The notes beneath the pieces were generated by a model. It saw only the letters and a program-made list of their open reading frames with translations. It was not told the DNA's origin and searched no databases. Position numbers and translations under genes: made by a program. DNA of 46,449 nt from an uncultured bacterium. GTDB taxonomy: Bacteria > Bacillota_I > Bacilli_A > RFN20 > CAG-826. The stretch lies in assembly GCA_949292105.1 (NCBI GenBank), contig CASEYK010000018.1:69134-115582 (forward strand). Direction: 5' to 3'. Numbering within the stretch: position 1 is the stretch's first letter; the number at the start of each line of letters is the position of its first letter. Shown piece after piece: positions 1-46,449 of this stretch.

Positions 1-121
1 TTAAAGCTTTATCGAGCATGCATACCAAGGAATCGGTAATTTCATTTTTACCGACTTGATATTTATTTGGCGTTTTCATCGCTAATGATTTTAAATATTT
101 CTTTTGCGAGCTGGTTAACAT
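1..121 (-). CDS. yhbY: YhbY-type CRM-domain RNA-binding protein (3' part missing)
   Basis: The 40 visible residues begin MLTSSQKKYLKSLAMK and continue with a YQVGKNEITDS stretch, the typical N-terminus of the YhbY/YqeI family, small CRM-fold RNA-binding proteins that associate with pre-50S ribosomal particles. The gene runs off the left edge, so about 60 C-terminal residues are missing. It lies 5 bp after the yqeH stop, as the distal member of a yqeG-yqeH-yhbY run. In Bacillus subtilis an aroE-type gene sits between yqeH and yhbY; here it is absent. No well-placed Shine-Dalgarno is seen: a GAAGG lies 13 nt from the ATG, and a TATACT hexamer sits 7 nt before it, so a leaderless start is possible. 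Family call is secure. Confidence 0.88.
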   Translation of the reverse strand, partial: MLTSSQKKYLKSLAMKTPNKYQVGKNEITDSLVCMLDKAL

Positions 122-126
122 AATAT

Positions 127-1272
127 TTAGTATACCTTCGAAAGTGTTTCTTTTAATGCCGCGCCATGCGGGAATGAAATTCGAATTGTTTGTCCTTTTC
201 CAATGAATGAAACCCATCCGAATCCTTCGACACTGATATCGTGATAAAGATTATCATCTTCCATATCATATTCGAATAAATCGAAATCAGAGAAACTAGA
301 TAAAGAGTCGGAAACAGGGCGAATTATTCTGGAATGAAGATTGGTTTTAAAAGCTTCGTCTAATTTATTAGACGATACTTTTTTGTATTCAATATACTCA
401 GAAGTAAAAGCTTTAAATAATGTGGCTTCGCCTCTAATCAGTTCTACTGTAATTAACCCGCCGAAAAAGACCGCTTCGTCTTGAGATAATTTAATCGAAG
501 TTTCTTTAACACTTTTCTTTGGGGTAATAACTTTTTGAACATCTTTTTCAACCTTTGAAATAATAGATGTATCGAGCGAAAGACCTGGCAGTTCGTATAG
601 AAAAGACGAATTTGACAAAGGTATTTCTAAAACTTTAAGTGTTGTTCCTGGATAATATTCGGTTTTAATTGTCCACCTAAAATTATTTTCGTAATTTTTC
701 ATCATGCGATTGACCAATGATGTTTTGCCAGACATCGATGTGCCTATCATATAAACATCATGTCCTTGTCGTAATTCATGGATTGAATTGACTAGGCTTT
801 TTGGATCATAAGAATCGTCATTACCAATAATTAAAACGTTTGCTGGTTCAATGCCAACTTCGTTGAAACGAGCGATAAGATATCGTTCAAAATTTTCTTT
901 GCTGTGGCGTTTAGCATTAAAAAGATCATATTTGGTGCCGATGACCATTATCTTTAATCCTTTTAGTTTACTAACTAAATCCATTTTAAATGTGCCATTA
1001 AACGCAAACAAATCAACGACCCAAATTATGACCGCGTCGGTTGCAACCGCATCGTCAAGAATTTTTAGTGTTTGTTTATCAACGCTTTTCGAAAGTTCCC
1101 CACTGTTTAGTTTCTTCATCTCTTCAAAACAATTTTGGCAATACAAAACATGGGTAGATAATGTTTCGCGGGTGGCAACTGATGCTGGTATATAACCTTT
1201 TTTATCAACATCGAGGCTTTGTAATACTACGCCACACTTATAACATCTAAGAACTCTTTTTACTTTGGCCAT
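127..1272 (-). CDS. yqeH: Ribosome biogenesis GTPase YqeH
   Basis: This is a circularly permuted GTPase that in Bacillus takes part in 30S subunit assembly. A treble-clef-like zinc site is formed by C10/C13 and C45/C48. The G motifs then appear in permuted order: G4 TKYD at 113-116, G1 GTSMSGKTS at 177-185, and G3-like LPG near 228-230, followed by the C-terminal RNA-binding region. Length (381 aa) is normal for the family. A GGAG lies 8 nt before the ATG. The start overlaps the end of yqeG by 26 bp, so the two are probably translationally coupled, and yhbY follows directly. No anomalies are seen. Confidence 0.96.
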   Translation of the reverse strand: MAKVKRVLRCYKCGVVLQSLDVDKKGYIPASVATRETLSTHVLYCQNCFEEMKKLNSGELSKSVDKQTLKILDDAVATDAVIIWVVDLFAFNGTFKMDLVSKLKGLKIMVIGTKYDLFNAKRHSKENFERYLIARFNEVGIEPANVLIIGNDDSYDPKSLVNSIHELRQGHDVYMIGTSMSGKTSLVNRMMKNYENNFRWTIKTEYYPGTTLKVLEIPLSNSSFLYELPGLSLDTSIISKVEKDVQKVITPKKSVKETSIKLSQDEAVFFGGLITVELIRGEATLFKAFTSEYIEYKKVSSNKLDEAFKTNLHSRIIRPVSDSLSSFSDFDLFEYDMEDDNLYHDISVEGFGWVSFIGKGQTIRISFPHGAALKETLSKVY

Positions 1273-1792
1273 ACAATTCTCTCCACTCTTTCAATAAATT
1301 TTTATTTTTTAATCTCTTCCTTATCATTTTATCAAATATGCGATTAAAATGCGTGGTGAATTGGTCTTCTTTCACTAATTTTTCAAGAAGTATCGATTTT
1401 ATACCAACATTTTTAGCCGCTTTAACATCGGTAATTAGTTGATCGCCAATAAGAATGATCTCATCTTTATTTAGATGGTTATCTTTGATAAAACGATTAA
1501 TTTTACAAGGGAATGGTTTCATAGCGCTATGTATGCACTCAATACCAAGCGCCTCGGCATACTCTTTAACTCTTTTTCCGCGATTATTTGAAACAATAAC
1601 AGGTTTTAAACCACTATTTTTCATCTTGCTAATCAATCGAATCGCTCGATCGCTCGGTACCTTTGTTTTATAACTATCAAGGGTATTGTCCAAATCGATG
1701 ATAAGCGTTTTAATGTTTAACGAATGATAAAAATCAACATCGATGTCGTATATATTTTTTGCCCAAGCAAACGGAATTAATTTTTCTTTCAT
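1247..1792 (-). CDS. yqeG: YqeG family HAD-superfamily phosphatase
   Basis: A 181-aa HAD-fold protein. HAD motif I is DLDNTL near residues 33-38, motif II is the SNN near 68-70, and the late acidic motif is GDQLITDV near 117-124, with no cap domain. Bacterial YqeG proteins (family IIIA) have an unsettled substrate; the mitochondrial relatives dephosphorylate phosphatidylglycerophosphate, so that role is only a possibility. It is the first gene of yqeG-yqeH-yhbY, the order found in Bacillus. No Shine-Dalgarno precedes the ATG; a TATACA lies 8 nt upstream, so the start may be at or near the 5' end of the transcript. Confidence 0.93.
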   Translation of the reverse strand: MKEKLIPFAWAKNIYDIDVDFYHSLNIKTLIIDLDNTLDSYKTKVPSDRAIRLISKMKNSGLKPVIVSNNRGKRVKEYAEALGIECIHSAMKPFPCKINRFIKDNHLNKDEIILIGDQLITDVKAAKNVGIKSILLEKLVKEDQFTTHFNRIFDKMIRKRLKNKNLLKEWRELYGQSKKSS

Positions 1793-1861
1793 AATTTAAG
1801 TGTATATTAACATAATATTTTTAATATTAAAATTGCCATTTGTTACTTTCGTATCTATTAT

Positions 1862-1890
1862 TTGCGGTTTTAGTAAATAGAAATTAAAAT
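1862..1890 (+). promoter_or_regulatory. Candidate sigma-A promoter of the small membrane protein gene
   Basis: TTGCGG (1862-1867), a 17-bp spacer and TAAAAT (1885-1890) lie directly upstream of the ATG at 1897. The predicted start of transcription falls on or within a base or two of the start codon, and no Shine-Dalgarno is visible, so the message would be leaderless. The -35 match is partial. Confidence 0.45.
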
Positions 1891-1896
1891 CTAAAT

Positions 1897-2172
1897 ATGG
1901 AAGGAAATGAACCAATTAGTGAAAATCTACCACTTAAGATAATTTATGGTCCAAGAATTTTATCATCTATTTCAATTTTTGGCTCACTCATATTTTCACC
2001 AGTTGTTTTTATTATATTTTCTGTCGCTGGTTTGATTTGTTCTGTCTATTTGTACATAAAAAACAAAAAGAAAATCTTTATCTACGAAATTATTTTTTGT
2101 GCAATTGCTCTTGCTATTTGTTTATCGCTTGTCATTTATCAAGTCTGTACATTGCTGTCTCAACCAGCTTAA
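1897..2172 (+). CDS. Small hypothetical membrane protein
   Basis: A 91-aa protein of no family I recognise. After a polar N-terminus of about 20 residues come hydrophobic segments at roughly 22-52 (one long or two closely spaced helices) and 61-86, separated by a basic IKNKKK loop, so a two- or three-helix membrane protein is likely. It stands alone on the plus strand, divergent from yqeG and convergent with parC, whose stop is 18 bp away. No Shine-Dalgarno is seen, but a plausible promoter ends 6 nt before the ATG. The hydrophobic pattern and promoter support a real gene; function is unknown. Confidence 0.6.
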   Translation: MEGNEPISENLPLKIIYGPRILSSISIFGSLIFSPVVFIIFSVAGLICSVYLYIKNKKKIFIYEIIFCAIALAICLSLVIYQVCTLLSQPA

Positions 2173-2190
2173 ACAATTTCAAGCGAAAGC

Positions 2191-4812
2191 TTAATCTAAA
2201 TCTTCAAAAATCGAAATCTGTTCATATGTTGAGCCTTCTTCAGATTCATCGGAATCATTTTTAGGCTCGTCTTGACCATCTACAACTTCTAAAACATTCT
2301 TTTTAGCTTGTTTTTCAGTGATGGGATGAGATGGGGTATCGTGATTTATAACATCTAATGGTTCGCCATAGACGAAAGATATCTTAGTACGAGGAGGTAT
2401 ACTAATATTCTTTTTTGCATTCTTATTAATATCGGTAAGATGGAAATCATCGACGCGCAAATCGACGGTTGTGTTATCGTTTAAATAAAGGACAAGATAT
2501 AATTCATCAGCTTTCGGTGAAACTTTAATGGCGCGAACCAAGGCGTGTGGCTCGCTTTTGAAATAACGGAAAACGGGTTGTAATTTGCCAAGGCGCGATG
2601 TGCGATACATTTTCGTATTATCAAAGATTCTTTCACATCCGCCATCGGTCACAAGCACAATCTTAGCTTTTTCTTGTTCATCAAATGCAAGCATTTGAAC
2701 AGTATAATTTTTGCCGAGGCTCGAAACAGCTTTAACTCCACCTGCTCTCAGTCCGAATGGCGTTAACTCATTTTCGTTGAACATCGAAGCATTGCCGTTG
2801 CTTGTAAAAATCAAAATATCGCTGTTGCCAGTTAACATTTGAACAGAAGCCACTTCATCAGAAGAAACAATTCGCATACAACGAACGGGGCGATTATGCT
2901 TCGTATAGTCAATCTGTCCGAGTGACATTCGCTTTATTTGTCCTAATTTAGTTAAAAAGGCTAAATAGATATCACTTCTAAATTCGCTGACAAGAAAACC
3001 TTTTATGATTTTTTCGCCTGTTTCAAAAGTAACAAACTGATTTAAGTGTGTTCCTTCTTCCTTATATCTATTTTCGGTCAAGCGATGAACAGGTATACAA
3101 ACATAATTGCCACGGTTTGTGAAAGCTAGAAGATAATCTGTCGTCATTCCACTTCCACATCCGATTAAAACATCACCTGTTTTTAAGCCTGGCAAAGCGT
3201 TACCATTGCTGCTTTTGAAAGATTTGATACTCGAACGTTTGGCGTATCCGTCGCGAGTTAAAGAAATGATTTGTTCCTCCTTAGCGATTAATTGACGCTT
3301 ATCAACAGTTTGAACTTCGCCCTTTTCTTCAATGGCAGTTCTTCTTTCATCGCCGTATTCATCTTTGATAGCTTTCAAATCAGAAATAATGACGCGATTG
3401 AGTTTATTCGGATCAGCAAGGATCGCTTGACATTTTTCCACATCTTTTTCCAAAGTCACTTTTTCTTGTTCTAAGACTAATTCATCGGTATGGCTGAGTT
3501 TGTATAAAGGCATCATGACAATAGCTTCAGCTTGCTCATTTGAAAGTTCAAAACGCTTGATTAAGTTAACTTTAGAATCGGCTTTGTCTTTTGATTTGCG
3601 AATAATATCAACAACTTCGTTAATATTGAGTGAAGCAATTATTAAACCATTAACAATATGGAGCCTTTGTTGGAATTTATTGAGGTCGAATTTCACTTTT
3701 CGAGTAACAACATCAATTTGATGAGCGATGTATGCATCAATAAACTGTAAAAGATTTAATGTTCTCGGACGCCCATCAACAATTGCCACCATATTCGCTG
3801 TATAAGAACTCTTTAATGAAGTTTTATTCATTAAATAAGTTAAAATCAAATCGGCTTTTGCCTCTTTTTTGATATCGACAACGATGCGGATTCCGCTATG
3901 ATCACTTTCATCGCGAACTTCTAAAATGCCATCAATCGATTTAGAATGGCGAATTTTATCGATTTCAAAAGCGATGTTAATTTTGACAACGCGATAAGGA
4001 ATTTCGGTAATTACAATTTGCTGAATGTCACCATTTTTGACGATTTCAGCTTTAGAAGCAACTTCAATTCTTCCCCTACCTGTAGTGTAAATTGATTTCA
4101 AGCCTTCGGATCGATAAATGATACCACCGGTCGGAAAATCGGGCCCTTGAACAATTTCTAATAAATCATCAATCGTTGCATTTTTATGCGTCAAACGATA
4201 AATCACAGTGTCAATAACTTCATTCAGATTGTGTGGAGGAATATCAGTTGCCATAGCGACAGCAATTCCTTCAGATCCATTAACTAGAAGATTCGGGAAA
4301 CGAGATGGTAGAACCACTGGCTCAAATTCTGTATCGTCAAAATTGAGTTCCATATCAACAGTGTTTTTCTCGATATCTCTAATCAACTCGTTGCTTAGTT
4401 TAGATAGTCGTGATTCTGTATAACGATAGGCTGCTGGAGAATCGCCATCGATGGAACCGTTATTGCCCTGAAAATTGACAAGAGGATAACGAACTTTCCA
4501 ATCTTGAGACATTCGCGAAAGAGCATCATAAATTGATGAGTCGCCGTGTGGATGGTATTTGCCCATCACTTCTCCGACTGTATGAGCACATTTTTTAGTT
4601 GGTTTATTGTATACGTTGCCGTTGTTATACATTGAAAAAATAATTCTTCTTTGAACGGGTTTTAATCCGTCTCTCACATCTGGGATGGCGCGGTCTTGAA
4701 TAACAGCTTTGGCAAAAACAGCGTATCGATCGCCCATCACTTCTTCAAGAGGCTCAACAACAATGTTTTCTTCAATGATTTCTTCTTCTTGAACTTTTTT
4801 CTTTTTAGCCAT
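2191..4812 (-). CDS. parC: DNA topoisomerase IV subunit A
   Basis: Breakage-reunion subunit of topoisomerase IV, which decatenates daughter chromosomes. The winged-helix region carries the quinolone-resistance segment HPHGDSSIYDAL at about 87-98, with Ser at the GyrA Ser83 position and Asp at the Asp87 position, the quinolone-sensitive arrangement. The catalytic tyrosine is Y131 in the AAYRYTE motif. A C-terminal beta-propeller region follows from about residue 500. At 873 aa it is somewhat long, with a Lys-rich then acidic N-terminus and an acidic tail. AGGAGG precedes the ATG. It overlaps parE by 8 bp. Pairing with an adjacent TOPRIM subunit lacking a gyrB context favours parC over gyrA. 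Confidence 0.93.
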   Translation of the reverse strand: MAKKKKVQEEEIIEENIVVEPLEEVMGDRYAVFAKAVIQDRAIPDVRDGLKPVQRRIIFSMYNNGNVYNKPTKKCAHTVGEVMGKYHPHGDSSIYDALSRMSQDWKVRYPLVNFQGNNGSIDGDSPAAYRYTESRLSKLSNELIRDIEKNTVDMELNFDDTEFEPVVLPSRFPNLLVNGSEGIAVAMATDIPPHNLNEVIDTVIYRLTHKNATIDDLLEIVQGPDFPTGGIIYRSEGLKSIYTTGRGRIEVASKAEIVKNGDIQQIVITEIPYRVVKINIAFEIDKIRHSKSIDGILEVRDESDHSGIRIVVDIKKEAKADLILTYLMNKTSLKSSYTANMVAIVDGRPRTLNLLQFIDAYIAHQIDVVTRKVKFDLNKFQQRLHIVNGLIIASLNINEVVDIIRKSKDKADSKVNLIKRFELSNEQAEAIVMMPLYKLSHTDELVLEQEKVTLEKDVEKCQAILADPNKLNRVIISDLKAIKDEYGDERRTAIEEKGEVQTVDKRQLIAKEEQIISLTRDGYAKRSSIKSFKSSNGNALPGLKTGDVLIGCGSGMTTDYLLAFTNRGNYVCIPVHRLTENRYKEEGTHLNQFVTFETGEKIIKGFLVSEFRSDIYLAFLTKLGQIKRMSLGQIDYTKHNRPVRCMRIVSSDEVASVQMLTGNSDILIFTSNGNASMFNENELTPFGLRAGGVKAVSSLGKNYTVQMLAFDEQEKAKIVLVTDGGCERIFDNTKMYRTSRLGKLQPVFRYFKSEPHALVRAIKVSPKADELYLVLYLNDNTTVDLRVDDFHLTDINKNAKKNISIPPRTKISFVYGEPLDVINHDTPSHPITEKQAKKNVLEVVDGQDEPKNDSDESEEGSTYEQISIFEDLD

Positions 4813-6748
4813 TGTTTTTAACCTCCTTTATGAAAGTATCAGTGCAATTAAAATCAACATTTTCCTCAACCCATTTTCTTCTTACCGACGCATCTTTGCC
4901 CATTAAAATGCCAACGCGTTTTTCGACGAGAAAAGGATCATCAATGCTGATTTGTATAAGAGTTCGAGTGCGAGGATCCATAGTTGTTTCTTTCAACTGA
5001 GTATCATTCATTTCACCGAGACCTTTGTAGCGGTTAATTTTATAACCTGCTCCTATCTTTTTCTTTGCACTCTCTAATTGGTCGTCATCCCATGCATATT
5101 CTTGAACAATTTGGTGATTGACTTCTTTGAAAACGCGGTAAAGAGGAGGCACGGCAACATAGACATGACCCGCCACAATTAATTGTCGCATATAATGATA
5201 AAAGAAGGTTAATAATAATGTCTGAATATGAGCGCCATCAGTGTCGGCATCAGTCATGATAATAATCTTGCCATATTTAATATCGGCGATATCAAAAGAG
5301 TGTCCAAATCCTGCTCCTATTGTATTAATAATTGTCGCAATTTCGCGGTTGGCTAGAAGCCTCTCCAAAGAAATGGAATCAGTATTGAGTGGGACGCCTC
5401 GAAGCGGCAAAATAGCTTGATGCAAACGGTCTCGACCTTTTTTCGCTGTTCCACCAGCTGAATCACCTTCAACAATAAAAAGCTCATTTTTCATGTAATC
5501 TTTGCTTTGAGCAGGTGTTAATTTATCGCTTAAAATGACTTCAGTCTTAACTTTTTTTGAATTTCGCGCTTCATCTTTCGCTTTTCGTGCTGCGATACGA
5601 GCTTGTTGAGAGTCGATACATTTTTTAATAATGCGGAAGGCTAATTCCTTATTTTCAGCTAGATAATAAGTGAACTTATTATAAACCATGTTAGAAACGA
5701 TGCTCATCGCTTCAGGTGTATTTAATTTACCTTTTGTTTGACCTTCGAATTGGAGCACTTCTTCTGGAATTTTAAGTGAAATAATGGCTGTTAATCCTTC
5801 GCGAACATCACTTCCTTCAAGTTTTTTATTTTTAAGAAGTTTGTTTAAATCGGCAAAATCATTGACGGCGCGAGTAATACCAGTCCTAAATCCAGCTTCG
5901 TGTGTTCCACCATCGCGGGTCCTAATGTTATTAGCGTAAGAAAAGATATTCTCGTTATAATCTTGAGAACAATACTGCATAGCGATTTCTGCAACTATAC
6001 CAGTGCTCTCATCATAATCGTCAAAATGGATAACGGGTGAAATGGGTGTTTTATTTTGATTCAAATTTTCAACATATTCAATCAAACCATTTTCGTAATG
6101 GTATTGTTGGGTTTGATTACTTCTTTCATCAATAAGAACAAAAGTAACTTGCTTCATTAAAAAAGCAAGTTCTTGCAAATAATTCGAAACTGTTTCCCAT
6201 TTAAATTCAACGGTAGTAAAGATAGAGGGATCTGGCAAAAAGCGAACTAATGTTCCGTGTTTTTTGGTCGGCCCTAATGTCTCCAAAGGAACTTCAATTT
6301 TACCACCATTATGAAAGCGGATATGAGATACAACGCCATCGCGATAAACAGTAACATCAAGCCACAGTGACAAAGCATTTGTCACTGACGCACCAACACC
6401 ATGAAGACCAGCAGCGCTTTTGTAAACGGCATTGTTAAATTTACCGCCAGCATGGAGTTCACTAAAAACTAACTCAACAGCTGGACGTCCAGTTTCTTTG
6501 TTTATGCCAACTGGAATACCGCGGCCTTCATCTAAAACAGAGCAAGAACCATCTTTATGGAGAGTAATTATTATTTTTTCACCAAATCCAGAAAGTGCTT
6601 CATCGACGGAATTTGTTACAACTTCCCACACTAAATGATGTAATCCGCTCGAATTGGTCGAGCCGATATACATAGCAGGTCTTTTCCTTACTCCTTCAAG
6701 GCCTTTTAAAACATGGATGTCATCCGCAGTATAACTATTTATTGCCAC
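4805..6748 (-). CDS. parE: DNA topoisomerase IV subunit B
   Basis: ATPase subunit of topoisomerase IV. The GHKL ATPase domain shows NSVDEAL, DEGRGIPVG and GLHGVGASV in the first 120 residues. The TOPRIM domain shows EGDSAGG and DADTDGAH. I start it at GTG 6748 (647 aa): a perfect GGAGG at 6755-6759 lies 6 nt upstream, whereas the alternative TTG at 6763 falls in front of that ribosome-binding site and would have none. It precedes parC with an 8-bp overlap, so the subunits are made together. A TATAAT at 6773-6778 is the likely -10. Confidence 0.95.
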   Translation of the reverse strand: MAINSYTADDIHVLKGLEGVRKRPAMYIGSTNSSGLHHLVWEVVTNSVDEALSGFGEKIIITLHKDGSCSVLDEGRGIPVGINKETGRPAVELVFSELHAGGKFNNAVYKSAAGLHGVGASVTNALSLWLDVTVYRDGVVSHIRFHNGGKIEVPLETLGPTKKHGTLVRFLPDPSIFTTVEFKWETVSNYLQELAFLMKQVTFVLIDERSNQTQQYHYENGLIEYVENLNQNKTPISPVIHFDDYDESTGIVAEIAMQYCSQDYNENIFSYANNIRTRDGGTHEAGFRTGITRAVNDFADLNKLLKNKKLEGSDVREGLTAIISLKIPEEVLQFEGQTKGKLNTPEAMSIVSNMVYNKFTYYLAENKELAFRIIKKCIDSQQARIAARKAKDEARNSKKVKTEVILSDKLTPAQSKDYMKNELFIVEGDSAGGTAKKGRDRLHQAILPLRGVPLNTDSISLERLLANREIATIINTIGAGFGHSFDIADIKYGKIIIMTDADTDGAHIQTLLLTFFYHYMRQLIVAGHVYVAVPPLYRVFKEVNHQIVQEYAWDDDQLESAKKKIGAGYKINRYKGLGEMNDTQLKETTMDPRTRTLIQISIDDPFLVEKRVGILMGKDASVRRKWVEENVDFNCTDTFIKEVKNNG

Positions 6749-6772
6749 AAAATGCCTCCGCAACCGTCTTTA

Positions 6773-6778
6773 ATTATA
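6773..6778 (-). promoter_or_regulatory. -10 box of the parE-parC promoter
   Basis: A perfect TATAAT on the minus strand, 24 bp before the parE GTG. Transcription would begin near 6766 and leave a short leader that includes GGAGG. No convincing -35 hexamer is visible. The divergent plsY promoter is about 12 bp away. Confidence 0.5.
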
Positions 6779-6789
6779 AACAATTAAAG

Positions 6790-6817
6790 TTGAAAATATA
6801 AAGTTTTTTAGTACAAT
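6790..6817 (+). promoter_or_regulatory. Sigma-A promoter of plsY
   Basis: TTGAAA (6790-6795), a 16-bp spacer and TACAAT (6812-6817) form a good sigma-A promoter. Transcription would start near 6824, giving a leader of about 30 nt before the plsY ATG. It lies back to back with the parE promoter. Confidence 0.65.
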
Positions 6818-6853
6818 AGTTAGCGTGGAATTGAGCGGAGATGAAAATATATT

Positions 6854-7600
6854 ATGTATAATATAATTTGTGCATTAATTTGTTTGATATTCGGCTACTT
6901 AATTGGTTCTATTTCCAATTCTATTTGGATTGGAAAAGTCTTTTTTCATCAAGATCCGCGCGATTATGGTTCAAAAAATGCTGGGGGGACTAATTCTGGA
7001 CGTCTATGGGGTAAAAAAGTTGGTTTAATCATTATCATTCTCGACATGTTAAAGACCATTTTACCTGTTTGGATCTGCTGGGCAATTTTAACTTATGTGC
7101 CAATTGGCGAAAAGGCTCTCGTCCCTACTGCCGCAATGTTTGCAAGCGGAAACATCGACGGCTATGCAATCCCTTGGCCGATATATTGGCTCGCAACTTT
7201 AGGCTCCATTTTAGGCCATTGTTTTCCTCTTTATTACCGTTTCCGAGGCGGCAAGGCAGCGGCTTCATACATGGGAACTCTATTAGGGACTACTTGGATG
7301 ATGGGATTGTCGAGCGGCATCGTCTTTCTAATCACTTTGAAGTTCGATAAACACGTATCACTCGCTAGTATCGTCGCTAGCATATTTGGAACTATCTTTT
7401 CTTGGATTTGGTCTATCCTACTCTTATGTAATGTCTTGCCTCCAGCGATTGAGTTATTACCAATGTATGGAATGAGCCTATATCCAAATTATGTCTTCTC
7501 GATTATATTGACAATTACAACCATTATATTAATCATCAAACATCGCACCAATATCAAGCGATTAGTCGATGGCAATGAAAGAAAAATTACTTGGATGTAA
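6854..7600 (+). CDS. plsY: Acyl-phosphate glycerol-3-phosphate acyltransferase PlsY
   Basis: Membrane enzyme that transfers an acyl group from acyl phosphate to glycerol-3-phosphate, the first step of phospholipid synthesis in most Gram-positives. The first PlsY motif, GSISNS, is near residues 17-22, the second, SKNAGGTNSGR, near 40-50, and the third, FRGGKAAAS, near 132-140. The protein is hydrophobic throughout. At 248 aa it is longer than the usual 200, with extra length in the loops and C-terminal helices. Its neighbour parE is divergent; in Bacillus plsY (yneS) is likewise next to parEC, which supports the call. The GGAG ribosome site is 13 nt from the ATG, longer than ideal. Confidence 0.95.
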   Translation: MYNIICALICLIFGYLIGSISNSIWIGKVFFHQDPRDYGSKNAGGTNSGRLWGKKVGLIIIILDMLKTILPVWICWAILTYVPIGEKALVPTAAMFASGNIDGYAIPWPIYWLATLGSILGHCFPLYYRFRGGKAAASYMGTLLGTTWMMGLSSGIVFLITLKFDKHVSLASIVASIFGTIFSWIWSILLLCNVLPPAIELLPMYGMSLYPNYVFSIILTITTIILIIKHRTNIKRLVDGNERKITWM

Positions 7601-7664
7601 TAGTAATTTTCTAGTAGATTTTAATGTAAACTATATTTCAAAGAAATATTTGCCAAATAGAAAT

Positions 7665-7693
7665 AATAAAAGCGCCTGTTATTGGCGCTTTTA
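7665..7693. terminator. Bidirectional terminator between plsY and yneF
   Basis: A perfect inverted repeat, ATAAAAGCGCC, then a 7-nt loop TGTTATT, then GGCGCTTTTAT. The flanking A and T runs serve both directions, so it can end plsY on the plus strand and the yneF-side transcript on the minus strand. Confidence 0.88.
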
Positions 7694-7720
7694 TGTTGTT
7701 CTGATTTTCCGATTGAATAA

Positions 7721-7945
7721 CTATTTTTGTGAATTGACTTCTCGCATAATTTCTCTAATTTGTTTCTCGCTTGGTTTTCTACCCATTTGAGCAAACATTA
7801 CACGAATCATTTTTTCGTTAATTGGCGGATTTTTGGCCAATTCTTTTTTAAACCACCAACGAGAAGTAAAGAAACCGATTACACCGCCTAAAAGTAAAAT
7901 ACCAACAAGCGATAAAACAAATACCCAAATTTGTATTTCCATCAT
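7721..7945 (-). CDS. yneF: UPF0154 family membrane protein (YneF-like)
   Basis: A 74-aa protein with one N-terminal transmembrane helix (about residues 6-27), a basic Trp-Trp stretch, and the conserved UPF0154 C-terminus with NPPINEKMI followed by FAQMGRKPSEKQIRE. The family is widespread in Firmicutes and Mollicutes, and its function is not established. A GAGG lies 9 nt before the first of two adjacent ATG codons. It is 15 bp downstream of efp and probably cotranscribed with it; the bidirectional hairpin at 7665-7693 ends the unit. Confidence 0.93.
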   Translation of the reverse strand: MMEIQIWVFVLSLVGILLLGGVIGFFTSRWWFKKELAKNPPINEKMIRVMFAQMGRKPSEKQIREIMREVNSQK

Positions 7946-7960
7946 GGTTAGTAACCTCTT

Positions 7961-8518
7961 TTATGCCCTTCCATCATAATCACCGTTATCGGTGCGAACG
8001 ATAATTTCTTCGCCTTCTTCGATGAATAATGGAACGCGAACTTTTAAGCCTGTTTCTAAAATAGCATCTTTCATCGCTTTGTTAACAGTATCACCGCGAA
8101 CAGCTGGTTCACATTTGGTAATTTTTAGAGTTACTTTGGCTGGAAGGTTTAAACCTAAAATTTCTCCTTCGTACGATGTAACTTCAACAATTTCATCACC
8201 TTTGAGGAATTGTAATTCCCACTCAAGACGGTTTTTAGCGATTTCGATTTGATCATATGTTTCTTGATCCATGAAAACCAAAGCATCACCGTTATCGTAG
8301 AGATACTGCATTTGTCTTTTATCAAGTCGAATAGTTTCAATTCCGTATCCACTATTTCTTGACATTTCGGTTACGGAGCCTGTGCGCAAATTTCTCACTT
8401 TGAGTTTTACGACCATTTTGCGCATTGCTGTTTTGTTGAGTAAAACATCCATAACTTGATAGATGTTGCCATCTTCTTCAAAATAATTTCCTGGTCTTAA
8501 TTCTGTAACATTAATCAT
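7961..8518 (-). CDS. efp: Elongation factor P with a non-canonical domain I loop
   Basis: EF-P relieves ribosomes stalled at polyproline. The 185-aa protein has the three-domain length and the signatures NLRTG, MQYLY and GDT, and the C-terminal GLKVRVPLFIEEGE. I start it at ATG 8518, 7 nt after GGAG; the ATG at 8524 lies too close to the same GGAG. The loop that normally reads KPGKG aligns without gaps to KTAMR at 29-33, so the position of the Bacillus modified Lys32 is Met32, with Arg33 and Lys34 next to it. The rest of the protein is well conserved, so this looks like a functional variant rather than decay. Neighbours are an MBL-fold hydrolase upstream and yneF downstream. Confidence 0.94.
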   Translation of the reverse strand: MINVTELRPGNYFEEDGNIYQVMDVLLNKTAMRKMVVKLKVRNLRTGSVTEMSRNSGYGIETIRLDKRQMQYLYDNGDALVFMDQETYDQIEIAKNRLEWELQFLKGDEIVEVTSYEGEILGLNLPAKVTLKITKCEPAVRGDTVNKAMKDAILETGLKVRVPLFIEEGEEIIVRTDNGDYDGRA

Positions 8519-8530
8519 TTTCATTCTCCT

Positions 8531-9181
8531 TTATTCTTCGCTCGTTAGCGCTCGTCTAACATAAGCGTTATGTTGCTTTTCCCACTCAATTGTTGTTATT
8601 TCTCCATGCCCTGGATAAACAATCGCTCTTTCGTCGATATTGACGATTTTTCGAAGCGAACGATTGATGAATTGACTGGAGCTAGTCGGCAAATCGCTTC
8701 TTCCAATCGATCCTTTAAATAATGAATCGCCGCTGAAAATCAAATGGCTCAATGGTAGGTAGTAAATGAGCGATCCACTCGTGTGATAAGGCGTCTTAAG
8801 ACAAACAATTTCTTCATTGAGAAGCTTTAAGATATCACCATCGTTAACAATATTGCAGTCGCTTTCAATGACAAATGGTTCGCCAATCATTGATGAAACA
8901 TTTAAAGATGCATCTTTCAGAAGATATAAATCTTCACTGGACACATAAATCTCAATCTGATATTGCTCAGCTAGATAATTAGCACACTGGATATGATCAA
9001 AATGCCCATGTGTCAATAATATAGCACATAACTCCAACTGATGGGCTTCAACATAACTGACGATTTGTTCGAAATAATCCGCTGGATCAATGACAACACA
9101 TCGATTGTTTTCATCGATAATAAGATAAGCATTTGAACAAAATGTATCAGCCGATGGTAAAAATGGTTGGACGCGCACCAT
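8531..9181 (-). CDS. MBL-fold metal-dependent hydrolase (GloB-like)
   Basis: A 216-aa metallo-beta-lactamase-fold protein. The binuclear metal site is visible: THGHFDH near 57-63, the His in YHTSGS near 131-136, FSGDSLF near 149-155 and a late PGHGE near 190-194. This resembles the small hydroxyacylglutathione-hydrolase-like enzymes of Firmicutes, whose substrates vary; the exact thioester or other substrate cannot be read from sequence. It begins 15 bp after rpmG and ends 12 bp before efp, so it is probably cotranscribed with both. No Shine-Dalgarno is evident before the ATG. Confidence 0.88.
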   Translation of the reverse strand: MVRVQPFLPSADTFCSNAYLIIDENNRCVVIDPADYFEQIVSYVEAHQLELCAILLTHGHFDHIQCANYLAEQYQIEIYVSSEDLYLLKDASLNVSSMIGEPFVIESDCNIVNDGDILKLLNEEIVCLKTPYHTSGSLIYYLPLSHLIFSGDSLFKGSIGRSDLPTSSSQFINRSLRKIVNIDERAIVYPGHGEITTIEWEKQHNAYVRRALTSEE

Positions 9182-9196
9182 ATATCAAACGATTAA

Positions 9197-9361
9197 CTAT
9201 TTTTTCTTTTCGACATGAAGTGTCTTTTTGTTGCAGCGTGGGCAATATTTATTTTTTTCTAAACGGGCTGTTTGGTGCTTACGATTTTTTGAAGTAATAT
9301 AATTCTCTTCCCCACAAACACTACATTTGAGAGTTAATGATACACGATCTTCTTTTGCCAT
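9197..9361 (-). CDS. rpmG: 50S ribosomal protein L33, zinc-binding form
   Basis: A 54-aa protein read directly from the sequence: it begins MAKEDRVSLTLKCSVCGEEN, has SKNRKHQTARLE in the middle and ends in a Lys-rich tail. The two CxxC pairs (KCSVC and YCPRC) mark the zinc-binding (C+) type of L33. GGAG lies 6 nt before the ATG. It heads the rpmG-MBL-efp-yneF unit and has its own promoter with an extended -10. Confidence 0.95.
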   Translation of the reverse strand: MAKEDRVSLTLKCSVCGEENYITSKNRKHQTARLEKNKYCPRCNKKTLHVEKKK

Positions 9362-9393
9362 AAAGTTCTCCTTCTAATATAAATGCGAACAAT

Positions 9394-9422
9394 ATTTTAT
9401 CATTGATAAAGTTTAATGCAAA
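9394..9422 (-). promoter_or_regulatory. Promoter of rpmG with extended -10
   Basis: On the minus strand, TTTGCA (-35, 9417-9422), a 17-bp spacer ending in TGA, and TAAAAT (-10, 9394-9399). The TG one base before the -10 makes it an extended -10. The leader would be about 27 nt and contains GGAG. Confidence 0.6.
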
Positions 9423-9455
9423 GACAAAAATAACAACTAATGAGTAAAAAGAGGG

Positions 9456-9464
9456 TGCTATAAT
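9456..9464 (+). promoter_or_regulatory. Extended -10 promoter directly abutting ispG
   Basis: TGC followed by a perfect TATAAT. Seven bases separate the hexamer from the ispG ATG at 9472, so transcription should begin at or within a base of the start codon. No Shine-Dalgarno lies between. This predicts a leaderless message. Confidence 0.65.
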
Positions 9465-9471
9465 AAAATGC

Positions 9472-10527
9472 ATGGAAATATCAAGAACTAAAACAAAGCC
9501 AATAAAAATTGGAAATATACAAATGGGCGGACAAAATAAAGTGCTCATTCAATCGATGTGCAATATTAAAACAGAAAGGATTGATGAGGTAGTCGCTCAA
9601 ATCAATCGCTGCGCCAAACTCGGAGCCGATTTAATGCGCGTTTCGATAATGGATATGAAGGACGCTGAAGCCATCAAAGAGATTAAAAAAGGCATTTCTA
9701 TTCCTCTCGTTGGCGATATCCATTTTGATTATCGCCTCGCTCTAAAAGCGATGGAAAACGGAATTGATAAAATTCGAATTAATCCAGGCAATATTGGAAA
9801 AAAAGAAAATATCAAAGCCGTCGTCGATATGGCCAAGGCTAAACATATTCCAATTCGTATCGGAGTTAATTCTGGCTCGTTAGACACATCGATTCACGAT
9901 TACTCTTCTCTATATCATGCTCAAGATTTGCTCCGCTCCGCTCAAAAACATGTCTCAATTTTGGAAGAATACGATTTTCATGACATCGTTATTTCGCTCA
10001 AAGGTTCAAATGCAATTGAGACAATCGAGGCTTATCGATTGGCAAGTAAGACTTTTCCTTACCCGCTCCATCTGGGCATTACTGAAGCTGGATATGAACA
10101 AATTTCACTTGTTAGAAGTTCTGCCACTCTTTCGCCTTTGCTTTTAGAAGGAATTGGCGATACAATCCGCATTTCGATTACAGGAGAGCCTGAGCAAGAG
10201 ATTATTGCTGCCAAACGCTTACTCCACGATCTAGGTTTATACAAAAATTATCCAACTCTTGTCTCTTGCCCAACATGTGGTCGCACACAAGTAAATGTTG
10301 AAAAACTAGCTAGACAAGTTATGGAATATCTAGAACAGGTCAACAAAGATATCCATGTGGCGGTTATGGGATGCGTAGTCAATGGACCTGGCGAAGCTAA
10401 AAATGCCGACATCGGCATCGCCGGAGGCATTCACGAATACATTATTTTCAAAAAGGACAAAATCATTGCTCACGTTAAAGAGCAAGATGCTTTTGAAATT
10501 CTCAAACAAGAAATCGATAAACTTTAA
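9472..10527 (+). CDS. ispG: 4-hydroxy-3-methylbut-2-enyl diphosphate synthase
   Basis: Fe-S enzyme of the MEP isoprenoid pathway that converts methylerythritol cyclodiphosphate to HMBPP. Visible signatures are an N-terminal TIM-barrel with VGDIHFDYRLAL and KIRINPGNIG, and a C-terminal cluster domain with SCPTCGRTQ and VMGCVVNGPGEA, which supplies three cysteine ligands and the conserved Glu. Length 351 aa is normal for the bacterial form. It has no ribosome-binding site and an extended -10 only 7 nt upstream. The stop shares TTAA with that of the convergent nfo. The next MEP enzyme, ispH, is 1 kb downstream on the same strand but separated by nfo. Confidence 0.96.
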   Translation: MEISRTKTKPIKIGNIQMGGQNKVLIQSMCNIKTERIDEVVAQINRCAKLGADLMRVSIMDMKDAEAIKEIKKGISIPLVGDIHFDYRLALKAMENGIDKIRINPGNIGKKENIKAVVDMAKAKHIPIRIGVNSGSLDTSIHDYSSLYHAQDLLRSAQKHVSILEEYDFHDIVISLKGSNAIETIEAYRLASKTFPYPLHLGITEAGYEQISLVRSSATLSPLLLEGIGDTIRISITGEPEQEIIAAKRLLHDLGLYKNYPTLVSCPTCGRTQVNVEKLARQVMEYLEQVNKDIHVAVMGCVVNGPGEAKNADIGIAGGIHEYIIFKKDKIIAHVKEQDAFEILKQEIDKL

Positions 10528-11423
10528 TTATCATTTTCAAATTGGCTTTTCCATCCATCGATGTAATGGCCGCTTTTTAACATTTCAATTTCGATTTTAT
10601 ATGGGGCATGCCCGTTGATATATGGTGTTTCCAAAATTTTCGGAATTCCATCCAACAAAGGATAATGAACAAATCGATAAAGTTGATTAAAACCAATTTC
10701 ACCATAGCCGATGTTTTCGTGGCGGTCTTTATTCGCTCCGCGAACATTTTTCGAATCGTTAATATGAACACATAAGATGCGTTTAATACCGACTACACGG
10801 TCGAATTCTTCTAACAAAGCATCAATATCGAAAACATCATACCCGGCATCATTCATATGACAAGTATCGAGGCAAACGCCCAATCGGTCAGGATGACGAG
10901 AGAGGGCAATAATTTGAGCAATTTGTTCAAAACTTGATCCAATTTCGCTCCCTTTTCCAGCCATGGTTTCCAAAGCAATTTTGACATTCGTGCCATCGCT
11001 GTCAAAAACTTCGTTTAAAACTTCGGCTAATTGTTTGATGGCGGTTTCTGCTCCTGCTCCGACATGCGCACCGGGATGGAGAACTAATATGCATACTCCA
11101 AAATCATTTGTTCTTCTCAACTCGCTCACAATTGTATCTTTAGCAAAGGAGCGCATCTCTGGTTTAGTAACATTCGCTCCATTGATAACATAAGGAGCAT
11201 GAACAACGACTTTGCTTAAATCAATGCCATGCTCTAAACATAGTTTTTTACCTTCATCGATATTTAATTCGCTCGTCGGTTTGCGAGTTGTGTTTTGAGG
11301 GGCACCAGTATAAAATATAAATGTATTTGCACCGTAAGAAACCGCTTCTTCAACACATCCGGCAAAATATGATGGGGCGGCTAGAGAAACATGTGAACCA
11401 ATAAATAATTTTTCTTCTTTCAT
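10524..11423 (-). CDS. nfo: Endonuclease IV (AP endonuclease)
   Basis: Base-excision-repair endonuclease that nicks DNA 5' to abasic sites using three metal ions. The family motifs are visible: GSHVS at the start, LHPGAHVG, the IALETMAGKG stretch, LGVCLDTCHMNDAGYD, HINDSKN and HENIGYGEIG. I start it at ATG 11423 (299 aa), about 10 nt after GAAGG; a GTG 30 nt further upstream is possible but would sit near the start of transcription. It is divergent from ispH and convergent with ispG, overlapping the latter by 4 bp. Confidence 0.95.
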   Translation of the reverse strand: MKEEKLFIGSHVSLAAPSYFAGCVEEAVSYGANTFIFYTGAPQNTTRKPTSELNIDEGKKLCLEHGIDLSKVVVHAPYVINGANVTKPEMRSFAKDTIVSELRRTNDFGVCILVLHPGAHVGAGAETAIKQLAEVLNEVFDSDGTNVKIALETMAGKGSEIGSSFEQIAQIIALSRHPDRLGVCLDTCHMNDAGYDVFDIDALLEEFDRVVGIKRILCVHINDSKNVRGANKDRHENIGYGEIGFNQLYRFVHYPLLDGIPKILETPYINGHAPYKIEIEMLKSGHYIDGWKSQFENDN

Positions 11424-11444
11424 ACTTTTTTTACCTTCTTTGTT

Positions 11445-11450
11445 ATTATA
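11445..11450 (-). promoter_or_regulatory. -10 box of nfo
   Basis: A perfect TATAAT on the minus strand, 21 nt before the chosen nfo ATG, with GAAGG in the short leader. The -35 region is weak. A short dyad of GCG and CGC arms around an A run lies just upstream, in the nfo-ispH divergent space. Confidence 0.5.
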
Positions 11451-11485
11451 CACGCTAAAAAAGCGTTATACATATCCAACGCTCA

Positions 11486-11494
11486 TGATATTAT
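11486..11494 (+). promoter_or_regulatory. Extended -10 promoter directly abutting ispH
   Basis: TGA followed by TATTAT, ending 6 nt before the ispH ATG at 11501. Transcription would start at the ATG. A second TATAAT at 11492-11497 overlaps it but is too close to the ATG for a leaderless start. No Shine-Dalgarno is present. Confidence 0.5.
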
Positions 11495-11500
11495 AATTTC

Positions 11501-12373
11501 ATGAGAAAAATTGTTGTCGTTCAGCCAAAAGGCTATTGCGCAGGTGTCGTAAGGGCAATTAATATTGCTAAAATCGCTAAACGTGAAAATCCAGATAAAC
11601 CTGTCTATGTGCTCGGCCAATTAGTCCACAATTCAATTGTTTTGAATATGCTTAAACAAAGCGGTATCAATACACTCTACATCGAAGGAAAACCGCTGAT
11701 TGAGACAATCAAATTTGTTCCGCGCGACGGTGTGATTGTTTTAGGCGCACACGGCCACTCCAAAGAAATCGACAAATATATAAAAAAGCACAACATCAAA
11801 TGCTATGACGCAACTTGTCCTAAAGTAAATAACAACTTTGCACTAATCGAAAAAGAATTAGCTGAAGGACATCAAGTTATTTTTATCGGTATCAATCATC
11901 ATCCTGAATCTACCGCTGCTAAATCGATATCAAAAGATGTTTTTCTCTATGATGTAAATCAACCATTTAACTACCATTTAATTACTGATGATGCTCCTTT
12001 TGTCGTAAATCAAACAACTTTAAACATCGTTAATTTAAAGGAGATTCATCAAGATATTTTGCGCCAAATTCCAATGGCACGAATCCAAGATGAGATATGC
12101 AATGCGACGCGAATTAGACAAGAAGGCATTATCAATCTTCCTACTGATATTGACGCTATAATTGTTGTTGGCGATTATACTTCTTCCAACACTAACCGGC
12201 TTTTCGAAATTGCGAAAAGCTCTCATCCCAATGCTTTGGTTTTGCTCATTCAAAAGCAGTCCGAACTCGACTGGGATGCTCTTCTTAACAAGCAGCACAT
12301 CGCTTTGGTGTCAGGAGCTAGCACTCCTCCTGAAGTCGTTGATGAAATTTATTCAGCGCTTTTAAATTTTTAA
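11501..12373 (+). CDS. ispH: 4-hydroxy-3-methylbut-2-enyl diphosphate reductase
   Basis: Terminal Fe-S enzyme of the MEP pathway, producing IPP and DMAPP from HMBPP. The three cluster cysteines are C13 (GYCAGV), C106 (DATCPKV) and C200 (EICNATRIRQ). The active-site motifs VYVLGQLVHN, GAHGHSKE, GINHHPE and VNQTTLN are present. Length 290 aa is standard. It has no ribosome-binding site, and a -10-like element ends 6 nt before the ATG, as for ispG. Its stop overlaps that of nif3 at TTAA. Confidence 0.97.
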   Translation: MRKIVVVQPKGYCAGVVRAINIAKIAKRENPDKPVYVLGQLVHNSIVLNMLKQSGINTLYIEGKPLIETIKFVPRDGVIVLGAHGHSKEIDKYIKKHNIKCYDATCPKVNNNFALIEKELAEGHQVIFIGINHHPESTAAKSISKDVFLYDVNQPFNYHLITDDAPFVVNQTTLNIVNLKEIHQDILRQIPMARIQDEICNATRIRQEGIINLPTDIDAIIVVGDYTSSNTNRLFEIAKSSHPNALVLLIQKQSELDWDALLNKQHIALVSGASTPPEVVDEIYSALLNF

Positions 12374-13140
12374 ATGACAGTCGGCTCTTTTTCATGGTCG
12401 ATTGTTGTAATAATTAGCGTTTTATCCAATTCTAAAAGAATTGTTTTCATTTGATCCATGAAAATTTTCTCAATTTCATGCGGAAGATCTAAATAATTGA
12501 AATGAGCATTGACAATATCTCTTCTCACATGATGAGGAGCGTCGCCAGAAATATAGATATCACTGCCATTATCTTTTGCTATTTTCCAACCGCGCGAACC
12601 TCCTCCGCCGACAATAGAAACTTTTTTAACATAAGATTTGCCTTCTTTAATCAATAGCCCATAGCTGACGCCCAAGCGATTTTTGGCGTATTCAGCGAAG
12701 TCATCAATAAACATTGGCTCTTTTAAATAACCGACACGCATCATTTTATCATTTTCATCGGGAACGACATTATAAAGCCCGAGGGCTTTCATCAATGCAT
12801 CGTTCATCCCGCGATGTCCCGTATCAAAGTTAGTGTGCATGCTATAGATAGGTATTTCCATCTTTTCCATAAGCTCACACAATTCCTTCTTTTCTTGATT
12901 GTGCTTAAAAACAAAATTTCTCGTTCCAAACAAGAATGGGTGATGCGTAATAATTAAGTCGGGTTTTTGTTCCATTTCTCTCACAATCGCGAAAACTTCC
13001 CAATCAAAATCTAAACAAATCAATACATGATTTGTCTCTTTTTTAAACTGTCCACACATCAAGCCGACATAATCGCCTGGTGAAGCTATTTTTCGTGGGA
13101 AGAGTTTTCCGAGTTTAGAAATGAGATGGTATGTGTTCAT
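12370..13140 (-). CDS. Nif3-like dinuclear metal-centre protein (YqfO), short form
   Basis: NIF3/YqfO family member; members bind two metal ions, and their catalytic role is debated. Visible metal ligands are THHPF near residues 65-69, HTNFD near 101-105, and a C-terminal pair around SGDAPHH and the downstream His/Glu. At 256 aa it lacks the PII/CutA-like middle domain of the roughly 370-aa Bacillus YqfO, so it matches the short Escherichia coli YbgI type in length. It follows trmK with an ATGA overlap; the trmK-nif3 pair after rpoD is the normal Firmicutes order. Its stop shares TTAA with ispH. Confidence 0.92.
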   Translation of the reverse strand: MNTYHLISKLGKLFPRKIASPGDYVGLMCGQFKKETNHVLICLDFDWEVFAIVREMEQKPDLIITHHPFLFGTRNFVFKHNQEKKELCELMEKMEIPIYSMHTNFDTGHRGMNDALMKALGLYNVVPDENDKMMRVGYLKEPMFIDDFAEYAKNRLGVSYGLLIKEGKSYVKKVSIVGGGGSRGWKIAKDNGSDIYISGDAPHHVRRDIVNAHFNYLDLPHEIEKIFMDQMKTILLELDKTLIITTIDHEKEPTVI

Positions 13141-13802
13141 GATAATTTATTCCTAATTCGTTGTTTTTCGCTAAGAAGTTGTTGGATGCGCTGTTGAGGA
13201 AGATTATTTTTTTCTAAAATAGAATCAATCTCTTTGATTCGTTCTTGACACTTTTCTTTGAAGAGAGCGCTTTTCTCTTCACTCAATATCGGACCAAATT
13301 CAAAATCTTCATCGGAATAAATAGCCCTTCCAGCTCTGATAAATTTAATAATTTCGTAAAAGATATTGTCTTCTTTGACCATCTTTTCTTCAGCGATAAC
13401 ATAACCATTTTGACAGACGAATTCACGAACAGCCTTATTAGCTGTGTGGGCGTCAATTATAATCGTATCAATACGATGCAACTTTTCTATATCCTTTCTA
13501 AGGATATCAATAATAGTATGACCGCCAAGACCAGCTAAAATAATTGTTTTTACTGTAGGAGGCAAATCAGCAAGACCATCGCTTAAAAGAGGTATTACTT
13601 CATCCTCTAAACCACTATTAATTACAGCTTTCAATAATCGATTATATGGACCTTTTTTGTTTTCGACGGCATATCCTTTTACAATTCGTTTGTTATCCGC
13701 AAGCGAAATGATTAATTTGCCATGATCTGCTCCGATATCCGCCACAACCGTATTTGGCACCATATCGTATATACATTTTAAACGCTTAGAGAGAACAATC
13801 AT
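13137..13802 (-). CDS. trmK: tRNA (adenine(22)-N(1))-methyltransferase
   Basis: TrmK (YqfN) methylates N1 of A22 in the D-loop of certain tRNAs using S-adenosylmethionine. The 221-aa protein has the SAM-binding motif [12 protein letters not shown] near residues 19-30, the acidic strand end [10 protein letters not shown], the conserved AGLGGHTI loop, and a C-terminal coiled-coil stretch rich in Glu and Lys typical of the family. It overlaps the rpoD stop by 4 bp (ATGA) and nif3 by 4 bp, so all three are probably coupled. Confidence 0.94.
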
Positions 13803-15094
13803 GGACGACCTCGATAATCTCCTAGCCTACGGCTTTTAGTTGGATGTTTTAGTTTTTTAATCGCTTTAGCTTCAATTTGACGAATACGCTCACGAGTAAC
13901 GCCAAACTCTTTACCGACTTCTTCTAGTGTGCGAGGGCGATTGTCATCTAGGCCATATCGCAGACGAATTACTCTTTCTTCTCGATCGGTTAATTCGTCA
14001 AGGACCTTATATAGTTCCTCTTTTAAAAGTTGATTGGTTGTATAGTCAACAGGTGATTCGCTTTCTTTATCTTCGATAAAATCGCCTAAATGTGAATCAT
14101 CTTCTTCACCGATTGGTGATTCTAGAGAAACTGGTTCAAGAGCGATTCTTTGAATCTCTCGAATACGGCGAGGATTGAGATTGGCATTGTCTTTCATCTC
14201 CGCTGCGATTTCTTCTGCGGTTGGTTCGCGGCCTAACTCTTGAATCAACTGTCTTTTGACTCTTGTGATTTTGTTAATGGTTTCGACCATGTGAACAGGA
14301 ATACGAATAGTTCGCGCCTGGTCAGCGATGGCTCTTGTCGTCGCCTGGCGTATCCACCAAGTAGCGTATGTTGAAAATTTATAACCTTTCGTGTAGTCAA
14401 ATTTATCAACGGCTTTCATAAGCCCGAGATTGCCTTCTTGAATCAAGTCAAGAAAAAGCATTCCGCGTCCGACATAATGTTTAGCGATATTGACAACGAG
14501 TCGAAGATTGGCATTAATTAATTTTTGTTTAGCTTCTTCGTCACCTTCTAAAATCTTTTTCGCTAAAATCGGCTCTTCTTCAGGCTTAAGTAAATTGTAT
14601 TTACCTATCTCTTTTAGATACATTTTTACTGAATCATTAGTTTTTACTTCTCCGCTCAATGAGACATCGAGATTGTCAACATCGATATCAGCTTCATCTG
14701 TTGGCTCAATGTCATCGTCAAAAAGAGCATCATCAGGATTGGATGCTAAATCAATGTCTTTGTCGTCGAGACTATCTAAATCATCGTCTTCCTCTTCTTC
14801 GTCTTCGTTTGTCACTTTGATGCCGTTGTCTTTGAAAAAATCCATAATTTGTTCAATGGCGTCATCATCTAACTCGTATCGGTTTAAATAGTCATATATT
14901 TCACTTTGTTCAATTGAATTGTCGGCGTTCTTCGCTTTTTTCAAAAGTTTCTTTTCCATATCCTCTAAAGAGAACAGTTCGCCGTTTTCATCATAGATGA
15001 CTGGTCTGGCCTTCTTTTTGTTAATGCGAGGAGTACCTGGTTCATTATCCTTCTTTTTTGGTCGTCCTCGACCTTTCTTCTTCTCTTCTTCCAT
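13799..15094 (-). CDS. rpoD: RNA polymerase primary sigma factor SigA/RpoD
   Basis: Housekeeping sigma factor. Region 2 contains the family block ending in [14 protein letters not shown], and [10 protein letters not shown] for -10 melting; region 3 follows, and region 4 ends with [17 protein letters not shown], the -35-binding helix. At 431 aa it is longer than the Bacillus SigA because of its N-terminus: residues 5-15 include an AT-hook-like GRGRPKKK, then a region 1.1-like fold, then a long acidic run (about 95-140). GGAGGG precedes the ATG. It begins 2 bp after the dnaG stop, and trmK overlaps its end: the conserved dnaG-rpoD macromolecular-synthesis unit. Confidence 0.97.
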
Positions 15095-15096
15095 GT

Positions 15097-16905
15097 TTAG
15101 TTTCCCTCCTTTTTATACTTTTCTTTTCTCATTCTCATTCGATTGTGATCGGCCAAGATTCTTGCTTTCTCTCGGTCATCTTTCCCTTTTAACGATTGGG
15201 TCAACATATCGTTTTCGAAGATTTTTTCTTTTTCAGAATTGATAACTTTTAAATATTCGTTTAAAAGATTTTCATCACATTTTTTCGGATGATATTTTTC
15301 AAAATAAATTTCGCTGATTTTGCCGATTAATGCATCTTTGTCTTCAATATCGCTGTTTTCGAGTGCGCCAATGATTTCATAGAGCTCAAAATCGCCACAC
15401 TCTTTGACATAGTCGACTAAGAAAGTAGCAATTTTGCGATAGACTTCATCGTAAAAACCATCAATATTTTTCTCATAAAAGACCACTGCTGACGAATTTT
15501 GTAGCATTTGGTATAAGAACTCGCGCTCAACTAATTCAAGCCGTCTGAGACCTTTTTTCTCAGGCTGAAATTTATTCATAACTTGATGAGCAGTGATATA
15601 AGTCGGCGATAATTCATAAGAATCGACTAACTTGCGAATAGCATCACTTTCAAATCCAGTTACTTTTGCCAATCGATAAATGTAGTTATCTCTTTCAAAT
15701 GCGTCTTTGGTGTTTTTTAAGATTGGCAAAAAGGATTCTAAAATTTTCTTTCTTTCACTAACACTTCCGTTCGCACCGCGGTTTTGATAGTAAGAGAGAA
15801 CAAAATCGATACGGTCGACAAGATTATTCAAATATTTTTTTAGTGCTTCTGGACCATCTTGATTGAGTATTTCATCGGGGTCCTTGAGATTGCCTTCGGC
15901 ATTGACAATACGGCAGGGAATTTGATGTCGAGCTAATAGATTAGCAGTTCGCAGCGTTGCACTTTGCCCAGCAGCATCACCATCTAGGCAAAGGCGAACT
16001 TCGACACCTAACTGTCGCAAAAGAAGAATGTGTTCTTCCGAAAGAGCAGTTCCCATCAAAGCGACAGAAGAATCGATACCGATTTTAGAAAGAGCAAAGA
16101 CATCGAGGAAGCCTTCCAAAATATAGATGAAACCATCAGAACGAGCACTTTGCTTGGCACGGTGGAAGTTATATAAAACATTAGCTTTTTTAAAAATGTC
16201 AGTCTCGGCACTATTGACATATTTTGGTTCATCGCTCTCATCGATTTTTCTCGCAGAAAAGCCAACTGGATGACCATTGTTGTCACAAATGGTGAAAATA
16301 ACACGTCCTTGATTGCGGTCAACTAACCGGCCATTGATGAAACTGGTGTTGCCAATCTGTTCAATGGTTTTTAGTGAATGACCGCGCTGTTGTAGGAATT
16401 TACAAGTTGTTTCCCCGTTTGGGAACGAATATCCCAACATATATTTTTCGCGCATTGAAGCATCAATATTTCGGCTTTCAAAATATGCGACTCCAGCACT
16501 GCCTTCTTCTGTTGTAAGGGCGTACTGATAATACAAAGCTAAATCTTCTAAACATTTATAAAGCGACTCAAGATGAGCATCTTTGGGTTTTTCAAAAATT
16601 TTCTTTTCTAAGCGTTCATCGTGATAATCAGAAAGTTCAGCGACTTTGCGGACAGCATCGAAATAAGGTATTTTTTCAAATTTTTGAACAAAGGTAATTG
16701 CATTTCCACCAGTTCCACAGACAAAGCAATTAAAAATTTTCTTTTCAGGTGATACGAATAAAGATGGGTTTGTGTCATCGTGAAAAGGACAAATTCCAAC
16801 ATAGTTTTTGCCTTTTTTGGTCAGAGTAATGTATGACGAAACAATACGAACAATATCCGCATGATCGAGAACATCTCTGATGAGTTCATTATCGAAATTA
16901 GCCAT
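15097..16905 (-). CDS. dnaG: DNA primase
   Basis: Synthesises RNA primers at the replication fork. The N-terminal CHC2 zinc finger is visible (CPFHDDTNP, then FNCFVCG) within the first 65 residues. The TOPRIM core shows [11 protein letters not shown] and [10 protein letters not shown], around residues 255-315. The C-terminal helicase-interaction domain is the least conserved part. Length 602 aa is typical. GGAG lies 5 nt before the ATG. It lies downstream of glyQS (80-bp gap) and upstream of rpoD (2 bp). A TATAGT-like -10 in the gap could provide its own promoter, but I am not sure of it. Confidence 0.96.
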
Positions 16906-16975
16906 CTATACTCCTACTAGAAAACTACTATATTTCAACTATTACAGTTAAATAGTATGAATGTTAATGATTTAT

Positions 16976-16999
16976 AAAATCTTATTAATAAAAGATTTT
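16976..16999 (-). repeat. AT-rich inverted repeat at the glyQS stop
   Basis: Perfect 8-bp arms AAAATCTT and AAGATTTT around an 8-nt loop, spanning the glyQS stop codon. It could be a weak terminator between glyQS and dnaG, but with no G-C-rich stem its stability is low. It may be incidental. Confidence 0.3.
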
Positions 17000-18361
17000 T
17001 ATGTTGAGATATTTGCCGAGTTCATTAATCGGCAAACGAATTTGCTGCATGGTGTCTCGGTCTCTAATCGTCACTGAATTATCTTCGAGTGTATCAAAAT
17101 CGACAGTAACACAAAATGGAGTTCCAATCGCATCTTGGCGGCGATATCTTTTACCGATGCTGCCAGTATCATCGTAGACAACATTCATGTATTGAGATAA
17201 AATTGTCCAAATTTCTTTCGCCTTTTCTTCAAGCTTTTTGCTCAAAGGCAAGACAGCTGCTTTATACGGAGCAAGAGCAGGAAGCAAATGCATAACAACA
17301 CGGGTATCTCCGCTATCTCCGACTTCTTCTTCATCATACGCGTCGCATAAAGTCATAAGAACCAATCGGTCTAATCCGACGGATGGCTCAATGCAGTAAG
17401 GAACATATTTTTCGTTGGTTTCTGGATCTAAATATTCTAGCGATTCTTTTGAATAATCCATGTGGCGCTTTAAATCGTAATCAGTGCGGTCAGCAATACC
17501 CCAAACCTCGCCCCATCCAAATGGAAAACGATATTCAATATCAGTTGTAGCTTTTGAGTAAAAAGCTAATTCTTCTTTGGCGTGATCTCTATAACGCAAA
17601 TTATCAGCTTTAATGCCCAAACTCTCAATAAATGACAAACATTTCTTTTTCCAGTAATCAAACCACTCTAAATCAGTATCAGGTCGGCAGAAAAATTCCA
17701 TTTCCATCTGATCAAATTCACGAGTTCTGAATGTCAATTGTCCTGGAGTAATTTCATTTCTAAATGCTTTGCCGATGTTACAAATTCCCATCGGCAATTT
17801 GCGCCTTGTAGAGCGCAGCACATTTTTAAAATTCACAAACATGCCTTGAGCAGTTTCCGGTCGTAGATAAACAACTGATTTGCTATCTTCAGTTACTCCC
17901 ACATGAGTTTTAAACATCATGTTGAACTGTCTGATGTCTGTAAAATCAGAAGCTCCACAATTTGGACATTGAATATGTTTTTCTCTTATTAGAGAAATCA
18001 TCTCATCGTTTGATAGTTTAGACGGCTCCGAGCCCTCTAATTGTTGTTCGATTAATTCATCAGCACGAAAGCGCATATGGCACTTTTTACAATCGATAAG
18101 TGGATCGTTGAAAGTCGAAACATGGCCAGTCGCTTCCCAAACTTTTGGATTCATCAAAATAGCAGCGTCAATGCCGACATTGGTCGGTGATTCTTGAACG
18201 AATTTCTTCCACCACATCTTTTTGATGTTGTTTTTGATTTCGCTACCGATTGGACCATAATCCCATGTATTAGACAGTCCACCATAGATTTCTGACCCTT
18301 GAAAATAAAAGCCAGAAACAATAAAGTGATTAGTTAATTTATCGAATGTAAACTTGCTCAT
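16985..18361 (-). CDS. glyQS: Glycyl-tRNA synthetase, dimeric class II type
   Basis: Single-chain alpha2 glycyl-tRNA synthetase, charging tRNA-Gly. The N-terminus contains the family block [16 protein letters not shown] zinc-ribbon insertion has CKKC and CPNC pairs near residues 87-90 and 135-138. Class II motif 2 is visible as [12 protein letters not shown] with [11 protein letters not shown] after it, and motif 3 as EPSVGLDRL. Length 458 aa is normal. This is the bacterial single-chain enzyme, distinct from the GlyQ/GlyS tetramer. It has a strong promoter of its own and no sign of a T-box in the short leader. It separates recO from dnaG, the usual Firmicutes order. Confidence 0.96.
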
Positions 18362-18394
18362 TGACTATACCCCTTCTTTTTGCGCACGCTAAAA

Positions 18395-18422
18395 AGTCTA
18401 CCATTATTATATTTTTTGTCAA
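18395..18422 (-). promoter_or_regulatory. Sigma-A promoter of glyQS
   Basis: A perfect TTGACA (18417-18422), a 16-bp spacer and TAGACT (18395-18400) on the minus strand. The leader of about 27 nt contains AAGGGG before the ATG, which is too short for a T-box. Confidence 0.72.
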
Positions 18423-18446
18423 CCTATTATCAGTGTAGTTTACTTA

Positions 18447-19154
18447 TTACTTTAATAGATTAAAAGAGTTGATATGTACGCCGATGGCGTCTTGAAGAAA
18501 TGTCAAAGTTTTATTCGTTAGTCCAAGCCATAACGGCGATGTATATTTGTTTTGTATTTCAAGGAGGTCAATGCCTGTTCCAATATCATAAAGAGCTCTT
18601 AGCTCTTCGCCTGTAAATGGATAATATGTTTCGGCTATGCAGTCTCGGCATACAAATCCACCATCTTCAAAAGAGAAAGAGACAATATTTTTCTTTGAGT
18701 GACAAAATACACATTCATGCGTATTAAACTCATAGCCTTGATAGCGAAGCGCAGAAAACAAAAAAGTGAAAGTGACGAGGTAACAGTCGACCCCACTTTT
18801 TATTTCCTCAATGGCTTTATCGAGTATGTCATATAAAAGATACTGCTCTTCTACCGGCAAAATTTTGTTACACAGTTCACTTAAAAAAAGAAGCGTGGCT
18901 GTCGTCTCATATGAATATTTACTGGGGAGAGGACTTTTGATATCCGTTAAATCTTTTAAAACTGGGTATCGATAACTCTTTCCATCGAGCATTTCAACAT
19001 TCGCCCGAGCAAGGTTTAAATTCAAGCAGTTGTATTTATTTTTGCTACTAAAAAGGCCTTTGACTAAAAAATCAATTGTTTCTTTATAAGAAATAGCGTG
19101 CACTATTCCGTCTTTTTCCTTATATGGAGTGATACCTAGAACAATAATTTGCAT
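18447..19154 (-). CDS. recO: DNA repair protein RecO
   Basis: RecO loads RecA on gapped DNA together with RecR. The 235-aa protein has the N-terminal OB-fold start MQIIVLGITPYKEKDGIVH and a C-terminal zinc site made of CVFC near 150-153 and CRDC near 171-174. I start it at ATG 19154, one base after the era stop; a TTG 15 nt upstream would give MIKNKMQ but lies inside era. No strong ribosome site is visible, so translational coupling with era is likely. The ybeY-cdd-era-recO order is classical for Firmicutes. Confidence 0.93.
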   Translation of the reverse strand: MQIIVLGITPYKEKDGIVHAISYKETIDFLVKGLFSSKNKYNCLNLNLARANVEMLDGKSYRYPVLKDLTDIKSPLPSKYSYETTATLLFLSELCNKILPVEEQYLLYDILDKAIEEIKSGVDCYLVTFTFLFSALRYQGYEFNTHECVFCHSKKNIVSFSFEDGGFVCRDCIAETYYPFTGEELRALYDIGTGIDLLEIQNKYTSPLWLGLTNKTLTFLQDAIGVHINSFNLLK

Positions 19155-19155
19155 T

Positions 19156-20046
19156 TTATTTTTTATCAACTTTGTATCCGAATTTTTTTAGTGACTGCGG
19201 ATTATTTCGCCAATCAGGATCTACTTTAACAGTCAAATCGAGATAGATATGTTTGTTTAATTCTTTTTCAATGTCTATTCTTGCCAATTTGCCAATTCTT
19301 TTAATCATCTTGCCCTTTGAGCCGATTAAAATGCCTTTTTGTGAATCTTTTTCAACGACAATTGATGCCTCAATTAGCATCGGCTTGTCTTCCCATTCGA
19401 TATTGTCAACATAGACAGCGATAGAGTGTGGAACTTCCTCTTTTAAAGTGATAAGAGTTTTTTCGCGAATAATTTCTTTGATTTGAAAAACGACATCTGT
19501 ATCCGTTTTCGTTTCTAAATCGTAATAAAGAGGGCCATCTGGCAAAATTTCTTTAATCTTTTTAATCAATTCATCATTGTTAAAGCCTTCGGTCGCAACT
19601 GTTTCAATTTGAATGGCTTTTGGCAGTTTCTCGTCGTATATTTTTTTAATTGCTTCAATTTGTGTAATTGTCACTAAATCAATTTTGTTTAAAACGACAA
19701 AAATAGGACAATGGTACTTCTTTATTTTTTCGAGAAGAAATTCATCGCCGATTCCAAAAGGGAGCGAAGCATCGACCACGAGCAAAATGGCATCAATATC
19801 GTCTTCGCTCAGCCTAAAAACGCTTTTATTCATTTCTTCGCCGAGTTTTTGCCTTGGCTTATGAACTCCTGGGGTATCGATAAAAATAATTTGGCAATCT
19901 TTATCATCGTATATTCCGCGAACAATATTTCTCGTTGTCTGCGCTTTTGCGCTGACGATCGATATTTTTTGACCGATCAGACTATTAATGATAGTTGATT
20001 TACCAACATTGGGACGACCAATAATGGCGACAAATCCTGATTTCAT
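19156..20046 (-). CDS. era: GTPase Era
   Basis: Essential GTPase that binds the 3' end of 16S rRNA in 30S maturation. The G domain shows GRPNVGKST (G1, residues 10-18), DTPGVH (G3) and NKID (G4). The C-terminal KH domain has the GXXG loop IGSKGKMIKRIG. Length 296 aa is standard. It begins 2 bp after the cdd stop with only a weak, distant AAGGA ribosome site. Confidence 0.97.
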   Translation of the reverse strand: MKSGFVAIIGRPNVGKSTIINSLIGQKISIVSAKAQTTRNIVRGIYDDKDCQIIFIDTPGVHKPRQKLGEEMNKSVFRLSEDDIDAILLVVDASLPFGIGDEFLLEKIKKYHCPIFVVLNKIDLVTITQIEAIKKIYDEKLPKAIQIETVATEGFNNDELIKKIKEILPDGPLYYDLETKTDTDVVFQIKEIIREKTLITLKEEVPHSIAVYVDNIEWEDKPMLIEASIVVEKDSQKGILIGSKGKMIKRIGKLARIDIEKELNKHIYLDLTVKVDPDWRNNPQSLKKFGYKVDKK

Positions 20047-20048
20047 CT

Positions 20049-20450
20049 TTATTGCAAATCATCCTTTGAAAAAGAAAAAGGCAAAAGTTCTTTGGCGTTA
20101 GTCACTTTCATATCCCCTTTCAAATTAGCGAGGACGATGCGAGCTGATGGCAAAAGAAGTTCGTCGATTACTTGACGACAAGCACCGCAAGGTGAACAGA
20201 CATTCGGCGAGTCCGCGACAATGGCTAAGGCGACGATATCATCGCGTGTTTTGCCATGCATATAAGCATTATAAATTGCGTTTCTTTCTCCGCACATCGT
20301 CAAAGGATATGACGCGTTTTCAACATTAGCGCCTAAAAAGACTTCCCCATCCTTTGTCAATACAGCAGCACCGACCGCAAAATGGCTATATGGGGAATAG
20401 GACAAACTCCTTGCCTCAATAGCGAGTTTAACTAATTCTTCATCTTTCAT
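20049..20450 (-). CDS. cdd: Cytidine deaminase
   Basis: Deaminates cytidine and deoxycytidine to uridine in pyrimidine salvage. The 133-aa protein has the short homotetrameric form, with SYSPYSHFAVGAA near residues 17-29, the catalytic MCGERNAI where Cys binds zinc and Glu is the proton shuttle, and PCGACRQV carrying the other two zinc cysteines. Its ATG overlaps the ybeY stop by 4 bp (ATGA) and era follows 2 bp later. Confidence 0.96.
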   Translation of the reverse strand: MKDEELVKLAIEARSLSYSPYSHFAVGAAVLTKDGEVFLGANVENASYPLTMCGERNAIYNAYMHGKTRDDIVALAIVADSPNVCSPCGACRQVIDELLLPSARIVLANLKGDMKVTNAKELLPFSFSKDDLQ

Positions 20451-20908
20451 CTTTTTATACCTCTCGATTCTAAAATTTGTTCTTGTAATTGAAACATAAT
20501 CTTTGATTGTTCTTCCGTCTGATGGTCGAACCCAAGCAAATGGAGAAGACCGTGGACGAATAGAAATGACATCTCCCTCAATAACGAATGTCGATATTCT
20601 TCAGCTTGCCTTTGGGCGGTTTCGAAAGAAATATATATATCGCCAAGTATATACGCCCTAGCGGAATGAACTATTTCTTCTCTATCCGCTTCTTGTTCAA
20701 GATACGCTAAAGAAAGAACATCAGTCGTTCGATCGATATGTCGATATTCATTGTTGAGTTCTTTCATATCGATATCATCAATGATTTCGACATTGACAAT
20801 GGGATTAAAAGTATAACCTAAAAAAGATAAAGTTGCATCAATCAAATCATTAAAAATCTTCTCATATTCTTCAAATTGTTCGTTTTGTGAAAAAAAAGTT
20901 AATTTCAT
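20447..20908 (-). CDS. ybeY: Endoribonuclease YbeY
   Basis: Zinc-dependent rRNA-maturation endoribonuclease. The 153-aa protein ends with the family signature HGLLHLLGFDH (HxxxHxxxxxH), which supplies three zinc-binding histidines. The middle part has the conserved NNEYRHIDRTTDVLSL. There is no Shine-Dalgarno; a perfect extended -10 (TGATATAAT) lies 7 nt before the ATG and overlaps the stop codon of the upstream C39 gene, so a leaderless transcript is predicted. In most Firmicutes phoH is upstream of ybeY; here that place is taken by the C39 membrane peptidase. Confidence 0.95.
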   Translation of the reverse strand: MKLTFFSQNEQFEEYEKIFNDLIDATLSFLGYTFNPIVNVEIIDDIDMKELNNEYRHIDRTTDVLSLAYLEQEADREEIVHSARAYILGDIYISFETAQRQAEEYRHSLLREMSFLFVHGLLHLLGFDHQTEEQSKIMFQLQEQILESRGIKR

Positions 20909-20915
20909 ACAAAAA

Positions 20916-20924
20916 ATTATATCA
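20916..20924 (-). promoter_or_regulatory. Extended -10 promoter directly abutting ybeY
   Basis: TGA plus a perfect TATAAT on the minus strand. The TGA is also the stop codon of the C39 gene. Seven bases (TTTTTGT) separate the hexamer from the ybeY ATG, the same geometry as at ispG and lepA. Confidence 0.65.
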
Positions 20925-22115
20925 CTGTTTCGGCCAATTGTCAGTTGCGACTAATAGGTAGAGATATTTATTTTTTAATAAATAATATTCATTAATTTCT
21001 TGAGAAAGGTTCAGCAATTTTAGACCATTATCTATAAGATAAAAAGAAAGGGCGGAATAAAATAGCAAAAAGGAAAGAGAAACGATTTGTTGAGCAATCA
21101 TTGAACAAATGATTCCGATGAAAACAATGCTGAAATACAAACTTCTTTTAATGTTATCTCTTGCGACCAAGCGATATGTAAGATGATGAAGGGCCTGGAA
21201 TATCGATATCGCTCTTTCTTTCTCGTCAACAAGACTTTGCTCTAATAAGCCGATTTTGTATTTAGCTTTTACTAATCTTTTTTGCATGCACAAAAAATCA
21301 AATAAAACAATAGGAATAATCAAACCCAAAAAGATTAAATTGTAAATGCTATTTATAACTATTAGTGTGCTGATAAAAAGGACGCTTGCCAAGCGAAAGA
21401 GAAAATCAATAGGTAAACTTACATATTTTGATTTAAAAGTTTCATAAGTTTTATATTCTTCAAGACTATAAAAAGGAAGTGTATGGCATCGGCGAATTAA
21501 ATCAGTGTCAAATTTCGATAAAAGAAGAAGGCAAGACGATTTATAAATGATTTCAAAAGCGAGAAAACTAGCGAGCAATAAAATAGGAATTAAAAGGGAA
21601 ACCTGATAATTGATAAAACCAAGCCCAACGATTAGACACGAAAAAGAAATGATTTTAATCGTTGAAAGAAAAAAAGTATAACGCTTTAAAACAGGGTGGA
21701 ATGTCGGCGGAGAAAAATTGAATGTTAAAGTTTGTTCGACTACTAAAGCACATTGATTCCAAAGCGAGAAAAAATCATTATGTGAAATTTTAATAGAGCC
21801 AAAAGACGGATCGAGCATTAAAATCGTTTTTTGTTTAATGTAGATTAAAACAGCGTGGGTTGTCTTCTGCTGTTTGATTGAGACTAATATCCACTGTTTT
21901 TGCAATTTTAAAATATCTTCTTTTCTTTGAAAAGAATATCCACCTAGAACGAGACCGTATTTCTTGCCTAATTCGATTAGAGCGAAATATGAGAGCGAAC
22001 AAATATTTTTTTCTTGCAAAAATAAATATCGCTTGTCGTGGTGATAATGCGCCAAAAGCATCTTTAGACAAGTAAAGCCGCAATCTTGATTATTGATTTG
22101 ATGAATGAATTTCAA
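20922..22115 (-). CDS. C39 cysteine peptidase fused to an ABC-type membrane domain, no ATPase domain
   Basis: Residues 1-145 form a peptidase C39 domain as in bacteriocin-processing exporters: oxyanion Gln6, catalytic Cys12 (Q-x4-DCG), His87 (TTHAVLIY) and Asp102 (LDPS). Residues 148-375 contain three pairs of hydrophobic helices (about 148-200, 237-275 and 330-365), the six-helix core of a type I ABC exporter. The chain then stops at 397 aa, where the nucleotide-binding domain should begin. No Walker A, signature or Walker B motif exists here or nearby, and ybeY follows at once. The TTG start has GGGGG 6 nt upstream, inside the dnaJ terminator hairpin. The reading frame is intact, so it may be a membrane-tethered processing peptidase, may use an ATPase encoded elsewhere, or may be a relic. 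Substrate unknown. Confidence 0.82.
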   Translation of the reverse strand: MKFIHQINNQDCGFTCLKMLLAHYHHDKRYLFLQEKNICSLSYFALIELGKKYGLVLGGYSFQRKEDILKLQKQWILVSIKQQKTTHAVLIYIKQKTILMLDPSFGSIKISHNDFFSLWNQCALVVEQTLTFNFSPPTFHPVLKRYTFFLSTIKIISFSCLIVGLGFINYQVSLLIPILLLASFLAFEIIYKSSCLLLLSKFDTDLIRRCHTLPFYSLEEYKTYETFKSKYVSLPIDFLFRLASVLFISTLIVINSIYNLIFLGLIIPIVLFDFLCMQKRLVKAKYKIGLLEQSLVDEKERAISIFQALHHLTYRLVARDNIKRSLYFSIVFIGIICSMIAQQIVSLSFLLFYSALSFYLIDNGLKLLNLSQEINEYYLLKNKYLYLLVATDNWPKQ

Positions 22116-22151
22116 AAAAAGCCCCCATAAATATGTATATGGAGGTTTTTT
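22115..22151 (-). terminator. dnaJ terminator overlapping the C39 gene ribosome-binding site
   Basis: On the minus strand CCTCCATA pairs with TATGGGGG (one G-U pair) around an 8-nt loop, extended by an A6 run pairing with T's, and followed by seven T's: a Rho-independent terminator 6 bp after the dnaJ stop. The GGGGG of the 3' arm is the only candidate Shine-Dalgarno of the C39 gene, and the T-run is its spacer up to the TTG start. Confidence 0.75.
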
Positions 22152-22156
22152 AATTT

Positions 22157-23299
22157 TTATCTTCTAAAAGCTTTTTTAAATTTATCGAAGAATGATTGAT
22201 TTGACTTTGATGCGTTTTTAAATTGAATCAATAAATCCTTTTGTTCCTTGGATAAAGAGGTTGGGGTTTTGATACTAAGATGAACATACTGATCCCCTGG
22301 ACGGCCAGTTCGCAAGTCCTTAATTCCTTGACCTTTCATGCGAAGAATTTGACCTGGTTGAGTTCCAGCTGGAATAGTCAGAATAGTTTCACCATAAACA
22401 GTTGGAACATCGATTTTAGTTCCCAAGCAAGCATCGACAAAGTCAAGCGGAATTTCAATATGAATATCGTTGCCTTGACGGTTGAATGTCGCATGAGGTT
22501 TGATAATAATCTCGACATACAAATCGCCATTTGGACCACCATTTCTTCCTCTTTCTCCGCGACCTTGCACGCGAATTTGCTGGCCGCTATTAATGCCAGC
22601 AGGAATATGGACATTGATATCGACTTTCTTCTTGACATAGCCCTTGCCAGAACAGTTAGGACATTTATCGCTTATAACTTTGCCGCTACCAGCACAGTTA
22701 GGACATACTTCTTGCGATTCCATTACCCCAAAAAGGGAACGCCTTTGTACTTTGACATATCCAGCACCATGGCATTGCGGACAGGTGTGGATATCGCTAG
22801 CAGATCTAGCCCCGCTGCCACCACAACTCGCACATGTTTCCTCTACATTGAGAGATAGAGTGATATCGCGCCCATTGACGGCGTCCATGAAGTCAATCTT
22901 GACGCGCATAATAGCGTCTTGACCTCTTTGTGGACCAGTTGAAGTTCTTTGCGTTCTTCGTGTTCCACCGCCAAAGAAGGAAGAAAATATATCGTTTAAA
23001 TCGACTCCGCCACCTCCGAAATCAAATCCTGAAAAACCACCGCCTTGGAAAGGATTGGCGCCTGGATTTGTGCCAGCTTGTTCAAAAGCAGCATGACCAA
23101 ATTGATCATAAGTTGCTCTTTTTTGGTCGTCATAAAGAATATCATACGCTTCTTGAATTTGTTTAAAGCGCGCTTCGTCGCCAGTTTCTTTATTATCTGG
23201 ATGATATTTTTTAGCTAAACGGCGATAAGCGCTTTTGATTTCATCTTTAGTCGCGCTCTTTTTAACTCCAAGAGTCTCATAATAATCTTGTTTTGCCAT
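22157..23299 (-). CDS. dnaJ: Chaperone DnaJ
   Basis: Hsp40 co-chaperone that delivers substrates to DnaK and stimulates its ATPase. The J-domain has YHPDNKETGD with the HPD triad near residues 32-34. A Gly/Phe-rich linker (about 75-115) follows. The zinc domain carries all four CxxCxGxG repeats: CASCGGSG, CPQCHGAG, CPNCAGSG and CPNCSGKG. The C-terminal substrate-binding domains complete the 380-aa type I DnaJ. GGAG lies before the ATG. It is last in hrcA-grpE-dnaK-dnaJ and is followed by a terminator. Confidence 0.98.
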   Translation of the reverse strand: MAKQDYYETLGVKKSATKDEIKSAYRRLAKKYHPDNKETGDEARFKQIQEAYDILYDDQKRATYDQFGHAAFEQAGTNPGANPFQGGGFSGFDFGGGGVDLNDIFSSFFGGGTRRTQRTSTGPQRGQDAIMRVKIDFMDAVNGRDITLSLNVEETCASCGGSGARSASDIHTCPQCHGAGYVKVQRRSLFGVMESQEVCPNCAGSGKVISDKCPNCSGKGYVKKKVDINVHIPAGINSGQQIRVQGRGERGRNGGPNGDLYVEIIIKPHATFNRQGNDIHIEIPLDFVDACLGTKIDVPTVYGETILTIPAGTQPGQILRMKGQGIKDLRTGRPGDQYVHLSIKTPTSLSKEQKDLLIQFKNASKSNQSFFDKFKKAFRR

Positions 23300-23332
23300 G
23301 TTGTCTCCTTTCTACTAACATTTACATTTTAA

Positions 23333-23364
23333 GCATCAAAAGGGGCATAGAGCCCCCTTTGTGC
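23333..23364 (-). other. GC-rich hairpin between dnaK and dnaJ
   Basis: On the minus strand GCACAAAGGGGGC and GCCCCTTTTGATGC form an imperfect stem around a 5-nt loop (TCTAT). No T-run follows, so it is probably not a full terminator; it could tune dnaJ expression relative to dnaK by partial attenuation or by protecting the processed dnaK mRNA 3' end. Confidence 0.5.
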
Positions 23365-23379
23365 ATCATATCAGATAGA

Positions 23380-25236
<1,857 letters not shown>

Positions 25237-25851
25237 CTATTGAGCATCTCCTGTGCTCACTTTATCGTTGTTATCCTCTTTGTTTTCTTCTTTTTGCTGA
25301 TGAGTGCTAACATTGACCATCGCTGGACGAATTACGCGGTTATGGAGCATATATCCACGCCCATAAACTTTTTTAATAATGTTTTCTTCGCCTTCGTCGT
25401 AGGTCGTTTCAATCGCATTCATCGTTTGGGGATCAAATTTATCACCGACGGAAGGGGCGATCTCCTTAACTCCTTCATTCTCCAATACGCCAACAAGATT
25501 CTTGTAGATGTATTGGAAACCGACGAGATAGTTGACTACATCGGGGTTAGTCGGTTTATTACTTTCCAGCGCTAGATAGAAACTATCTAGAATTGGGAGC
25601 AAACCTTCAATGAAGCCTTCAGCGCGATATTTGATAGCTTCTTGATGATCTTTTTCCAAGTCTCGGCGCAGATTTTTCATATCGGCGTAAGCTCGGAAAT
25701 ATTCATTTTTGAAGTGCTCGTTTTCAATTTGCAAGCGCTTAATTTCTTCGTCTTTCTTTTCGAGTTTCTTTCTAAAACTCTTTTTCATATCTTTATCGTC
25801 TAGGTTTTCATCGTGTTCGGTTTGCTTTTTTTCGTCGTCATGCATCTCCAT
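25237..25851 (-). CDS. grpE: Nucleotide exchange factor GrpE
   Basis: Exchanges ADP for ATP on DnaK. The 204-aa protein has a charged, Lys/Glu-rich N-terminal coiled coil (to about residue 80), the FRAYADMKNLRRDLEKD helix, and the C-terminal beta domain with VYGRGYMLHNRVIRPAMVNV. The ATG is 8 nt after GGAGG, and the gene overlaps the end of hrcA by 14 bp. Its end is rich in Glu, Asp and Asn. Confidence 0.97.
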   Translation of the reverse strand: MEMHDDEKKQTEHDENLDDKDMKKSFRKKLEKKDEEIKRLQIENEHFKNEYFRAYADMKNLRRDLEKDHQEAIKYRAEGFIEGLLPILDSFYLALESNKPTNPDVVNYLVGFQYIYKNLVGVLENEGVKEIAPSVGDKFDPQTMNAIETTYDEGEENIIKKVYGRGYMLHNRVIRPAMVNVSTHQQKEENKEDNNDKVSTGDAQ

Positions 25852-26866
25852 GGCGATTACCTCCTTTATTTATATCATCGAAATATTTAGATAACTCACT
25901 AGCAACATATTCGATTGCGGATAAAGCTTTCTCATAATCAACGCGCGTCGGACCAACAAGGGCAATGGTATTAGCGTCATCACCTAATTTGATTTTAGCG
26001 GTGATAAGCGAAACATCTGGATTGTCCTCGATATCTCCGATGTGCAAAGAAACATCATTGTCGCTCTCCACTTCTTTAAAGATGGTTGAATCATTGAGAA
26101 GTTTGAGAACTTTTTTTAACTTTTCAGCATCCTCGCTAAATTCTTTGTGCTTGAACAGTTCATCGCGCCCATATAGCGATAACCGATCGCTCGCAAAGCG
26201 CAAGAAGGTTTCAAACAGCGCTTGATAAACCAAATCGCTCCCAGCAATATAATCCGACAATATCGGTTTTAATGCTTCCATCTTTTCAGCTAAATCCGAT
26301 ATCGGTGTGCCTTTCAATCTTCGATTGATTAATTCAACACACTTAATTAGATCGGCCATATTGATGTTGTCCTGAACGATGAAGGTTTTGTTTTCGACAT
26401 ATCCTTTATCAGTGACGAAGACCGATGTTACGGTATTCTCACTGATTTGAATGAGTTGGACATTAGCCAGCCTTTCTTCGGTTTCGTTAGGACCAAGAAC
26501 AACGCTGACTAATGATGTCATGTGCGAGAGAATTTCGCAACTAGCTTTGATTGTTTCTTCAATCGATTTCATCTTCCCTTGTAAAACTTGTTGTAAGGAG
26601 TATTTCAATTGCTCATCAACGCTTTTTTGGCGGAGATGTTCACAATAATATCGATAGCCTTTACTCGAGGGGACGCGCCCGCTTGAGGTATGTGGTTTCT
26701 CGATGTACCCTTTTTGCTCCAAGTCATACATTTCATTACGAATGGTGGCTGATGAATACGGAAGTCCATATTCCTGAATCAGAGTTTTTGATCCGACTGG
26801 TTCAGCGTGCTTAATGAAGTATTCGACGATATATTTCAATATTGTATCACTACGCGTTAAGCCCAT
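25838..26866 (-). CDS. hrcA: Heat-inducible transcription repressor HrcA
   Basis: Repressor of class I heat-shock genes; it binds CIRCE and loses activity on heat stress, with GroEL aiding its folding. The N-terminal winged helix shows VGSKTLIQEYGLPYSSATIRNE, and the family sequence KPHTSSGRVPSSKGYRYY follows near residues 56-73. The C-terminal part ends with a conserved segment containing NTIALVGPTRVDYEKA. Length 342 aa is typical. GGAGG is well placed. The promoter region upstream carries two CIRCE copies, so the operon is autoregulated. Confidence 0.98.
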   Translation of the reverse strand: MGLTRSDTILKYIVEYFIKHAEPVGSKTLIQEYGLPYSSATIRNEMYDLEQKGYIEKPHTSSGRVPSSKGYRYYCEHLRQKSVDEQLKYSLQQVLQGKMKSIEETIKASCEILSHMTSLVSVVLGPNETEERLANVQLIQISENTVTSVFVTDKGYVENKTFIVQDNINMADLIKCVELINRRLKGTPISDLAEKMEALKPILSDYIAGSDLVYQALFETFLRFASDRLSLYGRDELFKHKEFSEDAEKLKKVLKLLNDSTIFKEVESDNDVSLHIGDIEDNPDVSLITAKIKLGDDANTIALVGPTRVDYEKALSAIEYVASELSKYFDDINKGGNRHGDA

Positions 26867-26879
26867 ATTGACCTCCTTT

Positions 26880-26906
26880 TTAGCACTCTATCTATTCAAG
26901 TGCTAC
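26880..26906. promoter_or_regulatory. CIRCE operator 1 (downstream of the hrcA -10)
   Basis: TTAGCACTC, nine bases, then AAGTGCTAC: only two mismatches from the CIRCE consensus TTAGCACTC-N9-GAGTGCTAA. It lies between the -10 and the hrcA ribosome-binding site, where HrcA would block early transcription. Confidence 0.93.
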
Positions 26907-26910
26907 TATC

Positions 26911-26938
26911 ATTATAAGAAAAAAAATAGCACTGTCAA
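26911..26938 (-). promoter_or_regulatory. Sigma-A promoter of hrcA-grpE-dnaK-dnaJ
   Basis: A perfect TTGACA (26933-26938), a 16-bp spacer and a perfect TATAAT (26911-26916) on the minus strand. The -35 lies inside CIRCE copy 2 and the -10 ends beside CIRCE copy 1, so both operators can occlude RNA polymerase. Confidence 0.92.
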
Positions 26939-26952
26939 CTATAAAGTGCTAA
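26926..26952. promoter_or_regulatory. CIRCE operator 2 (over the hrcA -35)
   Basis: ATAGCACTG, nine bases, then AAGTGCTAA. It is a slightly weaker match than copy 1, 46 bp away, and overlaps the -35 hexamer. Two CIRCEs around one promoter would give tight repression. Confidence 0.88.
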
Positions 26953-26985
26953 AAAAGTTATTTATTTTCAAAGCGATAAGAAAAA

Positions 26986-27396
26986 TCAATAGTAAACAGT
27001 GCTAACCATGAACATATCGCATGTGCGATCGATGATACCTCTTTCACTTTTGTGAAAGATAAGAAAGAAAAGATCGATGATAGGAAAGATGAGAAGCGAT
27101 TCAAAGAAAGCGCGCAAAAAACAGCGATTAAACAGCAAATGCTTTTCATTAACCATGACATATCGCCCACCAAAAAGGAGGGAAAAGAATGTAAAACCAT
27201 TGGTAATATAGACGATCAACATAATATATATGAAATAAACAAATCCACCCGTGAATAAACTTAAGAAGATATAGGCGTGTGCGTTGAGAAGATGATTTAA
27301 AGGAATGAAACAAAGAATGCTAAATCCGATGCCCGCGCAGAGCAAGTAATCAAGCAAGAAGATAAAGAAGCGCTTAATAACACTGAGAGTATTCAT
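26986..27396 (-). CDS. RDD family membrane protein
   Basis: A 136-aa membrane protein. The N-terminus VIKRFFIFLLDYLL matches the first RDD motif (Arg and Asp in the first helix). Further hydrophobic segments lie at about 40-65 and 95-113, and the C-terminus RGIIDRTCDMFMV resembles the closing LHDRLAGT-like element of the family. RDD proteins have no common established function; some are linked to ion transport. It overlaps the hemW stop by 4 bp (ATGA), so the two are cotranscribed; the hrcA promoter lies just downstream. Confidence 0.7.
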   Translation of the reverse strand: MNTLSVIKRFFIFLLDYLLCAGIGFSILCFIPLNHLLNAHAYIFLSLFTGGFVYFIYIMLIVYITNGFTFFSLLFGGRYVMVNEKHLLFNRCFLRAFFESLLIFPIIDLFFLIFHKSERGIIDRTCDMFMVSTVYY

Positions 27397-28532
27397 TTTC
27401 TTTCATCCAGTATTGTTAATATAACATAATCAAGCGCCATTAGTCCCCTAAAAGTTGGATAGATGCGCCGATTTTGATTTGTGAGAAAACCACCATCAAC
27501 TAAATTCTTGATTTGTTCAGCATATTTTTGTGCAAACGAATGATGAAATTTAGTAGCAAACGCCTTATCATCAATGCCCTCTATGGTTCTGAGTCTCAAC
27601 ATTATTTCATATTCTTCATCATCTTTAGGAGTGATTTGTTCTTCTTCTACCCTTCTTATACCGCTGAAATAATCGGTTAAACTAGAAGTATTTTTATATC
27701 TTATTCCTCCAAGATAGCCAGAGGCGCTAACACCGCATCCGTAGTACTGTTCATTGTGCCAATAAGTCAAATTATGTTTTGAAAAAAAGCCATTCAATCC
27801 CCAGTTTGACACTTCATAATGAATGTATCCTTGGCTCGTTAAGAGATGATCGACAAAAGAATATTGATTGTACGAAGTATCATCATCTACTTCTTGAATT
27901 TTTTGATTGTAAAAAACAGTATGTGGCATTATTTTCAAACTGTAACACGAGAAATGAGTCGGATGAAGTTCGAGTAATCTTTGCACATCTAGTTTTAGTT
28001 TATCTTTGTCGATGAGTGGTAATCCAAGAATTAAATCAACATTTATGTTGATAATATTAGCTTTTCTCAAGTATTCAAACGCTTTTTTAACCATCGTATA
28101 GTTATGCTGGCGATTTATAAAGCGCAAAGCATCTTCATCAGTTGATTGAACGCCGATTGAAACGCGGTTAATGCCGAAGCGTTTAAAAAGAAGAGCTTTT
28201 TCTAAATCGAGCGATTCAGGGTTAATTTCAATGGTATATTCTTCAACCTTTCTAGCATATGGTTCAACCATAGTTAAAAGCATCTCTAATTGTTCATACG
28301 AAAGTGATGAAGGGGTTCCACCACCGATATATATTGTTTTCAAATCTTTCATTCGATAACTTTTCAGTTCTTTTTCGAGTTCTTGCAAGTAAGAAAAAGC
28401 CCATTCTTGACGGTAGCATACTTTGATGAAATCGCAGTAATGACAAATATGGTTGCAGAATGGGATATGGATGTACAAAGATTGTGGAAGCCTATTCGGA
28501 TTTTTTTGATTTATCTTTTTGTTCCTGTTCAT
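27393..28532 (-). CDS. hemW: Radical SAM heme chaperone HemW-like protein
   Basis: HemW-family radical SAM protein, formerly annotated as oxygen-independent coproporphyrinogen oxidase; characterised members bind and transfer heme. The 4Fe-4S motif is C26NHIC30HYC33 followed by DF, which is the HemW form CxxxCxxC. The SAM-binding motifs are IYIGGGTPS, EINPESL, NRVSIGVQS and DLILGLP. I choose ATG 28532 (379 aa), with an ATG 6 nt upstream as an alternative; both lie inside the preceding gene and neither has a clear ribosome site. In Bacillus hemW lies next to lepA, also just upstream of hrcA-grpE-dnaK-dnaJ; here lepA is two genes upstream. Confidence 0.92.
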   Translation of the reverse strand: MNRNKKINQKNPNRLPQSLYIHIPFCNHICHYCDFIKVCYRQEWAFSYLQELEKELKSYRMKDLKTIYIGGGTPSSLSYEQLEMLLTMVEPYARKVEEYTIEINPESLDLEKALLFKRFGINRVSIGVQSTDEDALRFINRQHNYTMVKKAFEYLRKANIININVDLILGLPLIDKDKLKLDVQRLLELHPTHFSCYSLKIMPHTVFYNQKIQEVDDDTSYNQYSFVDHLLTSQGYIHYEVSNWGLNGFFSKHNLTYWHNEQYYGCGVSASGYLGGIRYKNTSSLTDYFSGIRRVEEEQITPKDDEEYEIMLRLRTIEGIDDKAFATKFHHSFAQKYAEQIKNLVDGGFLTNQNRRIYPTFRGLMALDYVILTILDERK

Positions 28533-28776
28533 CTTCATCGTAATTTTCAATTTCTTTAGCGATTTTTTCGTCTTCAACCGGCATCAAAACGCGTTTTAAT
28601 TCTTGATCGACAACTTCATCTTCTGTCGGTTTATCATCTTTTTTGTCCTTGAGTCGTAGTGACAAAAAACGATGGATAATATATGAAATTATGGCGATAA
28701 CGCCAGCGATGCCAACAATAATCAGTAAAATGTATACAGGCGAGATAGATAAGATAGCGTAGTGTTGTAACAGCAT
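28492..28776 (-). CDS. Small membrane-anchored protein with charged tail
   Basis: A 94-aa protein with one hydrophobic helix (about residues 12-36), then a basic stretch and a long tail very rich in Lys, Glu and Asp, probably disordered and cytoplasmic. I recognise no family. An AGGG lies 6 nt before the ATG, 8 bp after the stop of the Fic-like gene, so it belongs to the same transcript. Its 3' end contains the hemW start codon. The clear ribosome site and tight packing suggest a real gene; function unknown. Confidence 0.6.
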   Translation of the reverse strand: MLLQHYAILSISPVYILLIIVGIAGVIAIISYIIHRFLSLRLKDKKDDKPTEDEVVDQELKRVLMPVEDEKIAKEIENYDEDEQEQKDKSKKSE

Positions 28777-28784
28777 ATTAAGCC

Positions 28785-30203
28785 CTACTTTCTAGGAATT
28801 GGTGTATAAACGCTTTTGTTTTTCACCATTTCTTTTCTATAATAACCCAATTCTGTCAGCCTTTCCATTGTTTTACGAGCAGTTTCATAAGCGGAAGAAA
28901 GGAATTTTTTGCACTGTGAAATGGTATATTTCTTGCCTAAAGTGCAATGTCTTGCATAAAAAGCGGCTTCTCCTCGACGCATAGATGGATCAAGCTCGAG
29001 TAAATGTTCTTCGAGGCGGCTCGCTTCTTTTTCATCGAGAGCGGGTGGAATATAAGAAACAGCAATTTGTTCTTTGGATGGAGTATAGGCTACTCTTTCC
29101 TCACTAACCGCTACAGGCGACTCTTTGTGCATAACTTCTGGCTGACTTGTTGCTGGAGTGGGTTCCACTTTCGCCGTCTCCACTGGCTGAACATTAACTT
29201 TTTTCTCATCGGCTCGATAAAAATCAGATTTAATGCCATCGGTTTTAAATGAAGCAATAGAATCGAGGAGGTCTTCTTCCATTCTTGTCACATAGGGCAG
29301 AATGAAATTGACAAAATAAGTAATATCATCAGTCTTTTGGACTTCTTGTTTCATTTTGGTAATTGCCTCTTCGTTGATATTGAGGAGACTCTCGAAGTTT
29401 AGTAAAACAGCGGTTGATGACAAACTATATCCTCCGACGATGCTTTTCATAAGTAAAGTTGCAATCTCAGAATTGTATTTTGGGAAAGGTTTGACATAGT
29501 CAATATAATAAAATGTGATAATAGCCTTCACCATTGTTGAAAGAGGTGAATCGTGTAAAAAAGTAAAGAGATTGTCCATCATCGATTCAATGATATTTGT
29601 TGGAGCTGCGCTGTAAATGCGATCAATCAAAACCTTGTTTTCAGGATTTTTGTCCTCTTGAGTTCGATAAAAACTCACTAGTTCAGGGGTAGCGGTGATA
29701 TGTGAATAGATTTCAGCTAAATAATCGATATCAACATTTTCAATTTTGGATGTTTCGATGAATCGAAGAGCATCAACATAATTTGCGAGAGGAGCAAAAG
29801 AGGGGGAAACATTTACTTCCCGATTGATGATAGACCTAAGATATTCATCAGTTACATCGAGATTATATGTCATCGCCACTTCTTTTAAACATTTGATTAA
29901 ACACATATTGCGAAAAGTGCGATAATCACCATTTGCTTCATTGACGCTCATCACTTCTTTCATAACACGCATTAAATTCATTTCGACGTTTTCAATTTTT
30001 GATGAAATAGAAGAGCAATAGCAAAATTTAAAAGGAGTATTATCAATTCCTCTAATCGAGAGATAACGATTGAAATTGCTACGATAGGAAAGAATATTCG
30101 ACCAAATAGTATCGATCAAACTCATCCTCAATTCTTTTGCGACTTCACTTTTTGTCGCATATGTTTCTTCTGTAAATCTTATTGCTAAATCATTATTTGC
30201 CAT
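28785..30203 (-). CDS. Fic-fold protein with degenerate active site and C-terminal winged helix
   Basis: A 472-aa protein with the Fic layout. An inhibitory-helix-like SSKIEN fits SxxxE(G/N) at 67-72. The RxY-type segment SFYRTQE is near 177-183. The flap region AAPTNIIESMMDNLFTFL is near 199-216. The helix that should carry HPFxxGNGR reads KPFPKYNSE at 238-246: His is replaced by Lys, and the Gly, Gly and Arg of GNGR are lost. A Pro/Val/Glu-rich linker (about 325-385) is followed by a winged helix ending YETARKTMERLTELGYY. AMPylation by the usual mechanism is therefore unlikely. GAGG and a good promoter precede it. A scaffold or DNA-binding role is possible. Confidence 0.75.
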   Translation of the reverse strand: MANNDLAIRFTEETYATKSEVAKELRMSLIDTIWSNILSYRSNFNRYLSIRGIDNTPFKFCYCSSISSKIENVEMNLMRVMKEVMSVNEANGDYRTFRNMCLIKCLKEVAMTYNLDVTDEYLRSIINREVNVSPSFAPLANYVDALRFIETSKIENVDIDYLAEIYSHITATPELVSFYRTQEDKNPENKVLIDRIYSAAPTNIIESMMDNLFTFLHDSPLSTMVKAIITFYYIDYVKPFPKYNSEIATLLMKSIVGGYSLSSTAVLLNFESLLNINEEAITKMKQEVQKTDDITYFVNFILPYVTRMEEDLLDSIASFKTDGIKSDFYRADEKKVNVQPVETAKVEPTPATSQPEVMHKESPVAVSEERVAYTPSKEQIAVSYIPPALDEKEASRLEEHLLELDPSMRRGEAAFYARHCTLGKKYTISQCKKFLSSAYETARKTMERLTELGYYRKEMVKNKSVYTPIPRK

Positions 30204-30221
30204 ACTTAAAACCTCATTACC

Positions 30222-30250
30222 ATTATATTCATTAATGAATAGGATTACAA
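30222..30250 (-). promoter_or_regulatory. Promoter of the Fic-like gene
   Basis: On the minus strand TTGTAA (30245-30250), a 17-bp spacer and a perfect TATAAT (30222-30227). The leader of about 12 nt contains GAGG before the ATG at 30203. It would also serve the small membrane protein, hemW and the RDD gene. Confidence 0.7.
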
Positions 30251-30289
30251 TATATTAACTATAAATCTACTAAAAAACTACTTTTAAGG

Positions 30290-32107
30290 TCAATTGTCTT
30301 CGTCTTCATCGATAGATAAAATTGACATAAAGGCTTCTTGTGGAACATCAACAGAGCCAATTTTTTTCATTCTTTTTTTGCCTTCTTTTTGTTTTTCAAG
30401 CAATTTCTTTTTGCGCGTTATATCTCCACCATAACATTTGGCTAAAACATCTTTCCGAACGGCTTTAACATCTACTCTTGCAATAATCTTTCCGCCAATC
30501 GCTGCTTGAATAGGGACTTCAAATTGCTGACGTGGTATGACAGTTTTAATCTTGCGGATAATGCCTAATCCTCTTTGATAGGCGCTAGGGCGATAAACAA
30601 TTGAAGAAAGAGCATCAACAACTTGATTGTTAAGAAGTATATCTAATTTGGCTAAATCTCCTTTTTTATAGGAAGAATATTCATAGTCAAAAGAAGCATA
30701 ACCTTTTGTGAAACTTTTCAATTTATCGAAGAAATTGTAAACAATTTCTGATAGAGGCAGTTCATAAGTGATGATCATGCGCGTATCATCAAAATATTCC
30801 ATATCCAAGTATATTCCTCGTCGGTCTTGGCAGAGTTCCATAATCGCTCCAACATATTCTTTAGGAGCCATGATTGAAGCTTTAACATATGGCTCTTCGA
30901 TATGGTTGATACGGCTTAAATCTGGAAGTTTTGATGGATTATCTAATTGAATCATTTCACCATTTGTCATAAAAACATGATAAATAACGCTAGGGGCAGT
31001 CAAAATCAAATCGAGGTGGTATTCCCTCTCAAGCCTTTCTTGGACAATATCCATGTGCAAAAGCCCTAAAAATCCACAACGAAAACCAAATCCGAGAGCT
31101 TGAGATGATTCAGCGACAAATTGGAGTGATGCATCGTTTAATGATAATTTCTCTAATGCATCTTTTAAATCTTCATACTGTTTACTATCAACAGGATATA
31201 ATCCACAAAAAACCATTGGGTTCATCGCTTTGTAGCCTGGAAGAGGATTCATAGCAGGATTGTCAACCAAAGTGATAGTTTCACCTGGTCGGACATCTTT
31301 GATGTCTTTAATTTGAGCACAGAGGTAACCAACTTGTCCGCATGACAATTGTTTAGTTTTAATTTCTTTTGGAGTTCTAATTCCTACTTCAGTGACTTGA
31401 TATGTTTTATTAGCGCGCATAAATAAGATTTGATCGCCAACTTTTACAGCCCCATCTTTGATTCGAATGAGAACGACCGCTCCGCGATAAGGATCGTAAT
31501 AACTATCGAAAACTAAAGCTTTTAACGGTGCATCATCGCTACCGTCAGGAGCGGGGATGTCGCGGATAATCGATTCAAGCAGTTCGTGGACATGAACACC
31601 AGTTTTAGCCGATACTTCTAACGCATTTGTACAATCAATGCCAACTCTTTCTTCGATTTCTTTTTTGACAACATCGGGTCGAGCAGATGGCAGATCAACT
31701 TTGTTAATGACTGGAATAATAAATAAATCATTATCTACAGCTAAATAAACATTGGCAAGTGTTTGGGCTTCTACCCCTTGCGTAGCGTCAACGACCAAAA
31801 TAGCGCCTTCGCAAGCCGCTAAAGAACGAGATACTTCGTATGTAAAGTCGACATGCCCAGGAGTGTCGATAAGGTTAAAAATATATTCTTCTCCACTATC
31901 TGATTTATAAGAAAGCGTGACTGCATTGAGTTTAATAGTAATTCCTCTTTCTCTTTCTAAATCCATTGAATCGAGAATTTGGTCTTTCATATCGCGCTCA
32001 CTAATTGCCCCAGTCGATTCTAAGATTCGGTCAGCTAAAGTACTCTTACCGTGATCGATATGAGCGATAATCGAAAAATTGCGAATTTTATCTTTCGTGA
32101 AATTCAT
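30290..32107 (-). CDS. lepA: Elongation factor 4 (LepA)
   Basis: Translational GTPase that acts on ribosomes during elongation or initiation. The G domain has AHIDHGKST (G1), the RGITIK switch I, DTPGHVDF (G3) and NKVD (G4). The LepA-specific C-terminal domain begins around residue 480 and contains [20 protein letters not shown]. Length 605 aa is standard. No ribosome-binding site is seen; TGATATAAT lies 7 nt before the ATG, overlapping the stop codon of the upstream helicase gene, so a leaderless transcript is predicted. Confidence 0.97.
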
Positions 32108-32114
32108 AGAAAAG

Positions 32115-32123
32115 ATTATATCA
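32115..32123 (-). promoter_or_regulatory. Extended -10 promoter directly abutting lepA
   Basis: TGA and a perfect TATAAT on the minus strand, with seven bases (CTTTTCT) before the lepA ATG at 32107. The element overlaps the last codons and the TAA stop of the helicase gene. Confidence 0.65.
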
Positions 32124-34473
32124 TATTCTTCTTTTTGGAAAAGAAGTAGCTAGTGATTTTTTTAACTTCAATCGGAGAATGGACATAGGTAGATAACGGC
32201 CAATGTTCTTTTAGGAATCGGCGATACTGATACTCGTTATATCTTTCATCGATGAATAAACAAGTGCCGACATCGCTTTCGCTGCGAATAACTCGACCGA
32301 CAGCCTGCATTACTTTGTTCAAACCAGGATAAAGGTAAGAATACAAATAGCCGTTTAGACCTTTTTCGATATAATGTTTTTTCAGTTCGTCGTTTAAAAA
32401 ATTAATTTTAGCTAAACCGACGCCGATAATGACAACGCCGATTAGCCGGTCATCGATTAAATCGATGCCTTCTGAAAAAATACTTCCGATGACCAATAAT
32501 CCAAGTGTCGTTTTAGTTGGATTAGTAGTAAAGTTGAGCAAAAAAGCCTCTTTTTCAATCTCGTCCATATCTTTATCTTGAACGAAAAGATCAATGCCCT
32601 CGATTGTCTGAAACAAAGGTGCTAGATGAGACAAGTATTCATAACTTGGACAATAAATAAAATAATTGCCTACTCGACCATCGGTGAACGCTTTGATATA
32701 CGACGCCACTTGGCCATAAGTCTCATGGCGGTTTTTATATTTAATCGATAAATCGGCTGCAACCAAAACGCGGAAATTATCTTTGCTAAACGGAGAAGGA
32801 AGTTGAAGAAATTCTAATTCGCCCAGCTCACCAACTAGAGCATTTAAATAATAATCTTTTGGACTTAGCGTCGCTGAAAAAAACACATTAGCTCGATTCT
32901 TATCGATAATTGAACGGATGAAATTAGAAGCATCTTGGCAAAACAAATGGAGGGAGATAAAACCACCATTGTCTTTATGGACATAAAGAAGAAAATTTTC
33001 GTTTCGCAGTTCATAGATGCGCATGAAACGATTAATCGCTAAGTATAAATCTTTTGTTTTTGAAGTAATATCTTTTGCATTTTCTTTGCTGATCGTTTGA
33101 TATCCAGTCAAAAAATGATCAAATATATCGAGCCAGTCTTCTTTAAAATTTTGTAAAATGGTATATTCTTCTTCAGCAATTTCTTTGAAAGAAAGAAAAA
33201 GAGTTTCAACCTTTTTTAGCATATTTTTTAATTTGCGATTTTTAATTCGTCGCAAAGAATGTCGGCATTCACGAATTGCATCTTCTTCGATGGTCGCACT
33301 ATACATATCTTTTGAACGGTCCACCAAATTATGTGCTTCATCAATCAAAGCTAAATAATGTGATTGATCCTCATCAAAAAACCGGTGCATATAAGAGATT
33401 GGATCAAACATATAATTGTAATCACAAATAATAAGATCCATATATAGAGCCAAATCGAGCTGAAATTCAAAAGGACAAATTTCGAATTGATAAGCATAGT
33501 CGACAATCTTGCTGTAATCAAAACTGTTATCGCTTGATAGAGCGAGGCGTATCGCTCCTTGTATTTTTGAATAATAATCTTTCGCAAATGGACATTCATC
33601 TGGGTTGCATTCTTTATCTTTGCAAAAACAAATCTTTTCTTTGGCTGTAATAGTAATGTGATAAAGATCTAATCCAGTTTGTTGCATAATTTTAGCGGCG
33701 TTTTTAGCGCTCTCTTTTCCACTATTTTTTGCAGTTAAGTAAAAGATTTTACATAATTCATCATCGCGGCTCGCTTTAATGAACGGAAAAAGAGTCGAAA
33801 TTGTTTTACCGATACCTGTCGGCGCTTCACAAAACAGCGTAGTTCTTTTTACTGCTGTATCATAGACTTTTTGAATGAGTTCATTTTGACCGGCGCGAAA
33901 ATTCTTAAAGGGAAACTCTAAAGCATCGGTTGATAAAAGGCGCTTCTCAGTATGACGAAAGATGAGTTGATAGAAGGATAAATATTGATCTAACAGCGAG
34001 AAGACATATTGTTCCAATTCATCTTTTGTGTAAGAAAAATCTTTAATGAGTTTTTCTTTGCTCTTGTCTTGCTTGATATATGTTAATCGAACTCCGACTG
34101 ATGATAATTGTTTTTCTTTGCAAAGCATATATGCATAGCATATCGCTTGTCCTAAATGCCATTCTTTTTGGGCTTTGAAATAAACATCTAAATCAGCGAT
34201 GGTTGATTTTATCTCATCGATAATAAAATAATTGCCCATCGAAATGATGCCATCAGCTCTCCCATGAAGGGTAATATGAATTCCTTCATAGTAGATGTCG
34301 TCTTTTAAACTATATTCGCTTAGATAATCATTGCCTTGCTTTTTTTGATAGAAGGCGTGAATATTGGTTCCTTCTCTCATTGTTGTGCGATTAAAAATGC
34401 GATTGTCGATATCGCCTTTTCTCAATAAAAAATCTACAAGCTGATGAACAGATAATACGAGATGTTTATCCAT
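32116..34473 (-). CDS. PD-(D/E)XK nuclease fused to XPD/DinG-type Fe-S helicase
   Basis: A 785-aa fusion. Residues 1-180 are a RecB/Cas4-like nuclease: His39, Asp74 (GRADG), Glu87 and Lys89 (IIDEIKS), and the Q109xxxY113 motif. Residues 190-785 are an SF2 helicase of the XPD/DinG class: Walker A APTGIGKT at 217-224, an iron-sulfur region with cysteines near 282, 284, 289, 294 and 333, DEAH box [11 protein letters not shown] motif FFSATLS, and motif [14 protein letters not shown]. It is the firmicute-type nuclease-helicase, probably acting on branched or blocked DNA; its exact job is not settled. No clear Shine-Dalgarno is present; a TATATT lies 6 nt before the ATG. Confidence 0.88.
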
Positions 34474-34502
34474 GCCTATAATATAAAATAAATATCGGCT
34501 TA

Positions 34503-34523
34503 AATGAAATAGTAAATTTCATT
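34503..34523. repeat. Inverted repeat at the fmt stop codon
   Basis: Perfect 8-bp arms AATGAAAT and ATTTCATT with a 5-nt loop, overlapping the end of fmt. It could be a weak terminator or mRNA-stability hairpin on the minus strand, but no T-run follows. Confidence 0.35.
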
Positions 34524-35460
34524 ACTGAACAAAACGATGTAAAAGATGTGGATGGCCGTTGATAAAAGATTTATAATCCATTCTCTTTTTGCCTTCCAAT
34601 TGTAATAATTCAATAGAAATAGTTCCATCGCTCCCTTGAATTAAAAGACCATTTTTATCTGCTTGAATAATCATACCAATGGGGTAAAACACAGTGTAAT
34701 CAACAACTTTAGCCGCTAAAATTTTAAGTTTTCTGTCTTCAAACATAAGATATCCACCTGGCTCAAACGACAATCCTCTAATCCAGCCGACCAATTGGTT
34801 GACAGGCAAAGACAAATTAAGTTTTTCACTATCTTGTTTGATTAGATGACAATAAGTAGCTTCCTCATCATTTTGTTTGACGGGAGTAATTTTACCATTG
34901 CAATAGTCAAGAAGGTTTTCTAATAAGAGTTTATCGGCACTTTTTTGCATTTTGGAAAAAAGCGATGTTGCATTGTCAGTTTCTTCAATGCGAATTTCGT
35001 CAATTTTGATTATATCCCCTGTATCCATTTTTGCCGCCATCTTCATCAATGTCATACCGCTAAGAGTATCACCATTGATTAGAGCAGTCTGAACCGGCGA
35101 AGCACCCCTATATTTGGGCAAAATACTGCCGTGAAGATTTAAACATCCATATCGAGGAAGATCAAGCAGAGCTTGAGGCAAAATTTGTCCATAGGAAAAA
35201 GTAATTATGATATCCGGTTTTAATTCATTTAAAAAGGTAAAATCATCGCGTATTTTCACTGGTTGAAAAACAGGAATGGAATGAGATAATGCCACTGTTT
35301 TAACAGGTGTGTTTTCAATTTTACGATTTCTTCCTGTTTGCTTATCCGGTTGAGTAACAACACCAACGACATTAAAATGCGAATCAAGTAGCGTTGTCAG
35401 AGTTTGAGTGGCAATTTCAGGCGTCCCCATAAAAACGATGCGCAATTGTTCTTTTTCCAT
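34522..35460 (-). CDS. fmt: Methionyl-tRNA formyltransferase
   Basis: Formylates initiator methionyl-tRNA with 10-formyltetrahydrofolate. The 312-aa protein has VFMGTPEIA at its N-terminus, the catalytic block LNLHGSILPKYRGASP (Asn and His) and MDTGDI (Asp), and a C-terminal OB-like tRNA-binding domain. I start it at ATG 35460, 10 nt after GAGG; further upstream in-frame starts lack a ribosome site and the family N-terminus begins here. It lies upstream of the helicase gene and divergent from rpsT. Confidence 0.96.
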   Translation of the reverse strand: MEKEQLRIVFMGTPEIATQTLTTLLDSHFNVVGVVTQPDKQTGRNRKIENTPVKTVALSHSIPVFQPVKIRDDFTFLNELKPDIIITFSYGQILPQALLDLPRYGCLNLHGSILPKYRGASPVQTALINGDTLSGMTLMKMAAKMDTGDIIKIDEIRIEETDNATSLFSKMQKSADKLLLENLLDYCNGKITPVKQNDEEATYCHLIKQDSEKLNLSLPVNQLVGWIRGLSFEPGGYLMFEDRKLKILAAKVVDYTVFYPIGMIIQADKNGLLIQGSDGTISIELLQLEGKKRMDYKSFINGHPHLLHRFVQ

Positions 35461-35560
35461 TTTCCATTTACCTCTTTCTAACCGATTATAAAATAGTTTT
35501 ATTTTATTTTCCATCAATATGACTTATTTTATCTTTACTGTCGCATTAACAATTTAATTG

Positions 35561-35589
35561 TTGCACTTCTATGCAAGTTTTGATAAAGT
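35561..35589 (+). promoter_or_regulatory. Promoter of rpsT
   Basis: TTGCAC (35561-35566), a 17-bp spacer ending in TGA, and TAAAGT (35584-35589). The TG one base upstream makes it an extended -10. The leader is short, about 20 nt, and contains AAGGGG. Confidence 0.6.
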
Positions 35590-35615
35590 AATCTTCGATA
35601 TCGAAAGGGGAAAAC

Positions 35616-35882
35616 ATGGCAAACATTAAATCTCAAATCAAAAGAAATAAAACCAACGAAAAAGCCCGTATTCGCAATGCTTCTATTAAATCATCTGTCC
35701 GCACCGCTTCTAAAAAAGTTAGAGAAGCTGTTGCAAAAGGCGATTTAGCAAGTGCAGAAGCGCTATTAAAAGAAGCTTTTAAGTTGATTGACAAATCCTA
35801 TACTGATGGCGTTCAGCCAAAAAATACTGTTGCTCGTCAAAAAGCCAGTTTGCAAAATTTAGTCAATAGTATTAAAAATTAA
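35616..35882 (+). CDS. rpsT: 30S ribosomal protein S20
   Basis: An 88-aa basic protein beginning MANIKSQIKRNKTNEKARIR, with the S20 features KSSVRTASKKVREA and PKNTVARQKASL. It binds 16S rRNA in the 30S body. AAGGGG precedes the ATG. It stands alone on the plus strand, convergent with holA, with which it shares a TTAA at the stop codons; rpsT next to holA is a widely conserved arrangement in Firmicutes. Confidence 0.97.
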   Translation: MANIKSQIKRNKTNEKARIRNASIKSSVRTASKKVREAVAKGDLASAEALLKEAFKLIDKSYTDGVQPKNTVARQKASLQNLVNSIKN

Positions 35883-36856
35883 TAAACCTTAAAGTTTATC
35901 AAAAATAACTCAAAAGCGTAGAAGCGGTCAACAAGACCGCTTTTTATATTCAAGTCGAGATTATATAATTCTTGCAAAGTCTTGTGAATTGTCGATTCAG
36001 ATAATGTATAAATGTTTTTCTTCATTATTTCAACGCGGATTTGATTAATGTTTAATTCTTCGCTAATAATTTTTGGGCTCAATCCGTTTTTAGATAGATA
36101 AGCAATCTCATCGAGTAGACGAAATTGATTAGCGAGCATAGAAATCAAAGTAACAGGTTCCACTCCCATCGTCCTTAAATCTCGATAAAGGGCAAGTGCT
36201 TGATTATTCTTTTTCATGAGCAAAAAATTAAAAATTTGAAAGGCATTTTCTTCAAGCGGGCGAGAAACGAGTAAACAAACATCTTCATAAGTGACATGGT
36301 TAGTATAAAGAGCGAGCTTAGCAGCGTTGTTTTGAAAACTGATTAAGTCACCGCTGATTCTTTTAATTAATTCTTTAATCGCATCTAGATCAATATCGGT
36401 TTTTAACTTTTCTCTGAAATACCTTTTGACATATAACTCAAATTCTTCTTTCGTCGGATCTTTGATTTCATAAACTTTTGTGTCCGGTTCAGCTAAGAGC
36501 TGTTTTCCTATCGTGCCATCTTTATCAAACGACGAACCTTCAAAAGAAAAAATAATTAAGGTATAACGATTTAAAGTTTTGATATATTTGCTAAGAGCTC
36601 GATAATCTTGCTCTGATTCGATTTTTTGTCTTGGCTTTGGTTTAATTAAAAAATAGGCATTATCGACAATAATAACTTTTTTATCGTAGCCTAGCGGTAA
36701 ATATGAGGCTTCTTTGAGAATATCTTGAATTGTTACATTGGTAGCATCAAAGCGAACAAAGTTAAAATCATCTAACAAGTCTAGATGTTCTTGCGCAATT
36801 TTTTTCTGCCTCGATTTTATTGATGCGAGCTGTTTGCCATAAACGATACAAAACAT
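35879..36856 (-). CDS. holA: DNA polymerase III delta subunit
   Basis: Clamp-loader subunit that opens the beta clamp. The 325-aa protein starts MFCIVYGKQLASIKSRQKK and has the family N-terminal domain with YLPLGYDKKVIIVDNAYFL and a C-terminal collar domain with LISMLANQFRLL. Two starts are possible: ATG 36856, with a perfect TATAAT 6 nt upstream and no ribosome site, or GTG 36892, also without one; the ATG fits the family N-terminus better. It lies downstream of comEA-comEC, the usual Firmicutes order, and is convergent with rpsT. Confidence 0.92.
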   Translation of the reverse strand: MFCIVYGKQLASIKSRQKKIAQEHLDLLDDFNFVRFDATNVTIQDILKEASYLPLGYDKKVIIVDNAYFLIKPKPRQKIESEQDYRALSKYIKTLNRYTLIIFSFEGSSFDKDGTIGKQLLAEPDTKVYEIKDPTKEEFELYVKRYFREKLKTDIDLDAIKELIKRISGDLISFQNNAAKLALYTNHVTYEDVCLLVSRPLEENAFQIFNFLLMKKNNQALALYRDLRTMGVEPVTLISMLANQFRLLDEIAYLSKNGLSPKIISEELNINQIRVEIMKKNIYTLSESTIHKTLQELYNLDLNIKSGLVDRFYAFELFLINFKVY

Positions 36857-36862
36857 ATTTTT

Positions 36863-36868
36863 ATTATA
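36863..36868 (-). promoter_or_regulatory. -10 box directly abutting holA
   Basis: A perfect TATAAT on the minus strand, 6 nt before the ATG at 36856. It lacks the TG extension and no strong -35 is visible. If used, holA would be transcribed from its own start codon, independently of comEC. Confidence 0.45.
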
Positions 36869-36909
36869 TAAAATGGTTTGCTCTACCGCCACTAAAATGA
36901 GCGATGAAA

Positions 36910-38925
36910 TTAAAAAAGAAAATTTTGAAATGTTATGGTGCCATCAATATCTGTTCGATAAATTTTTACATCGTATTTTTCAAGAGTTGCAATTACTTCG
37001 CTGTGCGGATGACCATAATAATTCATACCAACTGATATAATTGCAATTTCTGGTTGAAGAAACGCGATGAAACGTTCGCTTGAAGACGATTTGGAGCCGT
37101 GATGACCAACTTTTAAGACATCACATTCAATATTTGGATAATTTTCAATGATGAGGGTTTCAACCTTCTCTGAAGCATCACCCATTAATAAATAATGCCG
37201 CTTATCAAGCACAAATCCAATGACAAGAGATTGATTGTTTGTTTCATTGGCTCGTTCAATGAAATTGTTGTAATTATAAAGAGTTAATTGATCATTAATG
37301 GTAAGAGGAAAAGAATCGCTGCTATCAATAAAATGATGAATCGGTAAATATGTTGCTAAAGATGATAACGCACCGTTGTGATCAAAATCGTCATGAGTAA
37401 TGATGCAGTAATCGATTTTATATATTCTTTTTGCTTTCAAATACGAGTACAAAACATCTTTGCCGATATCAAAATATGTTAAACCGCCAGTATCGATAAG
37501 AATTGTCGTGTTTCGGTAGCGAAGCAAAGTTGAATCGCCTTGTCCAACATTGACAAAACTGATTTCATATGTCATCCAATTTTTTATTGGGAGTGAATAA
37601 ATGGATAGGGCTAGGATAGCACAGCCGCAAATCGTTTTAACAAGAGGAAATAGTGAAATACTGATTAGGTAAAGTAAAAAAGCAAAAACAAAATAAAAAA
37701 TAAGTGTTTCAAACTCGCTCAGCGGAGGTAAATAAATACTGCTATGGAAAGAGACAAAAAATTTCGCCATTTGATTTGAAAGATGGGCAAGGGGCGAAAT
37801 TAAATAAATGAATGGGATGCGGTATAAACACAAAAGGGCTAAAACCGCCATAACAATAAAAAATGGTGTAAAGATGGCTTGATATAAGCAAGTGAAAAGA
37901 TTGATTTCATGATAATATTTGATTTCAAATGGAATGAAACAGATAAACAAGAGAAAAGTTTGTAAAAAACTTCGCACTGCTTTTGAGTGAAAGCGCTTTG
38001 CTGCCCTTGTGATGTAATAAAACGCAAACGGCATTGTAAATCCTAAGACAAAACTATCTTGATAAGCAAAGTGGTAATCGCAAACAAGAAAGAAAATTCC
38101 AAATGTAGCAATAATTTGTAGATGATGATAATTATGATGCAAAAGGTATTCGTTAATCCATTTTATAATGTTTAGCAAGACGATGCGCATGAGCGCAAAA
38201 CGCGGAAAAAGAATGACAAAATAAGGGGTTAATAAAAATAAGCTCAATAATTTTGCCCACTTTTTTCGAAAACAAAAGGACAATAAATAGGTAAATGAAT
38301 TGATAAATAGGTAAATGAAAAATCCGCTCGAAGCAATCAATCTCCCCAAATGCAGTTGTTCAAAAGGGTGGCTTATTTCATCGATTTCACCGCCAGCAAA
38401 CAATAACATATTCAAAATAGCGCTTGTGTTTTTATCAAAACGATTTAAAAAATTTTCTTTAATCTCAAGAGATCGAATTGGATTAGCAAAATGAACTTGT
38501 AGAGAAACGGGCTTTAACTCATTTTTTACACCCTTATCTTTTAAAAATTGTTCAAAATTAAATGACGATTCGTAATGTGAAAAATGAATCGGCTTTTTTT
38601 CTCCATTAATCGAAACGATATCACCGACTTCTAATCGATATTGATCGTTTTTGACATACATTTTTTCTAAGCGAGCAGAAAAAATAACATAACTCGGTTT
38701 AGCTTCCACGACAATACCAAGATATTCCTCGCTCTTCCAATTCGGCTGAATCATCGAGACACATATACCTATTAGGTATATACCGATTAAGCTGATACAT
38801 TTTTTCTTTCTGTAGCGGGCAAGGAGATAAATAAGAAAAATAGCGAAAAGAAAAATATAAAAAAACGGATTATTCTTAGTAGATAAACCAAGCCATAATC
38901 CAATAAAAATAAAGATTACAATCAC
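36910..38925 (-). CDS. comEC: DNA internalization protein ComEC/Rec2
   Basis: Polytopic channel that carries single-stranded DNA across the membrane in transformation. The 671-aa protein has N-terminal membrane helices and an OB-fold-like soluble loop (about 60-145), the ComEC competence domain with many helices (about 165-450), and a C-terminal metallo-beta-lactamase domain: VNVGQGDSTLL, THDDFDHNGA near 505-514, LMGDAS and KVGHHGSKSSSS. The MBL metal site is complete. It begins with GTG overlapping the comEA stop (GTGA). A complete comEA-comEC pair suggests DNA uptake or a related function, but no pilus genes are in this window. Confidence 0.95.
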   Translation of the reverse strand: MIVIFIFIGLWLGLSTKNNPFFYIFLFAIFLIYLLARYRKKKCISLIGIYLIGICVSMIQPNWKSEEYLGIVVEAKPSYVIFSARLEKMYVKNDQYRLEVGDIVSINGEKKPIHFSHYESSFNFEQFLKDKGVKNELKPVSLQVHFANPIRSLEIKENFLNRFDKNTSAILNMLLFAGGEIDEISHPFEQLHLGRLIASSGFFIYLFINSFTYLLSFCFRKKWAKLLSLFLLTPYFVILFPRFALMRIVLLNIIKWINEYLLHHNYHHLQIIATFGIFFLVCDYHFAYQDSFVLGFTMPFAFYYITRAAKRFHSKAVRSFLQTFLLFICFIPFEIKYYHEINLFTCLYQAIFTPFFIVMAVLALLCLYRIPFIYLISPLAHLSNQMAKFFVSFHSSIYLPPLSEFETLIFYFVFAFLLYLISISLFPLVKTICGCAILALSIYSLPIKNWMTYEISFVNVGQGDSTLLRYRNTTILIDTGGLTYFDIGKDVLYSYLKAKRIYKIDYCIITHDDFDHNGALSSLATYLPIHHFIDSSDSFPLTINDQLTLYNYNNFIERANETNNQSLVIGFVLDKRHYLLMGDASEKVETLIIENYPNIECDVLKVGHHGSKSSSSERFIAFLQPEIAIISVGMNYYGHPHSEVIATLEKYDVKIYRTDIDGTITFQNFLF

Positions 38926-39455
38926 GTATGCAAAGTAACATAATTGCGAATTTTGTTATATGTTGCGTTACCGATGCCGTAGACATCCATCAACTGTTCA
39001 ATGGTATAAAACATACCATTTTCAGCTCGGTGAGAAACAATTGAGTTTGCAACTGCACTGCTTATGCCGTTAATGTTTTGTAAAGTTAGAGCGTCGTCGG
39101 CATTAACATTAACTTTTTGTATTTCAGTATCGTTACAAATATCAGAATCATCATACTTGCTTGCGATGAAATATGTCATTCCGTTTGTTAATTGAGCGTC
39201 TTCAAAAAAAGCTAATGTGTCGGCGTTGTCAGTCAAGCCTCCAGCAGCTTCGATTAAATCGCCCATGGTTGCTCCTTCACTCAGCACATAGGTTTTTTCG
39301 CTCTTTACCTCTCCTTCGATAGTACAGCGGAATAAATCTTCACTAGCAATAATATAAGAATTTACTGTTTCATTATTGATTTGCGGATCGATGATCATAA
39401 AGCCGATAAAACCGATAATGGCGACGGCAATAATACCAATAATTATTTTTAACAT
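38922..39455 (-). CDS. comEA: Competence protein ComEA, DNA receptor
   Basis: Membrane-anchored DNA-binding protein. The 177-aa protein has one N-terminal helix (about 2-22), an SLBB-like domain with EGEVKSEKTYVLSEGATMGDL near 47-67, and C-terminal helix-hairpin-helix repeats with VNVNADDALTLQNINGIS and DVYGIGNATYNKI. I start it at ATG 39455: AGGAGG lies 6 nt upstream. That ribosome site is inside the 3' arm of a terminator-like hairpin. The gene overlaps comEC by 4 bp, and greA is upstream. Confidence 0.93.
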   Translation of the reverse strand: MLKIIIGIIAVAIIGFIGFMIIDPQINNETVNSYIIASEDLFRCTIEGEVKSEKTYVLSEGATMGDLIEAAGGLTDNADTLAFFEDAQLTNGMTYFIASKYDDSDICNDTEIQKVNVNADDALTLQNINGISSAVANSIVSHRAENGMFYTIEQLMDVYGIGNATYNKIRNYVTLHT

Positions 39456-39457
39456 AA

Positions 39458-39488
39458 AAAACCTCCTATAAAACACATAGGGGGTTTT
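39458..39488 (-). terminator. greA terminator overlapping the comEA ribosome-binding site
   Basis: On the minus strand AAAACCCCCTAT and ATAGGAGGTTTT form a 12-bp stem with one mismatch and a 7-nt loop, followed by T's. It sits 36 bp after the greA stop. The AGGAGG of the 3' arm (39462-39467) is the comEA Shine-Dalgarno, and the six T's are its spacer. Confidence 0.78.
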
Positions 39489-39524
39489 CTTGTTTTTTGG
39501 ATAAAATACCAATTTTATTAATGA

Positions 39525-40007
39525 TTAATGTGAGACGCCAAGAATTTTTACTTGATAATTGGTGCGAGCTTTAACATCGACCACATCGCCAACTTTTTTG
39601 CCCATAATCGCTAAACCGAGCAAACAAGCATGGGAAATTTTGCCTTTTTTAATATCTGCTTCGATTGAACCGACAATTTGATATTTCTTCACACCATCGA
39701 GCAAAGGGCCTGCACCACTGATTTCAAGTTCTACAGTTGAGCCAAGAGAGACTCTGTCGCTGCCTCTTTTGCCTTCATTGATAATTTCGTAATTGCTAAG
39801 AATGTCTTCTAATTCTTTAATTCGATCTTCGATTTCCGCTAAACGCGATTTAGCTGCATCGTAATCAGCGTTTTCTGATAAATCGCCTTGAGCGCGGGCT
39901 TCAGCTAATTGAACTTTTACATTTGGCTGTTCGACATCGAGCAAATGTCTTAGTTCGTTTTGTTTTTCTTCCACGCCTTCTTTAGTTAATTTTATTTTTT
40001 CTTGCAT
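39525..40007 (-). CDS. greA: Transcription elongation factor GreA
   Basis: Promotes cleavage of backtracked RNA by RNA polymerase. The 160-aa protein has an N-terminal coiled coil with AEARAQGDLSENADYDAAK, whose acidic DLSENADYD tip is the catalytic region, and a C-terminal FKBP-like domain. I start it at ATG 40007, 8 nt after GAGG; an ATG 24 nt upstream has no ribosome site. An extended -10 TGCTATAAT lies about 30 nt upstream. A terminator-like hairpin follows. Confidence 0.96.
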   Translation of the reverse strand: MQEKIKLTKEGVEEKQNELRHLLDVEQPNVKVQLAEARAQGDLSENADYDAAKSRLAEIEDRIKELEDILSNYEIINEGKRGSDRVSLGSTVELEISGAGPLLDGVKKYQIVGSIEADIKKGKISHACLLGLAIMGKKVGDVVDVKARTNYQVKILGVSH

Positions 40008-40036
40008 ATGTGATACCTCGATATTTTGCATGCAAG

Positions 40037-40045
40037 ATTATAGCA
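40037..40045 (-). promoter_or_regulatory. Extended -10 promoter of greA
   Basis: TGC plus a perfect TATAAT on the minus strand. Transcription would begin near 40030, leaving a leader of about 24 nt with GAGG. Unlike ispG, which has the same TGCTATAAT, this gene has a normal leader. Confidence 0.6.
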
Positions 40046-40094
40046 TAATATTTTGAAAAAAAATATTTATTTGTAAGTTTGTTGTGAGTAAGAT

Positions 40095-40688
40095 ATGAGT
40101 ATGCGCGAAAGCAAATGGAAAAAACTTTGGATTTTATTTCTCTCGTTCTTTAAGATAGGATGTTTCACCTTTGGTGGTGGCGTGGCAATGATTCCAATCA
40201 TTCAAGCCGAAGTCGTCGATAAACGAAAATGGTTAACCCAAGGTGATATTCTCGATATATTAGCCATTTCTGAATCAACCCCCGGGCCAATTGCTATCAA
40301 CACCGCTACTTTTGTCGGGTATCGCGTTGGAGGATTTTGGGGATCTTTTTTTGCGACATTAGGCGTTGTTTTGCCAAGTTTTGTCATTATTTATATTATT
40401 TCTCTTTTCTATGAAACCTTCATGTCGTGGGAAATTGTTGCCAACGCTTTTAAAGGATTAAAAGTCGGAGTTATTTTACTATTACTTCTTGCCATTATCA
40501 CCATTCAAAAAGCGATTAAATGGAATTGGCTATCAACAATTTTGTTTGCTATTTCATTTATTGTGATGGTCGTTTGCACCGCTCTTGATATTACTTTCTC
40601 CTTCTTGTCTATTTCTATTATTCTTCTAGGAATGATTGTGGGAATAATGCAAGAAGTGATTAAAAAACATAAGGAGGAAAAGAAATGA
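40095..40688 (+). CDS. Chromate transporter family protein, first half-size subunit
   Basis: CHR-family protein of the short, single-domain type. The 197-aa chain has the signature FFKIGCFTFGGGVAMIPIIQAEVV near its start (residues 18-41), then AISESTPGPIAINTATFVG, and about six hydrophobic segments. Such half-size proteins occur as adjacent pairs that probably work as a heterodimer; some export chromate, but the natural substrate of most is unknown. Its stop overlaps the start of the second subunit by 4 bp. No strong ribosome site precedes the ATG; ATG 40101 is a possible alternative start. Confidence 0.9.
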   Translation: MSMRESKWKKLWILFLSFFKIGCFTFGGGVAMIPIIQAEVVDKRKWLTQGDILDILAISESTPGPIAINTATFVGYRVGGFWGSFFATLGVVLPSFVIIYIISLFYETFMSWEIVANAFKGLKVGVILLLLLAIITIQKAIKWNWLSTILFAISFIVMVVCTALDITFSFLSISIILLGMIVGIMQEVIKKHKEEKK

Positions 40689-41260
40689 TTTATTTAGAAT
40701 TGTTTTATGTTTTCTTCCTCATCGGGCTTTTCACCTTCGGTGGCGGTTATGCCATGATTCCGATGATTCAAAGCGAAGTCGTTTCAAGAGGCTGGATTAG
40801 CGCCAGTATGCTTACCGATTTTATCGCGATAAGCGAAGTAACTCCTGGCCCTTTTGCGATTAACATTTCAACTTTTGTCGGGGCGCATGTCGGTGGTGTA
40901 CTAGGAGCTATCTGTTCGCTCATCGCTGTTGTTTTGCCAAGCTTTATCATTATTCTTATTATCGCTTTGATTTTGAATAAATTCATGTCGTCGCGCTATG
41001 TCAAAGGCGCATTAAACGGGGTGAAGCCCATCGTGGTTGGTCTTATTTTATCGACCGCTTTGTTTTTGTTTATTAAAATTATCTTTTTCGGCGGCAACGA
41101 ATTAGATTCAGAATTTGTGTTCGATTTGAAATCGCTGACATTGTTCTTTATTTTATGTATATTATGTCTCGCTTATCGAAAAGTAACGCAAAAGAAAATT
41201 AATCCTATAGGATTATTAATCTTAAGCGCTTGTTTGGGAATCATTATTTTTTCGATTTAA
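40685..41260 (+). CDS. Chromate transporter family protein, second half-size subunit
   Basis: The 191-aa partner of the upstream CHR protein, with GLFTFGGGYAMIPMIQSEVV near residues 14-33 and AISEVTPGPFAINISTFVG near 48-66, followed by four or five hydrophobic segments. AAGGAGG is well placed before the ATG. Its stop shares TTAA with the convergent DUF1292 gene. Pairing with the first subunit suggests a heterodimeric anion transporter; chromate as substrate is only a family label. Confidence 0.9.
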   Translation: MIYLELFYVFFLIGLFTFGGGYAMIPMIQSEVVSRGWISASMLTDFIAISEVTPGPFAINISTFVGAHVGGVLGAICSLIAVVLPSFIIILIIALILNKFMSSRYVKGALNGVKPIVVGLILSTALFLFIKIIFFGGNELDSEFVFDLKSLTLFFILCILCLAYRKVTQKKINPIGLLILSACLGIIIFSI

Positions 41261-41592
41261 TTCTTTTTATCGCCGTGGCAGTGATGGCACTCGCAATCAT
41301 GTTCATGGTCGTGCTCATCACATCCGCATTCGCACTCTTCGTCGTCGGAAAAAGTATTGAGAACCTCTTCTACTTCATCCCATTCGGCATCGCTTTCAAG
41401 CTCATATAAATTGCCTTGTTCATCGTAACGCATGGCCATAATTTCTTGTGGCGTATTTTCATCGTAGAAAAGTACATAAGAAACACCGCGATCTTCGTTA
41501 TCGTAAGTAAAAAGAATTTCGTAACGATGCTCAACTCCTTCGTCGTCAGTAATAATAATGTGATTATCAAGTTTTTTATTTTCCATTTTCAT
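41257..41592 (-). CDS. DUF1292 family protein with Cys/His-rich tail
   Basis: A 111-aa protein. Residues 8-80 match the DUF1292/YrzB family: HIIITDDEGVEHRYEILFTY, YVLFYDE, and the Glu-rich LYELESDAEWDEVEEV end. The C-terminal 25 residues hold six Cys (87, 89, 91, 100, 102, 105) and six His (94, 96, 98, 103, 104, 106), a candidate metal-binding tail. DUF1292 proteins are usually encoded next to alaS and ruvX in Firmicutes, as here, with unknown function. GGAG precedes the ATG, and the gene overlaps ruvX by 17 bp. Confidence 0.9.
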   Translation of the reverse strand: MKMENKKLDNHIIITDDEGVEHRYEILFTYDNEDRGVSYVLFYDENTPQEIMAMRYDEQGNLYELESDAEWDEVEEVLNTFSDDEECECGCDEHDHEHDCECHHCHGDKKN

Positions 41593-42013
41593 TTTTTCTC
41601 CTTCTTAAATATGTATCCAATATTTCGATGGCAGCCATTTGATCAACAACTTTTTTTCTAGTTTGATGGCTGACATTCATATTGTTTAAATAGCGATGAG
41701 CTTCAACGCTTGTCAAGCGTTCATCGACTAAATGGACATGTAAATGAGGATATAATTGCTCAAGTTCTTTTTTAAACTCTAAACAAATTTTAGATCTTTC
41801 AGATTGTTCACCGCTGAGGTGAAGAGGATAACCCAATGCTATTTCATCAATTTCATTCTCGTCACAAATTTTTTTAATCTCTGAAAAAGTTTCTCGATAT
41901 TGATTTGACTTGAATCTAAGTGTCGTCAAAGGATGAACAATTTCAAGAGTATCAGAATAACTGATACCAAGTGTGACTTTACCTAAATCGAGACCGAGAG
42001 CTTTCTTAGACAT
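41576..42013 (-). CDS. ruvX: Holliday junction resolvase-like RuvX/YqgF
   Basis: RNase H-like protein, implicated in 16S rRNA 5' maturation and in junction cleavage. The 145-aa protein has GLDLGKVTLGIS near residues 7-18, ALGYPLHLSG and the closing DERLTSVEAHRYL with its catalytic acids. It overlaps the alaS end by 8 bp and the DUF1292 start by 17 bp, so alaS-ruvX-DUF1292 is a coupled unit, the usual order in Firmicutes. Confidence 0.95.
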   Translation of the reverse strand: MSKKALGLDLGKVTLGISYSDTLEIVHPLTTLRFKSNQYRETFSEIKKICDENEIDEIALGYPLHLSGEQSERSKICLEFKKELEQLYPHLHVHLVDERLTSVEAHRYLNNMNVSHQTRKKVVDQMAAIEILDTYLRRRKNENGK

Positions 42014-44624
42014 TTTTAACTAATTCCCGTGCAGCATCAATAGCTTGTTCAATTTTATCTCGATTTTTGCCTGAACCTTGAGCGAAATCATCTTTGCCAC
42101 CGCCGTTTCCACCTAAGATGGAACAAACTTCTTTAACGATTTTGCCTGCTTTATATCCTTTTTTCAAAGGTTCACCTTTGATAGCACACATTACTGGGAG
42201 GGTATTATTTTCGCTATCTTCGCCAATCAATAAGACGAAATAGTTTTGACGGGTGCTTTTCATATTATCAAGAACGTATGCCAAGGCATTTCGATCCATA
42301 TCTTTCAAATGTGAAACAAAGAACATCATACCATCTTTAGTTTGAGTCGTGCTTTCAAGTTTATCGACCACAAATGTACCGACGCGAGAGCGCAAACTCG
42401 TGATAACCTTTTTCATGTTTTCTTTTTCTTTCATGACAGTTGAAAGTCTAGAAGGAATTTCAACGGCTGATGAAACACCAAGTTGTTCTTCACAATATTT
42501 TAGTAAAATATTCTTCTTTTTATATAAGTCATATGCTCCAGTTGAAGTGCGAGCTTGAATTCTTCTAATTCCGGCAGCGATGCTCTCTTCAAATTCAATA
42601 GCAAAAATGCCGATATCTTGCGTATTAGAGACATGTGTTCCACCGCAGAATTCACTGCTGACCCCTTCAAAACTTACGACGCGAACTACATCGCCATACT
42701 TATCATTGAAAAGTGATTTAGCACCAAGTTTCTTCGCTTCTTCAATTGGCAGCACTTTTGTCTCCATCGGTATAGCCTGAGCAATCCATTGGTTGACTTT
42801 ATCTTCGATTAATCCCAATTCTTGGTCGCTGATTTTACTCAGATGGTTAAAATCAAAGTGAATGTATTCATCACTGACAAAACTTCCTTGCTGATTGATT
42901 GCCTTGCCAAGCACTTCTTCAATAGCGCTTTGGAGCAAGTGTGTTGCCGAGTGATTGCGCATAATTCTAAGTCGCCTTTGTTCATCGATTTTTAATAAAA
43001 CTTTATCTCCGACCGAAATAGTTCCATAGAACATCTGAGCAACATGTAAATGTTGCTTGTTAGGAGCCTTATAAACATAAGCGATACGCCCTTCAAAATT
43101 GTCGCCTTTAAACTCGCCGACATCGGAAACTTGTCCACCAGATTCGGCATAAAAAATTGTTTTATCAAACATGATTTCAACTCGCGATGATGAAGAATCA
43201 ACACTTTGTCCATCTTCAAATAGAGCGATGACACGAGCCTCAATCGGTTTTAAACCATAAGTGAACTCGCTCGGCAATGTGCAAGCGAGTAAACTTTCCG
43301 ATTGCTTGTGCATGCTTTGAACATTTTTTCGCGATTCTCGAGCTCTCTGTTTTTGTTTTTCCATTTCTTGTTGGAATTCTTCTTCATCAACAGTAATATT
43401 TCTTTCTTGACAAATTTCTTTTGTCAATTCAAGCGGAAAACCGAAAGTATCGTATAAGCGGAAGGCTTCTTTGCCGCTTAGACGATTGGTGTCTCCAACA
43501 ATTTGCTTGAGAATTGCTTCACCTTTTTCAAGAGTCATAAAGAATTTCTTTTCTTCTTGTTCCACTACTTTAGCAATAAACGAAGCGTGTTCATTTAAAT
43601 ATGGATAAAAATCAGACATTTGTTGTTTAACAACATCGACTAATTTGTACAAGAATGGCTCATGCAAACCTAAAACATTGCCATAGCGAACCGCTCTACG
43701 GAGTAAGCGTCGCAAAACATACCCGCGGCCTTCATTGGAAAACATTTCACCATCGGCTAGAGCGAATGTAATCGCACGAATATGATCAGCGATAACGCGG
43801 AAAGCTAATGGATTTGAATTATATTTTTTATGCGACAATTTTTCTGTTTCTTGGATGATTGGCCAAAAGAGATCGGCTTCAAAATTTGTATCTTTGTTTT
43901 GAAGGATACAGGTAATACGTTCCAAACCAGCACCAGTATCAATATTTTTGCTCGGCAATTCTTTAAAATTTTCTCTTGCCACACCCTCAACAGCATTATA
44001 TTGAGAGAAAACAATTCCCCAAATTTCTATATATCGATCATTTTCAATTTCGTCGTGAAGAAGTCTGACACCAAGATGATTTGGATCCCACTTTTCACCG
44101 CGATCAAAAAAGACCTCGGTGTTTGGTCCACATGGTCCTTCACCAATTTGCCAGAAATTATTTTCTAAAGGAATAAGATGGTCCTCTGTTATACCATTTG
44201 CCATCCATAATTTTTTTGTTTCAACATCAGATGGGTGATAGGTCATATACAATTTATCAATCGGCATGTCAAACCACTGTGGAGAGGTTAAAATTTCTAC
44301 TGCCCAAGCAATAATTTCTTTGCGGAAATAATCGCCGATTGAAAAGCAACCTAACATTTCAAAGAAGGTGTGATGACGAGCGGTGTGACCAACATTTTCA
44401 ATATCGTTGGTACGAATCGCTTTTTGAACATTGACGATGCGTCTAGCTGGCGGTATTTCTGAACCATCAAAATATTTTTTAAGAGCGGCAACGCCCGAAT
44501 TAATCCATAGCAAAGTCGGATCATGAATTGGAATGAGCGAAGCGCCTGGCTCCACTTTATGACCTTTTGTTTTAAAGAAATCTAACCATAATTGGCGAAC
44601 TTCATTGCTTGATAAATTTTTCAT
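42006..44624 (-). CDS. alaS: Alanyl-tRNA synthetase
   Basis: Charges tRNA-Ala. The 872-aa protein has the class II aminoacylation domain with the GHTARHHTFFEMLGCFS block, the editing domain with HSATHLL and CGGTHVSN (zinc ligands), and a DHHA1 C-terminal domain with GGNGGGKDDFAQG. I start it at ATG 44624, 8 nt after GGAGG; the TTG at 44639 overlaps that ribosome site. A T-box leader precedes it, so expression should rise when uncharged tRNA-Ala accumulates. Confidence 0.97.
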   Translation of the reverse strand: MKNLSSNEVRQLWLDFFKTKGHKVEPGASLIPIHDPTLLWINSGVAALKKYFDGSEIPPARRIVNVQKAIRTNDIENVGHTARHHTFFEMLGCFSIGDYFRKEIIAWAVEILTSPQWFDMPIDKLYMTYHPSDVETKKLWMANGITEDHLIPLENNFWQIGEGPCGPNTEVFFDRGEKWDPNHLGVRLLHDEIENDRYIEIWGIVFSQYNAVEGVARENFKELPSKNIDTGAGLERITCILQNKDTNFEADLFWPIIQETEKLSHKKYNSNPLAFRVIADHIRAITFALADGEMFSNEGRGYVLRRLLRRAVRYGNVLGLHEPFLYKLVDVVKQQMSDFYPYLNEHASFIAKVVEQEEKKFFMTLEKGEAILKQIVGDTNRLSGKEAFRLYDTFGFPLELTKEICQERNITVDEEEFQQEMEKQKQRARESRKNVQSMHKQSESLLACTLPSEFTYGLKPIEARVIALFEDGQSVDSSSSRVEIMFDKTIFYAESGGQVSDVGEFKGDNFEGRIAYVYKAPNKQHLHVAQMFYGTISVGDKVLLKIDEQRRLRIMRNHSATHLLQSAIEEVLGKAINQQGSFVSDEYIHFDFNHLSKISDQELGLIEDKVNQWIAQAIPMETKVLPIEEAKKLGAKSLFNDKYGDVVRVVSFEGVSSEFCGGTHVSNTQDIGIFAIEFEESIAAGIRRIQARTSTGAYDLYKKKNILLKYCEEQLGVSSAVEIPSRLSTVMKEKENMKKVITSLRSRVGTFVVDKLESTTQTKDGMMFFVSHLKDMDRNALAYVLDNMKSTRQNYFVLLIGEDSENNTLPVMCAIKGEPLKKGYKAGKIVKEVCSILGGNGGGKDDFAQGSGKNRDKIEQAIDAARELVKNV

Positions 44625-44646
44625 CTTTTTTGCCTCCAAACAATAT

Positions 44647-44672
44647 AAAAGTCGTTCACTAAGGAACGACTA
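44647..44672 (-). terminator. T-box regulatory terminator before alaS
   Basis: On the minus strand AGTCGTTC and GAACGACT form a perfect 8-bp stem with a 6-nt loop, followed by TTTTAT. The T-box sequence just upstream can pair with its 5' side to form the antiterminator. Confidence 0.88.
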
Positions 44673-44860
44673 TTCATCGCGGTACCATCCTTATTCGTTA
44701 CAAAGTAACGCACTTTATTTTTAGCATTACGGAGCTAATCCGGCGGGTATTAATCGCTTCCGAAGAAGTGGCGCGTTTGCATCTCGTGTATCTCTTCCAC
44801 CATCTGATACTCTCTATAACGAGATAGTCAAACTGGGTTTCCTCATTGAATTTAGCTTTA
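44648..44860 (-). promoter_or_regulatory. T-box riboswitch controlling alaS
   Basis: The core AAGGATGGTACCGCGA (minus strand, about 44677-44692) matches the T-box consensus. Its TGGT can pair with the ACCA end of tRNA-Ala, which has discriminator A. A terminator hairpin follows. Stem I is probably the hairpin closed by ATCTCGT (44819-44825) and ACGAGAT (44781-44787). A GCA right after the 3' arm (44778-44780) is a candidate alanine specifier, but I cannot fix it. 5' limit is approximate. This region fills the 269 bp between mnmA and alaS. Confidence 0.9.
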
Positions 44861-44893
44861 TTTTATCAATTAAAATGATAAAAATCTAGTCTT

Positions 44894-46024
44894 TTATATA
44901 TCGTTTCGTTTGCCGTTGATATAGGTTGAATCAATCAGTCCACCACCAAGGCAAATTTCGCCATCATATAAGACGGCTGCTTGCCCTGGAGTAACCGCTT
45001 TATAAGGTTTATCAAAAATCAATTTCACACTATCATCATCAATGTACTCAATGGTGACTCCTTGATCTTTTTGACGATATCGGAATTTGCAGTTGAGATG
45101 TGCACCGTTTCTGGGCTTGGCTGAAATATAATTCATCCTTTTAACGATGCAGCTATCGCTCAAAAGATATTGATTTTCTTCGCCTCTAGCAACATATAGA
45201 ATACTGTTTTTTACATCTTTTTTGACAACAAAATAACTATCGGATTTTTCACCTGAAATACCACCGATACCAAGCCCTTTTCTTTGACCGATAGTATAAA
45301 ACATGACACCATCATGGTCTTTGATATATTTGTTCGTTTCAATATCGATTATTTTTCCTTTTTGCGCTGGAATAAAGTTTTGCAAAAATTCTTTAAAACG
45401 CCTTTCGCCAATAAAACAGATTCCGGTTGAATCTTTTTTAGTAGCGATGTCGAGCCCTAATTCTTTGGCTACTCTGCGCACTTCAGCTTTGTTAACATCG
45501 GAAAGAGGAAAGAGCGTGTAGGATAATTGTTTTTGCGTGATCTGCGATAAAAAATAGGTTTGATCTTTTTCCTTATCAAAGCTTTTGAGCAAGTATGCTA
45601 CACCATCTTTATCAACGCGCTTGGCGTAATGTCCCATCGCAATCATATCGCACCCTTGTTTTAAAGCGAACTGTAAAAAAGCATCAAATTTAATATAGCG
45701 ATTACAAAAAATGTCAGGGTTGGGTGTGCGACCATGTTTATATTCATCGAGTAAATAAGCGAAAACTTCATCCCAATATTCTTTAATAAAATCGATGCGT
45801 AGCAAAGGGATACCGAGTTTTTTTGCCACACCGACTGCATCATCGTAATCCTTTTCTTGGGGACACTGTTCGTTATTAATCGTTGGATTGCCTAGATAAT
45901 CTCCGCTTGCAAGCGCATCCCAGTTGCGCATAAAGCAGGCAATGACTTCATGTCCCTGCTTTTTTAAATAATAAGCGGCAACAGCTGAATCAACTCCGCC
46001 AGATAAACCGAGCATAACTTTCAT
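44894..46024 (-). CDS. mnmA: tRNA-specific 2-thiouridylase MnmA
   Basis: Thiolates U34 of tRNA for Lys, Glu and Gln using sulfur relayed from a cysteine desulfurase. The PP-loop GLSGGVDSA is at residues 6-14, and the two catalytic cysteines are C107 (DIFCNRY) and C203 (GICFIGERRF). The LGIGGISGEK and PGQAAVLYDGE segments mark the C-terminal domains. Length 376 aa is standard. Its ATG overlaps the dtd stop by 4 bp (ATGA). alaS follows behind a T-box. Confidence 0.97.
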   Translation of the reverse strand: MKVMLGLSGGVDSAVAAYYLKKQGHEVIACFMRNWDALASGDYLGNPTINNEQCPQEKDYDDAVGVAKKLGIPLLRIDFIKEYWDEVFAYLLDEYKHGRTPNPDIFCNRYIKFDAFLQFALKQGCDMIAMGHYAKRVDKDGVAYLLKSFDKEKDQTYFLSQITQKQLSYTLFPLSDVNKAEVRRVAKELGLDIATKKDSTGICFIGERRFKEFLQNFIPAQKGKIIDIETNKYIKDHDGVMFYTIGQRKGLGIGGISGEKSDSYFVVKKDVKNSILYVARGEENQYLLSDSCIVKRMNYISAKPRNGAHLNCKFRYRQKDQGVTIEYIDDDSVKLIFDKPYKAVTPGQAAVLYDGEICLGGGLIDSTYINGKRNDI

Positions 46025-46449
46025 AATTTTAAGTCCTTGCTATCTAACATAATGGTAAAAGGTCCATCGTTGATGGAATATACTTTCATATATGCTCCGA
46101 AAATACCTGTACTAACTGGTCGATACAAAAGTTCTAATTGCTGATTGAAATATTCGTAAAGATTTTGTGCTTGGTTTGGCGACATAGCTTGTACAAAACT
46201 TGGCCGACGCCCTTTAGAAGCATCAGCATAAAGAGTGAATTGGCTAACAGAAAGAAGATTGCCTTTAACATCACAAATAGAAAGATTTGTCATCATATGC
46301 TCATCAGCAAAAATGCGCAGATTGATGACTTTTTCTGCCATTTTTCGACAAATTTCTTCGTCGTCGCCATCAGTAAAGCCAACCAAAAGTAATAATCCAT
46401 GGCCGATGGCAGCAACTTTTTTATCAAAAACTTCTACTGAAGCTTCTTT
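46021..46449 (-). CDS. dtd: D-aminoacyl-tRNA deacylase (5' end missing)
   Basis: Removes D-amino acids from mischarged tRNA. The visible 142 residues run in from the right edge and include KEASVEVF, GHGLLLLVGFTDGD (internal, not a start), VINLRIF, the active-site LLSVSQFTLYAD near the middle, and the C-terminal Gly-cisPro-like segment NDGPFTI. Only about the first seven residues should be missing. The segment around 46386 could be misread as a TTG start, but the reading frame stays open to the edge and matches the Dtd N-terminus. The stop overlaps mnmA by 4 bp. Confidence 0.94.
   Translation of the reverse strand, partial: KEASVEVFDKKVAAIGHGLLLLVGFTDGDDEEICRKMAEKVINLRIFADEHMMTNLSICDVKGNLLSVSQFTLYADASKGRRPSFVQAMSPNQAQNLYEYFNQQLELLYRPVSTGIFGAYMKVYSINDGPFTIMLDSKDLKL

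Follow-up and report, generated by a model that had tools for sequence, protein, structure and literature searches.

What is left for a peptidase-containing ABC exporter (PCAT) to do once it has no ATPase domain? The question is raised by a gene that lies between dnaJ and ybeY in a 46,449-nucleotide stretch of DNA, referred to throughout as the window, from an uncultured bacterium of the order RFN20 (contig CASEYK010000018.1, assembly GCA_949292105.1). A first-pass annotation, made from the sequence alone, had described the product as a C39 peptidase followed by a six-helix ABC-type membrane domain, had noted that the nucleotide-binding domain (NBD) is missing, and had offered two explanations, namely a membrane-embedded leader peptidase or a half-transporter that borrows an ATPase. 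No description of NBD-less proteins joining a C39 peptidase to such a transmembrane domain (TMD) was found in the open-access literature searched. We have followed the gene through structure prediction, the genomes of its relatives, its locus and its phylogeny, and the features on which the argument draws, all of them on the minus strand, are the following.

20922..22115, minus strand: gene for the NBD-less C39 plus TMD protein, 397 aa, TTG start
21729..22112, minus strand: C39 peptidase domain, residues 2-129 (PF03412, E 5.4e-16; LahT150, 6mpz, 1.9e-19 by profile)
22098..22100, minus strand: codon of Gln6 (oxyanion hole), from the sequence; invariant in 30 homologs
22080..22082, minus strand: codon of the catalytic Cys12, from the sequence; invariant in 30 homologs and in 40/40 of an extended set
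21855..21857, minus strand: codon of the catalytic His87, from the sequence; invariant in 30 homologs and in 40/40 of the extended set
21810..21812, minus strand: codon of the catalytic Asp102, from the sequence; invariant in 30 homologs and present in 38/40 of the extended set
20946..21686, minus strand: six-helix membrane domain of the PCAT/type IV exporter fold, residues 144-390 (AlphaFold2 model, Foldseek match to PCAT1, alignment to full PCATs)
21432..21509, minus strand: tip of ICL1 (residues 203-228), which lacks the coupling helix 1 region and is 12 residues short of its length in full PCATs
21141..21263, minus strand: ICL2 (residues 285-325), which lacks the coupling helix 2 region and is about 18 residues short of its length in full PCATs
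20447..20908, minus strand: ybeY, the conserved downstream neighbour (PF02130, E 9.7e-41; synteny)
22157..23299, minus strand: dnaJ, the upstream neighbour in the window (PF00226/PF01556)
22122..22145, minus strand: terminator-like hairpin after dnaJ (z -3.56), its U-run reaching as far as the gene's TTG start
20916..20944, minus strand: promoter-like site ahead of ybeY, at the gene's 3' end (11/12, extended -10; consensus match only)

The clean frame of the first-pass annotation, which gave no strand, is the 397-aa frame of the minus strand; the plus strand of 20922..22115 is full of stops. The N-terminus of the protein (MKFIHQINNQDCGF...) aligns with the N-termini of its relatives, which makes the TTG start plausible. 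Pfam matched Peptidase_C39 only, and neither ABC_membrane nor ABC_tran, while the NCBIfam matches were all weak, the best being NF045998 (the Mbov_0121-type mycoplasma PCAT; E 4.3e-7) with 28.6 bits against a cut-off of 500. In a profile search the protein found LahT150 (1.9e-19), PCAT1 (6e-16) and ComA (6.7e-11). The AlphaFold2 model, for which 30 homologs were used, is confident (pLDDT 90.4, pTM 0.84) and consists of a C39 fold followed by long helices at residues 144-166, 175-209, 218-255, 259-297, 299-342, 347-368 and 370-390; when it was compared with the PDB by Foldseek the best 13 matches were all to the exporter PCAT1 (best E 5e-13, identity 16-18%), and a viral structure library contained no close match. 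Since ybeY starts 13 bp downstream, there is no space for a fragment of an ATPase. The earlier description, a C39 peptidase with its four active-site residues and an ABC-type six-helix domain without an ATPase, is correct, and the housekeeping setting that it gave stands as well, both dnaJ and ybeY being confirmed by Pfam in the window. The terminator-like hairpin on one side of the gene is strong and the promoter-like site on the other, before ybeY, comes close to consensus, and the gene may be expressed by read-through only.

The same length and architecture recur in most relatives, so that the NBD-less gene is not a product of chance. The window protein matches 33 of the 58 relatives' genomes, and nearly all of these homologs are full-length and without an NBD; PF03412 is found in 49 of the 58, in 251 of the 279 genomes of the order and in 141 of the 150 with at least 90% completeness, a few good-quality genomes of the order being without the gene. 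Among the genomes listed, the C39 frames are bimodal in length, with window-type frames of about 360-450 aa and full PCATs of about 720-750 aa, the latter being additional genes in some genomes of the order; intact frames occur in about a hundred of the genomes listed, and in the window's own genome the gene of the window is the one C39 gene. Scans of genome contigs and viral contigs with the window protein alone as the query gave zero matches, and a small alignment of closer relatives used as the query gave 25 loci, mostly in rumen and gut Bacilli MAGs, the named matching records being rumen, gut and lake MAGs labelled Bacilli, Bacillales or Erysipelotrichaceae. This is a core gene of an order of gut bacteria with small genomes of about 1 Mb.

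Its position is conserved on one side only. Nearly all genomes of families f1, f3 and f5 have ybeY-cdd-era-recO-glyS immediately after the gene, whereas the upstream side is variable, being occupied by dnaJ in the window and elsewhere by a housekeeping run ending in rpsU or by dnaB-dnaI; in one genome (G052, locus L045) the gene adjoins yqfC/yqfD instead of ybeY (PF06898, E 4e-38). A bacteriocin-type cluster between dnaJ and the gene in relatives was considered and rejected, the genes found there being housekeeping genes that read as rsmE, mtaB, rpmF, deoC and rpsU (labels given by reading the sequences). A 403-aa membrane-protein frame between the C39 gene and ybeY in another genome (L046:8304-9515:+, G018), the N-terminus of which looks NBD-like by eye, was likewise rejected as a degenerate NBD, a profile of that domain giving no match.

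The origin of the gene can be followed in sister families that occupy the same locus. The C39 gene at ybeY in family f20 is complete and of PCAT length in nine of ten loci (L183-L186, L209 and L211-L214), the proteins being of 663-687 aa with ybeY immediately after, and the tenth (L210) is interrupted by a stop. In mycoplasma-type loci that read TGA as Trp (families f11 and f22) it is PCAT-length in 16 of 16, at 599-688 aa, and either adjoins ybeY on the upstream side or is one gene away from it. When four f20 proteins were tested against Pfam, C39 and ABC_tran were found in all of them and ABC_membrane in three; the best NCBIfam match of the f20 proteins is the Mbov_0121 family, with NF045998 scores of 246-341, below the cut-off of 500. 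A tree of the C39 and membrane domains, many of whose terminal branches are long, gathers the NBD-less proteins into a single clade (UFBoot 95, SH-aLRT 92) and joins it with the f20 and mycoplasma PCATs (94/85); the NHLP-type accessory exporters branch separately, as they do in a larger quick tree. Given complete PCATs at the same locus in the sisters and a single NBD-less clade, the simplest history, and a probable one, is a single early loss of the NBD in the ancestor of this order. So far as orthology can be read from locus and tree, the gene is shown to be an NBD-less descendant of the ybeY-linked PCAT of the Mbov_0121 / JCVI-syn3A 0401 type.

The ATPase is not all that was lost. Compared with full PCATs, the NBD-less proteins have about 13 residues fewer in the first outer loop, an ICL1 of 26 rather than 38 residues (12 lost at the tip) and an ICL2 of 42 rather than 60 (18 lost), while most helical stretches between the lost segments are unchanged in length. 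The ICL tips of type IV exporters hold the coupling helices on which the NBD docks (PMC13316013), and both of these regions are deleted in f1, f3 and f5. Family f8 (L126, L127 and L129) is the sole NBD-less family to retain them (ICL1 38, ICL2 52-59); it is the first branch of the NBD-less group, with a split support of 100/100, and is an apparent intermediate from before the loss of the coupling helices. Two families go further, both of them mostly at the ybeY locus: f2, of 167-171 aa, has C39 and one TM helix, and f4, of 120-131 aa, has C39 alone, its proteins having lost the oxyanion Gln and kept Cys, His and Asp. Three of the f4 loci (L134, L136 and L138) encode a bare C39, and two of these are near ybeY and yqfC/yqfD. 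As f8 keeps the ICL tips and f2 and f4 keep C39, the likely order of the losses is the NBD, then the docking helices and then, in f2 and f4, the membrane domain. By descent, then, the protein belongs to a branch of the PCATs, and by its make-up it is no PCAT, both NBD and docking helices being gone.

A related loss is seen among the mycoplasma-type proteins. Five of them (L181, L182 and L195-L197) have a C-terminal domain without Walker A, signature or Walker B motifs, match C39 only in Pfam and keep the C39 catalytic residues intact. The model of L195 (pLDDT 82.4) matches PCAT1 over about 690 columns, so that a dead NBD is the best reading of its C-terminal domain; L181, L195 and L196 have both ICL tips shortened (30 and 46), and L182 has only that of ICL1 shortened. 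As judged from these motifs, the sub-lineage is a second, independent case in which the motor has been lost and the peptidase site kept. The PCAT frames of L197, L199 and L201 have the Q-C motif upstream of the first ATG/GTG/TTG and may use a rare start codon. A DJ-1/PfpI gene stands just before the PCAT at several of these loci, L195 among them (PF01965, E 2e-29), and also in L199, and this order matches the published one in JCVI-syn3A, where 0400 is DJ-1/YraA-like (PMC4993169) and 0401 is a C39 PCAT (PMC6609329), which suggests that the minimal-cell gene 0401 is an ortholog of the ybeY-linked PCAT; its NBD may likewise be dead. Transposon data suggest that the minimal cell can do without 0401 (PMC6609329). 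Between the PCAT and ybeY, nine loci (L198, L199, L201-L204 and L206-L208) encode proteins 118-167 aa long that have a single membrane helix, at the N-terminus; three of these gave no match in Pfam, and they are possibly an accessory subunit of the ybeY-linked PCAT.

The peptidase site itself has been kept with great constancy. Among 30 full-length NBD-less homologs, which have 16-39% identity to the window protein and a mean column identity of 32%, Gln6, Cys12, His87 and Asp102 are the only invariant columns. Widening the alignment to 40 proteins leaves Cys and His present in all and Gln and Asp in 38 each; L133 and L194 lack the Gln, L131 and L137 the Asp, and in these, as in family f4, the site may have changed or be without activity. 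Over ten pairs the dN/dS of the C39 part ranges from 0.08 to 0.26 and that of the TMD from 0.08 to 0.19 (Nei-Gojobori counts, in which dS values above 1 are imprecise), ratios that show purifying selection on both halves as far as such counts allow. Asp203 and Lys228 are near-invariant at the base of the shortened ICL1, the Lys being characteristic of NBD-less proteins (35/40 vs 10/34). The first-pass annotation had reasoned that an in-frame NBD in sister species, or the loss of catalytic residues across relatives, would speak against it. Since the former was found in distant sister families only and the latter in a few side lineages only, the truncation appears to be ancient and under selection rather than a recent decay, and by these measures this is not a decaying gene.

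The substrate is unlikely to be the usual one. Double-Gly leaders were not detected in the own genome, in keeping with the earlier remark that no such leader gene is visible, and TIGR01847 gave no match in G000 or G001, although divergent leaders could escape detection. The leaders that were detected track the full PCATs, being found in four of four genomes with a full PCAT and in three of 54 others (Fisher p 8e-5); they go with full PCATs and not with the window-type gene, so that a role as a double-Gly leader peptidase is unsupported. The authors of the JCVI-syn3A model also found no double-Gly peptide candidate for 0401 (PMC6609329). Of the proposed membrane-embedded leader peptidase, the membrane peptidase holds, in that its catalytic set is invariant, both halves are selected and C39 survives the losses, whereas the leader in the double-Gly sense does not, such leaders accompanying the full accessory PCATs.

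We regard it as fairly probable that the protein is an ATP-independent, membrane-anchored C39 endopeptidase acting on a substrate other than a classical double-Gly peptide. The ATPase domain would have been lost from the ybeY-linked PCAT in the ancestor of the order and the coupling helices later, in most families. The membrane domain would probably form a homodimer, like that of PCAT1, and hold C39 at the cytosolic membrane face, where C39 would recognise a leader-like or N-terminal segment of a probably housekeeping substrate, which Cys12, His87 and Asp102 would cut with Gln6 in the oxyanion hole. We infer here the proteolytic activity, the dimer, the cytosolic side, the type of substrate and the absence of energised transport; the pattern of losses suggests that cutting, rather than pumping, is the main job of the gene family. 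Selection constrains the TMD no less than the peptidase, which argues that the TMD does more than anchor; its loss in f2 and f4 argues that some lineages can dispense with it. Candidate roles for it are those of an anchor, a dimer scaffold, a guide for the substrate or an SbmA-like proton-driven path.

The last of these leads to a different view of the whole protein, as a secondary peptide transporter, driven by protons or the membrane potential and working by alternating access without ATP as in SbmA/BacA, to which a peptidase is attached. Purifying selection on the TMD as strong as that on the peptidase, the retained PCAT fold and the fact that the lost parts are those proposed to have been lost in the SLiPTs (PMC13316013) are what this view would predict, and there is a membrane glutamate, E188, as well as the conserved D203 and E292 near cytosolic helix ends. 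We consider it unlikely, however, for E188 is alone in a membrane helix and conserved to 60%, where SbmA has a ladder of conserved membrane glutamates, and f2 and f4 do without most or all of the TMD. The half-transporter of the first-pass annotation, in which processing and export would still be run by an ATPase encoded elsewhere, could likewise account for a TMD that is retained and constrained; there are about 20 ABC ATPases in the own genome, where the ABC-ATPase profile has 28 matches, and a split of TMD and NBD over two genes is known for YddA (PMC13316013). Yet both ICL tips on which such an ATPase would dock are deleted in f1, f3 and f5, the ATPases of the genome most similar to PCAT NBDs carry fused TMDs of their own, neither an orphan PCAT-like ATPase nor any ATPase-only protein notably like one was found in that genome, and the NBD genes in the neighbourhoods searched are only those of importers or other systems, all of which makes a borrowed motor highly improbable. 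An ABC ATPase beside members of f8 was rejected as a partner; it adjoins a permease and a binding protein and reads, from its sequence, as part of an importer.

That the gene is what remains of a bacteriocin exporter, on its way to becoming a pseudogene, might be read from the stepwise loss of domains across families and from the few lineages in which catalytic residues are gone. Against this stand the intact frames in about a hundred of the genomes listed, the low dN/dS in both halves, the invariance of the catalytic columns in 30 divergent homologs and an order-wide retention despite genomes of about 1 Mb, so that decay is, if anything, a shade less probable than a borrowed ATPase. The peptidase domain might instead be a non-proteolytic receptor or regulator conserved for binding, as the C39-like domains of HlyB-type proteins are non-catalytic parts, and the loss of Gln or Asp in some lineages would fit; we think this very unlikely, however, since the HlyB-type domains lack the Cys and the invariant columns here are exactly the catalytic set. 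Hardly credible, finally, is a lipoyl transfer enzyme, in which C39 would act as a transamidase on lipoylated PdhC, a model put forward tentatively for JCVI-syn3A 0401 because no double-Gly peptide had been found (PMC6609329): the lipoyl-bearing E2 (PF00198) is absent from 55 of the 58 genomes, the own genome included, whereas C39 is present in 49.

Several known systems resemble the protein in part. The exporter PCAT1 from Clostridium thermocellum (4ry2, 6v9z, 8vp5) and other PCAT/AMS exporters, including ComA, have the same order of C39 and then a type IV TMD, and PCAT1, the best fold match in spite of the low identity, has identical catalytic residues; unlike PCAT1 and ComA, the window protein is without NBD, coupling-helix tips and a GG-peptide partner. 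The PCATs of the Mbov_0121 family lineage (NF045998) occupy the same place upstream of ybeY(-cdd)-era and are its neighbours in the tree, but they keep an NBD, functional or dead, where the window protein has none. SbmA/BacA (SLiPT) likewise has an ABC-type TMD and neither NBD nor coupling helices, and the SLiPTs are proposed to derive from full ABC transporters by loss of these parts (PMC13316013); the window protein, however, lacks TM0 and the glutamate ladder, SbmA/BacA lacks a peptidase, and the two are of independent origin. The double-Gly protease domain LahT150 (6mpz) shares the C39 fold and catalytic set but is a domain excised from a complete PCAT, and its substrates are GG leaders. 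The NHLP-type exporters (TIGR03796; L140 and L141, extra genes in relatives) share C39 and TMD, and differ in that their NBD is complete, that GG leaders occur in their genomes and that they form a separate branch of the tree.

It is tempting, although we lean somewhat short of halfway towards it, to see in these proteins a new functional class, in which ABC exporters have become ATP-independent membrane peptidases with a core housekeeping role, and have done so at least twice independently, by deletion of the NBD here and with a dead NBD in the mycoplasma lineage. If this is true, the minimal-cell gene 0401 would encode a membrane endopeptidase and not an exporter or importer, and there would be a second route to the loss of the motor in an ABC exporter, besides that of SbmA/BacA. 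In these families nature has taken a conserved PCAT apart domain by domain, dropping ATPase, docking helices and membrane domain in turn and keeping the peptidase in nearly all; this indicates which part of the family is needed, and turns the question of JCVI-syn3A 0401 into a hunt for the substrate of a protease. Elsewhere in the window, at 36910-38925, lies a comEC-like gene (a label from sequence reading alone), in a genome of 1 Mb.
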